NCBI GenBank assembly: GCA_026395555.1
Contig: JAPLYO010000024.1
Location: forward strand, 62,001-126,000
Length of the DNA: 64,000 nt
Direction: 5' to 3'
Source of the DNA: Candidatus Peregrinibacteria bacterium
GTDB taxonomy: Bacteria > Patescibacteriota > Gracilibacteria > UBA1369 > UBA12463
Both the position numbers and the translations under genes were made by a program. This document shows, one piece after another, positions 1-64,000 of this stretch. Below the pieces are notes generated by a model. The model was not told the origin of the DNA, ran no database searches, and saw nothing but the letters and a program-made list of their open reading frames with translations. How positions within the stretch are numbered: the first letter of the stretch is position 1; each line of letters opens with the position of its first letter.

Positions 1-834
1 GATAATGGCGAACTTACCATTTTTTCGTTCTTCGATCTCGGCTACTGCGCGCATAACGATACCTCCACGACCCGTGGTGTATGCTGTTTTGATAGCGCTG
101 GTATCATAAATAATACCGCCAGTAGGGAAGTCAGGTCCTTTGATAAACTGCATAAGATCATCAATCGTTGCCTCTGGATTATCGGCCAAGTGAATAGTAC
201 CATCAATAACTTCACCCATATTATGTGGTGGAATAGAGGTAGCCATACCTACGGCGATACCAGTGGTTCCGTTTAAAAGAAGTTGTGGAAGTTTTGTAGG
301 GAGAACTTTTGGCTCCTTAAGTCGTCCATCGTAGTTTGGCTGCCAGTCGACTGTATCTTTCTCAAGATCCTGGAGGATTTCCTCGGTGACCTTTTCCATT
401 TTTGCCTCGGTATAACGCATGGCAGCTGCAGAATCTCCATCGATCGAACCGAAGTTACCCTGACCTCTTACGAGAGGATATCGCATGGCAAAGTCTTGGG
501 CCATACGTACGAGTGCCTCGTATACCGGACTATCGCCGTGTGGATGGTACTTACCAAGAACATCACCGACGATGAAGGCTGATTTTCGGAAGGAAGATCC
601 GGCGGAAAGACCGAGATCGTGCATAGAGTAAAGGATTCTTCGATGTACCGGCTTGAGACCGTCGCGAACATCGGGAAGCGCACGAGAAACGATAACGCTC
701 ATCGCGTAATCCAAATAACTCTGCTCCATTTCTGTTGAAATTTCTCGTTTAATTGACTCTGTTTCTGTTGATATTATTTGCTGGAGTTCTTCTTTTTTGA
801 TCTCCTTGTTTGATTTTTTTGATTTATCAGCCAT
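1..834 (-). CDS. gyrA: DNA gyrase subunit A, N-terminal part (runs off the window)
   Basis: This is the breakage-reunion subunit of DNA gyrase, the partner of GyrB encoded at 9258. Reading the minus strand from the ATG at 834 gives 278 codons without a stop, beginning [17 protein letters not shown] and running off the left edge. Recognisable GyrA landmarks are [18 protein letters not shown] (the region altered in quinolone resistance), [21 protein letters not shown] with the catalytic tyrosine, and [14 protein letters not shown]. The first 30 residues are a lysine- and glutamate-rich extension before the usual [14 protein letters not shown] start of the domain. ParC is the alternative, but the [21 protein letters not shown] block fits GyrA best. 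gyrA and gyrB are separated by about 8.4 kb. Confidence 0.95.
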
Positions 835-959
835 CGTTTATTGGGTCTAAAAATACCGGCGTCACTCTATCATAACGTTTTTCTGTTGACCAGACTAATC
901 ATCCATTTTGAAGCTATTTAGCTTTGTTTTATGTATTTATATGAATCTCTTTGCGATGG

Positions 960-988
960 TTGAATTTTTCTGCTTTGTGTGGTATAAT
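960..988 (+). promoter_or_regulatory. Sigma70-type promoter for the VirB4 gene
   Basis: TTGAAT (960-965) and TATAAT (983-988) are separated by 17 nt, with an extended TGG directly before the -10 box. The ATG at 1010 lies 21 nt after the -10 box, so the leader is only about 15 nt and contains no Shine-Dalgarno. Confidence 0.75.
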
Positions 989-1009
989 TGCAGGAAATAA
1001 AAAAAACCT

Positions 1010-3154
1010 ATGGCAGATACAAATCAGACCGTTACGACCGCTCAGAACTTGGTAGATACACCAACAACTGTTCCGCAAACTACAAATGCTTCATCGATTG
1101 ATACGGCAAAGATGACTGACGCCGAACGAAAAGATCTTCTTGCGGCGGAAAAAATTTATCAGGAGGGAATCGCCTCGATTCGTGATCTCATCGCGCCGTC
1201 CGCTATGGAAATTCGCTATGATATGATTCGAGTGGATGGGCTCTATGCTCAGACTTTCTATGTGTTTACCTATCCGAGATATTTGGATATGAACTGGCTC
1301 TCGCCGCTCGTGAACTTTCAGGTGGCGATGGATATTTCGCAGTTTATCTATCCTATTGATTCGGCGACGATCATGAAGGTGTTGAAGCGTAAAGTTACGC
1401 AGATGCAGTCTTCGATTCATATGGATCAGGAAAAAGGAAAAATTCGAGATCCGGGTCTGGAGACAGCCCTTGAGGATGCCGAAGGATTACGTACGGAAAT
1501 TCAGAGAGGACAGGAGAAGTTTTTCCAGTTTGCCCTCTACTTCACTATTTACTCTGATGATGAAAAGAAGATTAAGGATACAGCAAAGCAGCTTGAGAGT
1601 CTCCTTGGTGGAAAGCTTGTACTTACCAAGCGTGCACAGATTCAGTCCGAACAGGGCTTCAATTCGACGTTGCCACTCTGTCTCGATCAGCTCTATGTCG
1701 TTCGGAATATGAACTCCTCGCCTCTGTCGAGCACCTTTCCGTTCACCTCATCTACGCTTACCTCTAATGAAGGTATCCTTTATGGAGTTAACCGACATAA
1801 TGATAGTTTGATTATCTTCGATCGTTTCGGACTCGAGAATGCCAACTCGGTTGTTTTCGCTAAATCCGGTGCAGGTAAATCTTACGCTGTTAAATTAGAG
1901 GTTACTCGCTTGATGATGCTTGGTACTGATGTGATTATTATTGATCCGGAAAACGAATACGAACGCCTCGCTGAAACGCTCGGCGGCTCCTACCTCAGAC
2001 TTTCTTTGAACTCCGATCGCCGTATTAATCCTTTTGATCTCCCTCCTCCAATGGCCGATGAGATCGGTCAACCGGGTGATATTCTTCGACAAAATATTAT
2101 TTCTATTCTTGGTCTCTTGAAGATCATGATGGGAGAAATTTCTCCTGTGGAAGAGGGAATTTTGGATAAGGCGCTTATTGATGTGTACTCCCTCAAGGGC
2201 ATTACGATGGAAATTGCTGACCCGTCTACACTTCCTCCTCCTACATTGGAAGACCTTTACCAGGTTCTTTCTACGATGGATGGTGCATCAAATCTCGCAC
2301 AGCGTCTTCAAAAATATACCTCTGGAACGTACGCAGGACTTTTCAGTAAACCTACGAATGTTAATTTGAGTACCGGCCTTATGGTCTTCTCTATCCGTGA
2401 TCTCGACGAGTCACTTCGTCCGATCGCTATGTATATTATTTTGAATTATATCTGGAGTCAGATTCGCAGAGAGCTGAAGAAAAGAATCCTCGTAGTTGAT
2501 GAGGCTTGGTCTATTATGCAGCATCCTGATTCCGCTCGATTCCTCTTCGGTCTCGTCAAACGTGCTCGTAAGTACTACCTCGGTATTACGACGATTACGC
2601 AGGATGTGGAGGACTTCTTCAAATCAGAATTTGGTAAACCAATTATTACGAACTCTTCGATGCAGCTCCTTCTCAAACAGGCTCCTGCCGCAATGGATTA
2701 CTTGAGCCAGGTATTTAATCTTACAGAAGGAGAACGTTATATTCTCCTTAATAGTGGTGTTGGTCAGGGGCTCTTCTTTGCCGGCAATAAGCATGCTGCG
2801 ATTCAAGTCATAGCTTCTTACGGCGAAGACCAGATTGTCACAACGAATCCACAAGAAATTTTGGCGAAAAAAGATGCTGCCGAGGCGAAGGCCAAAAGAG
2901 AATCAGAGCAGCAGCCAACCGCAAAAATTGAGCCGGAAATCAAAGAAGCTCCTGTAGAGGCAGAAGTTATTGCGCCTGTTGCTCCAGCTCCAGAGCCTAC
3001 TCCGGTTTTAGAATCCGTTGCTCCTGCCATAACTCCGACTCCAGTAACTCCCGTACCGGTACAGACACCAGAACCCGTCGTACCTTCTGAGCCAGTTGCT
3101 CCGGTAACTGAAACGCAGACACCTCCTTCGACTCCACAACCACCACAATCTTAA
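1010..3154 (+). CDS. virB4: VirB4/TraC-family type IV secretion ATPase
   Basis: This is a cytoplasmic or membrane-associated ATPase that powers type IV secretion or pilus-like systems. The 714-residue product has a VirB4 N-terminal region (about 50-260), a Walker A motif AKSGAGKS at 284-291 followed by IIIDPENEY, and a Walker B region RILVVDEAW at about 492-501. The last 70 or so residues are rich in Pro, Thr, Val and Glu and look like a disordered tail absent from typical VirB4. It has its own promoter and is followed, after a run of nine C, by the unknown gene at 3164. A separate VirB4 N-domain protein and a PrgI-like protein lie at 38329-39524, so parts of one apparatus are scattered. No relaxase or coupling protein is visible, so conjugation cannot be claimed. 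Confidence 0.9.
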   Translation: MADTNQTVTTAQNLVDTPTTVPQTTNASSIDTAKMTDAERKDLLAAEKIYQEGIASIRDLIAPSAMEIRYDMIRVDGLYAQTFYVFTYPRYLDMNWLSPLVNFQVAMDISQFIYPIDSATIMKVLKRKVTQMQSSIHMDQEKGKIRDPGLETALEDAEGLRTEIQRGQEKFFQFALYFTIYSDDEKKIKDTAKQLESLLGGKLVLTKRAQIQSEQGFNSTLPLCLDQLYVVRNMNSSPLSSTFPFTSSTLTSNEGILYGVNRHNDSLIIFDRFGLENANSVVFAKSGAGKSYAVKLEVTRLMMLGTDVIIIDPENEYERLAETLGGSYLRLSLNSDRRINPFDLPPPMADEIGQPGDILRQNIISILGLLKIMMGEISPVEEGILDKALIDVYSLKGITMEIADPSTLPPPTLEDLYQVLSTMDGASNLAQRLQKYTSGTYAGLFSKPTNVNLSTGLMVFSIRDLDESLRPIAMYIILNYIWSQIRRELKKRILVVDEAWSIMQHPDSARFLFGLVKRARKYYLGITTITQDVEDFFKSEFGKPIITNSSMQLLLKQAPAAMDYLSQVFNLTEGERYILLNSGVGQGLFFAGNKHAAIQVIASYGEDQIVTTNPQEILAKKDAAEAKAKRESEQQPTAKIEPEIKEAPVEAEVIAPVAPAPEPTPVLESVAPAITPTPVTPVPVQTPEPVVPSEPVAPVTETQTPPSTPQPPQS

Positions 3155-3163
3155 CCCCCCCCC
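3155..3163 (+). repeat. Poly-C tract (C9) directly before a start codon
   Basis: Nine consecutive C residues fill the whole gap between the TAA stop of virB4 (3152-3154) and the ATG at 3164. The tract sits exactly where a ribosome binding site would be. Length change would alter spacing but not the reading frame of either gene. Confidence 0.9.
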
Positions 3164-4300
3164 ATGAGACCTACCTATTATTTTCTCAGTACGAACTCTC
3201 GATCACTGATTTATAAATCGGGAGAAACTCCTCATGCATCTTCCGGTGAATCACCTGAAGGTAAAAAACTCAATAAGCCTCAGGAAGCTCCCTCTGCTAA
3301 ACCCAATGCCAAATTTGATAAAAAGGCACAGCTCCAAGAGGCAAATCGTATCAAAGAATTTAAATCAGAGTTTGCCGATATCGCCGTTAAGTCGGGCGTG
3401 GAGGCTATTCTATTGCGACAATTAAAACCTGGTGACAAGCCATATACCTCTGCTGATTTGCTTCCGATTAAAGCGAAAATTATGGATGCGCTACAGGCGG
3501 TTAAAAATGTCATTACCCCCGAACAGGCCCGTTTTCTCAAGGATGTGACAATTGTACTTGATCCTTTTAATCCTGATTATCATGCTAGATTTCCAGATAG
3601 GACAATTTTGCTCGTTAATTGTTCATCGCTCAGTATTACGGATATGACAAAAATCATTGCTAATATTTTTCAATATCATGAGAATTCTACCGTATCTTCT
3701 GCGAAGAAACAGGTACAGGAATGGACTCAGGGAGTGCCTTTTGTTGGTGATGTCCTGAAGGACGTACTGGACGAAAGTGGAAAGCGCGAGCAGATACGAA
3801 TTGCGAATGAGATCGTTTCTCGATCTCATTTTCCTGCTTACAGCTTAGACATAAAATACGAACAGGAAGCTCTCCGTAAACTTGAATCCGGATTAAGCTC
3901 ACAAGATAAGAAAAAAATTGAGCTGGCTAAGCCGCTTGCAACAAGGTTACTGAATAGGCTCTTGGCGAGTGGTTCTTGGCTTAGCCACGATGGCTTTAAG
4001 TTGAATCCTAAATTTCCGGGGTGCTTGAGTGCAAGAATTGCCTTGGAACCAGATCCAGATCACTACGCTGAATCTGCAATAACTTTTCAAAAAGTAAGGG
4101 ACGCGCTACGTGTAGGTGAAGACTCTTTGCTTAAGTTTACTCCGCCGTTAGAGATTAGTATAAATTACAATCTTCTTGATCTCAAAGATCTTGAAAGATG
4201 GAGTAAGGGTAAACTTAGCTTTGAAGAATTGATGCGGACAATTATAAGTTCGAAGAGCTATCCGGCTATCAAGGCGTGGAGGTCAGAACCCTCTCCATAG
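3164..4300 (+). CDS. Hypothetical protein, linked to VirB4
   Basis: I do not recognise this 378-residue protein. It has no signal peptide or membrane segment. Residues 20-60 are rich in Lys, Pro, Ser and Glu (probably disordered), followed by a mostly helical, charged body; the segment DVTIVLDPFNPDYHARFPDR and a later VPFVGDVLKDVLDESGKREQ stretch are the most distinctive. The start is the ATG at 3164, ten bases after the virB4 stop and behind a C9 tract, so the two genes are probably co-transcribed. Its stop overlaps the end of the convergent immunity-like gene by 18 nt. A role with the secretion ATPase is inferred only from position. Confidence 0.75.
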   Translation: MRPTYYFLSTNSRSLIYKSGETPHASSGESPEGKKLNKPQEAPSAKPNAKFDKKAQLQEANRIKEFKSEFADIAVKSGVEAILLRQLKPGDKPYTSADLLPIKAKIMDALQAVKNVITPEQARFLKDVTIVLDPFNPDYHARFPDRTILLVNCSSLSITDMTKIIANIFQYHENSTVSSAKKQVQEWTQGVPFVGDVLKDVLDESGKREQIRIANEIVSRSHFPAYSLDIKYEQEALRKLESGLSSQDKKKIELAKPLATRLLNRLLASGSWLSHDGFKLNPKFPGCLSARIALEPDPDHYAESAITFQKVRDALRVGEDSLLKFTPPLEISINYNLLDLKDLERWSKGKLSFEELMRTIISSKSYPAIKAWRSEPSP

Positions 4301-4786
4301 TTTCTGTTTTTGAGTGTGGCTTTTTTCGAATGTTTCGTTCAGTGAAAGGAGGTGATGGTATTGCCAGTTTCGCTCGTTCATCGTGGTGTCCATAGAGTTG
4401 GTTGCGTTGCGAATGGCGGAGACTGCATATATCGCCGCGACGATTGAGTGGGTGGGGACGTGTGCGGTTGCTATTGCTTGGCCCGCGCTACGCGCGGCCG
4501 ATCTCGCCGCCTCGTCGGTTTCTTTTACCTCGCGAGCTGCGGCGTGGGCATCGAGAGAAGTTTTTCGTACGTTGGCCATTTTGAATGTACCATTCTTGAT
4601 CCATGTTCGAAGTGCTTCTATGGCTTTTCGCGGGCGATCATCTTTTGGATATTTTTCTTCGAAATGGGGGAGTACACGTTCGGCACAATCAGCAGCCCAG
4701 ATTCCTAATATTCTGTGATCACATTTTTTTACCAGCTCACGCGTAGGCTCATCTAGTTCTGTTTTTACGAGGATCGGTTTTTTCAT
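4283..4786 (-). CDS. Imm5-like putative immunity protein
   Basis: The 167-residue protein has the pattern of the widespread 'putative immunity protein' (Imm5-like) family: a RKAIEALRTWIKNG segment, then an Ala-rich helical core with SLDAHAAAREV and AARSAARSAGQAIATAHVP, and a YAVSAIRNA segment. Family members are often found beside polymorphic toxins, but many occur alone and their target is unknown. No toxin gene is adjacent: the neighbours are the unknown gene at 3164 (convergent, overlapping 18 nt) and the S41 protease at 4813, 26 nt upstream on the same strand. It may be co-transcribed with the protease. The family call comes from remembered motifs, so the function is uncertain. Confidence 0.75.
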   Translation of the reverse strand: MKKPILVKTELDEPTRELVKKCDHRILGIWAADCAERVLPHFEEKYPKDDRPRKAIEALRTWIKNGTFKMANVRKTSLDAHAAAREVKETDEAARSAARSAGQAIATAHVPTHSIVAAIYAVSAIRNATNSMDTTMNERNWQYHHLLSLNETFEKSHTQKQKLWRGF

Positions 4787-4812
4787 ATATTTCTCTCGTC
4801 AATAATTTCGTA

Positions 4813-6567
4813 CTAGTGACTCAACGCATAATCCAGAGCTTCATCTTTGACTGTCTTTGGATCGTCTACGACCGTGACGTCGGGTACGATAGGGTTGGCA
4901 GTGAGGTTGTTTTCGTCTGGGGTTTGCCATCGACCGATGGTTTGCTTGAACATGGATCCATCGACGAAGTCGGCGATCTCTTGGACGGTGCCTTTACCGA
5001 AACTTTTTTCTCCGATGAGGGTGGCGTGATGATTTTCTTTTAGCGAGGCGGCCATGATCTCAGAGGCAGATGCACTTCCTCCATTGATGAGAACTTTTAC
5101 CGGCAGGTTCGACAGTTCCCCATTTCCAACGGCGTAAAAAATTACTTCTGGCTTGATAGGATCGACTTCTGCTCTTCCTATCATGCCTGCTGACTCCTGA
5201 AGAAACTGTTCTGCCGTGTCTCTTTTGGCAAAAATGAGTGAGGCAAGTCGTGTTTTTGCTGGAAGAATATAGTCGAGCATCTGCAGAGATGCATCGAGAT
5301 ATCCACCTGGATTGTCGCGCAGATCAATAACGATAGATCTTGGATTTTTTGTGAGAATGCTTTTCACCTCTCTTCCAAACTCGATACCGCTCGCCTCGGT
5401 AAAATTGCGGATAATGATGTAGCCGACATTTCCTTTCATCTCACTTGTGACGGCATCAAGTTTGATTCTCTTGCGGACGATCGTAAAGGTTTTTTCCTTT
5501 CCATCTCTTTGGATCACAAGTTCGATACTTGTTCCAGCCGGTCCCTTTATCATATCGGAAACTTCTGAGAGCTTGAGTCCCTTTACACTCTTCTTGTCGA
5601 TTTCTACGATAATATCGTTCGCCTTGAGACCTGCGTCATTGGCGGGTGTTCCTTTGATTGGGCTGACGATAATAACTTTTCCTTCGATAAGATCAATTGA
5701 TATGCCGATGCCGTCAAATTCACCGCTCAATGCCTCGTTGAAATTTTTTGCTGCTGTTGGTTCTTGGTACACGGTGTATTTGTCATCTAATTTTTTTACC
5801 ATACCATCTATGGCTCCCTGAATTAATTTTTTGTCATCTATCTTGTCGCGGAAGACAAACTTATCATGGATCCTACTCCATACCTCATCGAGCACTCTGA
5901 ACTCACTGTTCGATACGAACGTACTCTGTGAGTCCGAAACTGGGACTGAAACGATTTGAATAGGCGGAGCCTCATTTCTCAGTTGTGATGCAATTTTGTA
6001 TATGAAATATGCAGCTTCACCTCTTGTTATTTTTTGTCTTGGATTAAACATTTGCTGTGTATTCCATATTCCGAATTCGAGTGCTGTTTTTCCAAGTGCC
6101 GCCCACTCGCTATTATTTTGGAGATCCCTGAAAGTGACTTCTTTTTTATCAAAAGCTCTCGTGATGCCAATTCCCATGATGGTATATATCGTCTTGAGCG
6201 CGTCTATTCGAGTAACTTTTGCATTCGGTAAAAACATTCCACCTTTTTTGAGTACACCACTTTCTACGCTTTTTCGTACGTAGGGCGCATATTTGGAGGT
6301 AGGGGAGACGTCGGCAAATCCTGACGGAGCATCGCTGGTTTTTATATCTTTGAGTCCTGCACTATCCCATGCGAGTTTATAGAGATCACCTTTGTTTATT
6401 GTTTTGTCAGGTAAGAAACCCGATACTTCTTGGTCAATTACTCCTGTCTGATGGAGATACTCGATTGCTGGCGTATAGTCCTCGACACCTACGACTCCGC
6501 TTGCCGCCTGCACGGATAGGGGAACCATAAGCGCTAGTAGAAGCACGAGAGAAAGAAATTTTTTCAT
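4813..6567 (-). CDS. SLH-domain C-terminal processing protease (S41, CtpA-like)
   Basis: This is a secreted serine peptidase of family S41 that cleaves near C-termini of exported proteins. I start it at the ATG at 6567 because that gives a clean signal peptide (MKKFLSLVLLLALMVPLSVQ, cleavage after AA); the longer reading frame from 6636 adds 23 residues before it. Numbered from 6567 (584 residues), about 30-210 are S-layer-homology repeats, about 280-355 a PDZ domain (GIGISIDLIEGKVIIVSPIKG), and the rest the S41 core with Ser500 in GGSASASEI and Lys525 in SFGKGTVQ, the 25-residue spacing expected for the Ser-Lys dyad. SLH repeats would anchor it to the cell surface. It is divergent from the FecR-domain gene at 6695. 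Confidence 0.9.
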   Translation of the reverse strand: MKKFLSLVLLLALMVPLSVQAASGVVGVEDYTPAIEYLHQTGVIDQEVSGFLPDKTINKGDLYKLAWDSAGLKDIKTSDAPSGFADVSPTSKYAPYVRKSVESGVLKKGGMFLPNAKVTRIDALKTIYTIMGIGITRAFDKKEVTFRDLQNNSEWAALGKTALEFGIWNTQQMFNPRQKITRGEAAYFIYKIASQLRNEAPPIQIVSVPVSDSQSTFVSNSEFRVLDEVWSRIHDKFVFRDKIDDKKLIQGAIDGMVKKLDDKYTVYQEPTAAKNFNEALSGEFDGIGISIDLIEGKVIIVSPIKGTPANDAGLKANDIIVEIDKKSVKGLKLSEVSDMIKGPAGTSIELVIQRDGKEKTFTIVRKRIKLDAVTSEMKGNVGYIIIRNFTEASGIEFGREVKSILTKNPRSIVIDLRDNPGGYLDASLQMLDYILPAKTRLASLIFAKRDTAEQFLQESAGMIGRAEVDPIKPEVIFYAVGNGELSNLPVKVLINGGSASASEIMAASLKENHHATLIGEKSFGKGTVQEIADFVDGSMFKQTIGRWQTPDENNLTANPIVPDVTVVDDPKTVKDEALDYALSH

Positions 6568-6646
6568 TAGTGTGTTTGTAAGGGAATAGGTCTTCTTTTG
6601 CCTCGTAACTCTACTATTTGAAGCTGGATTCAGCAACCTACCTTGA

Positions 6647-6676
6647 TTGACTAAAATCCTATAAATGTGGTATAAT
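6647..6676 (+). promoter_or_regulatory. Promoter of the FecR-domain gene
   Basis: TTGACT (6647-6652) and TATAAT (6671-6676) are 18 nt apart with an extended TGG before the -10 box. The ATG at 6695 follows after 18 nt, giving a leader of about 12 nt; an AGGAG lies within it but too far from the ATG for normal spacing. Confidence 0.7.
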
Positions 6677-6694
6677 TAGGAGAAATAAAAACAC

Positions 6695-9190
6695 ATGAAA
6701 AAGATAACTCATCAACTCGTTTTAGCCCTTCTCACTGCTCTGTTCGTGACACTGAGTTTGGGTTGGTTTACGCCTGCCGCTACTTCATATATGAAGCAGG
6801 ATGTATCTTTTATTCAGCTTCACCTAGAGAGTGGAGCAACCGCCTCAGTTCTCGATGCATCTGCCACTAAACATGAAGCGCGATCCGGTGATGAGTTGCT
6901 ATCTCGGTATCAGGTTATTTCAGGAGACAGTACAGGTGCGAGCATTTCTTTTCCCGGAGGTGTATCGGCGCGCCTTGCTCCATCGACTCAGGTTGAGATT
7001 CTTGCCTCTTCTGCCAATGTGACTTCCGCTCTTCTTCTTGTTCAGGGTGAGGTGTGGATTAATTCTGTCGGTTCCGTGAATCCTTTGACGGTCTATGTTC
7101 CCGAGGGTGCCATGGCTTCTTCGGACAATAATGCCTTTGATGTTGTCTCAAAAGACGGGGGATTGAATATTTTTGCAGCAAAAAATCCAGTTCGCACCGC
7201 TCTTTTTCTTCCTTTTGCTACCGGGGCAGGGGCGACACATTTTTCACCGGCCGACGTACGTCCACTCAATAGTATTTTAGTTACAGAAGGGAATCAGCTT
7301 GATGTTTTACTCTCAAGAATTCAACCAAAGTTAGAGAAACTTCTGTACTCCAAATTAGTGAAGGAGTTTCAGTATCGACCGCTCTCCGATGCGGATATCA
7401 AGAAAAATAACTGGTTTCAACTTAACTATCAGCTCGACGCTACGTATCGAGATATGGCTCTTTCTCAGTTGATTGGTATGGTGAAGGGTCAGAATACCGC
7501 CAATCCCGATCCATCAAATCCTCTCTCTTTCCTTTATAGCGGTTTTCATTCTTTGCGTGGTGTCCTAACTCTTAGTACGCAAGTTCGCCAGCAAAATGCA
7601 ATTCAGTATGCACTTTCGTATCTTGACGATGCTATCTACCTTTTCACTGTTTCTCAAACTACGGCTGCTAGTGATCGCATGAGCTACTTTTCGAGTCTCG
7701 TTTCGGGCCAGGCGTCCAATCATGATTTTATTACAGCTATTGATGATGCTCTCTGGAGTCGATTCCAACGATTTTCTCTTTTGGTCCCACAGGATGGAGC
7801 GTTGTTTGCTCTTAAGTCTACTCTCCGTGATGAGCTGCTGAAACTCAATCAAACTGGATATCACTTGTCTTTTGATCGCGCATCTCGACTTGTTCGATCG
7901 AGTCTCTATGACGTGTACAGTGCCTTGAACTTTGACTCTATCGTCACCGATCAGCTCTTTAAGGAGTATATTGATGGAACTCAGACGCTTTTTGCGATGT
8001 ACTCGGATGATATCTCCAAAAATCCTCAGGTTCTCGCCGAGGAGAATCAACTTTTGTCTCAATTATACTTGCGTTCACCTCTCTTCTATAAGGAGTCCTA
8101 TTTTGCTCAGAAGCTCAAGATTGAATCAGAGTGGCTCAAACTTCTTCCGGATGGTGTTGATAAGCAGGAGGAAAATCAGACACTTATTGCTGCCAAGATT
8201 GATTTGATCAAGCAACTTCGCTCATACTTCTTCGATGAAAAAATTGAGTTGGCCGACGCTCGATCTGTTATGTTTATGTTGTTATCGGATATAACTGCAG
8301 CCACAAATGCTAGCTCGGACATCGCGGCAGTTCAACTCTTCAAGGACTCACTAAAGTTACAGCAAAGTTTCTGGAAGTACTTGAATAGTAGTGAGTTTGC
8401 AGACTCAACGGTTCATGGCCAGACAAATAAAGACCGTTTCGTAGCCTTCGTCAAAAACGTCGCAGATCAGCAGGAGATTGATAGCATCCAAAAGGGCTTA
8501 CTCGGAACAATCCCTCTTACCTCCCAAGAATCCAGACAGACCTTACTCGATATCCAGAGGACCTTTGTGGGTATTGGAGTTACGAAGCTTAATGTTAGTC
8601 CGCTCCTCGATAAGGATCAGCAGCAAGTATTTATCACATCGGCTGAGTATAATGGTGTTCCATTTAGTGCCATTTACGATCGCGATAGTGCCCTTATTTC
8701 TGATGTTAAAGTTTACAATGAGACGGTGCTTTCATCGGCGGTTCCGCTGAGTCAGTTGAAGAATATCTTCAAGCCAAAAACAGGCAATGGTACCGACCTT
8801 CTTGCTGGTACGACGGATACGACGAGTAGCTCTCTTCTAGGCTCTTTTGATACAAGTTCCGTCGAGAAGGTAGCCAAGCTTTTCATCGTAAAGAAGTTCA
8901 CCGATCTTGGATTTACGATTACGATCGATAATGTACAGACTACGAATTATCAGACGAAGATTTTTCAGCTTACCGGCATTCAGCTACCTTTTGATAAAAA
9001 CCCAATTTCTTTGAGCTTTTCACTCGACCTGAAGTCAAATACTATTTCTCAAGTTTCCCTCTCCGTCCTTGGACAGTCTAGCAAGATGACGGGGGAGTTC
9101 CCGATAGAAGGCTTTGCTGATGCGGTGAAGGTCTTTTACGAGAATCAGTTCTATCAGAAAGTGGCAAGTGATGTCGCCATTCCGCAATAA
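6695..9190 (+). CDS. Large exported protein with an N-terminal FecR-like domain
   Basis: The 831-residue product starts with a Lys-Lys signal or anchor segment (about 5-30: LVLALLTALFVTLSLGWF). Residues of about 60-170 match the FecR-domain pattern found in surface proteins (DELLSRYQVISGDSTGASIS, then GGVSARLAPSTQVEI, and LLLVQGEVWI). The remaining 650 residues are mostly helical and unrecognised, ending in two possible beta-rich repeats near 650 and 760. It probably faces the outside of the cell. The divergent neighbour is a surface protease; the downstream gene gyrB has its own promoter. Function beyond a cell-surface role is unknown. Confidence 0.8.
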   Translation: MKKITHQLVLALLTALFVTLSLGWFTPAATSYMKQDVSFIQLHLESGATASVLDASATKHEARSGDELLSRYQVISGDSTGASISFPGGVSARLAPSTQVEILASSANVTSALLLVQGEVWINSVGSVNPLTVYVPEGAMASSDNNAFDVVSKDGGLNIFAAKNPVRTALFLPFATGAGATHFSPADVRPLNSILVTEGNQLDVLLSRIQPKLEKLLYSKLVKEFQYRPLSDADIKKNNWFQLNYQLDATYRDMALSQLIGMVKGQNTANPDPSNPLSFLYSGFHSLRGVLTLSTQVRQQNAIQYALSYLDDAIYLFTVSQTTAASDRMSYFSSLVSGQASNHDFITAIDDALWSRFQRFSLLVPQDGALFALKSTLRDELLKLNQTGYHLSFDRASRLVRSSLYDVYSALNFDSIVTDQLFKEYIDGTQTLFAMYSDDISKNPQVLAEENQLLSQLYLRSPLFYKESYFAQKLKIESEWLKLLPDGVDKQEENQTLIAAKIDLIKQLRSYFFDEKIELADARSVMFMLLSDITAATNASSDIAAVQLFKDSLKLQQSFWKYLNSSEFADSTVHGQTNKDRFVAFVKNVADQQEIDSIQKGLLGTIPLTSQESRQTLLDIQRTFVGIGVTKLNVSPLLDKDQQQVFITSAEYNGVPFSAIYDRDSALISDVKVYNETVLSSAVPLSQLKNIFKPKTGNGTDLLAGTTDTTSSSLLGSFDTSSVEKVAKLFIVKKFTDLGFTITIDNVQTTNYQTKIFQLTGIQLPFDKNPISLSFSLDLKSNTISQVSLSVLGQSSKMTGEFPIEGFADAVKVFYENQFYQKVASDVAIPQ

Positions 9191-9196
9191 ATTTGC

Positions 9197-11168
<1,972 letters not shown>

Positions 11169-11184
11169 TTACCGCAACTAGTTC

Positions 11185-11212
11185 TTGACATTTCCCTTTG
11201 TTTTGCTAGACT
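11185..11212 (+). promoter_or_regulatory. Promoter of rpsU
   Basis: Perfect -35 TTGACA (11185-11190), 16-nt spacer, -10 TAGACT (11207-11212) with an extended TGC. It lies in the gap between gyrB and rpsU and gives a leader of about 20 nt. Confidence 0.8.
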
Positions 11213-11238
11213 GAGCCAGCTTTATTACACCAATTTAC

Positions 11239-11445
11239 ATGTCACTTACTATCGTACGCAATCCGAAAGAGTCCCCAGAACGTTTGATTGGACGTTTCAA
11301 TAAGAAGGTTCAGCAGAGTCGCGTTATCGTAGCCCTCAAAGCTAAAAGGTACCGCATGAAGGCTCCAAGCGACCGTAAGGTTAAGAGCGCTGCTCTTATG
11401 CGAACGAAGTACCGAAAGCTGAAGGAGAAGTCGAAGTTTTATTAG
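11239..11445 (+). CDS. rpsU: Small ribosomal subunit protein bS21
   Basis: This 68-residue basic protein belongs to the bS21 family and sits near the 3' end of 16S rRNA in the small subunit. It begins MSLTIVRNPKESPERLIGRF and has the family pattern of an acidic start followed by arginine- and lysine-rich helices (ALKAKRYRMKAP, LMRTKYRKLKEK). It has its own strong promoter and its own terminator 12 nt after the stop, so it is a single-gene unit. In E. coli bS21 helps Shine-Dalgarno recognition; that is of interest here because the 16S anti-Shine-Dalgarno is altered. Confidence 0.92.
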   Translation: MSLTIVRNPKESPERLIGRFNKKVQQSRVIVALKAKRYRMKAPSDRKVKSAALMRTKYRKLKEKSKFY

Positions 11446-11457
11446 GAACAAATCTAT

Positions 11458-11485
11458 AAGGCCTCAAGTCATTGGGGCCTTTTTT
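11458..11485 (+). terminator. Rho-independent terminator of rpsU
   Basis: AAGGCCTC and GGGGCCTT form an 8-bp stem (one G-U pair) around an 8-nt loop, followed by a run of T. It starts 12 nt after the rpsU stop. Confidence 0.85.
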
Positions 11486-11505
11486 GTATGGTATTATTTT
11501 GAAGT

Positions 11506-12360
11506 ATGACTATAGCTGAGATTCTTATTCAGGGGGCGGAGTTGCTAGCCAATAGGCCAACGCCAAGATTGGACGCCGAGCTGGTTCTGGGATCTATGAT
11601 GGGATTAACTCGTGAGCAACTTTTTTGTTCATGCGATAAGCAGGTAGCCGCGGCTTACCATACCCGTTTTTTTGATTTCATGGAGCAGGTTCGAGCCGGG
11701 AAGCCCGTGAGTTATATTACTCGTTCGAAGGAGTTTTTTGGTCGGAATTTTTACGTGGATGAGAGAGTGTTGATTCCTCGGCCCGAGACGGAGATGATTA
11801 TTGAGCAGGGGACTGAGCGTATCGTATCGCTGGGATTGGCATCGCCACGAATTCTGGATCTTGGCTGTGGATCTGGCTGCATTGGTCTTTCTTTGGCACT
11901 TGAGCTTCCAGATTCTCGGGTGACCCTTGCTGATATCTCCATGGATGCTCTCGAGGTTACCACGATGAATGCTGAGAGATTGGGCTTGCTTGGTAGGGTG
12001 AAGATTGTCGAGAGTAATTTATTGAGCAATTTATTAGATCAAGAGTTTGATGTTATTGTTACCAATCTTCCCTATATCGGCACCGTAACGCACAATGATA
12101 TCTCGGTAGATGTAGATACCTACGAACCTTCACTTGCGTTGTATGCTGGCGATGACGGCCTTGTATTGTATAAAAAATTGTTTCAGCAAATCGCATCGTT
12201 GAGTGTCATGCCAAAATGTCTGATAGGGGAGTTCGGTTTTGGCCAAAGTGATGATGTATTTTCTTTATTGAATACTTTTTTTGAACATGCCGCATCGTCT
12301 ATTCGTATCCTCCCGGATCTTGCCGGAATTGATCGCGTATTCGTAGTTTCTTTTTTGTAA
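11506..12360 (+). CDS. prmC: Peptide chain release factor N5-glutamine methyltransferase
   Basis: PrmC methylates the glutamine of the GGQ motif in release factors; its substrate RF1 is encoded next, at 12384. The 284-residue product has the N-terminal helical release-factor-binding domain, the linker [27 protein letters not shown], the S-adenosylmethionine loop [12 protein letters not shown] at about 117-128, and NLPY at about 186. Most PrmC proteins have NPPY; NLPY is a substitution in the motif that holds the glutamine substrate. An extended -10 (TGG-TATTAT, 11492-11497) ends only 8 nt before the ATG, suggesting a leaderless transcript. prfA follows after 23 nt. Confidence 0.93.
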
Positions 12361-12383
12361 AATTCCTCTATAATTCGCAGGCT

Positions 12384-13454
12384 ATGATTGAAAAGCTCAA
12401 AAAACTTTCGGCAGAATACGATACGCTCCAGTCTCAATTGGAGGATCCCAATATTGCTTCTCAGCCGGTAGAGCTGAAGCGTATTGGTCAGAGATTAGCG
12501 CATCTTGAGCGGGCTCGTGCACTCTTTTTGGAACATCAGAGGCTTGATCAGGTGATTCGAGATTCCAAAGAAATCCTTGCTCATGAGTCGGATGCGGACA
12601 TGAAAGAATTTGCCCAGGGTGAGTTGGATGACGCCGTAGAGAAGATGGCTAAACTGATGGAGGCGGTCAAAATTGAGCTCTTACCGAAGGATCCAAATGA
12701 TATGAAGAACTGTATCGTTGAGATTCGTGCTGCCGTAGGCGGAGAAGAAGCTGCGCTTTTTGCTGCGGAACTTGGAAGAATGTATATGAAATGGGCAGAA
12801 AATCGTGGTTATTCTGTTGAGTTAATGAGTCAATCAGAGGCAAGTGCTGGGGGAGTAAGAGAACTTATTTTTAAGATCAATGGAAAGGGGGTATACGGAC
12901 GTATGAAGTATGAGTCCGGAGTACATCGCGTTCAGCGAATACCGGCTACAGAGTCGCAGGGAAGAATTCATACCTCTACGGCATCGGTTGCCGTTTTCCC
13001 TGAGGTAGAAGAGGTGGATGTTGAGATTCGAGATCAAGATTTGCGTATCGATGTATATCGCTCAGGTGGGTCCGGCGGACAGAGTGTGAATACAACCGAC
13101 TCCGCTGTGCGCATTACTCATATGCCTTCAGGTATCGTGGTAGCGTGTCAGGATGAGCGATCTCAGCTCAAAAACAGACACAAGGCGATGTCTATCTTGC
13201 GAGCGAGACTTTATGCTTTCGAAGAAGAAAAACGACAGAAAGAAGAGGGCGCTTCTCGTTTGGCTCAGATTGGTGGCGGTGAACGTTCTGACAAGATTCG
13301 TACCTACAACTTCCCTCAGGATCGTGTAACAGACCATCGTATCAAGGAGAGCTGGAGTAATATCCCCATGATTATGATGGGGGAGATCGATCACATTATG
13401 GATGCCATGATCGCCAGTGATCAGGCTCAGATGCTCGCCTCGAACAAAGACTAA
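12384..13454 (+). CDS. prfA: Peptide chain release factor 1
   Basis: RF1 reads UAA and UAG and releases the finished peptide. The 356-residue product carries the codon-reading PAT tripeptide in [19 protein letters not shown] (about 186-188) and the catalytic GGQ in [15 protein letters not shown] (about 230), the site methylated by PrmC. Length is normal. A TATAAT at 12369-12374 ends 9 nt before the ATG, so besides read-through from prmC there may be a leaderless transcript. RF2 is not in the window, but TGA is used as a stop by several genes, so RF2 is expected elsewhere. Confidence 0.95.
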
Positions 13455-13460
13455 TTTTCA

Positions 13461-14930
13461 TTAAGCTCGCCAATGGCAGCCGATGCTTTTTTTACGTGCG
13501 AGAGCTGCTTTGGCGATCAGCAGGCTTACCTCGAGGAGATTTCTCGTGGTGCTTATTTCCTCGTTGATGATGTGGGGCGGTGGGAGTAGTGGGCGAATAA
13601 GGTTTAGGTCATGTACGGCACTTTTGAGACCATCTGTCGTACGAAGAATTCCCACCTTTTCCCACATAATGGTCTGTATTTTTTTTCGGAGACTTTTGAG
13701 TTTGTATGTTTGCGTTGCAGGCGTGAGGCGTGTCGTTTTGTCTGATAATCGTATCTTATTCTTTGTATAATTTTTTAGTACAGTATCGGCGGTTTTGGTG
13801 GCAAATACAGCCGCCTCGAGTAGTGAGTTTGAGGCGAGCCTATTGGCTCCATGAAGCCCTGTCGAGGCGCACTCTCCCACGGCAAAGAGATGTTTCATTG
13901 ATGTCTCTCCGTTGGCATTTGTTTTGATGCCGCCACAGAGATAATGAGCTACCGGCGTTATGGGAATCATATCTTTCGCGAGATCTAGGTTCATTTTTTG
14001 CTTTATTCCTGCGGAAATCGTTGGAAATTCTTTATGAATACTTTTTTTGTTCTCTTCGAATTGCAGATAGACTTGCCCTTTTTTGTGCTCTTCGAATATT
14101 GCTTTTGTGACAATGTCTCTCGGACTTAGATCTCCTCGCTCATCGTATTTCTTCATAAAGCGTTCTCCTTTGGTGTTCACTATATGTGCTCCTGCTCCAC
14201 GAAGCGCCTCGCTCAAGAGTAGTTGTGGACTTTTGCTTTCATCAAGTGCCGTTGGGTGAAACTGGATGAACTCTAGACCTTCCGTCTTTACCCCCGCTCG
14301 ATTGGCTATGGAGATTCCATCACCCGTTGCCACGATTGGATTGGTAGTGTGGAGATAGACCTGGCCTACTCCGCCTGTTGCCAGTACCGTTTCTCGAGCT
14401 TCGATGGCTACTACTTTATTATTGCTGAAAAAAGTGGCTCCCTGGCAGATATTATTTTTATGGAGTAGATCTATGGCGAGCATATGCTCGTGAACGCTGA
14501 TATTTTTGCTTTTTCTCACCGCTCGAATGAGTGTTTCTTCTATGACCTTGCCGGTCATGTCTTTTACGTGGGCAATGCGATGATGCGTGTGTCCACCTTC
14601 CAGGTGTAGTGACTCGTCGAACTCTACGCCGATGGTCTTGAGGAGTGTTATTATTTCTGGACCCATCTCTACAACCTGTTTTACGATTTTTGGTTTATTT
14701 ATGGCATGTCCGGCTCGTAATGTATCTGCATGATGCTCCTCGAAACTGTCCGTCGTGAAGTCTTGAACAGCCGCAATACCGCCCTGAGCTAATCGTGTTG
14801 ACGTTTGAGAGAGTGTAGATTTTGTCGCGAGTGTTACTTTTATTTTTTTACTACAACGTAATGCTGTTAGGAGACCACCGATACCTGATCCGATTACGAG
14901 TACATCCGTTTGAATATTTTTTTCACTCAT
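13461..14930 (-). CDS. nadB: L-aspartate oxidase
   Basis: NadB is the FAD enzyme that oxidises L-aspartate to iminoaspartate, the first step of de novo NAD synthesis. The 489-residue protein has the FAD dinucleotide motif VLVIGSGIGGLLTALRC at the N-terminus, TRLAQGGIAAVQ, FIQFHPTAL, the FAD-contact region HLFAVGECASTGLHGANRLASNSLLEA, and the helical C-terminal domain. The succinate dehydrogenase/fumarate reductase flavoprotein is the alternative; the SQTSTRLAQGGIAA block and lack of partner subunits favour NadB. It is a single gene, convergent with prfA (6-nt gap). nadA and nadC, needed to complete quinolinate and its use, are not in the window. Confidence 0.92.
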   Translation of the reverse strand: MSEKNIQTDVLVIGSGIGGLLTALRCSKKIKVTLATKSTLSQTSTRLAQGGIAAVQDFTTDSFEEHHADTLRAGHAINKPKIVKQVVEMGPEIITLLKTIGVEFDESLHLEGGHTHHRIAHVKDMTGKVIEETLIRAVRKSKNISVHEHMLAIDLLHKNNICQGATFFSNNKVVAIEARETVLATGGVGQVYLHTTNPIVATGDGISIANRAGVKTEGLEFIQFHPTALDESKSPQLLLSEALRGAGAHIVNTKGERFMKKYDERGDLSPRDIVTKAIFEEHKKGQVYLQFEENKKSIHKEFPTISAGIKQKMNLDLAKDMIPITPVAHYLCGGIKTNANGETSMKHLFAVGECASTGLHGANRLASNSLLEAAVFATKTADTVLKNYTKNKIRLSDKTTRLTPATQTYKLKSLRKKIQTIMWEKVGILRTTDGLKSAVHDLNLIRPLLPPPHIINEEISTTRNLLEVSLLIAKAALARKKSIGCHWRA

Positions 14931-15322
14931 AGAAAATGATTTCGATACGAGAGAGAGTATACTCGTACTTATTTTTTTTGTATGCTATCTGAATACTTTT
15001 TCTATGAATACTTATTTTATACAACTAATATAATAGATCAATAAATCTGTTCATTAATATTTTGTATAAAACTTTTATTCACTTGTGCCGATATGTATAC
15101 TTCCTCATGTTGGTTTTTGCTTTATTTCTAGGCTTTTATTGTGGCTTGTGCCGAGAGATAAAGTTCCTACCAAAGTTGGAAATCGTCGCCGTCATCCATG
15201 TTGATTACTGAAAAATAAATACGTTGGTGAGGACTTGTATGATAGCCCAGGGTGACGAGAAAGTCTATTGCGCAGACGGGTTTTGTATTATATTTGGCTT
15301 ACGCCTATAACCTCCTGAAGCT
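14931..15322. other. Intergenic region between nadB and tatD
   Basis: This stretch of 392 nt is AT-rich for its first 150 nt and contains no convincing gene. A TATACT at about 14958, read on the minus strand, could serve nadB. From about 15140 it becomes GC-richer with short complementary pieces (GTTCCTACC near 15170, GACTT near 15233 with AAGTC near 15260), possibly a structured leader for tatD, but no known RNA family is recognised. Confidence 0.4.
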
Positions 15323-16168
15323 ATGCTTATTGATACCCACTGTCACCTCATGGAGCCCCATTTCAAAGCTGACGTGGCTTCAGTCTTGCAGAATTCAGCT
15401 TTGGCCGGAGTTTCAAAGCTGCTCAATATCGGCTGCCACCTGGAAGGTTCCAGGGATTCTGACTGCATGTGTCGGCCTGAATATTTGAAAGAAATTGAGG
15501 GTATCTTGGGTGATAATGCTATCTTGCCTCAGATCTATGGCTCGCAAGGTATTCATCCGCATGACTCAAATCAGACCACTGACGAGGTAATGGGGGATTT
15601 CGAGAAGGTTATACGTTCGAATAAGCGGATCGTCGTAATAGGGGAGACAGGTCTGGATTACTTCTATATGAATCAGCCAAAAGAGATGCAATTGTCTTCT
15701 TTGCGAAAACATATGGTATTGGCTGAGGAGACCGGATTGCCAGTTTCTATTCACTGCCGAGATGCAGCTGATTCTCTTGAGGCACGAAAGGACATGCTGA
15801 GGATCTTGGCTGAATTTCCAAAAGTTCGGTGCGTGATGCACTGTTTCGTCCAGGATCAGGAGTATGCTGATGCAGTTTTGGCTATGCCGGTTGGGCATAT
15901 TTTATCTTTTGGAGGAGTAGTGACCTACCCGTCTTCGGAGGCGCTTCGAAAAGTGGCGAGTGGGGTTCCTGTAGATCGGTTTGTCGTTGAAACAGACTCT
16001 CCGTATCTTACGCCTCAGGCGTTTCGAGGTAAACGAAATGAGCCGGCGTTTGTGGTGGCTACCGCAAAAGTTTTGGCTGAAGTGAGGGGAGTGGAGGTAG
16101 AAGAGATTGAAAGATTGACGAACGGGACGGCCGAGAGATTTTTTGGAATTTTAGGTTCTAATTATTAA
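15323..16168 (+). CDS. tatD: TatD-family metal-dependent hydrolase (DNase)
   Basis: TatD proteins are TIM-barrel metal-dependent nucleases thought to act on 3' DNA ends. The 281-residue product has the N-terminal metal site MLIDTHCHL, the GIHPHD segment, the glutamate site VVIGETGLDYF, HCRDA, MHCFVQD and the C-terminal FVVETDSPYLTPQAFRGKRNEP. All expected metal ligands are visible. An unusual feature is the cysteine-containing loop DSDCMCRPEY near residue 50. No Shine-Dalgarno; the sequence just upstream is AACCTCCTGAAGCT. It stands alone between nadB and radA. Confidence 0.93.
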   Translation: MLIDTHCHLMEPHFKADVASVLQNSALAGVSKLLNIGCHLEGSRDSDCMCRPEYLKEIEGILGDNAILPQIYGSQGIHPHDSNQTTDEVMGDFEKVIRSNKRIVVIGETGLDYFYMNQPKEMQLSSLRKHMVLAEETGLPVSIHCRDAADSLEARKDMLRILAEFPKVRCVMHCFVQDQEYADAVLAMPVGHILSFGGVVTYPSSEALRKVASGVPVDRFVVETDSPYLTPQAFRGKRNEPAFVVATAKVLAEVRGVEVEEIERLTNGTAERFFGILGSNY

Positions 16169-16272
16169 CATATTTGTTTTATTAGCGAGATATTATCTAT
16201 TATAGATCTTCGTACGTACGAAGATTGTACTATTAGTTAGAATTCGAAATGTGGCAAGTCGCGATATTCTTA

Positions 16273-17607
16273 TTATTTCACCAGCGCTCCGATTGCCTGT
16301 GCAATTTTTTTATACAATACTGGAGTGGCGAGTTTGGTGAATCCGAGTTTTTTGGCTTCTTTTTCGCGTTTATCGGACTGGGTGACGCGACGAATCTCGC
16401 CGCTGAGGCCGATCTCGCCGATGGCGACGGCGTTTGGGTCGAGAGCGCGTTTGCGGTAGGCAGAGGCGATAGCAAGAGCGACGGCGAGATCGGCTGCCGG
16501 TTCTTCTATTCTCATGCCTCCCACGATATTTACGAAAATATCTTGATTCGTGAGATTGAGGTGCGCGTGTTCCTGCAGTACGGCGATGATCATCTGAAGT
16601 CGATTAAGGTCATATCCATTGCTTGATCGCTTCGGATAGCCGAAATTCGTAAGTGATGTGAGCGCCTGTATCTCGATAATGAACGGTCGAGTTCCTTCGA
16701 TGGTACAGGTGAGACATGATCCTATCGCATCTGCTGCGCGTCCATTCAGGAATAACTCAGAAGGATTTGTAACTTCTATGAGCCCTTTTTCTTCCATCTC
16801 GAATACGGCTACTTCGTTTGTTGAGCCAAAGCGATTCTTGGTGCTACGAAGAAGTCGGAGGTTGTGGTAGCGATCACCTTCGATGTAGAGAACGGTATCG
16901 ACAAGATGCTCTAGTGTTCGTGGCCCGGCGAGCGTTCCTTCTTTGGTAACGTGCCCGATCAAGAGGATAGCCCTGCTGAGAAGTTTGGCGGCGTGCATAA
17001 ACGCTTCGGCGCAAATCTTCACCTGGCTTACCGATCCGGATGCTCCAGCGAGCTCTTCTGATGAGATGACTTGGATGGAATCGATGATGACGAGATCCGG
17101 TTTTTCCGACTCAATCATCGAGAGAATGTGCTCGAGGCTACTCTCGGTGACGATGTTGATATTGGTTGAGGTGATGCCGAGTCTTCGTGCCCTGATGGCT
17201 ATTTGCTCGGCCGATTCTTCCCCTGAGACGTAGAGTACTTGCTTATTTTGCTGAGCGATCTTGTCGCAAATTTGTAGCGTGAGCGTTGATTTTCCGATAC
17301 CTGGCTCGCCAGAGAGGAGCGTTAAGCTTCCCTCGACAATTCCACCACCCAGCAATAAGTCCAGCTCGCTCATGTTTGTCGCTAAACGATTTTTTGGTCG
17401 TGAGAATTCTGAAAGTGAGAGTGGCTTGGTGATCGGTAAAGATCGCTTAATGTTTCCTGCTGGATTTTTGGCTGCGTTTTCAGGTTTTCCTACGTTCACG
17501 ACGTCTTCCGCGAAACTGTCCCATGACTCACACTCAGGGCACTTTCCGAGCCATTTAGCAGACTCGTATTGGCAGCTTTTGCAGATATAGACGGTTCGCA
17601 ACTTCAT
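16273..17607 (-). CDS. radA: DNA repair protein RadA
   Basis: RadA (Sms) is a RecA-like ATPase that drives branch migration during recombination. The 444-residue product has the N-terminal zinc finger (Cys9, Cys12, Cys23, Cys26), Walker A GEPGIGKST at about 100, the RadA signature KNRFG, and the C-terminal Lon-like domain (IFVNIVGGMRIEEPAADLAV). All domains are present at normal length. The start is the ATG at 17607, 7 nt after the stop of the glycosyltransferase, so the two form a likely operon. The upstream sequence has no Shine-Dalgarno. Confidence 0.96.
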   Translation of the reverse strand: MKLRTVYICKSCQYESAKWLGKCPECESWDSFAEDVVNVGKPENAAKNPAGNIKRSLPITKPLSLSEFSRPKNRLATNMSELDLLLGGGIVEGSLTLLSGEPGIGKSTLTLQICDKIAQQNKQVLYVSGEESAEQIAIRARRLGITSTNINIVTESSLEHILSMIESEKPDLVIIDSIQVISSEELAGASGSVSQVKICAEAFMHAAKLLSRAILLIGHVTKEGTLAGPRTLEHLVDTVLYIEGDRYHNLRLLRSTKNRFGSTNEVAVFEMEEKGLIEVTNPSELFLNGRAADAIGSCLTCTIEGTRPFIIEIQALTSLTNFGYPKRSSNGYDLNRLQMIIAVLQEHAHLNLTNQDIFVNIVGGMRIEEPAADLAVALAIASAYRKRALDPNAVAIGEIGLSGEIRRVTQSDKREKEAKKLGFTKLATPVLYKKIAQAIGALVK

Positions 17608-17614
17608 AGAAACA

Positions 17615-18802
17615 TTAGTTATCTTGTAGTACCAAACGGTACACCTCTTCTGTTTTTTTCACCATATCTTTCACCTCGAATTTTTTCCTGACATCTTCCT
17701 GGTTTTTTTCTGACATTTTTTCACGAAGTTTTGGTGATGAGAGAATCTCCTCGATGCTATTCGCTAGGGCTTCTGCGTCTTTTGGTGGTACGAGTATGCC
17801 ATTTTTTCCATTTTCAATTATTTCAGGAACGCCTCCGTTGTTTGTCGCGATGATCGGTAATCCTGCCATCATGGCCTCGAGTAATACTAATCCAAATGCC
17901 TCATTCAGGCTCGGTAGGATGAATACATCCGATGCAGCGAGAAGATGAGGAATATCATGTCTACGTCCAAGCAGTTTTACGTATTTTTCCAGCTGATGGG
18001 TTTTAATAAAACTTTCAATTTCTTTTCTCTGTTCGCCCTCTCCAATAACGATACACTTAAAGGTGAGGTCTTTTTTTGCGAGAATATTACAGGCTTTTAG
18101 GAGATACATCAGTCCTTTTCTTGAATGTAGCTCTGCAATCGTTGTAATAATTGGAGTTGTAAGTTCTGTTCCGGCCTTCGGGCTCCGCTCCTCGACCTCA
18201 AAAATTTGTTCACGATATTTTTCCTTTTCTAATGGGGAGAATGAAAGAAGCTGTGATGCGAACCAGGTTGTGTCTATGCCATTATGAATCGTAGTAATTT
18301 TGTCTTTGAGGGATGGATATAGTCGCGACAAGAATTCTTTATTTTTTTCTGAAATCGCAATAATTTTCCTCGTATCCTTGATAAGCTTTTCCTTGATCCA
18401 GTTTTTGAAAGGAGAGAGCTCGAAGGGGTCGTGTTCAGTCAGTATATAGGGAATATTGAGCTTCTGTGCTGTTAGAAGCCCATATCTGCCGCTAGCAGGG
18501 TTCCAGATGTGGACGTGTAGTATATTGATTCCTTCTTTTTCGATAATCTTTTTTAATTCACTATAGTGCCGTGGATCGTGCTTGTGGCTTACCTTTATAC
18601 GATGAACCGTTACGGTCATATCGGCTATTTTTTTACACCACGAGTCCAGGTTGGCATCGATAGGGCAGGCAAGCTGAATCTCAAACTGCATTCGGTCGTA
18701 GAACTTCAAAATCGACAACATGTGATTTTCGGCTCCACCAAGCTGTTTTGTGTCAGTATAGAGTAGAATTTTTGGCTTATGTTTCTCCATGGTCTCTATC
18801 AT
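17615..18802 (-). CDS. Glycosyltransferase, GT4 family (GT-B fold)
   Basis: The 395-residue product is a GT4-type glycosyltransferase that moves a sugar from a nucleotide donor, probably to a cell-surface glycan. The N-terminal half starts KILLYTDTKQLGGAENHML (glycine loop) and the C-terminal half has IGEGEQRKEIESFI, LLGRRHDIPHLLAASDVFIL, and the donor-binding PSLNEAFGLVLLEAMMAGLP with the EX7E glutamates. Met5 (position 18790) is an equally good start. It precedes radA by 7 nt, an association without obvious functional meaning. Substrate cannot be told. Confidence 0.9.
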   Translation of the reverse strand: MIETMEKHKPKILLYTDTKQLGGAENHMLSILKFYDRMQFEIQLACPIDANLDSWCKKIADMTVTVHRIKVSHKHDPRHYSELKKIIEKEGINILHVHIWNPASGRYGLLTAQKLNIPYILTEHDPFELSPFKNWIKEKLIKDTRKIIAISEKNKEFLSRLYPSLKDKITTIHNGIDTTWFASQLLSFSPLEKEKYREQIFEVEERSPKAGTELTTPIITTIAELHSRKGLMYLLKACNILAKKDLTFKCIVIGEGEQRKEIESFIKTHQLEKYVKLLGRRHDIPHLLAASDVFILPSLNEAFGLVLLEAMMAGLPIIATNNGGVPEIIENGKNGILVPPKDAEALANSIEEILSSPKLREKMSEKNQEDVRKKFEVKDMVKKTEEVYRLVLQDN

Positions 18803-18878
18803 AGTAGAGAAATACTTGAAACGGAAGGAAGAAAATGGTAGTTTTTCTGCGCTCCTAAAAGAGTTTTGAAAATTAGAT

Positions 18879-18954
18879 GGGTCCGTAGCTCAGTTGGTAG
18901 AGCAGTTGCCTCTTAAGCAATTGGTCGCGCGTTCGAATCGCGCCGGGCCCACCA
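18879..18954 (+). tRNA. tRNA-Lys (CTT)
   Basis: Complete cloverleaf: acceptor GGGTCCG pairs with CGGGCCC (G-U allowed), D arm GCTC/GAGC, anticodon stem GTTGC/GCAAT around CTCTTAA (anticodon CTT), T arm with GTTCGAATC. CCA is encoded. Confidence 0.95.
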
Positions 18955-18980
18955 GAAGATAAAATATGCCGTTTAATGCT

Positions 18981-19775
18981 TTATGGCTTTTTAGTTGTGC
19001 ACGCTTTTATGTGTTTGCTATTGATAGCTATTTGTTCGAATTCCCATTTCATATCGGCAAAATCGCTATCTGTTATACCAGCCTCGCGCAATTTTTGCTT
19101 TAGGAGCCTATTAAGACTTCCTCCTGATGGAGGTATTTTAATTTTCTTCTCTTGCCGAGTGAATTCACTTATTACTGTATGACATTTGTTTATCTTTTCT
19201 TTACGAAAAAACTCCCGGAGGTCTTCGAAGTATTTGTGTAATATTTCATCAATTTCCACATTGGTACAATTTTTGCGATATGCATTTTTTGTTATCTGTT
19301 TCATCATACCTCTTGCTTGCGATACATCATGATTGTCTCCTTCTATTTCACCAAAATGTCCTAACTTATCGTGATTACTATAGATGTTTGCCTGTGCTGC
19401 CTGTCCTGCAAGCAACATCATCATATATTTCATCCCATAGGTTTTGCCACCTTTTTTTCTTGGATGCATCGTGACGTGGCCAGGACTAAATGGATCCTTT
19501 TTGTATCCACTTTTGTTACCCATGGCGAGTCTGATTGCCATATGGGTATATCCCCTCATATTTCCTATGACGATTTCCTGTATGGTTATGCCCATGAATA
19601 TCGCTACGAGCGCATGTCCCGCTTCGTGATCGGCTCTATATTTTTCTAGGATGCCTTTGTTTTTATCACTATGAAAAAGTTCTCCTATCAGAAATCCAGG
19701 AACCGACATTATGCCTAGAGCTCTCGGTATTGGTTCGTGATGAAGAAGTTCCTCTATTTTATCTAAACCTTTCAT
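18981..19775 (-). CDS. Stand-alone M41 (FtsH-type) peptidase domain protein
   Basis: The 264-residue protein resembles the zinc peptidase domain of FtsH but has no AAA ATPase domain. HEAGH at 50-54 supplies the two histidine ligands and catalytic glutamate; AGQAAQANIY (about 123-132) matches the AGRAAEELxFG helix of FtsH, and GDNHDVSQAR (146-155) matches the region that supplies the third, aspartate ligand. The last 60 residues are basic and unrecognised. No clear membrane segment is present, though VPGFLIGELF near residue 25 is weakly hydrophobic. It sits between tRNA-Lys and tRNA-Leu. Whether it is active without an unfoldase is unknown. Confidence 0.8.
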   Translation of the reverse strand: MKGLDKIEELLHHEPIPRALGIMSVPGFLIGELFHSDKNKGILEKYRADHEAGHALVAIFMGITIQEIVIGNMRGYTHMAIRLAMGNKSGYKKDPFSPGHVTMHPRKKGGKTYGMKYMMMLLAGQAAQANIYSNHDKLGHFGEIEGDNHDVSQARGMMKQITKNAYRKNCTNVEIDEILHKYFEDLREFFRKEKINKCHTVISEFTRQEKKIKIPPSGGSLNRLLKQKLREAGITDSDFADMKWEFEQIAINSKHIKACTTKKP

Positions 19776-19880
19776 TATTTGTTCTTAAGGTCGCTTATTC
19801 TACGTTTTTCTTCTTCATTGTCAATTTTTAACCTTCTGTTTCTTTTTTGCTTGGTCTTTGGCATAATGCCTGTGCTTTAA

Positions 19881-19966
19881 GCCGGGGTGGTGAAATGGCA
19901 GACACGAGAGACTTAAAATCTCTTACCCGTAAGGGTGTGTGGGTTCGAGTCCCACCCTCGGCACCA
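19881..19966 (+). tRNA. tRNA-Leu (TAA)
   Basis: Class II tRNA with a long variable arm (TACCCGTAAGGGTG). Acceptor GCCGGGG/CCTCGGC, anticodon stem AGAGA/TCTCT around CTTAAAA (anticodon TAA). CCA is encoded. Confidence 0.95.
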
Positions 19967-19997
19967 TTATCGATATAGTCTTTATCTGGAAATCGTT

Positions 19998-20894
19998 ATG
20001 ATGTGGATTCTTGTCGCCCTCATAGGCCCAATGCTCCATGCTTTATCGAGTATCATTGATAATTATTTTACCGGTACTATTTTTAAGAATGCGTGGGTTC
20101 AGATTTTTTATGTGACATTTTTTTGGATTCTCTTTTTGCCGTTTACGTTTTTTGTTGGTATGCCTAGTGTGCCGCCATTGAATCTTTTTCCATTTCTTTT
20201 TCTCATAGGTTTTATCCAGGTGGTGTATGCCTATCCCTATTTGATGGCCTTGCGACATGAGGATACCTCTGTCGTTAACTCTCTTTTTTCGCTTGGTAAA
20301 ATTTTTATTCCCGTATTAGCGTTTTTCTTTCTCGGCGAGAAGCTTCATGGGTTTCAGTATCTTGGATTCATATTGATTATTGGCAGTAGCGCTTTTTTGT
20401 CGTTTGTTGATCGTGTCACTTTTCGCCTGAATAAGTCTTTCGCCTACATGCTTCTTTGCTCATTGCTGCTCGCGATTGATTCCGTTATCTATAAGGGGCT
20501 TTTTGCGGAGATGAGTTGGAGTACGGCATTCTTTTGGTCAAATATTTTTTCTTTCCTTGTTACATTTATTATTTTGATATTTTTTCCAAAAATTCGGCGC
20601 GAGGTTGTTGCGGAGCGCAGTTTATTCAAGAAGCATTTTTGGTTGCTTGGATGGAATGAAATTCTCGTATTTTCCGGTACGGTAGCCACTACACTCGCCA
20701 TTTCTTTGGCGCCCGCATTAACTCTTATGAAGAGTATTGAATCGCTTCAGCCTCTTTTTGTTCTTCTCTATGCTATCGTTCTGCGTAAATTCTATCCACA
20801 GCTTTTCCATGAAAGGATTGATCGTCATAGCACGTTCAAAAAGGTTATTCTTTTTGGAGTCATGATAGGCGGAGTGGCGCTTGTCCTTCGTTAG
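19998..20894 (+). CDS. EamA/DMT-family membrane transporter
   Basis: A multi-spanning membrane protein of about 298 residues with roughly ten hydrophobic helices in two similar halves, the layout of drug/metabolite (EamA) transporters. The frame is open back into tRNA-Leu, so I start at the ATG at 19998 (MMWILVALIGPMLHALSSII). The segment SLGKIFIPVLAFFFLGEKLH in the first half and MKSIESLQPLFVLLYAIVL in the second are the usual helix 4/9 positions, with the GEKL loop typical of the family. Substrate is unknown. It is convergent with the flavin reductase gene (stop codons 1 nt apart). Confidence 0.85.
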   Translation: MMWILVALIGPMLHALSSIIDNYFTGTIFKNAWVQIFYVTFFWILFLPFTFFVGMPSVPPLNLFPFLFLIGFIQVVYAYPYLMALRHEDTSVVNSLFSLGKIFIPVLAFFFLGEKLHGFQYLGFILIIGSSAFLSFVDRVTFRLNKSFAYMLLCSLLLAIDSVIYKGLFAEMSWSTAFFWSNIFSFLVTFIILIFFPKIRREVVAERSLFKKHFWLLGWNEILVFSGTVATTLAISLAPALTLMKSIESLQPLFVLLYAIVLRKFYPQLFHERIDRHSTFKKVILFGVMIGGVALVLR

Positions 20895-20895
20895 G

Positions 20896-21609
20896 CTATG
20901 CGTATTTTTCGAAGTGTATGTCTTCTTTTGCCATGCCAATTTCTTCGCAGATTGTTGCCGTGTCAGTGACCATATCGCCAACACCGCAGATGTAGACTTG
21001 TGTCTGGGCAGGTGTCGCAATATTTGCCTTGAGCCAGTCCGTTACTCTTCCGCGACTGCCTTTCCACTCTTCCTCGGGACGTGAAACGGTGATGGTGTAG
21101 GTAAAGTTTGGATATTGCGTATGAAGATTGTCGAGTTCTTCCGTATAGAAGATATCCTTTTCAAATCGAAAACCCCAGATGAGGTGCATGTCTGTGGTAT
21201 TTCCTTTTTCCAATTGATCTTCAATCATGCACCGTAGCGGGGTAATTCCCGTTCCTGTTGCGACAAAAATTGAACGCTTGTTTGGCGATTCGTGAAATAC
21301 GAATTTCCCCAATGGCCCCATCATTGATATATCAGTTCCTTCGGATACGGTAGTCAGCCAGGGAGTTGCGCGTCCGGCTGGAACGAGCTTGATGCAGGTT
21401 GATATAATCTTCTTTTGGCTAGGAGGAGACATAATTGAATAGGATCGGAAAAACAATTTTGGATTTCCGTCCTCTACCTTTATGGTCACAAACTGTCCTG
21501 CGATAAACGATATTTCTTCAGGCTTAAGCAGTTGAAATTGTAGTTCGTATACATCATCAGTTAACGGAATTCTTCGTGTAAGTTTCGCGGTAATAGCTTG
21601 TGGTGGCAT
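20896..21609 (-). CDS. FAD/NAD(P)-binding oxidoreductase, ferredoxin-NADP reductase type
   Basis: The 237-residue product is a two-domain flavoprotein of the ferredoxin-NADP+ reductase superfamily. The FAD domain has GQFVTIKV and the flavin motif FRSYSIMS; the nicotinamide domain has FVATGTGITPLRCMIEDQ, DMHLIWGFR and the C-terminal YICGVGDMV. No 2Fe-2S domain is attached, so an independent electron partner is expected. No partner is evident nearby; the next gene on the same strand is a lipoprotein (20 nt gap). Physiological substrate unknown. Confidence 0.9.
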   Translation of the reverse strand: MPPQAITAKLTRRIPLTDDVYELQFQLLKPEEISFIAGQFVTIKVEDGNPKLFFRSYSIMSPPSQKKIISTCIKLVPAGRATPWLTTVSEGTDISMMGPLGKFVFHESPNKRSIFVATGTGITPLRCMIEDQLEKGNTTDMHLIWGFRFEKDIFYTEELDNLHTQYPNFTYTITVSRPEEEWKGSRGRVTDWLKANIATPAQTQVYICGVGDMVTDTATICEEIGMAKEDIHFEKYA

Positions 21610-21629
21610 GAAAAATATGACGTTATGTG

Positions 21630-22223
21630 TTACTTGATACTGAAGGATCGAACGATCTGTTCGGCTTCTTTCTGCACTGAAGGGTCTTCATTTGAGACGT
21701 AGGATGCTGTGATAATATATCCGGTTCGGTCTTTTACGTAATATGCTTGAATGAATCCAAGTAGGGGATCGGTAGCTGTTCTTTTTCCTTCATATTTTCC
21801 AATGAGTACTTTTTCTTTGTTGCCTGCGATGCTCGTATCTACCTCTTCACGGCTTTTTTCAGCAAAATTTTCCAAGACTGTTTTTTGATTTGCCAGTACG
21901 ACCTTTCCGTAATCAAGCGAAGAGAGTGTATCTCCCAGTGAATTTTTGACGATATTTACATTCGTGACAAATACTTCGTTTTTTCGATTAGCCTGCAGTA
22001 CTACAGACACATTTGCCGGAATGTCGCTCGTGAATTCATTTTTTCGTGTAATCTCCCAGACTTTAGGAACGGTTATTTCATAGTCATCAGCCTGGAAGGT
22101 TTGTAGAGTGGCGGCATCGGGTCCGCTGGAGGTAGATGTAGACGAGCTCCCAAAAGAACATCCGGAGAGAATGATGAGTCCGATGAAACTTGCGCAGAGA
22201 CCTATTATGTTTGATTTTTTCAT
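21630..22223 (-). CDS. Lipoprotein of unknown function
   Basis: A 197-residue exported lipoprotein: signal peptide MKKSNIIGLCASFIGLIILSGC with a clear LSGC lipobox, then a Ser/Thr linker (SFGSSSTSTSSG) and a folded domain starting FQADDYEITVPKVWEI. The ending YYVKDRTGYIITASYVSNED...VRSFSIK resembles the PsbP/DUF1795-like fold found in many bacterial lipoproteins, a weak match. It is anchored to the outer face of the membrane and lies just upstream of the flavin reductase, perhaps in the same transcript. Confidence 0.8.
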   Translation of the reverse strand: MKKSNIIGLCASFIGLIILSGCSFGSSSTSTSSGPDAATLQTFQADDYEITVPKVWEITRKNEFTSDIPANVSVVLQANRKNEVFVTNVNIVKNSLGDTLSSLDYGKVVLANQKTVLENFAEKSREEVDTSIAGNKEKVLIGKYEGKRTATDPLLGFIQAYYVKDRTGYIITASYVSNEDPSVQKEAEQIVRSFSIK

Positions 22224-22367
22224 AGTGAGGTATGAGGAGGTTATGTAGCCTTTTTATTATAGATGAAAATACTGATTAGGTAAAAAATATTAATTTCGCT
22301 CCTACGTGCGATCATCCGAGGTTTTGACTTGTTATTCTTATTGTTTCACCATAAGATACCGTTACTT

Positions 22368-23264
22368 ATGAAAATTGGCATCTTATCGTACTATCATACT
22401 AGCAAGAGAGCAGCGCCCGAGGAACTCAGACTGCTCAAGGAAGCGAGGGCGCTCGGACACAAAGCTCGAATTATCCGTGCTGTTCAGTGCCAGCTGGTTT
22501 TTGATGGTAATAATCCGACCGTACTTTTTGAGGGAAAGCCGTTTCCGAAGTTTGATGTCATCATTCCGAGAGTTACTCTTCTCCGTGCGATCGAACTTCA
22601 GACGGCACTTTTGAAGCAGTTTCAACTTATGGGAGTACAGGTTATCAATGGCTTCCGTCCTATTAATAGAGCCAAAAATAAGTTGAATACGATGCAGATT
22701 TTGAATCATCATAATCTTGGTATACCTCGAACCATCGTCATACGTCGTATGCGTGAGGTGGATTGGGCGGTGAAGTACCTTGGAGGATTGCCTGTGATCA
22801 TCAAGACTCCTTTTGGAACCTATGGAAGCGGTGTGGTTATCTCCGAGAGCAAGCGTTCTCTTACCTCATCGCTCGATGCTATTTGGGGCACGCAGGATAT
22901 TAGTATCGTCCTTCTTCAGGAGTTTATTAAGGAATCCAAAGGAAAAGATATTCGAGTTTTTGTTGTTGGAGGGAAGGTGATTGCTTCAATGATGCGTGCT
23001 GCCGTAAGGGGAGAGTTCCGTTCTAATATAGAGCTTGGTGGGGCTGGCGAGAAAGTTGATATCACTCCCGAGGAGGAGAAGCTTGCCATTAGTGCGACTG
23101 AGGCGCTAGGTCTTCATATTGGGGGTGTAGATATCGTTCGTTCCAAGAGCGGTCCGCTCGTACTGGAGGTCAACGGAAATCCTGGCTTCAAGAAACTTGA
23201 AGAAGTCAGCGGAAAGAACGTAGCAAAAGCTATTATTGAGTTCGTTGTGGCGAAAGTATCGTAA
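22368..23264 (+). CDS. rimK: RimK-like ATP-grasp alpha-L-glutamate ligase
   Basis: RimK-family ATP-grasp enzymes add glutamate (or other amino acids) to a protein C-terminus such as ribosomal protein bS6, or to small molecules. I start at the ATG at 22368 (MKIGILSYYHTSKRAAPEE), giving 298 residues. Visible motifs are RAKNKLNTMQILNHHNLGIP, the ATP-lid GGLPVIIKTPFGTYGSGVVI, LLQEFIKESKGKDIRVFVV, and the metal site VLEVNGNPGFKKLEEVSG. All ATP-grasp elements are present. Whether bS6 is the target cannot be told, as rpsF is not nearby. It is convergent with clpP. Confidence 0.88.
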   Translation: MKIGILSYYHTSKRAAPEELRLLKEARALGHKARIIRAVQCQLVFDGNNPTVLFEGKPFPKFDVIIPRVTLLRAIELQTALLKQFQLMGVQVINGFRPINRAKNKLNTMQILNHHNLGIPRTIVIRRMREVDWAVKYLGGLPVIIKTPFGTYGSGVVISESKRSLTSSLDAIWGTQDISIVLLQEFIKESKGKDIRVFVVGGKVIASMMRAAVRGEFRSNIELGGAGEKVDITPEEEKLAISATEALGLHIGGVDIVRSKSGPLVLEVNGNPGFKKLEEVSGKNVAKAIIEFVVAKVS

Positions 23265-23278
23265 GTATCTTCAGGTTA

Positions 23279-23905
23279 TTACGCCTTCTTCATACTTTTC
23301 ACAACCTGATCGACCAATCCATATTCAAGAGCCTGTTCGGCCGTCATGAAGTTGTCTCGGTCGGTATCTTTCTCGATGACCTTGATCGACTGACCTGTAT
23401 GTTTTGCGAGAATACCATTGAGACGATCCTTTGTGCGGATGATGTGATCAGCATGAATTCGGATATCGCTCGCCTGACCCTCTGTGCCACCAAGTGGCTG
23501 ATGAATCATCACCTCTGAATTTGGAAGTGCAAAACGTTTTCCCTTCGTACCACCTGCGAGCATGATAGATCCCATAGATGCAGCAAGACCTACGCATACC
23601 GTCTGAACGTCTGGAACGATTGACTGCATCGTGTCATATATAGCGAGACCGGCCGTGACATGACCGCCCGGACTTTGAATGTACATCGTGATATCTTTTT
23701 TTGGATTTTCCTTTTCGAGGTAGAGAAGCTGCGCAATAATCATATTGGCTACTCCATCATCAATGGCGCTTCCGAGAAAGACGATTCGCTCTTTTAATAA
23801 AAGTGAAAAAATGTCATAGGCCCGTTCTCCATCGCTACTTTTTTGAATAACGGTTGGCACAAGCATATTCGTGATTCTTTGGAATCGGTGATCAAGTAAC
23901 GTCAT
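23279..23905 (-). CDS. clpP: ATP-dependent Clp protease proteolytic subunit
   Basis: ClpP forms the barrel-shaped peptidase that works with ClpX or ClpC unfoldases. The 208-residue protein shows the catalytic triad: Ser110 in GLAASMGS, His135 in MIHQP, Asp180 in EKDTDRDNF. The pattern [22 protein letters not shown] and [19 protein letters not shown] are standard. No long propeptide is present. The 20 nt upstream of the start are pyrimidine-rich without a Shine-Dalgarno. Unfoldase partners are outside the window. Confidence 0.97.
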
Positions 23906-23972
23906 ATAAAGAGTGGGGTTAGAGGAGGATTGAAAAATAATATTTTTTCTTCTCCTATTGTATCACCCTTCT

Positions 23973-24596
23973 TTATTCTTGAAAAAGTATTCTTCCTAAT
24001 CGAACCATCGTTGCTCCTTCTTCTATAGCGATGAGATAATCATCACTCATTCCCATTGATAATCTCGACAGAGGATTTTTGAATTCCTTTTCTAATTTAT
24101 CTCGTTGCATTCGGAGCCCCTTATATATGTAACGACAATTTCCATTCTTTGATGGTATGACCATGAGTCCTTCGAACTCGAGATTTGGAAATTCTTTTCT
24201 CTTCTCTAATATTTCCCGCACCTCATCCATAGATAGTCCGTGCTCCTTGTTTTCATCGGCATTAATCTGAAGGAGAACTTTTTGAGTTTTCTTCATCTCG
24301 GCGGCGACATCATTAATCTTCTTCGCGAGACCGAGTGAGTCCACGCTATGTATGAGCTCTATAGGATAGGAAAGAAGGAGGTGAACCTTGTTTCTCTGAA
24401 GGTGCCCTATGAAGTGATGTCGTATATTATTGATATCCTTTAGGTCCGGATAGGAATCTCGAAGGTGCTGGACAGTGCTCCACCCCAAATTTCGGACCCC
24501 ATTTTCCAAAAGAATTTTAATTTTCTTTACGGAATGTCCCTTCACTGCGGCTACCAAGGTAACGTTTTTTGCGATATTTAAGCTTTGGATGTTCAT
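23973..24596 (-). CDS. yggS: YggS-family pyridoxal phosphate homeostasis protein
   Basis: A 207-residue PLP-binding TIM-barrel protein (YggS/PROSC) that keeps free pyridoxal phosphate in balance; it has no known catalytic reaction. Lys19 in VAAVKGHS is the PLP lysine; HFIGHLQRNKV, HSVDSLGLAKKI, LLQINADENKEHGL and LSMGMSDDYLIAIEEGATMVRLG follow in family order. The protein is slightly shorter than usual at the N-terminus. It is transcribed away from the 16S gene, with which it shares an upstream region. Confidence 0.92.
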   Translation of the reverse strand: MNIQSLNIAKNVTLVAAVKGHSVKKIKILLENGVRNLGWSTVQHLRDSYPDLKDINNIRHHFIGHLQRNKVHLLLSYPIELIHSVDSLGLAKKINDVAAEMKKTQKVLLQINADENKEHGLSMDEVREILEKRKEFPNLEFEGLMVIPSKNGNCRYIYKGLRMQRDKLEKEFKNPLSRLSMGMSDDYLIAIEEGATMVRLGRILFQE

Positions 24597-24642
24597 ATTT
24601 CTCCCATAGTATACCCTATTTCACCTTCTTTTAAAAATGTCC

Positions 24643-24671
24643 TTGACTCGGCAGACTTCTTTAAATACAAT
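24643..24671 (+). promoter_or_regulatory. Promoter of the 16S rRNA unit
   Basis: TTGACT (24643-24648), 17-nt spacer, TACAAT (24666-24671). This is the best consensus promoter between yggS and 16S, about 175 nt before the mature 16S 5' end. Confidence 0.85.
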
Positions 24672-24726
24672 ACCCCTGCTCTTGAAGCTTATTTGGCTTT
24701 AAGGAGCGCACATTTTTTTTCTTCGC

Positions 24727-24737
24727 GTCCTTTAACA
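24727..24737 (+). promoter_or_regulatory. BoxA-like antitermination element in the 16S leader
   Basis: GTCCTTTAACA closely resembles the rrn boxA consensus (GCTCTTTAACA). It lies inside the 16S leader. The preceding bases AAGGA/TCCTT and CGC/GCG (24701-24731) can form a hairpin overlapping its start. BoxA binds NusB-S10 to prevent early termination in rRNA operons. Confidence 0.6.
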
Positions 24738-24846
24738 TTCAGAATGTAGTAGAGAAGCTAGATAACAAAGTTTTTTGTTTTTCTTAAAAATATAAACTCT
24801 GTGTTTCTTTCTTCGGAAAGAAGTGCCGAGTATAAACTAATGTTTA

Positions 24847-26305
<1,459 letters not shown>

Positions 26306-26317
26306 ACAGAGATATAG

Positions 26318-26343
26318 CCTATGATTCCTTCGGGAATCATAGG
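26318..26343 (+). other. Perfect hairpin in the 16S trailer
   Basis: CCTATGATTCC and GGAATCATAGG form an 11-bp perfect stem closed by a TTCG tetraloop. A second, imperfect TTCG hairpin follows at about 26352-26383. There is no T-run, so these look like RNA processing or stability structures rather than terminators. Confidence 0.75.
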
Positions 26344-26437
26344 TAAGGTCGACCCCTTATCGTCCTTCGGGATCATAAGCGGGTAGTTATCTAGAGTTCT
26401 CTACTACATTTTGAATGTTAAGACGCCGAAAGGCAGG

Positions 26438-26464
26438 AGCCCTTAGCGTAAGGGCTTTTCTTTT
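26438..26464 (+). terminator. Rho-independent terminator of the 16S unit
   Basis: AGCCCTTA/TAAGGGCT, an 8-bp perfect stem with a 3-nt loop, followed by TTTTCTTTT. It ends the 16S transcript before any 23S gene, 23 nt before tRNA-Ala(TGC). Confidence 0.85.
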
Positions 26465-26486
26465 ACATCAAGTTTCATTTTGCCAT

Positions 26487-26563
26487 GGGGACATAGCTCA
26501 GCTGGCTAGAGCACCTGCTTTGCAAGCAGGGGGTCCGGGGTTCGAATCCCCGTGTCTCCACCA
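26487..26563 (+). tRNA. tRNA-Ala (TGC)
   Basis: Complete cloverleaf: GGGGACA/TGTCTCC with the alanine identity pair G3:U70, anticodon stem CCTGC/GCAGG around TTTGCAA (anticodon TGC). CCA is encoded. It sits after the 16S terminator, so it may need its own promoter or read-through. Confidence 0.96.
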
Positions 26564-26587
26564 GATTTTTGCGAAGCAAAAATTGAT

Positions 26588-26617
26588 CCCGTTCCCGTTT
26601 TCGGTTCGGGTTTTTTT
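26588..26617 (+). terminator. Likely terminator after tRNA-Ala(TGC)
   Basis: CCCG ... CCG-TTTT-CGG ... CGGG form a stem with a small internal loop, followed by seven T. A related unit, ATCCCGTTCCCGATTTCCCG, occurs after tRNA-Leu(GAG) near 49315 but lacks the T-run. Confidence 0.65.
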
Positions 26618-26864
26618 GTTGTGCCTGATTTTGTCAGCAGGAGGATCTGGTTGTCTTATTATATACCTATATCCGTTTTGATGTCTTTTTGCTGTATATT
26701 TGGATACGCCCTCTCTATATATCTGGGCCTCTTGACTTTCGAAGCTGAATTCTATGGTCGACCATAGGTTTTAGCTTTGGATATTTCAGAGTACAAAACA
26801 GTTATTGACAAACCGCATAAAATTGGTAGAATACTACTCTAGCATTTTATAGCAAACCCTACAT
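26618..26864. other. Spacer with a promoter for the lipoprotein genes
   Basis: No gene is seen here. The notable items are a 16-bp perfect palindrome CTATGGTCGACCATAG (26752-26767) and a promoter with TTGACA (26805-26810), a 16-nt spacer and TAGAAT (26827-26832) in front of the lipoprotein gene at 26865. Confidence 0.6.
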
Positions 26865-27680
26865 ATGCGCACTTCTTCCCTCCTCGTAGCAGCAGCGTTG
26901 AGCCTGAGCGGCTGTGCAACAGATCAGCTCGAAGGTTCGAATGTGACTCTAGCGACAAAAAGTACGGGAAATGGCGGCCGACGCATATTGCCATTTCAGC
27001 GAGACAATGAGCCAAAAATAGAGAAACCAGATCCATGTATCTCTCTTATAAAAGACCCCTCGTTCAAATCATTTTACTTAAAATGGAGAGGGCTCATGAA
27101 GGATATCTTGAAAGATACAACACCGGCCTTACCAGAATTGCACGACTCAAGTGCCCCCATGTGTGAAATGACCACTGTAGATAAAAATATTACCACCAAA
27201 ATTCATTCTTTTTTTGGTGCCGATGGACAATTTGTTGGGCATATCATAAGACCAGAAAAGCCAAATAACTCCTTCCGAATTTCTCTTGAAACAACATTTG
27301 GCGGCATTGATGGCAAGCAAAACCCTGCCCCCGACTTAGGACAGGTAGATAATGATCCAAATCAATGTGCGGCGCTCAAGATTGATGTATGGAAAGAGTG
27401 GGAAAGGCTCATACCGCTTTCGCCAGACCACGTGCCCGGTGCTGTACCAACAATCGGGCAGATTCATGAAGATACCGTATATCTTCCTTGTGATCCGACA
27501 GCGCCAGCGATGATTGGCGGTTACGGTTGTGGGTACGAGGCACCTTCACCTGAGAATGGCAATCAACTTGTCGATGGTTGCGGCGGCGGCGGTGACTTTC
27601 TCGATCGGAATGAGGTTACGGCACTTATTCAGTGCCTCCAGAATGAAATGAAAATCGTTGCAAAGGAAATGTGTCTCTAG
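26865..27680 (+). CDS. Lipoprotein of unknown function
   Basis: A 271-residue exported protein with signal peptide MRTSSLLVAAALSLSGC and an LSGC lipobox. The mature part is cysteine-rich (Cys in DPCISL, APMCEMT, QCAALK, YLPCDP, GYGCGYEA, DGCGGGG, IQCLQN, EMCL), suggesting disulfides outside the cytoplasm. A glycine-rich GGYGCGYE...GCGGGGDFLDRNE stretch near the C-terminus ends in a DxN segment that could bind a metal; this is speculative. I do not recognise the family. A second lipoprotein-like gene follows 63 nt later; both may be transcribed from the promoter at 26805. Confidence 0.8.
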   Translation: MRTSSLLVAAALSLSGCATDQLEGSNVTLATKSTGNGGRRILPFQRDNEPKIEKPDPCISLIKDPSFKSFYLKWRGLMKDILKDTTPALPELHDSSAPMCEMTTVDKNITTKIHSFFGADGQFVGHIIRPEKPNNSFRISLETTFGGIDGKQNPAPDLGQVDNDPNQCAALKIDVWKEWERLIPLSPDHVPGAVPTIGQIHEDTVYLPCDPTAPAMIGGYGCGYEAPSPENGNQLVDGCGGGGDFLDRNEVTALIQCLQNEMKIVAKEMCL

Positions 27681-27743
27681 TTGCTGGAATGAAATAGTTA
27701 GAATAAAAGTATATATTAATCTCTCATCATTTACCTCCCTCCT

Positions 27744-28223
27744 ATGAAATTGTCTCAAACTCTTCTTCCTGCACTGGCTTCACTTTCTCTTGCATTGACT
27801 CCTGCGTGTACTCAAAAGTCTGCGGAAAAACCAGCACTTACCGAACAGGATCGGGAGCTGTGTGATTTGGCAATCCGACATACTAGATATTCTATAGGTG
27901 CTATTTATATTCTCAAGGTTCAGTATCCTGATAAGATGGAGTATCCAATCTCTAGTGACTATACTGCTCATGCTGGAGAGGGAATCGATCTTTATACTAA
28001 AACGCAATTAGTTGAACAAAATCTTATTTCAAGTAGAGAGATGCTCATGCGTGATTGTGACGCACGGTTTGATGATGAAAAGCCTGCATTACGAACTTGT
28101 GAGGATGAGGGCGGAAATGCGTGGTGTAAGCTTGATCTTTCCCAGCTGAGAAATAAGGTCAAAGCATTAACTTCCGGTAATGCCGTTGAGCATGATTTTT
28201 TTCTTTCCAAGGAAGATAAATAA
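27744..28223 (+). CDS. Small exported protein, probable lipoprotein
   Basis: A 159-residue protein with signal peptide MKLSQTLLPALASLSLALTPAC; the TPAC sequence is an imperfect lipobox, so lipid modification is likely but not certain. The mature part has five cysteines after the putative lipid cysteine-proximal region (LCDLAI, RDCDAR, RTCEDE, AWCKLD), is charged, and has no recognised domain. It follows the 26865 lipoprotein on the same strand and its C-terminus is convergent with the slipin gene (10-nt gap). Function unknown. Confidence 0.75.
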   Translation: MKLSQTLLPALASLSLALTPACTQKSAEKPALTEQDRELCDLAIRHTRYSIGAIYILKVQYPDKMEYPISSDYTAHAGEGIDLYTKTQLVEQNLISSREMLMRDCDARFDDEKPALRTCEDEGGNAWCKLDLSQLRNKVKALTSGNAVEHDFFLSKEDK

Positions 28224-28233
28224 TTAGACCTTC

Positions 28234-29013
28234 TTACTTCTTCGCTCCCTCAGCCTCCATAAACCGCTTCACGTCCTGAATCGTTCCCATAAACTGTGAT
28301 GGGAAGATGATGGTGGAGTTCTTTTCGACGGCGATTTCGGCCATCGTTTGGAGGTTGCGGAGCTGAAGGGCAATCGGGTGTTCCATCATGATGTCGGCGG
28401 TTTCGGCGAGTTTTTGAGAAGAGAGGAACTCACCCTCGGCGGCGATGATTTTGGCACGCTTTTCGCGTTCGGCCTCGGCCTGTTTGGCCATGGCGCGCTG
28501 CATGGATTCCGGAAGTTCGATGTCCTTAATTTCTACCACAGAGATAATCACACCCCAACTTTCCGTGTGGGTATCGAGTACCGTAGTGATTTCTTTGTTG
28601 ATGGTCTCGCGTTCGCTGAGGATCTCGTCGAGTTGAAAGCGGCCGACGATGTTGCGCATGGAGGTCTGAGCGATTTGATTAATGGCGTCCATTACCCGTT
28701 CAATGGCGACGATGCTCTTGATGGGGTCGACGATTTTGTAGTAGGCGACGGCGGATATGTCCACTGAGACGTTATCTTTTGTAATGATTTTTTGTTTTGG
28801 AATTGGCATCGTGATCGTTCGCATGTCGACTTTTCTGACTCGATCGATGAGGGGAATCATCCAGTTCAAGCCTGGCTCTTTGACTCCTACGACTTTACCA
28901 AATCGGAAGATGACACCTTTTTCATATTGTGAGACCGTGAAGAATCCACTGAGAATGAGCGCTACGATTACGATGATGTAGGGATACTGGGCGATGAATT
29001 CGAGCATGATCAA
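28234..29013 (-). CDS. Slipin (SPFH/stomatin-like membrane protein)
   Basis: A 259-residue SPFH-domain protein with one N-terminal membrane hairpin or helix (about 8-28) followed by the stomatin core: [55 protein letters not shown], and the coiled-coil [22 protein letters not shown]. Slipins form large membrane rings that organise lipid domains. They are often encoded next to an NfeD protease partner; none is present here, the neighbour being a P-type ATPase gene 30 nt upstream. The product is probably functional but orphaned. Confidence 0.93.
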
Positions 29014-29043
29014 TAGTAGTTATATAATGAGTAGTGGAAATAT

Positions 29044-30903
29044 TTAGTCGGTATGTACACGCAGTGCGTTAAGGATGACGACAATGTCCACCGCCTCCTG
29101 AATGATGGCACCATAGAGAGGAGGGATGTAGCCGAAGGCGGCGATGATCATGAAAAAAACGCTCAGTCCCATGCCTGTAAATATGCTCTGTTTGGCGATT
29201 TTGAGGGTGCGCCGAGCGATAGCGAAGGCGTCACTTACTCGTTCGATGTTATCTACCATGATGACGATATCCGCTACTTCTGAAGTTGCCGTGGAGCCAG
29301 TGGATCCCATGGCGATTCCTATGTCTGCTGCTGCTAATGCTGGCGCGTCGTTGATTCCATCTCCTACCATGACAACCGGTGATGACTCTTTGCGAAGTCG
29401 TTCGATATGTTTGAGTTTGTCATCAGGAAGGCATTCGGCAATCACTTCATGCACGCCTGCCTGTTCACCTATGTGGTTGGCTACCGCTTTTCGATCGCCT
29501 GTGAGCATAACAGTTCGTCGTATTCCGTGTCGATGAAGTGACTCAAAGAGTGTTTTTACCTCTGGACGTACGGTGTCTGCGAGATAAATTGTTCCGAGAA
29601 ATTCTTTCTCGCTGGCCAGATATAACGCCATTTTTCCATGACTCTTAAGATTTATTTCATGCTCCTTCACGTCCTTTGGGATGTTTATGCCCTGTGATTC
29701 TATGAGCCCAAGTTTTCCTAAATAATATGTCGTATGGTCGAGTTTTCCTTTTGCTCCGCTTCCAATAATTTCCTCAAATTCCGTTGGGTAGGATAGTGCG
29801 ATGTTGTTGGTTTTTGCGTACTGAATTAATGAACGTGCGATGACGTGTACGGAGACCTGGTCGAGCGATGCGGCAATTTGTATAATCTCCTCCGGTGTTC
29901 CTTTCTCTGCCTTTATTTCTGTGATATTAGGTACACCAAATGTGAGCGTTCCCGTCTTATCAAAAACAAATGTTTTTGTATTTCCAAGCGCTTCGAGTGC
30001 GCCGCCATTCTTGATGATGATACCTTTTTTGGCCGCCTTGCTCATGCCGGAAACGATAGCAATTGGTGTGGCGAGAATGAGCGGACAAGGAGTTGCCACG
30101 ACGAGTACCGCCAAGAGGCGCATGCCCTCATGTGCCAATGCCCATGCGGTTCCAGAGAGTATGAGTGTGATAATGGTGAACCATCCACTATATCGATCTG
30201 CAAGACGAACCATCGGAGCCTTTGTTTTTTCTGCGCCCTCTACGAGACGAATGATTTGTTCGTACTGGCTGTCTTTACTTACGTGAATTGCTTTAATCTC
30301 AAGTACATTTCCTTTGTTGATGCTTCCGCTCATAACATGACTGTTTAATCCTTTCTCAACCGGGATTGATTCTCCGGTTAGCGCGGATTCATCCATAGGA
30401 GAGTTTCCTTCTGTTACGATTCCATCTACGGCGACTACCTCGCCTGGTTTTACGACGATGATATCTCCAATCCCTACCTCATCGACTGGTATACTTCGTA
30501 ATTCGCCTTTTTCTTTTTTATGAGCTTTACGAGGAGCATTTGAAATTAGCGAGGTTAGCTCTTTTTTTGCACGAGAGAGAGCGAAATTTTCAAGAGCTCT
30601 TCCTCCCGAAAGCATGAGCACGATGAATATACCAGCGAGGTACTGATTCATTACATACGAGGTAATGATTGCCAAGAGAGCGATAATGTCAGCACCAAAT
30701 TGGCCTTTTCGAATGGCTCCGATTATTTCAATGAATACCGGTATGGAACCTATGATAAGTAACACTCTAAAAATTTCCATAGCCAAGTCTTCCATTCCCT
30801 GAGTGCGCAGTATCACCCAAGCGATGATACTTATAAGAGACGCTATTCCAATAGCATATTCGACGGGAAATGAACGGAGAGATATTTTTTTCTTCATGGT
30901 CAT
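29044..30903 (-). CDS. Heavy-metal P1B-type ATPase
   Basis: A 619-residue membrane pump. Landmarks are the phosphorylation motif DKTGTLTFG, the actuator TGES in DESALTGESIPVEKG, GDGINDAPALAAADIGIAMG, and the metal-passage motif ATPCPLIL in the membrane. CPL instead of CPC, and the absence of an N-terminal metal-binding (HMA) domain, argue against a standard copper exporter; a zinc/cadmium/cobalt-like or other divalent specificity is more likely. A TATAGT box about 7 nt before the ATG at 30903 (minus strand) suggests a very short leader. It is divergent from the VIT transporter, hinting at shared metal handling. Confidence 0.9.
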   Translation of the reverse strand: MTMKKKISLRSFPVEYAIGIASLISIIAWVILRTQGMEDLAMEIFRVLLIIGSIPVFIEIIGAIRKGQFGADIIALLAIITSYVMNQYLAGIFIVLMLSGGRALENFALSRAKKELTSLISNAPRKAHKKEKGELRSIPVDEVGIGDIIVVKPGEVVAVDGIVTEGNSPMDESALTGESIPVEKGLNSHVMSGSINKGNVLEIKAIHVSKDSQYEQIIRLVEGAEKTKAPMVRLADRYSGWFTIITLILSGTAWALAHEGMRLLAVLVVATPCPLILATPIAIVSGMSKAAKKGIIIKNGGALEALGNTKTFVFDKTGTLTFGVPNITEIKAEKGTPEEIIQIAASLDQVSVHVIARSLIQYAKTNNIALSYPTEFEEIIGSGAKGKLDHTTYYLGKLGLIESQGINIPKDVKEHEINLKSHGKMALYLASEKEFLGTIYLADTVRPEVKTLFESLHRHGIRRTVMLTGDRKAVANHIGEQAGVHEVIAECLPDDKLKHIERLRKESSPVVMVGDGINDAPALAAADIGIAMGSTGSTATSEVADIVIMVDNIERVSDAFAIARRTLKIAKQSIFTGMGLSVFFMIIAAFGYIPPLYGAIIQEAVDIVVILNALRVHTD

Positions 30904-30949
30904 ACTATATATAGTTACGGACGTGGAAATTATCCTCTCTGTAATTTTA

Positions 30950-30977
30950 TTGTCAAATAGCCATTCTTTGCTATGAT
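30950..30977 (+). promoter_or_regulatory. Promoter of the VIT-family gene, leaderless
   Basis: TTGTCA (30950-30955), 16-nt spacer, TATGAT (30972-30977) with extended TGC. The ATG at 30987 starts 9 nt after the -10 box, so transcription would begin almost at the start codon. Confidence 0.65.
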
Positions 30978-30986
30978 GGGACTACT

Positions 30987-31655
30987 ATGGTGGAACGAAT
31001 TGCTGCTAATATGAAGGATATGATTCTGGGTGGCCAGGATGGACTGGTAAATGTTCTCGGCGTTATTTTGGGTATTGCCGCGGCCACGAGCGATATGCGT
31101 ATTATCTTGGCGGGAGGCTTTGCGGCAACTTTTGCTGAGTCTATTTCTATGGCTGCAGTAGCCTATACCTCGACGATTGCCTCTGTTGATTATTATGAAA
31201 GCACGAAGAAGAATGAAGAGCGATCTATAGAGGAGAATCCCGAGATGGAAATCCAAAAGATTCGAGATGTGTATGCCGCAAGGGGATTCGAGGGTGATCT
31301 ACTTGATCAAATAGTTACAAAGATTACTTCCGATAAAACTCGCTGGGTTGAGGTCATGATGCTTGAGGAGTTGCGACTTTCTCCTGCAACCAAGAATGGG
31401 GCCCTTTGGTCTGCGCTCATTGTCGGTTTGTCAGCTATGGTTGGATCGTTTGTTCCGCTTGTTCCATTTTTCTTCTTTAGTGTTAAAGCAGGCGTTATCG
31501 TCTCTCTTATTGTTTCAAGCCTTGCTCTTTTTGGCGCCGGGGCTTTCAAGGCAAAAATTACCGTTGGCTACTGGCTCAAGAGCGGTATTCAGATGTTAGT
31601 CATCGGTCTCGTATCTGCACTTCTTGGATATTATATTGGTTATCTGTTTTCATAA
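30987..31655 (+). CDS. VIT1/CCC1-family iron or manganese transporter
   Basis: A 222-residue membrane protein of the vacuolar-iron-transporter-like family, which moves Fe2+ or Mn2+ out of the cytoplasm. The family start DMILGGQDGLVNVLGVILGI (first helix with the conserved GGQDGLVN) is followed by AAGGFAATFAESISMAA and an acidic cytoplasmic metal-binding section (about 70-130) with repeated glutamates (EERSIEENPEMEIQ). Three more helices follow. It is divergent from a metal P-type ATPase and 9 nt upstream of rsmE. Confidence 0.9.
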   Translation: MVERIAANMKDMILGGQDGLVNVLGVILGIAAATSDMRIILAGGFAATFAESISMAAVAYTSTIASVDYYESTKKNEERSIEENPEMEIQKIRDVYAARGFEGDLLDQIVTKITSDKTRWVEVMMLEELRLSPATKNGALWSALIVGLSAMVGSFVPLVPFFFFSVKAGVIVSLIVSSLALFGAGAFKAKITVGYWLKSGIQMLVIGLVSALLGYYIGYLFS

Positions 31656-31664
31656 TTTTCCTCT

Positions 31665-32387
31665 ATGCATCGGTTTTTATTACGAGAAGGTGATGTGGTT
31701 GATGACAAGGTTTTTGTTATTATTTCAGAGGAGCTTCGCAATCAGTGGACGAAAGTTTTGCGCTTCCGAATTGGCGAAAAGGTGATCCTTTTCCGTGATG
31801 ATGACAAGGAATATGTAGGTGAAATTACCTCGATTCTTCCGAAAATTATTCAGGGAAACGTTTTGAATGTATCCGAGCGCAAGACGGAACTTCCGGTGAA
31901 TATTATTGTGGCACAGAGTATTTTGAAAAATCCCGAAAAGCTTGAGTGGATTTTGCAGAAGGGGACAGAGCTTGGTATGAGCGATTTTTACCCTCTTATT
32001 ACGCATCGCACGGAGCGGCAATTTTTGCCGAAGTTTGAGCGCCTACAACGCATTTTAGTTGAAGCTACTGAGCAGTGCGGTCGATGCAAGGTTCCGGTAC
32101 TCCATGAGCCGATGAAATTTGAAGCTTTCCTGAAAACTAAAGTTACAAAAGATAGTCTCGTCCTTATTCCTCATACTATGGGAGGCAAGAAGATGAATGA
32201 GTTAAAGTTGATTGATGAAAAATCAATTGTTGTGTGTATTGGACCCGAGGGGGGATTTGATGAAAAGGAGGTTGAGGATGTTACGAAAGTTGGGGGTATA
32301 TCTGTTACGTTAGGAAAGCGAGTGTTGCGCTCTGAGACCGCCGCTATAGCTGCTGTCGCCATGTTGGCTGCACATATTGAGGTATGA
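31665..32387 (+). CDS. rsmE: 16S rRNA m3U1498 methyltransferase
   Basis: RsmE methylates U1498 in helix 44 of 16S rRNA. The 240-residue SPOUT methyltransferase has the N-terminal PUA-like part (MHRFLLREGDV, KVLRFRIGEKVILFRDDD) and the trefoil-knot part (QSILKNPEKLEWILQKGTELG, CIGPEGGFDEKEVE, VTLGKRVLRSETAAIAAVAM). All key loops are present. It ends with TGA, one of the stops that shows the standard code. Its substrate region in the local 16S gene is intact. Confidence 0.95.
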   Translation: MHRFLLREGDVVDDKVFVIISEELRNQWTKVLRFRIGEKVILFRDDDKEYVGEITSILPKIIQGNVLNVSERKTELPVNIIVAQSILKNPEKLEWILQKGTELGMSDFYPLITHRTERQFLPKFERLQRILVEATEQCGRCKVPVLHEPMKFEAFLKTKVTKDSLVLIPHTMGGKKMNELKLIDEKSIVVCIGPEGGFDEKEVEDVTKVGGISVTLGKRVLRSETAAIAAVAMLAAHIEV

Positions 32388-32475
32388 TTCGTTGGACATC
32401 AATTCACTTAAGGAGCTTTATTTCTAGTTGCATTTATCTCTCAAAACCTTTTTACTATTCGTGGTCAGATTTTGT

Positions 32476-32552
32476 GGGGACGTAGCTCAGTTGGCTAGAG
32501 CATCGTCATGGCATGACGGGGGTCGTGGGTTCAAGTCCCATCGTCTCCACCA
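32476..32552 (+). tRNA. tRNA-Ala (GGC)
   Basis: Acceptor GGGGACG/CGTCTCC with G3:U70; anticodon stem TCGTC/GACGG around ATGGCAT (anticodon GGC). CCA encoded. It is 88 nt after rsmE. Confidence 0.95.
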
Positions 32553-32605
32553 GAATTTTTCCAGAAGAAAAGAGTGATCCTGTTTTTTGGATCCATTACC
32601 AGTTT

Positions 32606-32681
32606 GGGGCTATAGCTCAGTTGGTAGAGCGTTCGGTTCGCAATCGAAAGGTCGAGAGTTCGAATCTCTTTAGCTCCACCA
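32606..32681 (+). tRNA. tRNA-Ala (CGC)
   Basis: Acceptor GGGGCTA/TAGCTCC with G3:U70; anticodon stem TTCGG/TCGAA around TTCGCAA (anticodon CGC). CCA encoded. It lies 53 nt after tRNA-Ala(GGC). Confidence 0.94.
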
Positions 32682-32714
32682 AGTATATTCTTCCTATGTA
32701 TATAGAGAGTGTAC

Positions 32715-33137
32715 TTACTCCTTTAATAATCTCAGCTCATCGATATTGATGGTATTTTTCACGGTGTCATAATATTCAACCTTGAACTGATCCCCGATGA
32801 TTTCGATGACTTTTGCGTTATATAAGGGTTCGCCTTTCCATTGCGCGATAATATTTGTTCCAACTTTTATATCATCCTTTGATGGTACGACATCTTTAAT
32901 GATACTTTCGCTCGTAAGACACTGCTGAGCCCCTCTATCATAGGTAACGTTATATCCCCCTGAACATGTTCCATCGATCTTTCCACTGTACCAGATGTTT
33001 TTTTCTCTCTGGGCAAAAACTCTCGTCCCGCCGGGAAGTCCAACAAAACGACTCATACCTCCTATAATAATGATAAGCCCGATAATACCTACTAAGGATC
33101 TTTTGGCCCATTTCTTATAATGCATCGAATTTTTCAT
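32715..33137 (-). CDS. Membrane-anchored protein with two Tudor-like domains
   Basis: A 140-residue protein with one N-terminal membrane helix (about 14-34, VGIIGLIIIIGGMSRFVGL). After it come two short repeats with the same pattern, a small beta-barrel of Tudor/agenet type: GTRVFAQREKNIWYSGKI then YNVTYDRG, and GTNIIAQWKGEPLYNAKVIE then FKVEYYDT. Such folds bind short modified peptides or nucleic acids, but here they would face outside the cytoplasm if the helix is a simple anchor, so ligand and role are unknown. It is flanked by tRNA genes. The domain call is from pattern alone. Confidence 0.65.
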   Translation of the reverse strand: MKNSMHYKKWAKRSLVGIIGLIIIIGGMSRFVGLPGGTRVFAQREKNIWYSGKIDGTCSGGYNVTYDRGAQQCLTSESIIKDVVPSKDDIKVGTNIIAQWKGEPLYNAKVIEIIGDQFKVEYYDTVKNTINIDELRLLKE

Positions 33138-33301
33138 GAGTAGAGGTGAGTTATAGAGAGCTGAAGTAGATGAACTTCTTCGTTATTATAGTGGGTAGCT
33201 ACTTCCAAGTCTAATTCTCGTTTGACTTACGGACGCTTTTTCTATAGCTTATTGCTTGCTTGGAAGCTGGTCTTTCTTCAGTAAAGACCTTCACAAGATA
33301 T

Positions 33302-33378
33302 GGGTGATTAGCTCAGGTGGTTAGAGCGCAGTCCTGATAAGACTGAGGTCCGTGGTTCAAGTCCACGATCACCCACCA
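33302..33378 (+). tRNA. tRNA-Ile (GAT)
   Basis: Acceptor GGGTGAT/ATCACCC; anticodon stem CAGTC/GACTG around CTGATAA (anticodon GAT). CCA encoded. In linked rRNA operons this tRNA usually lies between 16S and 23S; here it is 7 kb from 16S and 0.7 kb before 23S. Confidence 0.96.
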
Positions 33379-33385
33379 TGATAGT

Positions 33386-33628
33386 ATGAATAAACTCCTT
33401 TCCCTCCTCCTCGGTCTTCCCACTGCCATACTTCTCATCAAGTATCGTCGCAATGTGGGGGATTTTATCGGTCCGGTCGATTTTGCTGAAAAGTACCTTG
33501 GAAGCGGGGGAACCTACTCTTTGGTCATTATCATAGCTTTCGCCGTCTTTGTTCTCTCCCTTATGTACGCCTTCGGGACCTTTCAGGAAATTTTTGGTGG
33601 ACTCGCTACGCCATTTACCGGCGGCTGA
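33386..33628 (+). CDS. Small two-helix membrane protein
   Basis: An 80-residue protein starting 8 nt after the tRNA-Ile CCA. It has a short N-terminal hydrophobic helix (LLSLLLGLPTAILLI) and a second one (about 44-65, YSLVIIIAFAVFVLSLMYAF), with a charged loop KYRRNVGDFIGPVDFAEKYLG between. No family is recognised. The closeness to tRNA-Ile suggests joint transcription, with the coding part released when the tRNA is cut out, which would leave an essentially leaderless message. Confidence 0.7.
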   Translation: MNKLLSLLLGLPTAILLIKYRRNVGDFIGPVDFAEKYLGSGGTYSLVIIIAFAVFVLSLMYAFGTFQEIFGGLATPFTGG

Positions 33629-33690
33629 AGGGCCGTTTTCTAGCTTTAGCTAGCCCAATCTAGATTTATGAATGTTTTCTGAAAATTCTC

Positions 33691-33719
33691 TTGACGCCCT
33701 AGCTTCCCATCAGTAGTAT
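33691..33719 (+). promoter_or_regulatory. Promoter upstream of the 23S unit
   Basis: TTGACG (33691-33696), 17-nt spacer, TAGTAT (33714-33719). It is the best promoter in the 450 nt before 23S, but a strong terminator-like hairpin (33851-33876) lies between it and the 23S gene. Confidence 0.7.
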
Positions 33720-33725
33720 ACACCA

Positions 33726-33876
33726 GCACGTGACCCTAACTTCACGCATTGAAATTTTCTCTCCTTTCCTTGGCTTATAGGCCAACGCACAATCTTTTGT
33801 TCATACACCCTTCCGCTTAGATTCGGACACACAGGGATTATGGATAGGAGAGTGTGCGGAGACGCACACTTTTTTT
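33726..33876 (+). ncRNA. Candidate structured leader RNA or small RNA ending in a perfect terminator
   Basis: About 150 nt run from the predicted start of the promoter at 33691 to a perfect terminator: AGTGTGCG/CGCACACT with a GAGA loop, followed by seven T (33870-33876). Inside, CGTGA/TCACG (5' hairpin), TTGGC/GCCAA and TCCG/CGGA form small hairpins, and CTCTCCTTTCC (33759-33769) pairs with GGATAGGAGAG (33842-33852) at 10 of 11 positions, closing a multi-branched domain. The closing stem overlaps the terminator stem by two bases. No known RNA family is recognised. It may be an independent small RNA or an attenuator controlling 23S transcription. Confidence 0.55.
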
Positions 33877-34078
33877 GTCCCTTGAAAATTCGGATGATTA
33901 AAATGCAATCATGCAAATCAGTAAAATGTAATGCAATGAATGCAATTTCACAAATATATATACTATTAAACCTGGTATATATATGGATAAAACATACAAT
34001 AGTATACACTCATGTGTATGCGGTGATCTTTCTTTAGGAGGTAATTACCTTTGGTAATTGCTTGTTAGAGAGAAAAGA
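33875..34078 (+). repeat. Left arm of the long inverted repeat flanking 23S
   Basis: The 23S leader can pair with the 23S trailer in several blocks. Outer block 33875-33905 matches 37235-37265 (27 of 31 Watson-Crick plus two G-U). A middle block with TATATGGAT (about 33979) matches ATCCATATA (37227-37235), and CACTCATGTGTATGCGG (about 34007-34023) matches the CGCACACATATGAGCG region (about 37137). Inner block 34056-34078 matches 37075-37099 with a 2-nt bulge. This brings the two ends of the 23S precursor together. Confidence 0.8.
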
Positions 34079-34080
34079 TT

Positions 34081-37070
<2,990 letters not shown>

Positions 37071-37074
37071 ATAT

Positions 37075-37265
37075 TCTTTTCTCTTATTAACAAGCAATTA
37101 TTAGAGGTAATTCAAAATTACCAATCATAGTTGTTTCGCACACATATGAGCGTAGAACAAGAATTTCAGTTTTAAACTGTCTTGTTTGTCCAAGTAAAAT
37201 TGACATTCATTGACTTCTATTACTGATCCATATACGTTTTAATCATCCGAATTTCGAGGGGACAA
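37075..37265 (+). repeat. Right arm of the long inverted repeat flanking 23S
   Basis: Counterpart of 33875-34078. The inner block TCTTTTCTCTTATTAACAAG continues into CAATT (37075-37099); the outer block 37235-37265 contains TTTTAATCATCCGAATTT. The arm ends about 30 nt before 5S, so 5S is outside the paired region. Confidence 0.8.
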
Positions 37266-37295
37266 CAAATTGTTCCTTTTACAATAAGCGTCACC

Positions 37296-37413
37296 GTCTT
37301 GGTAACTCTAGAGAGTGGGGTACACCTGTTCCCATCCCGAACACAGCAGTTAAGCCGCTCTTCGCCGATGATACTCACGCACAGTCGTTGGGAAAGTAGG
37401 GCGTTACCAAGAC
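37296..37413 (+). rRNA. rrf: 5S ribosomal RNA
   Basis: About 118 nt; the ends GTCTTGGTAAC and GTTACCAAGAC pair as helix I. Internal landmarks are CACCTGTTCCCATCCCGAACACAG and AGTTAAGC. It follows 23S by about 225 nt, the spacer being mostly the 23S inverted-repeat arm. Confidence 0.97.
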
Positions 37414-37443
37414 AATGATTCTTATGTAGAAGAATAGAAATAA

Positions 37444-37471
37444 GGACTTTCGAAAGAAGGTTCTTTTTTTT
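37444..37471 (+). terminator. Terminator of the 23S-5S unit
   Basis: GGACTTTC/GAAGGTTC, 8 bp with G-U pairs and a GAAA tetraloop, followed by T7. Confidence 0.8.
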
Positions 37472-37712
37472 ATGTGCGCGACGACGGGGGGGGGGAGTCA
37501 GGTTTCTCTTCGTCGCCTGGATATTGGTAGTTAATACATTGTCCGAATTTACAGCAAAAAGACAGCATAATGGATACAGGTGCTAGGAGACCATGGCCTT
37601 GCTCTTTGAAATAAATCTGTGCCCGGGCACAAAGCTGAATTGATTTGACTAAAATGCTGTTTTTGTCTTGGCTTGTGGACGTCCAGAGATTTTAGCTTTG
37701 AAAATATAGAAA
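37472..37712. other. Gene-free region with a G10 tract between two look-alike terminators
   Basis: No coding region is supported. It holds a run of ten G (37486-37495), a perfect 14-bp palindrome TGTGCCCGGGCACA near 37620, and a T-rich end. The flanking terminators (37444 and 37713) share nearly the same sequence. A small non-coding transcript ending at 37742 is possible, but no good promoter is seen. Confidence 0.4.
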
Positions 37713-37742
37713 GAACTTTCTAAGAGGAGGTTCCTTTTTTAT
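37713..37742 (+). terminator. Second terminator, near-copy of the 5S terminator
   Basis: GAACTTTCT/AGGAGGTTC, 9 bp with G-U pairs and a 3-nt loop, followed by six T on the plus strand. It lies 3 nt from the stop of the minus-strand gene at 37745, so it may serve as a back-up to stop rRNA transcription running into that gene. Confidence 0.7.
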
Positions 37743-37744
37743 AT

Positions 37745-38314
37745 TTATTTTCCCTCCCACCGATCAAGGGCTTTTTCGATTTCGTCTTCCGGAGTACCCA
37801 TTCTGCGGAGCGTGTGTCCCAGTAATGTTCTTTGTTCGGCTATTTTGGAGGGAATCTCCCAGTCCGGTTTTGGTTTTTCTTCGCCCGGCGCATAGGCGTA
37901 TTTAGTTCTTATGGCTTCGCCCAGCTCAGGTCCTTTCTTTTTGGCATCTATTTCTGCCTGAATGGCATCAAGTACTTGCTGTATGTGTTTTATATTTACC
38001 TTTTGGAGGGCAATTGCACCCGCTTTTTTGGACTGCGCCTGTGGCTCATAATTGGTATCGTTTAGTATTCCGGCCGGATCTCCTGAATTACTTGAAAGGA
38101 GAAATACAGGAATTCCTTTTTGTGTCACTTCTTGAATGGCTCCATTTAAAGTCTCGGGTGTGGTGCCGGTTGCATAGGTGACGAGCACCATAGCTTTTAT
38201 CTCTTTCATGGAGGCTAGAGCAGTGAGGCTTTCCGGATTCATCCCCGGAGTAACCATGACGATAGATATATCTTGTTCCCTCTGTTTGTTTATGTTGATT
38301 TCGCTCATGTGCAA
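37745..38314 (-). CDS. Protein resembling an isolated L-asparaginase C-terminal domain
   Basis: The 189-residue protein matches the pattern of the second domain of type I L-asparaginases: IKAMVLVTYATGTTPETLNG, then GIPVFLLSSNSGDPAGILND, a KKAGAIALQ segment and a helix rich in Gln and Ile. The N-terminal asparaginase domain with the two catalytic threonines is missing, so hydrolase activity is unlikely unless a partner supplies it. The C-terminal 50 residues are an unrelated charged tail (IEKALDRWEGK). It lies 15 nt downstream of the VirB4 N-domain gene and is probably in the same operon with PrgI. The homology is judged from pattern only. Confidence 0.6.
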   Translation of the reverse strand: MHMSEININKQREQDISIVMVTPGMNPESLTALASMKEIKAMVLVTYATGTTPETLNGAIQEVTQKGIPVFLLSSNSGDPAGILNDTNYEPQAQSKKAGAIALQKVNIKHIQQVLDAIQAEIDAKKKGPELGEAIRTKYAYAPGEEKPKPDWEIPSKIAEQRTLLGHTLRRMGTPEDEIEKALDRWEGK

Positions 38315-38328
38315 ATAGAATGAAATTT

Positions 38329-39057
38329 CTACTCCTCCATTTTGTACTCCTTCGCGTCTTTCAGCTTTTCGTTGCGGCCGACGACTGGGTTGTAGGTTGC
38401 ATAGAAGAGCTCGACGAGTTCTTGAGTGTTGAGTTGGTGGACTTTGAGGCCGAGGTTTTCGAGGCCGGCCTGAATAGTGTTAACACGCTGAGATAAGCCT
38501 TTTCGGAGATTTTCGAATTCTTCTCGCTGCTGTTTGACCTGTCCATACATGTCTTTGCCGCGGAAAAGATCCATGAACTTTATGTTAAAAAGCGAATCGA
38601 GAATACCACCGCTTTTGGCTCGTGGGGGATCGAAGGGGATTATTACCAAGAAGTCCTTTTCCATAATATCGGCGTACTCGACGAGTTTGCCTACGAAGTC
38701 GATATACTCGTTCGTTTGTTTCTGAAGGAGGGGATTTGACTGTTCCTTGAGCTTCCCTTGTAGGTTCTCGATGTATTTATCGATGTCCATCTTGCGTGAG
38801 CGGACGACGATTTGGATAGGAAATTCCAGTGAGTTTAGGAACGCCTGATATCCAAAAGTAAGTGCATTTTGCTCCTCATCTGATTTGAGGTTGAAGTTGA
38901 GACTTGTTGTTCGAAGAATGGCACGTATGCCGCCATTTTTGAGAATGACCGTGTCGTCATGCATTTCGCTGAACGGAAGAAATATCTGTGTGCCGACCGC
39001 AGGATTTTTCTTCCCTTTGCTGTCGACGACGGTGTTTTTTGTTGTTGTCTCTGCCAT
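38329..39057 (-). CDS. VirB4/TraC N-terminal domain protein
   Basis: A 242-residue protein equal to the N-terminal, non-ATPase part of VirB4/TraC proteins: QIFLPFSEMHDDTVILKNGG, RAILRTTSLNFNLKSDEEQN, then SLEFPIQIVVRSRKMDIDKYI, typical of the TraC-like domain annotated beside PrgI proteins in CPR genomes. No Walker motifs are present. The C-terminal part is helical. It sits 26 nt downstream of the PrgI-like gene and upstream of the asparaginase-C-like gene, forming a three-gene minus-strand operon. The ATPase likely to work with it is encoded 35 kb away at 1010. Confidence 0.8.
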   Translation of the reverse strand: MAETTTKNTVVDSKGKKNPAVGTQIFLPFSEMHDDTVILKNGGIRAILRTTSLNFNLKSDEEQNALTFGYQAFLNSLEFPIQIVVRSRKMDIDKYIENLQGKLKEQSNPLLQKQTNEYIDFVGKLVEYADIMEKDFLVIIPFDPPRAKSGGILDSLFNIKFMDLFRGKDMYGQVKQQREEFENLRKGLSQRVNTIQAGLENLGLKVHQLNTQELVELFYATYNPVVGRNEKLKDAKEYKMEE

Positions 39058-39083
39058 AATATTGATTGGTATGAAATGACTTT

Positions 39084-39524
39084 TTATAGTTTTTTTGCGA
39101 TTCCTTTTGAGTCGAGAATACTTACGAGTGAGTCGAGTTTTTTGATGGTGTCTTCTTGTTTTTCTTTTTTCTGAGCCTGACTTTTTTCGGTAGAGGTAAT
39201 TTTTGGCTGCTCAATTGATCTTACTGGGTCTCCGGATCCCTTGATCCACGATCGTTGTCTTGGAAGGAAGAGGTAGGCCATTCCGCTAATGAGATACTGT
39301 GTGAATGATAGCTCGTGTACTTTTACGAATGCAAAAGCGATGGTGAGTGCAGCGAAGAAGAGCGTTGGTAGAAACCATACTTGCCACGTGTAGGTTCTTG
39401 AGAGGAAGGTGTAAATTCCGTACGTAATACCACCTCCGATCGCCGTAATGATGAGTTGTCTCATGGTGAGCGGTCCTACGATGGTGTCTTCACGCTGTAC
39501 GTCTTGTGGAATTTTGAACTGCAT
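39084..39524 (-). CDS. PrgI-family type IV secretion membrane protein
   Basis: A 146-residue protein with the PrgI/VirB3-like layout: MQFKIPQDVQREDTIVGPLT at the N-terminus, then two adjacent membrane helices (about 24-42 and 46-66), then a cytoplasmic Lys/Glu/Gln-rich tail. I start at the ATG at 39524 because the motif begins exactly there; the open frame extends 20 residues further. PrgI proteins form the inner-membrane platform with VirB4. It heads the operon that includes the VirB4 N-domain protein. Confidence 0.85.
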   Translation of the reverse strand: MQFKIPQDVQREDTIVGPLTMRQLIITAIGGGITYGIYTFLSRTYTWQVWFLPTLFFAALTIAFAFVKVHELSFTQYLISGMAYLFLPRQRSWIKGSGDPVRSIEQPKITSTEKSQAQKKEKQEDTIKKLDSLVSILDSKGIAKKL

Positions 39525-39608
39525 AGTTTTTGCTTTTTGTTTTATGCTTCGTTCAAGTATACCACAAAGCTGTGATTTCCTCAAGTACTTTGCTGCTCGT
39601 GGTATTAT

Positions 39609-40157
39609 TTATGCTGCTGCCTTTGTGGCTTTGGATTTCCCGACTAGAGTTATGGCTTGCTTGGCGAGCTGGGGAAGATTTTTTCCATCATCGCTTATTT
39701 TGGCAATTTCTTTCGGAGTGATGCCCATTTTGAGAGCTTCAGCTTTGATTTCTTCCAGATTCTTGGCAAATAGTCCGGCACTCATTTTATTTGCCTTGAA
39801 GAGATAGTCTGCTGCATCGCCGGCGACTGGAATAACGCCGATGGCAAAGTCGGCAACCTGGAGGGCAATTATTTTCAAGTAGCTCATCGCGCCGAGATCT
39901 GCACGTTTAGCTTCCGCTAAGAGGTATAGACCAGAGAGAATAGAGGAGGCGGCGTCGCCCTCGACCGGTAAAAGCCCAACTATCACATCAAGTCCAAAGG
40001 TGTCGAGGGCTGTCGCAACCACATCAACTCTTTCTGCTGAACTTTTTGCTTTTTTTAACCTTTCCAGAACTTCCTGCTGTTCGGGTGTTCGCATCGTTGT
40101 TTCATTCTCCTCTAACGTACCTTCGATTTCGGAACCTTGTTGATCGAGTGTTGACAT
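39609..40157 (-). CDS. DUF4112-like protein
   Basis: A 182-residue protein with the paired LLPVEGDAASSI and VIPVAGDAADYL motifs set in hydrophobic helices, as in the DUF4112 family of small membrane or membrane-associated proteins of unknown function. The N-terminal 35 residues are acidic and Gln/Glu-rich, the C-terminus is Lys/Ala-rich. It lies 85 nt upstream of PrgI on the same strand but with a clear gap. Nothing in the sequence indicates a catalytic site. Confidence 0.75.
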   Translation of the reverse strand: MSTLDQQGSEIEGTLEENETTMRTPEQQEVLERLKKAKSSAERVDVVATALDTFGLDVIVGLLPVEGDAASSILSGLYLLAEAKRADLGAMSYLKIIALQVADFAIGVIPVAGDAADYLFKANKMSAGLFAKNLEEIKAEALKMGITPKEIAKISDDGKNLPQLAKQAITLVGKSKATKAAA

Positions 40158-40249
40158 GTTTTTTTGTATTAATGAATACTTGTATTTTACAATAAAAACG
40201 CGTAAAAGTCAATTTATGCGCTATGTGTGTCGTGTATTGTTGGAGTTTG

Positions 40250-42085
40250 TTAATCCTTCTGCAGTATCGCCAGGAACGCCTCTTGTGGAACTTCGACTCG
40301 GCCCATCATTTTCATGCGTTTTTTGCCGGCTTTTTGTTTCTTGAGGAGCTTGTCCTTGCGGGTTCGATCACCTCCGTAGAGTTTTGAGGTGACATCTTTG
40401 CGCATGGCGGAGATGGTTTCGCGGGCGATGATCTTGCCTCCGATGGCTGCCTGGATGGCGATCTCGAACTGTGCCTTCGGAATGAGCTCTTTGAGCTTCT
40501 TCGTCATAGACTGACCCATATGCTGGGCTTCTTTGCGATGGAGCATAATGGCGAGAGCATCAATTTTTTCACCGGCGACAATGATGTCCATTTTTACGAG
40601 ATCTTCTTCTCGGTATTCGATAAATTCATAGTTCATAGATGCGTAGCCCGCTGTGGCACTTTTTAACTTATCATAGAAGTCGATTACGATGGATGCTAGC
40701 GGCATTTCCGCCGTAACGATTACGCGCACGTCGTCGATATATTGAATGTTTTTTTGAATACCGCGCTTATCCTGAACGAGCTGGAGAATGTTTCCGAGAT
40801 ACTCTTTTGGAGTGACGAGCTCGACTTTCATCCATGGCTCGAGAAGTCCATCGACCTGTGATGGATCGGGAAGGTCGGCGGGGTTTGAGATAATTTCCTC
40901 TTTATTATTTGAGTGGCGAACTTTGTAGGAAACACTTGGGGCTGTGACGACAAGGTTCAGATCATATTCGCGTTCGAGACGCTCCTGAACGATGTCGAGA
41001 TGGAGGAGACCGAGGAATCCGCAACGGAATCCGTTTCCAAGTGCTCCTGACTGTTCGGGTTCGTAGACGAGCGATGAATCATTTAATTTTAATTTTTCTA
41101 GCGCTTCGCGAAGTAGTGGAAAATCATCTCCATCGACACAAAAAATACTGGCAAAAACAAATGGTTTTACGATCTTGTATCCAGGTAGAGGAGTTGCCTG
41201 TTCCGGCAACATTCTCTTGGATCCTTTTGCCCATACGGTGTCACCAACACGCGCCTCGCTTACTTCTTTTACTCCCGTAATAATATATCCAATCTCTCCG
41301 GCGGATATTTTGTCTACAGGTCTATATTTTGGCTTGAAATAGCCAACTTCAAGGATATTAACTTCTAAGTTATTATGGAGAAAATATACTTTGTCATCAC
41401 GCTTCGCCTCTCCTGACATGACACGGACATAGGTGACAATTCCCTTGTAGGTATCGTAAAGTGAGTCAAAAATTAACGCCTTAAATTCGTCGCCTTCTTC
41501 TGTCTGTGGCGGTGGCGGAATTCGCTCGATAATCGCATTAAGAAGTTGTTCAACATTTGTTCCGTTTTTTGCCGAAATGGCGATCACTTCTTCGCCTGGA
41601 ATTCCGATCGTATTTTCAATTTCGCGGATAACCTTTTCAGGGTCGGATGCCGGGAGGTCAATTTTGTTGAGAACCGGAATCATAGTGAGATTGTGATCGA
41701 TGGCGAGGTAGCAGTTGCTCAAGGTTTGTGCCTGAATGCCCTGTGTCGCGTCTACAACAAGAATAGCGCCCTCACAGGCGGCGATGCTTCGCGAAACCTC
41801 GTAGGCGAAGTCCACGTGACCCGGAGTATCGATGAGATTGAGAATGAACCGCTGACCCTGATATTCAGCTTTATCGCCAGTATAGGTCCACTCCATGCGA
41901 ACCGGCGCCAGCTTTATCGTGATGCCGCGCTCTTGCTCTAACTCCATGGAGTCGAGCATCTGGCCGTGCTTCATGTCCCTATGTTCAATCGTCTTCGTAA
42001 GCTCAAGGAAACGATCGGCCAAAGTCGATTTTCCGTGATCTATATGCGCTATAATGCAGAAATTTCTGAGATATTTTGCTTCCAT
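40250..42085 (-). CDS. lepA: Elongation factor 4 (LepA)
   Basis: LepA is a ribosome-binding GTPase that affects translation and subunit biogenesis. I start at the ATG at 42085 (MEAKYLRNFCIIAHIDHGKS), 611 residues; the frame is open a further 42 residues but lacks similarity. The G motifs are AHIDHGKST, DTPGHVDFAYE and NKIDLP, followed by the LepA-specific C-terminal domain (YGGDRTRKDKLLKKQKAGKKRMK). An extended -10 on the minus strand (TGG-TACAAT, 42094-42099) ends 8 nt before the ATG, so the message is probably leaderless. It is divergent from the gene at 42174. Confidence 0.96.
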   Translation of the reverse strand: MEAKYLRNFCIIAHIDHGKSTLADRFLELTKTIEHRDMKHGQMLDSMELEQERGITIKLAPVRMEWTYTGDKAEYQGQRFILNLIDTPGHVDFAYEVSRSIAACEGAILVVDATQGIQAQTLSNCYLAIDHNLTMIPVLNKIDLPASDPEKVIREIENTIGIPGEEVIAISAKNGTNVEQLLNAIIERIPPPPQTEEGDEFKALIFDSLYDTYKGIVTYVRVMSGEAKRDDKVYFLHNNLEVNILEVGYFKPKYRPVDKISAGEIGYIITGVKEVSEARVGDTVWAKGSKRMLPEQATPLPGYKIVKPFVFASIFCVDGDDFPLLREALEKLKLNDSSLVYEPEQSGALGNGFRCGFLGLLHLDIVQERLEREYDLNLVVTAPSVSYKVRHSNNKEEIISNPADLPDPSQVDGLLEPWMKVELVTPKEYLGNILQLVQDKRGIQKNIQYIDDVRVIVTAEMPLASIVIDFYDKLKSATAGYASMNYEFIEYREEDLVKMDIIVAGEKIDALAIMLHRKEAQHMGQSMTKKLKELIPKAQFEIAIQAAIGGKIIARETISAMRKDVTSKLYGGDRTRKDKLLKKQKAGKKRMKMMGRVEVPQEAFLAILQKD

Positions 42086-42113
42086 GCGTAGGGATTGTAC
42101 CAAGCATTCTGCT

Positions 42114-42142
42114 TTGCGAAAAGCCGAAAATCGTGATATAAT
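42114..42142 (+). promoter_or_regulatory. Promoter of the solute-binding protein gene
   Basis: TTGCGA (42114-42119), 17-nt spacer, TATAAT (42137-42142), 31 nt before the ATG at 42174. It overlaps the divergent lepA promoter. Confidence 0.6.
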
Positions 42143-42173
42143 TGCAAGAACATAAAAATAAAACACCTGATTG

Positions 42174-43751
42174 ATGGAGCTTCCTCCTTTTCTGAAAAAA
42201 ATATTGCTCACTATAGTCTATAGCCTCGCGATGGGAATGCTTGGTATGTATTTATTTTTTCCGAATCAATTTGCTACTGTTCGCGATTCCCTTAAGGGGT
42301 CTTTTTTCTCTTATGCTCCGGGAGTCAATCAGGACACTAAGGACACTATAAAAAAACTTACGATTGGTTTGGTTCAGGATCCTGGAAATATTGAACCTAC
42401 AAGCTTAGACTCTTCCGTGCGAACTTTGGCATTGCAGGTGTATGAGCCATTGGTACGCACCGATCGCTTTCTCGCCATTCAGCCATCTCTAGCTCGATCA
42501 TGGGGAAGAATTTCTCCGAATGTTTGGAGTTTTCAGTTGCGTGAGAATGTTCTTTTCCACAATAATAAATCTCTGACTGTAGAAGATGTTGCGGCAAGTA
42601 TCCGTAGGGCAAGTACCTATGGGTCTTCGGACTTAGTTGGTTTATTGAGCGGTATTGATGTTGTTTTGACTCCGGCAAATACGACTGCATTTGAAATTCA
42701 TACGAAAGATCCAGATCCTCTTCTTCTTCAGAAACTTTCTACTGTTTTGATTATACCTCGCGAAAACGAAATGAAGTCAGTTTTTGCGCCAGTCGGGACG
42801 GGTCCTTATCGATTTGCTGGTGCGAAAAAGGGAGAGTCATATTCATTCTCGGCTTTTGATGGATACTGGGGAAGTGCTCCGACGTATCATGATGTGACCT
42901 TTGCTTTTTATCCCGACAAGGAGGCGCGCGTCCGTGCTATTCAGTCAGGAGATGTTGATATTCTTTCGAATGTTCCTCCTGAAAACGTATCACCCCTTCA
43001 GTCTGCGGGTATGCGCATCGACGTCTTACCTAGTCTTGAGGTTAACTTTCTTACGTTCAACGTTCATGGAGCTTTTAAATCGACGGCACTGCGAGAAGCT
43101 GTTTCTTCGGCCATTGACCGTTCTGTTTTTGAAAAATTTGCCAGTGGATATGCAACTACTGTACATCAATTTGTAAGTAGTGGCGTGTTTGGATATAACC
43201 CTACCATCCCTTCGGGCAAATACGATCTTGTTCACGCACAATCTATCGTGAAGCAGTTTTCAGAATTTGATCTTATCCCGATTAAACTTTCTTTCGTTCA
43301 GGGTCTCGAGACGGCGGGTGCCTATATTTCTCAGCAACTTCGTGCTGCTGGATTTGATCCGCAAGTAACCTATGTTTCATGGGATGATTTCCGCGCAAAT
43401 ATACTGAATAACAGCAGTGATATTTATTTCTTCGGATGGAAATCTGACCTCGGTAATGCGAGTGATTTCTATCTCAATGCGGTCCACTCGAGTGACTCGG
43501 TTTTGGGCTTAGGACAGTACAATGCTGGTCAGTATACCAATGGAAAGGTCGACAGACTTATTCAGGAAAGTGCCCATATATTTGATGATGCAAAACGCCT
43601 CAGTATGTACCAGGATATTATGAAAATTATCACGAAGGATGATGTCTATGGTGTTCCTTTATTTGAATCGCAGGTTCTCTATGCATCCAATGAAAAAGTT
43701 GTTTTTCATCCAAGAATTGATGGATATATCGTAGCCAGTGACATTCACTAA
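42174..43751 (+). CDS. Family 5 extracellular solute-binding protein (peptide type)
   Basis: A 525-residue exported binding protein of the dipeptide/oligopeptide/nickel ABC type. The start is the ATG at 42174 (one codon after a possible TTG). An N-terminal membrane anchor (about 9-28) has no lipobox. Family signatures are LTIGLVQDPGNIEPTSLDSS, YEPLVRTDRFLAIQPSLARSW, WSFQLRENVLFHNNKSLTVEDV and GTGPYRFA. No ABC permease or ATPase is adjacent; instead a SpoIIE-type phosphatase gene follows with only 2 nt between. In CPR such orphan binding proteins are common. It may feed peptide sensing rather than transport. Confidence 0.88.
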   Translation: MELPPFLKKILLTIVYSLAMGMLGMYLFFPNQFATVRDSLKGSFFSYAPGVNQDTKDTIKKLTIGLVQDPGNIEPTSLDSSVRTLALQVYEPLVRTDRFLAIQPSLARSWGRISPNVWSFQLRENVLFHNNKSLTVEDVAASIRRASTYGSSDLVGLLSGIDVVLTPANTTAFEIHTKDPDPLLLQKLSTVLIIPRENEMKSVFAPVGTGPYRFAGAKKGESYSFSAFDGYWGSAPTYHDVTFAFYPDKEARVRAIQSGDVDILSNVPPENVSPLQSAGMRIDVLPSLEVNFLTFNVHGAFKSTALREAVSSAIDRSVFEKFASGYATTVHQFVSSGVFGYNPTIPSGKYDLVHAQSIVKQFSEFDLIPIKLSFVQGLETAGAYISQQLRAAGFDPQVTYVSWDDFRANILNNSSDIYFFGWKSDLGNASDFYLNAVHSSDSVLGLGQYNAGQYTNGKVDRLIQESAHIFDDAKRLSMYQDIMKIITKDDVYGVPLFESQVLYASNEKVVFHPRIDGYIVASDIH

Positions 43752-43753
43752 TT

Positions 43754-45328
43754 ATGCTTTCTCTTCGACAAAAACTTATTATCGGACTTACGCTCCTCGT
43801 CGTTCTCATCCTGGGTACGGCGGCGGTACTCTTTGTGCGAGAAAAACAAAACGGTCTTATTAGTGACTCGTATGTTTCAACTTCCAACTACGTTGAGTTT
43901 ACGGCCGATACCATCGCCAAAGATTACGATCTTTATTGGCTCCAGAAGGGGTTTGTATTCTTCAATAGAGAGATATCATCATTGCTGTCTAAGTCCGATG
44001 TTGTTACGGCATTTAAGATTTATTCCTATGGCGGAGAGCTTCTCTATGACTCACGTGTTGAGATAGAGAAGCCTTATTCCGGGGCAAAGCGTGTTACGAA
44101 TGATACAGCTCTTTTGTCACAAATTCACTCTAAGCTTACCTCGGTTCAGGATGAAGGTGCTCAGATTTTTTTCATAAAGAAAAATACAGACGGTTCGGTT
44201 TCCTATGTTGATGCTGCCGAAAAACAATCTCTTACTTTTGATCCGACGGTTCGATTGAGAAATTTTGTCACATCGGCCAAGGACCAGTATGCTATCGTGT
44301 ATGAGCTTAATTATGACGCATTTAGCCAGAGGTTGATCGATATTCGTGATCGTATGATTGCTTTAGCTGCCTTTGGTATTCTTATTGGTGTGCTTTTTTC
44401 TATTTTCTTTTCTTCGCAGATTATCGGTTCGATTCGCAAATTGGTAGATGCAGCTGCAGTTTTGTCGAAGGGGGATTATAGCGGACGTGTTACTATCACG
44501 ACCGGCGATGAGCTGGAGGTCCTCGGCAAGGCATTCAATACTATGGCGGAAGAGATTGATAAGAATACTCGATTAGCTCTTTATAAGGAACGTGTAACGA
44601 AAGAGCTTGAGCTGGCTGCGAAAATTCAGACCGAGATTCTTCCGAAGAAGTTACCCGTTCTTCCTAGTTTGGATATTTCCGCCGGTATTATTCCTGCAGA
44701 AGAGGTTGGTGGTGATTGTTATGACTTCCTCGAAGTTTCGGAGCGTCGTATGATTTTTTATCTCGGTGATGCGACGGGACATGGTGTTCCCGCCGGTATT
44801 ATGGTTTCGGTAGCTAATGCCTTGTTCTACTATCTGTCTCATCGACAGGAGTTGATGCAGATTATGATTGAGGCCAATAGCGTCATCAAGGCGAAGACCG
44901 CCAATAATATGTTTATGACGCTTGGATGTTTGGAGTGGAATGATGATAAGAAGATATTGCGTTATGTGAATGCGGGACATGAGCCTTTATTGATCTACCA
45001 CGCGAAAGATAAAAAGGCCGAAGAGGTTCGCGGAGGAGGTATGGCGCTCGGTATGCTCGCCGATAATTCTAAAGTTTTGAAAGAGATTACTCTGACGTTT
45101 GAGGTAGGTGACACATTAGTGATGTACAGTGATGGACTTCCGGAATGTTGGAAGAATGAAAAAGAAAGTTTTGGCATGGAGCGATTAACCGCCCTCGTGT
45201 CACAATATGGAAATCTTCCATCAGCGCTTGCTATACGTAATGCTATTTTGAGCGAAATTAAACAGTACGCCGGTGATTATAAGCAGATGGATGATATGAC
45301 GATCATTGTAGTAAAACGTAAAATGTAA
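43754..45328 (+). CDS. Membrane-bound HAMP and SpoIIE/PP2C-type serine phosphatase
   Basis: A 524-residue receptor-like phosphatase: membrane helix (about 8-27), an extracellular sensor of about 170 residues, second helix (about 202-224), a HAMP linker (GSIRKLVDAAAVLSKGDYSG), a coiled coil (ELAAKIQTEILPKKLP) and the PP2C domain with EEVGGDCYDF, GDATGHGVPAGIMVS, YVNAGHEPLLIY and MYSDGLPE. The metal-binding aspartates are visible. Such proteins (RsbU-like) control partner-switching sigma or anti-sigma pathways; no anti-sigma factor or antagonist gene is next to it. It starts 2 nt after the binding-protein gene, so the two probably form a sensing operon. Confidence 0.92.
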   Translation: MLSLRQKLIIGLTLLVVLILGTAAVLFVREKQNGLISDSYVSTSNYVEFTADTIAKDYDLYWLQKGFVFFNREISSLLSKSDVVTAFKIYSYGGELLYDSRVEIEKPYSGAKRVTNDTALLSQIHSKLTSVQDEGAQIFFIKKNTDGSVSYVDAAEKQSLTFDPTVRLRNFVTSAKDQYAIVYELNYDAFSQRLIDIRDRMIALAAFGILIGVLFSIFFSSQIIGSIRKLVDAAAVLSKGDYSGRVTITTGDELEVLGKAFNTMAEEIDKNTRLALYKERVTKELELAAKIQTEILPKKLPVLPSLDISAGIIPAEEVGGDCYDFLEVSERRMIFYLGDATGHGVPAGIMVSVANALFYYLSHRQELMQIMIEANSVIKAKTANNMFMTLGCLEWNDDKKILRYVNAGHEPLLIYHAKDKKAEEVRGGGMALGMLADNSKVLKEITLTFEVGDTLVMYSDGLPECWKNEKESFGMERLTALVSQYGNLPSALAIRNAILSEIKQYAGDYKQMDDMTIIVVKRKM

Positions 45329-45337
45329 TTTTTCTTT

Positions 45338-45877
45338 ATGGCTCTTGATCATTATTTTTCAGAAAAGGATCCGCAAGTACTCGAGGCGGTCGAGAAGCAG
45401 TATTTGTACGGACGTACGAAGGATGTTCTTCAGAATATAGAAAAAGATATCCTCACTATTGTTAAGGAGGTTATGCGGGCTCATCGTTTGGAAATAGAAT
45501 ATCCGGACCATGTATCTACTCTGCAGCTGATTGCCGTAGCTCTTACGGGCTTAAGAGAAAGGCCATTTTCCGAGGATGAAATGAAATTACTCAATGTTTT
45601 TAAGCGTAAAATTAGTGCCGCAATGAATCAGCTTTTGGATGTATTTGAGGCGCATGAATCGCCATATGGAAGAGCGGCGTCGGGATTACATAACGCTCTT
45701 TATTCACTCAATCCTCCCGACTTAAAAGAGCATGATTTTTCAACAGACGAACATAAAATATCCATGAAGGTAATTGAGGGTGTATTGGGTGCGATGGATG
45801 CCGTAGATAGCACTGTAGGTACTGTTGCGTCGAAATTCAAACGCAAACGAGATGACAATACTCGTGATTCTCAGTAG
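45338..45877 (+). CDS. Hypothetical helical protein
   Basis: A 179-residue soluble, mostly helical protein that I do not recognise. It has no signal peptide or membrane segment; charged helices (DVLQNIEKDILTIVKEVMRA, DEMKLLNVFKRKISAAMNQL) suggest an oligomer. The end is Lys/Arg-rich (KFKRKRDDNTRDSQ). It starts 9 nt after the phosphatase gene and is probably co-transcribed, so it could be the phosphatase's target or partner, but this is inferred only from position. Confidence 0.7.
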   Translation: MALDHYFSEKDPQVLEAVEKQYLYGRTKDVLQNIEKDILTIVKEVMRAHRLEIEYPDHVSTLQLIAVALTGLRERPFSEDEMKLLNVFKRKISAAMNQLLDVFEAHESPYGRAASGLHNALYSLNPPDLKEHDFSTDEHKISMKVIEGVLGAMDAVDSTVGTVASKFKRKRDDNTRDSQ

Positions 45878-45891
45878 CTCCCAGACAACGC

Positions 45892-47145
45892 TTACTTAAT
45901 TCCCGGTACGGGGAATTTAGCACACATATCTTTTACCTCCATCCTAAGAGACTCTAATTTTGTCGTATCTTGCCAGTTGGTTACGGCGTCGTTGATGACT
46001 CGGGCGAGCCATTTCATCTCGGCCTCTTTCATGCCGCGAGTGGTGATAGCAGGAGTTCCAAGGCGAATACCGGATGGGTCCATCGGTGATCTCTTATCGA
46101 ATGGAACGGTGTTTTTGTTGACGGTAATTCCGGCGAGATCGAGAGCCTCCTGAGCCTGCTTGCCTGTGACATTTTTATTCGTCATGTCGATAAGCATGAG
46201 GTGATTGTCGGTTCCTCCGGTCATAATATCGAATCCAAATGTCATAAGTTCAGCTGCAAGTGTTTGAGCATTGAGAATGGTTTGCTTGGAGTATTCTTTG
46301 AATGCTGGGTCGAGTGCCTCCTTGAAGGCAATAGCCTTGGCGGCGATCATGTTCTCGTGTGGGCCGCCCTGAAGGCCAGGGAAGACGGCACGATCGATGG
46401 CTTTTGCATATTTTTCTTTGCACATAATCATGGCGCCTCGTGGACCTCGAAGTGTTTTATGGGTAGTTGTTGTGACGACATCACAGTAGGGGACGGGATT
46501 TTCCAGAACGCCACCGGCGATAAGTCCGGCGATATGAGCTATGTCTGCCATTAAAATTGCTCCTACCTCATCGGCAATTTCTCGGAACTTCTTCCACTCA
46601 AGTGATCGAGAGTAGGCTGAGAATCCTGCAATAATGAGTTTTGGTTTGTGCTCGACGGCGAGTGCTCGGACCTTGTCCATGTCGATTTTTTTCGTCACTT
46701 CATCTACCTCATAGGCGACGACCTTGTATGATTTTCCGGAAAAACTGATAGGAAGACCGTGCGTGATATGTCCTCCGTGATCAAGCTTGAGTCCCATGAT
46801 GGTATCTCCGAAGTTCAATAATGCGAAATAGACGGCCGTGTTTGCCGGTGATCCGGAATATGGCTGGACATTAATATGCTCTGCTCCAAATAACTGTTTA
46901 GCCCTATCGATAGCTAAATTCTCCACTACGTCGACGTACTCTTGTCCGCCGTAGTAACGCTTGCCCGGATATCCCTCTGAATACTTGTTTGTGAAAATTG
47001 ATCCCATAGCTTCCAAGACCGGTTCTGATACGTAATTTTCCGAAGGAATGAGTTCTAGTCCTTCCGACTGTCTCCTCTCTTCATTATGAAGGGCGCCGTA
47101 CACTTCCGGATCAAAGAGCTGCATCTGGGGATGTTGCGTAGACAT
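45892..47145 (-). CDS. glyA: Serine hydroxymethyltransferase
   Basis: GlyA interconverts serine and glycine while loading one-carbon units on tetrahydrofolate. The 417-residue PLP enzyme shows LIPSENYVSEPVLEAMGS, NKYSEGYPGKRYYGGQEYVD, VQPYSGSPANTAVYFALL, the PLP lysine in TTTHKTLRGPRGAMI, and FPGLQGGPHE. Length is normal. It lies 14 nt downstream of the formyl-THF cyclo-ligase gene on the same strand, a coherent one-carbon pair that would supply 10-formyl-THF for the purine enzymes encoded later in the window. Confidence 0.97.
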   Translation of the reverse strand: MSTQHPQMQLFDPEVYGALHNEERRQSEGLELIPSENYVSEPVLEAMGSIFTNKYSEGYPGKRYYGGQEYVDVVENLAIDRAKQLFGAEHINVQPYSGSPANTAVYFALLNFGDTIMGLKLDHGGHITHGLPISFSGKSYKVVAYEVDEVTKKIDMDKVRALAVEHKPKLIIAGFSAYSRSLEWKKFREIADEVGAILMADIAHIAGLIAGGVLENPVPYCDVVTTTTHKTLRGPRGAMIMCKEKYAKAIDRAVFPGLQGGPHENMIAAKAIAFKEALDPAFKEYSKQTILNAQTLAAELMTFGFDIMTGGTDNHLMLIDMTNKNVTGKQAQEALDLAGITVNKNTVPFDKRSPMDPSGIRLGTPAITTRGMKEAEMKWLARVINDAVTNWQDTTKLESLRMEVKDMCAKFPVPGIK

Positions 47146-47159
47146 AGGGGGGAAGGGGT

Positions 47160-47720
47160 TTAAGAAGTATGATACGTTTTTCTTTCGGTAATGATCGTGT
47201 CGACCGGAGCATCGTGCTCGTGCCGTGGTACAGCATGCAGGATTTGAAAGTCGTATGCAAGAGCTATCACCGGACAGTTGAGTTTCTTGAGCAGTCGGTC
47301 ATAATACCCATGTCCGAAGCCAATTCGGTTACCTTTTTTGTCAAAAGCTATCCCTGGAATAATGGCAAGATCGATTTCTTTCGGATCAATTGTTTCGCAG
47401 GATGGTAATGGTTCGGGAATGTGAAGTGAGTTTGGTTTGGTGTCGACTCGTGAGGTTACGGTAAAAAGCTTCATTCCTTTTGACTTGAGGGTTTTTGGTA
47501 ACACGATCGTTTTGACGTTTCCCCACTCCTCAATGATAAGCCAGGTATTTACCTCTTTTTCATGAGGAATTGGTGCATAGAGAAGGATTTTTTTACTACG
47601 GCGAAAGACCTCCATTTTTGTAAGTTTGGCGCATATCAAGCGATCTTTTTCGCTTTTTGTACCGTTGCCGTGAAACTTTCTACGCAGTCTCACTGCTAGC
47701 CTGATGGCTTTTTTTATCAT
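47160..47720 (-). CDS. 5-formyltetrahydrofolate cyclo-ligase
   Basis: This 186-residue enzyme converts 5-formyl-THF to 5,10-methenyl-THF using ATP, returning stored folate to the one-carbon pool. Motifs are FRRSKKILLYAPIPHEKEVN, the FDKKGNRIGFGHGYYDRLL substrate loop, and VIALAYDFQI. The N-terminal basic segment (AVRLRRKFHGN) precedes the usual helical start. It is placed directly upstream of glyA, whose slow side reaction makes 5-formyl-THF. Confidence 0.92.
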   Translation of the reverse strand: MIKKAIRLAVRLRRKFHGNGTKSEKDRLICAKLTKMEVFRRSKKILLYAPIPHEKEVNTWLIIEEWGNVKTIVLPKTLKSKGMKLFTVTSRVDTKPNSLHIPEPLPSCETIDPKEIDLAIIPGIAFDKKGNRIGFGHGYYDRLLKKLNCPVIALAYDFQILHAVPRHEHDAPVDTIITERKTYHTS

Positions 47721-47833
47721 AGCGTTGTAATTTAATCATAATTTTTTCTTTTTGTCAGCTTGAAAAATGTAACCAATGCGATACCATCTCCGTACCTATG
47801 TGTACGTAATTTTATTTTATAATTTTTCTCTTT

Positions 47834-49084
47834 ATGCAGCTTGATAACGCATCAAAGAAACTTCTTTCTTATGTTCTCGTCGTCGGCTTACTCTCCGGAT
47901 TTGTCGGTGGAATGATGGGGCGTAGTTTTGTAAAAAATAGTGAGGCACAGCCTTTGAAAAATATCACCGAAGATAAGAAGTATATCGAGGAGTCGGACTA
48001 TATTAGCGCCATTCAAAAGGTGAGTCCGGCGGTTGTCTCTATTATTGAGTCAAAAAATCTCCAGACGTATTATCAGCAGCCTATGATGTTTTTCCAGGGA
48101 GATCCTTTCTTTAACCAGTTCTTTGGGCAGCAGCAGGCGCCTCAGCAGCAGATGCAGCAAAAGCAAGGGTCTACGAAAAAACAGAAGGTCGGGGGAGGAA
48201 GTGGATTCATTGTTACGAGCGATGGCTTAGTGGTTACGAATAGGCATGTGGTTCAGGACCCGGAGGCTGATTATACCGTCGTATTGAGTGATGGTCGCGA
48301 GTACAAGGCACAGGTATTGAGCAAAGATACTCTTAATGATCTCGCCGTCATCAAGATTCTCCCTAAAGATGATTCGGGTAGTGCGAAGATTAGTTCATTG
48401 CCTGTCGTGGAGTTCGGCGACTCGGATAGCCTGAAGGTGGGTCAGAGAGTTTTGGCTATTGGTAACGCACTAGGTGAGTACCAGAATACGGTTACAGCAG
48501 GAATTATTAGTGCGCAGGGAAGGAAAATTACGGCGAATGATGGAAGCGGCTCAGCAGAGACGCTTACGGGTTTACTTCAGACGGATGCTGCGATTAATCC
48601 CGGAAATAGCGGTGGCCCACTGGTGAATATGCAAGGTCAGGTTATTGGTGTGAATGTGGCTATAGCCGCGAGTGCGAATAATATAGGCTTTGCCATCCCA
48701 TTCAATGATGTGAGTCCGGTTATTACAAGTGTTCAGAAGACGGGAAAGATCGTTCGACCTTACGCAGGCGTTCGCTATCAGATGCTCACCGAGGAGCGTG
48801 CGAAGGAGCTTGAGTTAACGGGTGTCACTTACGGCGCTCTTCTGCTTGGAAATGATGAAACTGGTGAGTTCGCCGTGATTCCTGGGGGTCCAGGGGACAA
48901 GGCTGGACTCAAAAAAGGGGATGTGATTCTCGAAATTGATGGTAAGAAGTTGGATCAGAACTATCCTCTTCAACAGTTTATTCGCAACAAGAAGCCTGGA
49001 GATTCGATCAATCTGAAGGTTTGGACGAGTGGAAAGACCGTTGAAAAGATGCTTGTCCTTTCCGAGGCGCCCGATTCGAAGTAA
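47834..49084 (+). CDS. HtrA/DegP-type serine protease with PDZ domain
   Basis: A 416-residue membrane-anchored quality-control protease. One N-terminal helix (about 10-27) anchors it; a Gln-rich linker (about 90-115, QQQAPQQQMQQKQ) precedes the trypsin-like domain. The triad is His in VVTNRHVV (about 137), Asp in NDLAVIKI (about 170) and Ser in NPGNSGGPLV (about 258). A C-terminal PDZ domain (about 310-400) holds GDKAGLKKGDVILEIDGK. A TATAAT at 47818-47823 ends 10 nt before the ATG, suggesting a nearly leaderless message. It is a single gene followed by tRNA-Leu. Confidence 0.95.
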   Translation: MQLDNASKKLLSYVLVVGLLSGFVGGMMGRSFVKNSEAQPLKNITEDKKYIEESDYISAIQKVSPAVVSIIESKNLQTYYQQPMMFFQGDPFFNQFFGQQQAPQQQMQQKQGSTKKQKVGGGSGFIVTSDGLVVTNRHVVQDPEADYTVVLSDGREYKAQVLSKDTLNDLAVIKILPKDDSGSAKISSLPVVEFGDSDSLKVGQRVLAIGNALGEYQNTVTAGIISAQGRKITANDGSGSAETLTGLLQTDAAINPGNSGGPLVNMQGQVIGVNVAIAASANNIGFAIPFNDVSPVITSVQKTGKIVRPYAGVRYQMLTEERAKELELTGVTYGALLLGNDETGEFAVIPGGPGDKAGLKKGDVILEIDGKKLDQNYPLQQFIRNKKPGDSINLKVWTSGKTVEKMLVLSEAPDSK

Positions 49085-49158
49085 GTGTATTTATTAGCTT
49101 TGATTAGCTTTTAAAAAAATCCCTTTGAAATCTGCGAGAAGTGTATTACTCTATGCAC

Positions 49159-49199
49159 GCGGTCTGACCTAGATTATTATTTTCAAGGTCTCAGACCGC
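49159..49199 (+). other. Long hairpin between htrA and tRNA-Leu
   Basis: GCGGTCTGA (49159-49167) pairs perfectly with TCAGACCGC (49191-49199), with CCT/AGG inside after a 2-nt bulge. No T-run follows, so it is a weak terminator candidate, or a processing site 7 nt before tRNA-Leu(GAG). Confidence 0.55.
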
Positions 49200-49206
49200 T
49201 ATTTGT

Positions 49207-49292
49207 GCCGAGGTGGCGAAATGGCAGACGCACTACCTTGAGGTGGTAGCGGGAGCAATCCTGTAAGGGTTCAAGTCCCTTCCTCGGCACCA
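49207..49292 (+). tRNA. tRNA-Leu (GAG)
   Basis: Class II tRNA: acceptor GCCGAGG/CCTCGGC, anticodon stem CTACC/GGTAG around TTGAGGT (anticodon GAG), long variable arm, CCA encoded. Confidence 0.95.
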
Positions 49293-49347
49293 TAGACGCG
49301 CAGCAGCGCGTCAGATCCCGTTCCCGATTTCCCGATTTTGACAGCAC

Positions 49348-49423
49348 GGACGATTAGCTCAGTTGGTAGAGCATCTCGTTTACACCGAGAGGGTCATAGG
49401 TTCGAGTCCTATATCGTCCACCA
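49348..49423 (+). tRNA. tRNA-Val (TAC)
   Basis: Acceptor GGACGAT/ATCGTCC, anticodon stem TCTCG/CGAGA around TTTACAC (anticodon TAC), CCA encoded. Confidence 0.95.
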
Positions 49424-49463
49424 GTAGATCTACAGTAGACATATTTTGTATCCAATACTTACT

Positions 49464-49739
49464 ATGGCACTCTCCAGCTCTCCCGAAAATTCACGAAATG
49501 ATGTACCTCCGGCAGCTCCATTTAAGCATATGGTGCACGAAAGTATTCGTGGTTTTAAGTTGGTTGCGAGTGAGGGCGTTCCTGGTATGCGACCAGCATC
49601 TCAGCAGCCTCATGTTTCCCAAGCGCAAGAGTCTCAGGGCGAAAATCCTGAAGTCAGTGTTCCGAATTCGGTTTCTCCCGCTATTGTGAATCCTGCTGAT
49701 GAGGTTCGTGCGAAGTTGGGACGCGCTCTTCGTCGTTAG
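49464..49739 (+). CDS. Small hypothetical protein
   Basis: A 91-residue protein from the ATG at 49464 (MALSSSPENSRNDVPPAAPF). It is rich in Ser, Pro, Gln and Val, likely disordered, ending in a basic helix (DEVRAKLGRALRR). No family is recognised. It overlaps the end of the convergent gene at 49681 by 59 nt. It could be real or spurious; position just after tRNA-Val with an ATG in good context gives moderate support. Confidence 0.45.
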   Translation: MALSSSPENSRNDVPPAAPFKHMVHESIRGFKLVASEGVPGMRPASQQPHVSQAQESQGENPEVSVPNSVSPAIVNPADEVRAKLGRALRR

Positions 49740-51606
49740 CTTTTTCTTTTGCCTGCTGAAGCATCTCAAGCGTTCGCGCTCCTGCGATGACTCCTTTTGC
49801 TATTATTTTTTCAATGGATGCCGTTTCGCTTGTGAGACCACGGTTTCTCATGAATGTATTTATGCGTATTATTTGTGTCATCATTAATTTAAAGAAGTCT
49901 TGGTAACATGCATCAAGTTCGGGGAAATATTCGATTTTGTCTATCAGCATCGTTAAATGATCGAATACTCTTTCGATACACTCGATAATGTGGAGGTGTC
50001 GAAATATGACGCGAGTGACGTTTTTTCCTGGCATACACGCTCCTTTTTCTAGTTCGCTAATCGATTCGTTTAGATAGGATTGTGCTCGCAACGTCTTTTT
50101 CATGAGTATTTGAAGAATCTTGAAACTGCCACTGATATTTCCGATTCCATTCAGGACAAGTCCGATATGATTGAGCATATGGCTACTATCGGGATACCGC
50201 TCGATAATCATATTCCCCGATGCCTTCACCCCTTCACTACCATCATAGTAGTCGTTGATGAGCCTACTATCGAGAAAGTTCATCGGCATACGATCGCTAT
50301 TTTCCTGATTTCCGGCTATTTTTCCCCATGTTGCGATGAGGCTTCTGTGAGTTTTCTCGTCTTTTGTTTTGGAATAAAGGGTTACATATTGTAACGCCTG
50401 AAGCATTCCATCCTCTGCTGACATCACGATACCGTGCGGGGAGTTGATGTCCATATAGGCCGTTCTTGCATCAGCGGCTTCTACCCGGAACTGCTTACGT
50501 TTTCCGTTTATCACTTCTTCAAAATGAGCATCGATTTTTGGGTCTGTGTAGTAATCATTGGGCATGGGCGTATATGGCTTGCGAAGTGCCGGATCAAAAA
50601 AATGCCTTTTGCCTTTTGAGTCTATGATGATCATCGACATATGTCCTTCATCCAAAACCGGACTTTCTAATGTGCGTAACATCAGGACTTTTATACCTAA
50701 CTCTTTCATCCAGTGGATCGATTGGAGGGCGGCACCAAGGCAGTCTCGTAGTTTTGTTTTGGCGATATCTTCTACACCTTTGTTAGCCTTCCACTCCCGC
50801 CGTGGAGCATCCGTAGCTTGCTGGTATCCCATAAACGCCGCGTAAATCGCATTGCAACAGTCGGCCTCATATGCGGCAATTTCATCGACATTTCCTGTTT
50901 TTCGCAGCTCTTCCATTTTGACTTTTCGGATATCAATTTGCAGAAAATCTTTTTGCAGTACTTCTTCTGTGGGCAGCGGGTAACCCATCTGTTCCGCTTC
51001 TTCGCTATCACTTCCAGAGGTAAAATATTTTAAACTTTCTTTCTGAGTTGACTGCCTAATGTCATTAAGTAGATGAAGACCGTTTTCGAGATAGCTATGA
51101 AGAAGTAATTCAAGCGGTGCATATTGTAGGCCGGTCATAGCCACGAACATTCTGGCTTGTTTTTCTTTTTCTGATAGTTTGGTAATTTCATGGGGCTCCA
51201 AATCTTCATAATGCTCACTCAGGATATGGCTAAGCCATGTGCTTGCACGGCTTTCCTGTTCGTCGGGTTGTTCGGCGTATGCTTCATCTTCTGGATTGAT
51301 CTCAAGTAGGGCTTCAATTCGTTGTCGAAAACTGCCTATGCCTTCAATAATTTCATCCGAAAGGTGAAGTATATTTTGCCTTCGTGATTCGATAGAGCGT
51401 AAATTTTTGATAAGATGAATAGTTCCATCTCTATGAGCTATGCCCGGGTCCATTTGTATGGCAATTCCTAGGACTTCTTCATGGGCACCATTTCTAGGAA
51501 TGGGGGCATTTTTTGCACCAGCAACCTGCCTGGCATAAAATTTTACCCAGCTTTGTTCAGCTTTTGTGATTGTGATCGGTTCATGAAGGTTTCCCGGAGT
51601 GTTCAT
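49681..51606 (-). CDS. Large protein with a probable transglutaminase-like Cys-His-Asp site
   Basis: A 641-residue soluble protein that I do not recognise as a whole. In the middle (about 285-345) is the order expected for transglutaminase-like (papain-fold) enzymes: DCLGAALQSIHWMKELGIKV with a candidate catalytic Cys, GHMSMIIIDSKGKRHFFDPA with His and Asp. The protein is otherwise mostly helical, with a Glu-rich N-terminal third and a long C-terminal helical part. No signal peptide. It lies 55 nt downstream of the nucleotidyltransferase gene on the same strand and may be co-transcribed. Activity and substrate are unknown; the catalytic assignment is by pattern only. Confidence 0.6.
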   Translation of the reverse strand: MNTPGNLHEPITITKAEQSWVKFYARQVAGAKNAPIPRNGAHEEVLGIAIQMDPGIAHRDGTIHLIKNLRSIESRRQNILHLSDEIIEGIGSFRQRIEALLEINPEDEAYAEQPDEQESRASTWLSHILSEHYEDLEPHEITKLSEKEKQARMFVAMTGLQYAPLELLLHSYLENGLHLLNDIRQSTQKESLKYFTSGSDSEEAEQMGYPLPTEEVLQKDFLQIDIRKVKMEELRKTGNVDEIAAYEADCCNAIYAAFMGYQQATDAPRREWKANKGVEDIAKTKLRDCLGAALQSIHWMKELGIKVLMLRTLESPVLDEGHMSMIIIDSKGKRHFFDPALRKPYTPMPNDYYTDPKIDAHFEEVINGKRKQFRVEAADARTAYMDINSPHGIVMSAEDGMLQALQYVTLYSKTKDEKTHRSLIATWGKIAGNQENSDRMPMNFLDSRLINDYYDGSEGVKASGNMIIERYPDSSHMLNHIGLVLNGIGNISGSFKILQILMKKTLRAQSYLNESISELEKGACMPGKNVTRVIFRHLHIIECIERVFDHLTMLIDKIEYFPELDACYQDFFKLMMTQIIRINTFMRNRGLTSETASIEKIIAKGVIAGARTLEMLQQAKEKANDEERVPTSHEPHQQDSQ

Positions 51607-51661
51607 AGGGAGTGTATCTTACGTATGTTTTCCGCATAGTCAAGCCATTTGGCCTAGTGGG

Positions 51662-52240
51662 CTATATCCTTACATCCACCCTTCCTTGATAGATTCCTCT
51701 ATCCAGGATTTCTTCTAATACCCGAGGGGCCATAGCTTTTCGTAGTTGAGGATGACTGCCGGTGATCTTCATGAGACGTTTGACTTCCGTGGAGCTACTG
51801 TCCGTGATTCGAGGAAAGATAGTGGTTTGAATGTTTCCTCTGTGGATGGCTCCCTCTTTGTCGGAGCCGGCGACTCGCAGGAGCTGACGTTGGTATTCTT
51901 CGGTGAGGTCGTAGATGTATGGGTCTTCTTTTTCTGATCCCCAGGCGCAAATTCGTATTTTTTCCGCTAATTCTGGTTCGAAATGATCGAAGTTCATTAA
52001 GAGCCATCTTCGCCTGTCTTCGAGCGAGGCTTCGGGATTTTTTAATTCATTTCGTGAGTGAACGAGATATAAGATTTGATCATGAAGACTTCTCCTCAAG
52101 ACCTCTTCATAGGTACGTACTCCAATCCTTACATGTCCGATATGAGACGGATCGCCGGTTAGAGTAATTATCGGAACAACTTTGTCGGTTGTCTGTAAAT
52201 ATCCTGGAAGGTCGTTGATAGTACGATCAGCGTAATTCAT
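51662..52240 (-). CDS. Cytidylyltransferase-like nucleotidyltransferase (NadD-like fold)
   Basis: A 192-residue protein with the HxGH-type nucleotide motif GDPSHIGHVRIG near residue 30 and the second motif SSSTEVKRLMK near residue 150, equal to the ISSTxIR motif of nucleotidyltransferases such as NadD and CoaD. The body LHDQILYLVHSRNELKNPEA and RRRWLLMNFDHF resemble NadD (nicotinate mononucleotide adenylyltransferase), but the substrate-binding residues cannot be judged. If NadD, it would connect with nadB at 13461. It lies upstream of the transglutaminase-like gene. Confidence 0.75.
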   Translation of the reverse strand: MNYADRTINDLPGYLQTTDKVVPIITLTGDPSHIGHVRIGVRTYEEVLRRSLHDQILYLVHSRNELKNPEASLEDRRRWLLMNFDHFEPELAEKIRICAWGSEKEDPYIYDLTEEYQRQLLRVAGSDKEGAIHRGNIQTTIFPRITDSSSTEVKRLMKITGSHPQLRKAMAPRVLEEILDRGIYQGRVDVRI

Positions 52241-52343
52241 AGATGCGGATTTTATGTCTCAAGGATGGCTTTGTAAAGGCAAATTTTGTAGATTTTTTGA
52301 TGAGCTTTGTGATCGTGGTATTATCTATCTGTTTTGACGACAT

Positions 52344-52420
52344 GGACGATTAGCTCAGTTGGTTAGAGCGTACGATTCACATTCGTAAGGTCACTGGTTC
52401 GAGCCCAGTATCGTCCACCA
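52344..52420 (+). tRNA. tRNA-Val (CAC)
   Basis: Acceptor GGACGAT/ATCGTCC identical to tRNA-Val(TAC) at 49348; anticodon stem TACGA/TCGTA around TTCACAT (anticodon CAC). CCA encoded. Confidence 0.95.
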
Positions 52421-52477
52421 GATTTGTTTTCATTTTTTTGTAACTTTTTGATATATTTCCTGTATATCTCATTGATT

Positions 52478-53218
52478 ATGAATTCTAAAAAACTTCTTCA
52501 TATTTCGTTTGTAGATGACTCTCTGGTTGCATCTGAGGCAGGGGAGGCGATTGTGTTTGATGATTCACTGGTTGTTCAAGCGGTTGGATGTTATTTTGAC
52601 GATCTCACTATCGAGTCATTCCGAGTGTATGATCTTGAGCCGGTTATTTTCCCTGACGCACAGGACTATGCTGGAATTGTGATTGGCGGATCCGGACATT
52701 TCGTTCGCGAGGCAGATCAGTTATTGTGGATGAATGATATCGCCGTATTCATACAAAGAGCGAAAGAGGCGGGTGTTCCGCTGCTTGGTATCTGTTTTGG
52801 TCACCAGCTTATTGCGCACGTTCTTGGCGGAGTGGTTGGACCTTTTGCGGATGATCGTCGGGATTTTGGAGTCGTGCAGATGCAGAAGTTAAAGCACGCC
52901 GATAACCACATTCTTTTTCAGGATGTTCCCGATGTTTTTGATGCGCTCGCTTCGCATGGAGATTATATTCATGAGTTGCCCATTGGTGCTCGTGCCCTTG
53001 CTCGTAGCGAAAGTTGCCATATCGAAGCGGCAGAGTTCGGACATATGACGTACGGAGTCCAGTTTCATCCGGAATATACGCCCTCTGTGATGCTGGACTT
53101 GGCGAGAGAAAGAATTGTAGATGAGGCCTCAAGAAATCGATTTGCCGCAGGATTATCAAATGCTCCACATGCAACTCAGGTGCTGAGAAATTTTGTGAAA
53201 CATGCCGTAGAAGACTAA
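52478..53218 (+). CDS. Class I glutamine amidotransferase (GuaA-type domain)
   Basis: A 246-residue protein that is only a class I glutamine amidotransferase domain. I start at the ATG at 52478 (MNSKKLLHISFVDDSLVASE). The nucleophile is Cys in LGICFGHQLIAHVLGG, and His and Glu lie in GVQFHPEYTPSV. It resembles the amidotransferase domain of GMP synthase (COG0518) but no synthetase domain is attached or adjacent. The next gene is purA (convergent, 3-nt gap), so a purine role is plausible but not proven; many such stand-alone domains have other roles. Confidence 0.85.
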   Translation: MNSKKLLHISFVDDSLVASEAGEAIVFDDSLVVQAVGCYFDDLTIESFRVYDLEPVIFPDAQDYAGIVIGGSGHFVREADQLLWMNDIAVFIQRAKEAGVPLLGICFGHQLIAHVLGGVVGPFADDRRDFGVVQMQKLKHADNHILFQDVPDVFDALASHGDYIHELPIGARALARSESCHIEAAEFGHMTYGVQFHPEYTPSVMLDLARERIVDEASRNRFAAGLSNAPHATQVLRNFVKHAVED

Positions 53219-53221
53219 GCC

Positions 53222-54541
<1,320 letters not shown>

Positions 54542-54660
54542 CTATAAAAGAATGCCCCTCAAATGACAACTTTTGTGTATATTTGCCTTTTTTACTATTA
54601 CGCTTTACAAAAGCTAATATAGTCGTATCTTTTATATCAGTATTCTATGGCAAACGACAT

Positions 54661-55266
54661 ATGCAGCGAATCAGTGGACCGATGGGAGAATCGCATAAGG
54701 AAGACATAGTTGGGCTTTATAAGGATATTTCTCGAAACGCTCCTTCTCCCATGCCACAGGAAGTTATCGAGATGAGAGCGAGTACTCTTGCTCACGACTT
54801 AGGGTCTTTGCACGTGCTTTTGGCTGTCTGGAATCAACGTTCGGCGGCAAGGGGCAAGGTTCACGCTGCGTTGTTGATTGATGCCCGTGATCGTTTTCGC
54901 CAGACACAGCTTCTTGTAGACGAGGATTCTTTCGCAACTGAACTTCCGGAGTCACTACTCCGAATGGCGGCTACAAGCGAGCTAGCACTGTCGTTTAAGC
55001 GTTTTGGCTTTTTGTTAACCGATAAGGACACTCAAGTCCTCCAGCGCTTAGAGGTGATTGCTCGAGATAAGCTGAAGCAGCATACGAACTATGTTCCTCT
55101 TCCTCTTGATCCCAACTACCCTGGCTTCGGGTCTGCAAACCTTGCGTATTTTTCTGCGCCATTTAATGCTTTCTATGGTGCTCCAAATTCTCGTCGTCCG
55201 CAGCATCCCGATTTGGACTTTCTCCTTTCTCCAGGCATTACCCATAGGGTATCGGAATTTGAATGA
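54661..55266 (+). CDS. Hypothetical protein
   Basis: An unrecognised protein of about 201 residues from the ATG at 54661 (MQRISGPMGESHKEDIVGLY); the frame is open upstream to 54583, but that extension is hydrophobic and less likely. It is helical, with LAHDLGSLHVLLAVWNQRSA and RFGFLLTDKDTQVLQRLEVI as central segments, and a Pro/Phe/Asn-rich C-terminal tail (NYPGFGSANLAYFSAPFNAF). It ends with TGA. It sits between purA and purC, but nothing else ties it to purine synthesis. Confidence 0.65.
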   Translation: MQRISGPMGESHKEDIVGLYKDISRNAPSPMPQEVIEMRASTLAHDLGSLHVLLAVWNQRSAARGKVHAALLIDARDRFRQTQLLVDEDSFATELPESLLRMAATSELALSFKRFGFLLTDKDTQVLQRLEVIARDKLKQHTNYVPLPLDPNYPGFGSANLAYFSAPFNAFYGAPNSRRPQHPDLDFLLSPGITHRVSEFE

Positions 55267-55345
55267 TCATCATTTAGTTCGGTTTGCTATTTTTTAAATA
55301 CCACTTTAGTATTTTGCTACTTTATTATTTCCAATTTATTCTATT

Positions 55346-56305
55346 ATGATCCCAACCGACCAGATTCAAGCTCAGCTTCCTTTTTGTCTCGAGGAGACCG
55401 ATTTTCCCACTCTGGGAGAGAAGTATATTGGAAAGGTAAGAGATAATTATACAAGCGGTGATAAGCGATATTTGATTTCAAGTGATCGTCTTAGCGCTTT
55501 TGATCGCGTGATCTGCACGATCCCGTTCAAGGGTCAGGTTTTGACACAGATGGCAAAGTTTTGGTTTGAGCAGACGAAAGACATTATTGGAAATCATGTC
55601 ATCTCCTATCCAGATCCTCAGGTGTGCGTTGGTGTTCAGTGCACGCCACTTCCTATCGAGATGGTTGTTCGTGGATACATCACGGGAGTTACTTCTACGA
55701 GCGCCTGGTTTAACTATGAAAAGGGAGTTCGTAACTTCTGTGGAAATGTTCTTCCTGAAGGTTTGAAGAAAAATCAAAAGTTCGACAAACCTATTTTGAC
55801 GCCTTCCACAAAGGCTGAGCATGGTGACCACGATGAGTCGGTATCAAGAGAAGAAATTCTCAAGCGAACCTCTCTCACTCCGGAGCAGTATGACTTCATC
55901 GCTGATGCGTCATTGAAATTGTATAACCGTGGCGTTGAGATTGCGGCCAAGCAGGGGATTATTCTTGTGGATACGAAATATGAATTTGGACTTACCCCTA
56001 CGGGTGAGATCGTTTTGATTGATGAAATTCATACTCCAGACTCTTCACGTTTCTGGTTTGCAGATGAGTACGAGAAGCGTTTTGCTTCCGGCGAAGAGCA
56101 AAAGAAGATTGATAAGGAGTATTTGAGAGAGTGGTTGGCTGAGCGCGGATTTACAGGTGATGGAGAGATTCCAGTCATTCCTGATGAAATCAAGGTCGAA
56201 ACCGCACGCCGATACATTGAGGCGTATGAACTTGTCACTGGCCAGAAGTTTGAGGCTGAAGTCGGGGATGTGACCGAGCGAATTAAGAAGAATCTCGGTA
56301 TATAA
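55346..56305 (+). CDS. purC: Phosphoribosylaminoimidazole-succinocarboxamide synthase
   Basis: PurC (SAICAR synthase) adds aspartate to CAIR in purine synthesis. The 319-residue protein has GKVRDNYTSGDKRYLISSDR, LSAFDRVICTIPFKGQVLTQ, PIEMVVRGYITGVTSTSAWF, LTPSTKAEHGDHDESVS, and VDTKYEFGLTPTGEIVLIDE followed by HTPDSSRFW. It is of the longer type (about 300 residues), not the short 240-residue form. It is followed by the tRNA-like element at 56450 and then purE and purB. Confidence 0.96.
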   Translation: MIPTDQIQAQLPFCLEETDFPTLGEKYIGKVRDNYTSGDKRYLISSDRLSAFDRVICTIPFKGQVLTQMAKFWFEQTKDIIGNHVISYPDPQVCVGVQCTPLPIEMVVRGYITGVTSTSAWFNYEKGVRNFCGNVLPEGLKKNQKFDKPILTPSTKAEHGDHDESVSREEILKRTSLTPEQYDFIADASLKLYNRGVEIAAKQGIILVDTKYEFGLTPTGEIVLIDEIHTPDSSRFWFADEYEKRFASGEEQKKIDKEYLREWLAERGFTGDGEIPVIPDEIKVETARRYIEAYELVTGQKFEAEVGDVTERIKKNLGI

Positions 56306-56386
56306 TTTCCGGTCGACCATAGATTATTAATCATTTTCTTTCTTCCGCAATATTGTTTTTTGTTTTGCGTATCACATTTTATAAAT

Positions 56387-56415
56387 TTGTAATCCTCCTG
56401 TCAGAGGTATGTTAT
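56387..56415 (+). promoter_or_regulatory. Weak promoter candidate before the tRNA-like RNA
   Basis: TTGTAA (56387-56392), 17-nt spacer, TGTTAT (56410-56415). Each box matches consensus at 4 of 6 positions. It would start transcription about 25 nt before the tRNA-like element. Confidence 0.35.
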
Positions 56416-56449
56416 ATCTGAATGTTAGGTTTGATGTGTCAGTTTGAGT

Positions 56450-56520
56450 GGGGGTGCTCATGGTTGGCTAGCTGAAGTTGAGATTCTGCTAGGCGGGTTC
56501 GATTCCCGTCACCTCCACCA
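56450..56520 (+). ncRNA. Alanine-type tRNA-like RNA without a D stem (tmRNA-like end domain)
   Basis: 71 nt. Acceptor GGGGGTG pairs with CACCTCC, with the alanine identity pair G3:U70, then A73 and an encoded CCA. A normal T arm is present (GCGGG-TTCGATT-CCCGT). There is no D stem: CTCATGGTTGG links the acceptor to a hairpin CTAGC-T-GAA / TTC-T-GCTAG with loop GTTGAGA. Acceptor, T arm, missing D stem, a non-standard helix in place of the anticodon arm and G3:U70 are the marks of the tRNA-like domain of tmRNA, but the mRNA-like domain and pseudoknots are absent. Alternatives are a degenerate tRNA, a tRNA-Ser-like RNA (loop would give UGA), or a deleted ssrA. A strong terminator follows. Confidence 0.55.
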
Positions 56521-56532
56521 CCCTGACATTAC

Positions 56533-56566
56533 AAAAAGAGGTTTCCCTAGGGAATGCCTCTTTTTT
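56533..56566 (+). terminator. Strong terminator after the tRNA-like RNA
   Basis: AAAAAGAGG/CCTCTTTTT, a 9-bp stem enclosing a second short palindrome TTCCCTAGGGAA, followed by T6. It lies 12 nt after the CCA, which supports transcription of the tRNA-like element as its own unit. Confidence 0.8.
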
Positions 56567-56703
56567 GGTGCCATTTGGCTCTAGCTGAAGTTGAGTGTTT
56601 CTATTGTAACATGTTTTATTTCTTGCTCAAATACCCGTTTTCTGTCATTATAGAGCCGTCAACGGGTTGTTTTAGCTTTAAATACACTTTTACCTCCCAC
56701 GCC

Positions 56704-57150
56704 ATGATTGTTCCCATTCTCTTAGGTTCAGCATCTGACAAGGATTTTGCGCAAAAGATTGTCGACGAGCTGAATGTTTTTGGTATTCCTTCGGAGGTTA
56801 TTGTGGCTTCTGCTCACAAGGTTCCGGAGAAGGTTATTGAGGTAATTGAAAAGTATAATAAGGAGAGCGAAGTTGTGTACGTAACGCTTGCTGGTATGAG
56901 CAATGGACTTTCGGGCGTTACCGCTGGTTCGTCTTATCATCCAGTTATCGCTTGTCCTCCGCATAAAGACTTGGCTGAGTATCAAGTTGATATTCATTCA
57001 TCACTTCGAATGCCGAAAGATACGCCTGTTTTAACAGTGCTTTCTCCGGGGAATGTTGCACTTTGTATTGCGCGTATGTTTGCCATGAATCATCCTGACC
57101 TTCGTGAAAAAGTAGTAGCTCGGGTGAAGAGCGTGAAGGCTTCCTTCTAA
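56704..57150 (+). CDS. purE: N5-CAIR mutase or AIR carboxylase, class II PurE
   Basis: PurE provides CAIR for PurC. I start at the ATG at 56704 (MIVPILLGSASDKDFAQKIV), 148 residues; the upstream open frame passes through a repeat and lacks similarity. The GSASD phosphate loop and ASAHKVPEKVIEVI are present. The active-site region AGMSNGLSGVTAGSSYHPVI plus ACPPHKD and DIHSSLRMPKDTPVLTVL matches the class II form that uses CO2 directly rather than the PurK product. It is followed 24 nt later by purB. A 15-nt repeat of part of the tRNA-like RNA lies in its leader. Confidence 0.92.
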   Translation: MIVPILLGSASDKDFAQKIVDELNVFGIPSEVIVASAHKVPEKVIEVIEKYNKESEVVYVTLAGMSNGLSGVTAGSSYHPVIACPPHKDLAEYQVDIHSSLRMPKDTPVLTVLSPGNVALCIARMFAMNHPDLREKVVARVKSVKASF

Positions 57151-57174
57151 TTTTATTTTTTGAACTTACTGATC

Positions 57175-58530
57175 ATGTCTCAACTCACTGCACTTTCTCC
57201 TCTCGATGGTCGCTATGCTGATAAGGTTTCCGAGCTTAGTGACTATTTTTCCGAGTTGGCGCTGCAGGAGTATCGAGTGAAGGTAGAGGTGGAGTGGTTA
57301 GTTTTTATTTGTAATGATCTGAAATTAGCTGGTTCGAAGAAGTTAAGCGCAGCACAAATTAAAACACTGAGAAGTTTTTATGGAAATTTTTCTGAGAAGG
57401 ATGGTCAGGCTATCAAAGATATAGAGCGGACGACGAATCATGATGTGAAGGCCGTGGAATATTTTCTCCGTGAAAAGCTAGAGAAAAATGGTATCAAAGG
57501 ATATGAAAGCTTTATTCATTTTGCCTGCACGAGTGAGGATATCAATAATCTCTCATATGCGATGATGATTCAGGATGCGGTCAAGGGACCCATGACGACG
57601 ATTTATCAGGAACTCGTAGGGACATTGGAAGCATTTGCGCATGAGTACAAGTCTGTATCGATGCTTGGACACACGCACGGTCAGCCTGCTACGCCTACAA
57701 CTGTTGGGAAAGAGGTCCTGAATGTCATTGCTCGTCTCGAGAGACAGGCCGATATTCTCGATGACTCCGTAGTATTTTTGGGAAAAATTAATGGTGCGGT
57801 TGGAAATTACAATGCCCATGTAGTAGCGTATCCCGAAATTGATTGGATCAAGGCGGCACAGAAATTTATCTCCGGACTGGGCCTGACTCCAAATATGTAT
57901 ACGACCCAAATTGAGCCTCACGATTGGAATGCTGAGCTCTTTGATCTTATTCGACGTATTAATGTTATTCTCACGGACTTTTCTCGGGATATGTGGATGT
58001 ATATCGGCATGGGATATTTCAAGCAGAGGCTTAAGAAGGGAGAGGTTGGTTCATCGACGATGCCGCATAAGGTAAATCCCATTGATTTCGAGAATGCCGA
58101 GGGAAACTTTGGTTTAGCGAATGCGCTTTTTGGACACTTCTCTGAAAAGTTACCGATCTCTCGTATGCAGCGTGATCTCACTGATTCGACGGTGATGCGA
58201 AATGTCGGTGTGGCTTTTGGATATACTCTTCTTGGATTTATGAGCTTGTTGAAAGGAATGGGAAAGGTAGAGGTTAATAAAGATTTATTGGCTGCTGATT
58301 TGGATTCACACTGGGAGATTCTCGGTGAGCCGGTTCAGACGGTATTAAGAAAGTATGGCGTGAAGAATGCCTATGAGTTATTGAAGGATATGACTCGAGG
58401 AAAAGATTTTACTCAGGCTGATTACGTGAAATTCGTCGGAAGCTTGCCAATTCCGCCAAAAGAAAAGTTGAAATTAGAAAAGTTGACTCCAGCGACGTAT
58501 GTTGGTCTGGCGGTAAAGCTTGTCGATTAG
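57175..58530 (+). CDS. purB: Adenylosuccinate lyase
   Basis: PurB catalyses two steps: release of fumarate from SAICAR (after PurC) and from adenylosuccinate (after PurA). The 451-residue product from the ATG at 57175 (MSQLTALSPLDGRYADKVSE) has FIHFACTSEDINNLSYA, GHTHGQPATPTTVGKE and the lyase signature GSSTMPHKVNPIDFEN with the catalytic serine loop. It resembles the E. coli type. It follows purE closely and is likely co-transcribed. Confidence 0.97.
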   Translation: MSQLTALSPLDGRYADKVSELSDYFSELALQEYRVKVEVEWLVFICNDLKLAGSKKLSAAQIKTLRSFYGNFSEKDGQAIKDIERTTNHDVKAVEYFLREKLEKNGIKGYESFIHFACTSEDINNLSYAMMIQDAVKGPMTTIYQELVGTLEAFAHEYKSVSMLGHTHGQPATPTTVGKEVLNVIARLERQADILDDSVVFLGKINGAVGNYNAHVVAYPEIDWIKAAQKFISGLGLTPNMYTTQIEPHDWNAELFDLIRRINVILTDFSRDMWMYIGMGYFKQRLKKGEVGSSTMPHKVNPIDFENAEGNFGLANALFGHFSEKLPISRMQRDLTDSTVMRNVGVAFGYTLLGFMSLLKGMGKVEVNKDLLAADLDSHWEILGEPVQTVLRKYGVKNAYELLKDMTRGKDFTQADYVKFVGSLPIPPKEKLKLEKLTPATYVGLAVKLVD

Positions 58531-58569
58531 TTTCATCTATTTACGGAAAGTTATTTTGTTTTGTGATCG

Positions 58570-58589
58570 AGTAATTTCCCCGGGGAAAT
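58570..58589. other. Perfect 20-bp palindrome downstream of purB
   Basis: TAATTTCCCCGGGGAAATTA is perfectly self-complementary. As RNA it forms an 8-bp stem with a CCGG loop, but only a weak T-run follows (TTTATTTT after 6 nt). It may be a poor terminator for purB or a protein-binding palindrome. Confidence 0.45.
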
Positions 58590-58741
58590 TAGCAGCTTTA
58601 TTTTATCTATATTTTTGCCATATATAATACCGTACCATGATAATCTGAAAGTCAATACATGTGCGATATCTTTTTATTATGTTTTTCCTTGCGCTCTATG
58701 TTACATATCCGTAAGAATACATTCGTTCATAATCTTTTCCT

Positions 58742-59344
58742 ATGATTCTCTCCGACCGCGATATTCACGCACGTATTCAGAAGGGCGATATTCAGGTTAC
58801 TTGTCCTGAAAATGATTTTCTCAAGAACGTCCATGCCTCTTCAATGGATATGCGACTTGGAAGATTCTTCAAAATTTATAATCATAATACGTTTGCGATT
58901 CTCGACCCGATGAAACCGGAGTGTTTCGACGATGCTACGAGATTGGTAGAACTATCTGAGGATGGCAGAACGCCATTCATTGTTCAGCCGGGGGAGTTTG
59001 TCCTGGGAGTTACGTTGGAGAAAATTAAAATTGCCGATGATCTTGTTGCTCGAGTAGAGGGGAGAAGTTCATTGGGAAGATTGGGAATTATCATTCACTC
59101 AACGGCTGGATTTGTAGATGCCGGTTTTGAGGGAACCATTACATTAGAAATTACCAATATCAATCGAATGCCTGTTGCGCTCTATCCGGGCATGCGAGTC
59201 TGTCAGCTCGCCTTTGAGCTTATGAGCTCTCCTGCCGACGTTCCGTACCACAAAAAAGCTCACTCTAAATATCAGGGACAGATAATGCCCGAAGAGAGCC
59301 GCATTCATTCGGATCCTGAGTTCGTGAAATTGAGACAGGTTTAA
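58742..59344 (+). CDS. dcd: dCTP deaminase
   Basis: Dcd converts dCTP to dUTP, the first step to dTTP by that route. The 200-residue product has MILSDRDIHARIQKGDIQV, ASSMDMRLGRFFKIYN, LVARVEGRSSLGRLGIIIHS and TAGFVDAGFEGTITLEITN with the catalytic glutamate. The related bifunctional deaminase-dUTPase cannot be excluded from sequence alone. It is a single gene between purB and a convergent hypothetical gene. Confidence 0.94.
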   Translation: MILSDRDIHARIQKGDIQVTCPENDFLKNVHASSMDMRLGRFFKIYNHNTFAILDPMKPECFDDATRLVELSEDGRTPFIVQPGEFVLGVTLEKIKIADDLVARVEGRSSLGRLGIIIHSTAGFVDAGFEGTITLEITNINRMPVALYPGMRVCQLAFELMSSPADVPYHKKAHSKYQGQIMPEESRIHSDPEFVKLRQV

Positions 59345-59353
59345 TTCACTCTT

Positions 59354-59806
59354 TTAGTACGCGTCTTCAGGGATGTCTGTCGGGACACGAAGACGGCTTT
59401 TTAGAAGTTGGGCATAAGCGTTGTGAGTGAGCTGGACGACTACCTCCACTCCATCTGCTCGGCGAATGACGGTTTCGGCGGCAAGAATAGGATGACTGCC
59501 GATCGCCTCAACGTATGCTCCAGCCATGAGATAGCCTACTTTTCTTTGAGTGGTGTCCTCTATTTCCCAGTGCCTCTGGGCGTTGTGGTGCCCAATTCCA
59601 ATGTTTGGGCGCTTGAGCGCTGCGTGGGTATTCGTCCTTACTTCCCCATGAATATTACTCGCCGATGAGGTGTTGCCTCCTTCAATGACGTGCAATTTTG
59701 GCGTTACGGGTAATTGAATTACTTGTGCGCCTTTTCCGGCTCCTTCGCAGGTATCTTCCCGTGGTACAACTGATAATTTTGAGGACATGAGTGAGTGGGT
59801 TACCAT
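59354..59806 (-). CDS. Hypothetical protein
   Basis: A 150-residue protein (or 144 from Met7, position 59788) without recognised domains. The N-terminal half is low-complexity; the C-terminal half has a beta-rich segment (RHWEIEDTTQRKVGYLMAGA, YVEAIGSHPILAAETVIRRA, VEVVVQLTHNAYAQLL) that could be a small folded domain. No signal peptide. It is convergent with dcd (9-nt gap) and divergent from ileS. Confidence 0.6.
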   Translation of the reverse strand: MVTHSLMSSKLSVVPREDTCEGAGKGAQVIQLPVTPKLHVIEGGNTSSASNIHGEVRTNTHAALKRPNIGIGHHNAQRHWEIEDTTQRKVGYLMAGAYVEAIGSHPILAAETVIRRADGVEVVVQLTHNAYAQLLKSRLRVPTDIPEDAY

Positions 59807-59867
59807 TTAGCTTGCGCATTTTACTTATTTTTCTGAACCTGTCAAGTATCCTTCGGGGTGTTTCTTG

Positions 59868-59896
59868 TTGAGGTACAGCTTTAATGGCAGTATAAT
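59868..59896 (+). promoter_or_regulatory. Promoter of ileS
   Basis: TTGAGG (59868-59873), 17-nt spacer, TATAAT (59891-59896); the ATG at 59935 follows after 38 nt. Confidence 0.65.
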
Positions 59897-59934
59897 CGAC
59901 GGGCTATTTTAGAAATTTGTCTAATCATATTTCC

Positions 59935-62900
59935 ATGTTTGAATCTGTTAATCCGAAGCAGTCCTTTCCTGATTTAGAGCACGAGATGCTCGGTTTCTGG
60001 AAGGAGAATAATACGTTCGAGAAGTCAGTTTTAGCCCGGAAGGGGAGGAAGAAGTATGTGTTTTTTGATGGTCCTCCTTTTGCTAACGGCTTGCCGCACT
60101 ATGGACATATTTTGGCGAGTTCACTGAAGGATGCCGTGACGAGATATTGGACGATGAAGGGATATTACGTTCCGCGTGAGAATGGTTGGGACTGCCATGG
60201 TTTACCGGTTGAGTATGAAATTGAAAAAGAATTAAAACTTACCGGTCGTAAACAGATTGTCGAGATGGGTGTTGAAAAGTTCAATAACGCCTGCAGGGAG
60301 AGCGTATTCCGATATACTAAAGAGTGGGAGAAGTTGATTGTGAGACTCGGACGTTGGGTTGATTTCGAAAATGGATATGCGACCTTGGATAATTCCTACA
60401 TGGAATCGATCTGGTGGGTGTTCAAAAAAATCTGGGATCGAAAGATGGTCTATAAGAGTTATAAACCGATGCACATCTGCCCTCGTTGCGAGACTCCGTT
60501 GTCGAACTTTGAGGTGACGCAGGGGTATAAAGATGTGACGGACTTGTCTGTCACGGCGACGTTTCCTATTAAGGAAGGCGCTTATGAGGGGTGTGAAGTT
60601 TTGGCTTGGACGACCACTCCCTGGACGCTTCCTGGTAATATGTTTCTCGCGGTGAATCCGGATATTGAGTATGTGGTTGTGAGAAGCGCCATGAGCGGAG
60701 AGGATAAAAAATATATTCTTGCGAAGTGTCGATTGGCGCAGACGTTCAAGGATGTACCTTTTGAGATTGAGGAGGAGGTTGATCTCGAGAAGCTTCTCGG
60801 ATGTCACTACGAACCTCTCTTTCCTTATTTTAAAAATACGAAAGAAGACATTTATCGTGTGCTCGCTGCCAATTTTGTGACTACGGAAGATGGTGTAGGC
60901 GTTGTACATATTGCGCCGGCTTATGGTGAGGATGATATGAATGTTGGCGTTCGGGAAAAGGTAACATTGATTCAGCACGTAAAGATGGATGGTATGTTTA
61001 TTCCCGAGGTCGTGGATTTTGCGGGAAAATTTGCTAAGGGGCAGGATGTGAATGTGAAGGATCTTTTGGCAAAAAATGGCCGCGTATTTTCTTTTGAAAA
61101 TATTCGACATAGTTATCCGCACTGCTGGAGATGCGATACGCCACTTCTTAATTTTGTTACCGACTCCTGGTTCATCCGTGTGACGGACATCAAGGAGCAC
61201 ATGACAAGAAATAATAAGAAAATTCACTGGCAGCCTGAGCATATTCAGGAAGGCCGATTTGGTAAGTGGTTAGAAGGTGCACGTGATTGGGCTATTTCAC
61301 GAAATCGATTCTGGGGCTGCCCTATACCAATTTGGGAGTGTGTTTGCGGAGAGACCGTCTGTATCGCATCTATTGATGACTTGAAAAAAGTCTCTGGAGG
61401 AGTGGCGCCGATGCGTGGTGATCAGTTGGATTTGCACAAACCATACATTGATGAGATTCACTTTCCGTGCGAGAAGTGCGGCAAAACAGATGAACCGAAT
61501 TCCTGATGTTTTGGACTGTTGGTTCGAGAGTGGCGCGATGCCGTATGCGCAGTTGCATTATCCTTTTGAGAAGAAGAAGGAATTTGAGGACAACTTCCCA
61601 GCTGATTTTATCGCAGAGGGGCTGGATCAGACACGCGGATGGTTCTATACGCTCCATGTTATTTCTACTATTTTGTGGAACAAACCGGCGTTCAAGAATG
61701 TCATCGTAAATGGAATTTTATTAGCCGCAGATGGTGAAAAATTATCCAAACGCAAAAAAAATTATCCGGATCCGAATATGATGTTCGATACGCGCGGGGT
61801 CGACTCCATGCGTATGTTCCTCTATACATCACCTGCTACGCTTGGAGATGATGTTCGCTTCTCTGAGAGGCATGTTGATGAGATCGTGAAGTCCTTTACG
61901 TTGACGATTTGGAATGTCTACTCGTTCTTTATGACCTATGCGTCTATAGATAAGTGGGTGCCGGAGTTTACGGGAAAAAAGATGGAGAAGTTCCGTCCGG
62001 AGCATACATTGGATCAGTGGATTTTGTCTGAGTTGAATACGCTCGTGAAATCGACGACCGATGCGATGGATAACTATAACTTCATGGAGGCGACTCGTCC
62101 GATGATTACCTTTGCTGATGATCTTTCTAACTGGTACGTCCGTCGAAGCCGAAGACGTTTCTGGAAGTCGGAATCGGATGCGGATAAGCAGAGCGCCTAC
62201 CAGACTCTGTATATCGTTCTCTATCGATTGTCTCAGTTGATGGCTCCGTATATGCCATTCTTGTCTGAGTATATGTATCAGGGTCTTACGAAGGGGATCG
62301 CCGGCGAGAGCGAGTCAGTACACCTTACAAACTGGCCGGAGGCGGTGAAGAAGCTTATGAAGCCACTTCTCAACACCGAGATGCATATCGTTCGTCAGAT
62401 CGTGAACTTGGGGCATAGCGCTCGTGCTAATGCTTCGATCAAGGTTCGCCAGCCGCTCGCCTCGGTGAGTATCGCTACGCCAGATGAGGTAAGCGTGGAT
62501 GTGATCGAAAAGTATCGAGATATTATTCTCGAGGAGTTAAATGTGAAACAGATTGAGTACATCCGAGAGTTAGGCGATCGCGTGAAGATCAAGTATACGC
62601 CAAAATCAAAACTTCTTGGTCCTAAATTCGGTAAGGACGTGCAGGATATTATTCGCATGGTGAAGTCTGGAGATATTCAGGCTATCGCAGGTGGTAGATA
62701 TCAGGTTGGCTCGTTTGTTCTCAATGCTGAAGATATTGAGGTTGGCTATGAAGCGCAGGATGGCGCTGGAGTTGCTAGCGAAAATGGCTATACCTTGTTG
62801 CTTGATACACATATCACCGAGACGCTGGTTCAGGAGGGGATTGCGCGCGAAATCGTGCGATTTGTTCAAGATATGCGCAAGGAGGCTACCTATGATGTCA

Positions 62901-63097
62901 GTGATAGAATCTCTCTTGTCGTAGAATCTGAACATGTAGAAATAAGTACAGCGGTTACCGCGTTTGCAGATTATATCCGCAAGGAGACGCTTGCAGAAGA
63001 GCTACAACAGGGTGGTGCTTTTGATTCTGATCTCAAGAAAGTGTTAGAACTTGATACGTACAGCGTTACGGTTGCTATAGCGAAGTCGGCGAAATAA
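59935..63097 (+). CDS. ileS: Isoleucine-tRNA ligase, interrupted by a +1 frameshift
   Basis: IleRS charges tRNA-Ile (one is at 33302). The reading frame from the ATG at 59935 (MFESVNPKQSFPDLEHEMLG) stops at 61506, and a second frame carries the rest to 63097. Joining them at the A4 run 61483-61486, reading GGC-AAA then skipping one A to CAG, gives CEKCGK-QMNRIPDVLDCWFES, exactly the conserved IleRS sequence, and a full-length protein of about 1053 residues. Signature motifs are PHYGHILAS (HIGH) in the first part and KLSKRKKNYPDP (KMSKS) in the second. One extra A is the simplest explanation: a sequencing error, a real mutation, or programmed slippage. IleRS is essential, so some way of making full-length protein must exist. 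Confidence 0.9.
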
Positions 63098-63129
63098 AGC
63101 CCTTCCATTACCTCATTATCTTTCTCTTC

Positions 63130-63501
63130 ATGCTTCGATCTCTTCTCATCCGTTTGGTTCTCAATGCTGGTACGCTCTACCTGATTACCTATTTGCTTCC
63201 TCAGGATGTTGTGTACGCCGGGGGCGTGAAGTTTTTCGTGGTGGCCGGCCTCTTCATGACCATCATTAACCTTGTCATTAAGCCCATTCTCAAGATTCTC
63301 GCTCTGCCTTTTATGATATTGACGGCCGGCCTCTTCATGATTTTTATTAATGCTTTTCTGCTTTGGTTCCTTAAGTACGCTCTTGACATTGTCAAGTTCC
63401 AGGATGTTTCACTTGTTATTCATACCAAAGGAGGCTATCTTGTTGCGGGTCTTCTTTTTGGATTATTGAACTGGATTTTGAACGCTGTTTTCCGAAAATA
63501 G
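63130..63501 (+). CDS. Phage holin family 4-like membrane protein
   Basis: A 123-residue protein with four membrane helices, matching the conserved bacterial family named after mycobacterial phage holins (PF04020 type): LIRLVLNAGTLYLITYLLP, GLFMTIINLVIKPILKILAL with the repeated (N)xxIKPIL motif, LTAGLFMIFINAFLLW, and GLLFGLLNWILNAVFRK. Despite the name it is a chromosomal housekeeping-type gene of unknown function, not evidence of a phage. It is 32 nt after ileS and 33 nt before secG. Confidence 0.85.
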   Translation: MLRSLLIRLVLNAGTLYLITYLLPQDVVYAGGVKFFVVAGLFMTIINLVIKPILKILALPFMILTAGLFMIFINAFLLWFLKYALDIVKFQDVSLVIHTKGGYLVAGLLFGLLNWILNAVFRK

Positions 63502-63534
63502 ATCACCTAAACTACCATTTTTTCTTCCTATACT

Positions 63535-63753
63535 ATGCATACATTTCTCAACATCTTTCAGATCATCGTTTCAATTCTTCTTATTCTTCTCATCCTTACG
63601 CAGGAGCGTGGAACAGGTCTTAGTTTAACGTTCGGTGGTATCGGTCATGTCTATCACAGCAAGCGAGGAGCAGAGAAAGTTATCGCTATCGCTACGGTTG
63701 TGCTCGCAGTCCTTTTTGTGGGATGCTCGATTGCTTTTCTCTTTGTAAAATAA
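63535..63753 (+). CDS. secG: Protein translocase subunit SecG
   Basis: SecG is a small membrane partner of SecYE in protein export. The 72-residue protein has two helices (about 5-22 and 48-70) with the family loop QERGTGLSLTFGG between, typical of SecG. The upstream sequence (TTTTTTCTTCCTATACT) has no Shine-Dalgarno. The next gene begins within 40 nt. Confidence 0.9.
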   Translation: MHTFLNIFQIIVSILLILLILTQERGTGLSLTFGGIGHVYHSKRGAEKVIAIATVVLAVLFVGCSIAFLFVK

Positions 63754-63789
63754 TTCGTTTCAAAGGTTTTATATCCTTACCTCACAACC

Positions 63790-64000
63790 TTGATCAGGGA
63801 TTTTTTTCGCACTATTCGTTCCTATTCTCTATCGGAAAAGGTTGTCAGTATTTTTCTCTCTCTTCTGCTTGTTTTTAGTATTTACGGCGGCTTTTTCAGC
63901 TCAAGTAATGTTACCTCAAAGGATACATACGTTGAGGGAACAGTTGGTAAGATTATGGTACTGAATCCACTTTATAGTGACTACAGTGACCTTGATCGTG
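63790..64000 (+). CDS. Family 5 solute-binding protein, N-terminal fragment (runs off the window)
   Basis: From a TTG at 63790 (no ATG is available after the in-frame secG stop) an open frame runs to the right edge: LIRDFFRTIRSYSLSEKVVS, a membrane helix IFLSLLLVFSIYGGFF, then EGTVGKIMVLNPLYSDYSD. The helix followed by an EGxVG...NPL segment is the usual start of CPR peptide-binding ABC proteins. It follows secG at 36 nt, a common CPR arrangement. The start codon is uncertain; only about 70 residues are visible. Confidence 0.7.
   Translation, partial: MIRDFFRTIRSYSLSEKVVSIFLSLLLVFSIYGGFFSSSNVTSKDTYVEGTVGKIMVLNPLYSDYSDLDR

Follow-up and report, generated by a model that had tools for sequence, protein, structure and literature searches.

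Between the genes purC (55346-56305) and purE (start about 56704), both identified through Pfam, a contig of a Candidatus Peregrinibacteria bacterium encodes a 71-nt RNA that resembles an alanine tRNA. Three canonical tRNA-Ala genes also lie within the window, by which we mean the whole stretch of 64,000 nt that was analysed, and the 71-nt element is therefore unnecessary for decoding alanine codons. This raises the question of what other role a small tRNA-like RNA with an alanine-type acceptor might have in this genome (G000; 1.2 Mb, 90%-complete). The initial annotation had suggested either that a tmRNA had been cut down to its end domain or that the RNA is charged with alanine and serves in ribosome rescue or some other role.

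The locus and the fold of the tRNA-like RNA

In several related genomes (e.g. L033-L037 and L057) purC and purE are adjacent without the element. Elsewhere in the window (24847-37412) an unusually long spacer of ~7.8 kb, in which several tRNA genes lie, separates the 16S from the 23S rRNA gene. Sequence and folding bear out most of what had been described for the 71-nt RNA itself, namely a paired acceptor (GGGGGTG/CACCTCC) with G3:U70 followed by A73 and an encoded CCA, a T arm (GCGGG-TTCGATT-CCCGT), a hairpin with a 7-nt loop (CTAGC-U-GAA-[GUUGAGA]-UUC-U-GCUAG) and a terminator 12 nt downstream. The description went wrong in denying the RNA a D stem, as a 3-bp version is present (Table 1) and covaries across the family (97.4% paired). 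Folding energy by itself is unremarkable (z = -1.2 for the 71 nt and -4.6 with flanks), and it is through its conservation and covariation that the window RNA stands above chance. The leader and trailer extend the acceptor helix of the predicted precursor, and family-wide the pairing run between them is 6.6 for own combinations as against 4.3 for swapped ones.

Table 1. Features of the two-RNA locus in the window
Feature	Position	Strand	Basis and remarks
Possible extended -10 region TTTGATGTGT of the tRNA-like RNA	56430-56439	+	By-eye likeness to TTTGNTANNNT preceding paralogues; weak in the window copy; low confidence
Leader TGTCAG	56437-56442	+	Pairs with trailer CTGACA (56523-56528), extending the precursor acceptor helix; fold
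tRNA-like RNA	56450-56520	+	71 nt; acceptor, mini D arm, anticodon-like arm, T arm; model R1 61.0 bits
Mini D arm UCA-UGGU-UGG	56458-56467	+	3-bp stem UCA/UGG, invariant GG in loop UGGU; fold, covariation, model alignment
Anticodon-like arm	56468-56492	+	Loop GUUGAGA with U-turn (UNR) motif; fold, covariation, model alignment
Antisense target CTAGCTGAAGTTGAG (5' arm and loop)	56468-56482	+	Score 37.0 against a maximum of 28.0 for 30 other loci
Predicted antisense small RNA	56532-56597	-	~66 nt, with limits deduced from where promoter and terminator lie
Bidirectional intrinsic terminator	56533-56566	.	Common to both convergent genes, 12 nt after the element; on the antisense strand read by eye, the automatic check not flagging the window copy
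Antisense seed CTCAACTTCAGCTAG	56581-56595	-	Complementary to 56468-56482
-10 box TACAAT of the antisense RNA, inside extended -10 TGTTACAAT	56603-56608	-	Promoter analysis

A multicopy family in Patescibacteria

The element belongs to a multicopy family that is widespread yet patchy in Patescibacteria. Copies of 70-74 nt were first collected from sub-threshold hits of the tmRNA model, and a covariance model (R1) was built on 11 gapless copies. At E <= 1e-8 the covariance model matched 44 of the 89 genomes of the order, among which G055 is counted through a 77-nt hit only, probably a tRNA; further copies occur elsewhere in the class and in the phylum, to which the searches with the models were confined. 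True tRNA-Ala genes (76-77 nt) begin to appear among hits that score less than about 55 bits, and weak hits were accordingly judged by their length and by a test for the antisense partner described below. Copy numbers, which are lower bounds given strict multi-genome filters and mostly incomplete draft genomes, stand at six in the host genome itself (C8, which is the window copy, C16, C18, C21, C23 and C27), while the 0.6-Mb genome G689 yields eight hits, seven of them of element length. The spread is that of an accessory element, with genus g349, for example, carrying it in two of eight genomes.

In an alignment of 68 copies, standard pairs fill 95.0% of the cells of the 24 pairs (63.8% after shuffling), double changes are seen in 22 of these pairs, and the covariation score is 0.803 as against 0.19 for shuffled and about 0.1 for slid controls; the copies having been aligned by fitting to the model, structure is favoured, but the gap to the controls makes an artefact unlikely. 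Covariation is found in all four helices, including the D stem. In the model alignment the D-loop GG is present in 68/68 copies and a U-turn motif (UNR) in the hairpin loop of 63/68. Conservation in relatives with covariation had been named as a check on the element; it is strong, and on this count the element is not refuted. The behaviour of the elements differs from that of elongator tRNAs, for which a call by ARAGORN or RF00005 with a constant anticodon would be expected: ARAGORN called only 4 elements across 39 loci, with differing anticodons, and the loop bases vary. In the window ARAGORN makes no call of 56450-56520, and the gathering cut-offs of Rfam 15 likewise miss the element.

The predicted antisense gene and the acceptor signature

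The 15 nt of the hairpin at 56468-56482 recur at 56581-56595 just past the terminator, a repeat that the initial annotation had missed, and TGTTACAAT reads from there back towards the terminator. This placement predicts a transcript whose first bases are complementary to the hairpin and whose end is at the shared terminator. Across the family the corresponding unit consists of a near-consensus promoter, a stretch of 12-20 nt able to pair with the loop and 5' arm of the hairpin, and usually a terminator, the last following the seed in 51 of 67 loci. The antisense -10 box lies ~6 nt upstream of the seed (P=4e-22) and is stronger than the -10 box of the element in 96 of 111 loci (7.2 against 5.9; P=4e-15), which fits an inhibitor kept in excess; these and the following P values are approximate given that the loci are related to one another. 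The antisense gene is convergent with the element in 67 cases, tandem downstream in 28, divergent upstream in 16 and tandem upstream in one. Convergent partners predominate in the order to which the window belongs, whereas outside it partners are mostly in same-strand tandem, often with TTGACA and TATAAT-like boxes, and some are divergent. The four arrangements indicate that it is complementarity that is conserved, and not gene order. Six loci (L106, L107, L113, L115, L121 and L140) have a second, partial copy of the element 3' end (...TCCACCA) inside the predicted antisense region, and their antisense RNAs may also pair with the CCA end.

The pairing is specific to each locus. When the flank of an element was compared with the flanks of 30 other loci, the own flank held the best antisense match in 63 of 71 loci (mean score 38.3 against 21.6 for other flanks, s.d. 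3.2), a fair control since the best match of a whole flank is taken on both sides. In an extended set, from which hits judged doubtful or to be tRNAs were left out, a partner lies beside 112 of 119 elements, or more cautiously 112 of ~123 if four element-like sequences without a convincing partner that had been set aside (L290, L304, L311 and L313) are added. Elements with no clear partner include L140, L276, L289, L290 and L304, besides a few others at contig ends. Binding energies in the extended set are -17.8 kcal/mol for own and -3.3 kcal/mol for swapped partners, a comparison that favours the own pair, because each partner was selected for matching best within its own flank. Mismatches between element and partner keep pairing as G-U over A-C by 75:22 (P=6e-8). 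A second, weaker antisense arm is complementary to the D stem and the acceptor 5' strand, above swapped controls (P=7e-9); it was tested separately because the loss of the acceptor stem in RNAcofold, which forbids crossing pairs, is no evidence. Taken together, this locus-specific complementarity and the G-U bias show that each tRNA-like RNA and the predicted antisense RNA dedicated to it co-evolve, through the compensatory changes that mark an antisense pair.

The genes neighbouring the elements are of mixed housekeeping kinds, with type II toxin-antitoxin genes at two loci, and no constant protein partner was found among those examined. A Cys-rich protein was considered as such a partner and rejected, as only family f1, in several of its loci, has it beside the antisense gene. 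This multicopy protein of ~470 aa has no Pfam match, and its gene ends just before the antisense promoter (L003:1-1416, L010:88-1413, L005 and L012). A search of viral contigs with two exact element patterns, weak in that these patterns are strict, gave no match.

The acceptor carries the alanine signature with great constancy: pair 3:70 is G-U in 67 of the 68 aligned copies, whereas pairs 4:69 to 7:66 vary freely. Given that both the tmRNA model and R1 favour G3:U70, a model free of the acceptor (R3, comprising the D arm, hairpin and T arm) was used, and among its hits outside the training set that have a partner and a pairable acceptor, 37 of 42 have G3:U70 and A73. Two of the five exceptions, L246 (G512:C13) and L255 (G558:C27), combine a glycine-type acceptor (G1:C72, C2:G71, C3:G70, U73) with an antisense partner; these lineages may have switched to a different amino acid, and alanine is thus not absolute for the family. 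In the remaining three the acceptor is degenerate (L302), the parse is seemingly mis-registered (L264), or the hit is a genuine tRNA, with a second tRNA gene taken for its partner (L262). These data support the view of the element as an alanine-type tRNA-like RNA in which selection maintains G3:U70, A73 and the T arm, and by this signature we infer that it is alanylated. Two related copies, L300 (G031:C1:7234-7283) and L302 (G072:C3:23504-23555), have kept a strong antisense partner and seemingly lost the acceptor stem.

What the two RNAs might do

Comparison of the copies establishes, at the level of sequence, a cloverleaf with an alanine acceptor signature and, beside it, an antisense promoter, usually with a terminator, and locus-specific RNA-RNA pairing kept by co-evolution. 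Our favoured proposal, to which we give about even weight, is that these form a toxin-antitoxin-like module, in which an alanine-charged tRNA mimic would be silenced by its own antisense RNA. The first RNA would be a small cloverleaf that keeps the features recognized by AlaRS (G3:U70, A73 and CCA) along with the T loop and the D-loop GG of the tRNA elbow, and its tiny D arm and the over-long, variable-loop arm replacing the anticodon arm would make decoding unlikely. The second RNA, a short transcript from the adjacent promoter, would pair through its first 12-20 nt with the U-turn loop, where binding would begin, and the 5' arm, and through the weaker second stretch with the D stem and the 5' strand of the acceptor. 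Binding in this way would unfold the first RNA. When free, the first RNA would be harmful, for instance by occupying AlaRS, EF-Tu or ribosomes, and the second would inactivate it. The patchy, multicopy occurrence without a constant protein partner, sometimes near type II toxin-antitoxin genes, points to accessory, toxin-antitoxin-like behaviour, and the apparent loss of the acceptor in L300 and L302 with antisense pairing kept resembles the pattern that decay of a toxin would leave. A more tentative extension, in our estimate somewhat short of even, is that the modules make up a Patescibacteria-wide two-RNA toxin-antitoxin class, in which an aminoacylated tRNA mimic would get into the translation machinery and block it, and a dedicated antisense antitoxin would unfold the mimic. 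The proposed module predicts charging of the mimic, pairing with the cognate partner only, and growth arrest where the partner is missing.

The case for toxicity is drawn from genomic behaviour, and a beneficial RNA dosed by an antisense RNA would look similar in this respect. Such an RNA could be a useful, non-toxic carrier of alanine outside translation, serving for example cell-wall ligases of the FemAB/MurM type or another tRNA-dependent transferase. FemAB enzymes use aminoacyl-tRNA, and both the alanine identity of the acceptor and the glycine-type identity in two lineages match amino acids that Fem/MurM enzymes use; moreover, the copy at L013 lies directly beside a FemAB-family gene (L013:293-1369, G003:C2). 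However, this adjacency is seen once only, the remaining neighbours being unrelated, and a housekeeping carrier would need neither the patchy distribution within genera nor divergent copies in a genome with antisense RNAs that are not interchangeable. Hence, we regard such a carrier as unlikely.

The conserved pairing of two RNAs that are encoded together could also mean that they form an active complex, i.e. a split RNA machine comparable to a two-piece tmRNA, with the antisense RNA as a needed half instead of an inhibitor. This appears distinctly improbable, as in the order of the window the second RNA is often just 12-20 nt and a terminator, with no tag-like reading frame by eye, and the complementarity of its second arm to the D stem and acceptor strand would undo the tRNA fold. 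A split tmRNA with its coding part in the second RNA was likewise rejected, there being no such frame by eye and little room for one in the short form.

Less probable again, to the point of being hard to sustain, is the initial proposal of a tmRNA reduced to its end domain, a domain that lacks a D stem, or of an alanine RNA for ribosome rescue. The window element is the best hit of the tmRNA model RF00023 in the genome and has a tmRNA-like 5' end; it aligns with the model end to end at 41.1 bits, below the gathering cut-off of 47, with true tRNA-Ala genes close behind (34-36 bits). The mRNA-like tag region and the pseudoknots are absent, as had been claimed for the mRNA domain, the model skipping over 300 positions to fit 71 nt. 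A permuted tmRNA was rejected, with RF04321 scoring 22 bits against a cut-off of 47. As to a full ssrA and smpB elsewhere in the genome, for which the initial annotation had proposed to look, smpB is present but a complete ssrA was not found in the 90%-complete host genome, nor was a full tmRNA in G001 (100% complete). The smpB gene (G000:C18:8662-9081, L067) lies ~5 kb from a second element copy (G000:C18:3340-3410). Against a remnant stands the finding that, among the host genome and 39 relatives, 34 of 40 pass the tmRNA cut-off, and that five relatives, G002, G003 and G004 of the same genus and G005 and G007 of the same family, have a full tmRNA (408-439 nt) as well as 71-72-nt elements, so that the element coexists with tmRNA. 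The covarying D stem, the antisense RNA of nearly every copy and the many copies per genome also speak against it, and use in ribosome rescue is possible in principle, with nothing in the analysis pointing there. Finally, the notion that there is no RNA function, the element being a decayed tRNA gene and the repeat a target-site duplication or recombination relic, takes its appeal from the convergent partner being a direct DNA repeat and can practically be set aside, since the partner in tandem loci is an inverted repeat and the conserved feature thus cannot be a direct one, mismatches keep RNA pairing, the promoter distance is steady and four helices covary.

Returning to the module of a tRNA mimic and its antisense RNA, it can be set beside several known systems. 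To our knowledge, hardly any regulatory RNAs have been characterised in Patescibacteria, which make up a major part of bacterial diversity and have tiny genomes. No Rfam 15 family covers the element at gathering cut-off, and no description of a tRNA mimic with an antisense module was found in the open-access papers to which the search was confined. With alanine tRNA the element shares the acceptor identity, T loop, D-loop GG and a mostly encoded CCA, whereas its D stem is of 3-4 bp with a very small loop, it has almost no variable region, and its anticodon-like arm is of ~9 bp instead of 5 with a loop lacking a constant anticodon. With tmRNA it has in common the alanine acceptor (G3:U70, A73 and CCA), the T arm and a similar 5' sequence, and differs in its size of about 70-74 nt, its D stem, the lack of an mRNA-like domain and pseudoknots, its multiple copies and its antisense partner. 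The type I toxin-antitoxin systems hok/sok, tisB/istR and zor/orz resemble the module in the pairing of a short antisense 5' end with its target, in U-turn target loops, and in being multicopy and locus-specific; in these systems the target is an mRNA, whereas that of the module is not and has no toxin reading frame. An alanine-type tRNA mimic that is present several times per genome and has an antisense RNA co-evolving with it would represent a new use of the tRNA fold.

Another close comparison is with type VIII systems, in which both toxin and antitoxin are RNAs; TADB 3.0 lists creTA and SdsR-RyeA as the two validated kinds (PMC10767807). Like these, the locus has two adjacent RNA genes, both predicted, with no protein partner needed; if our reading holds, the likeness extends to neighbouring partners, on one strand or on opposite ones, of which the second silences the first (PMC10767807). 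In creTA, the CRISPR-like guide CreA works with Cascade to repress transcription, and in one study CreT uses a tiny ORF to sequester a rare tRNA (PMC8501985). Here, in contrast, the target is itself tRNA-shaped, with an acceptor chargeable by its signature, and the antisense RNA is predicted to pair with it directly. If the mimic is toxic, the module would add to the RNA-toxin/RNA-antitoxin class, of which TADB 3.0 names only these two validated kinds.
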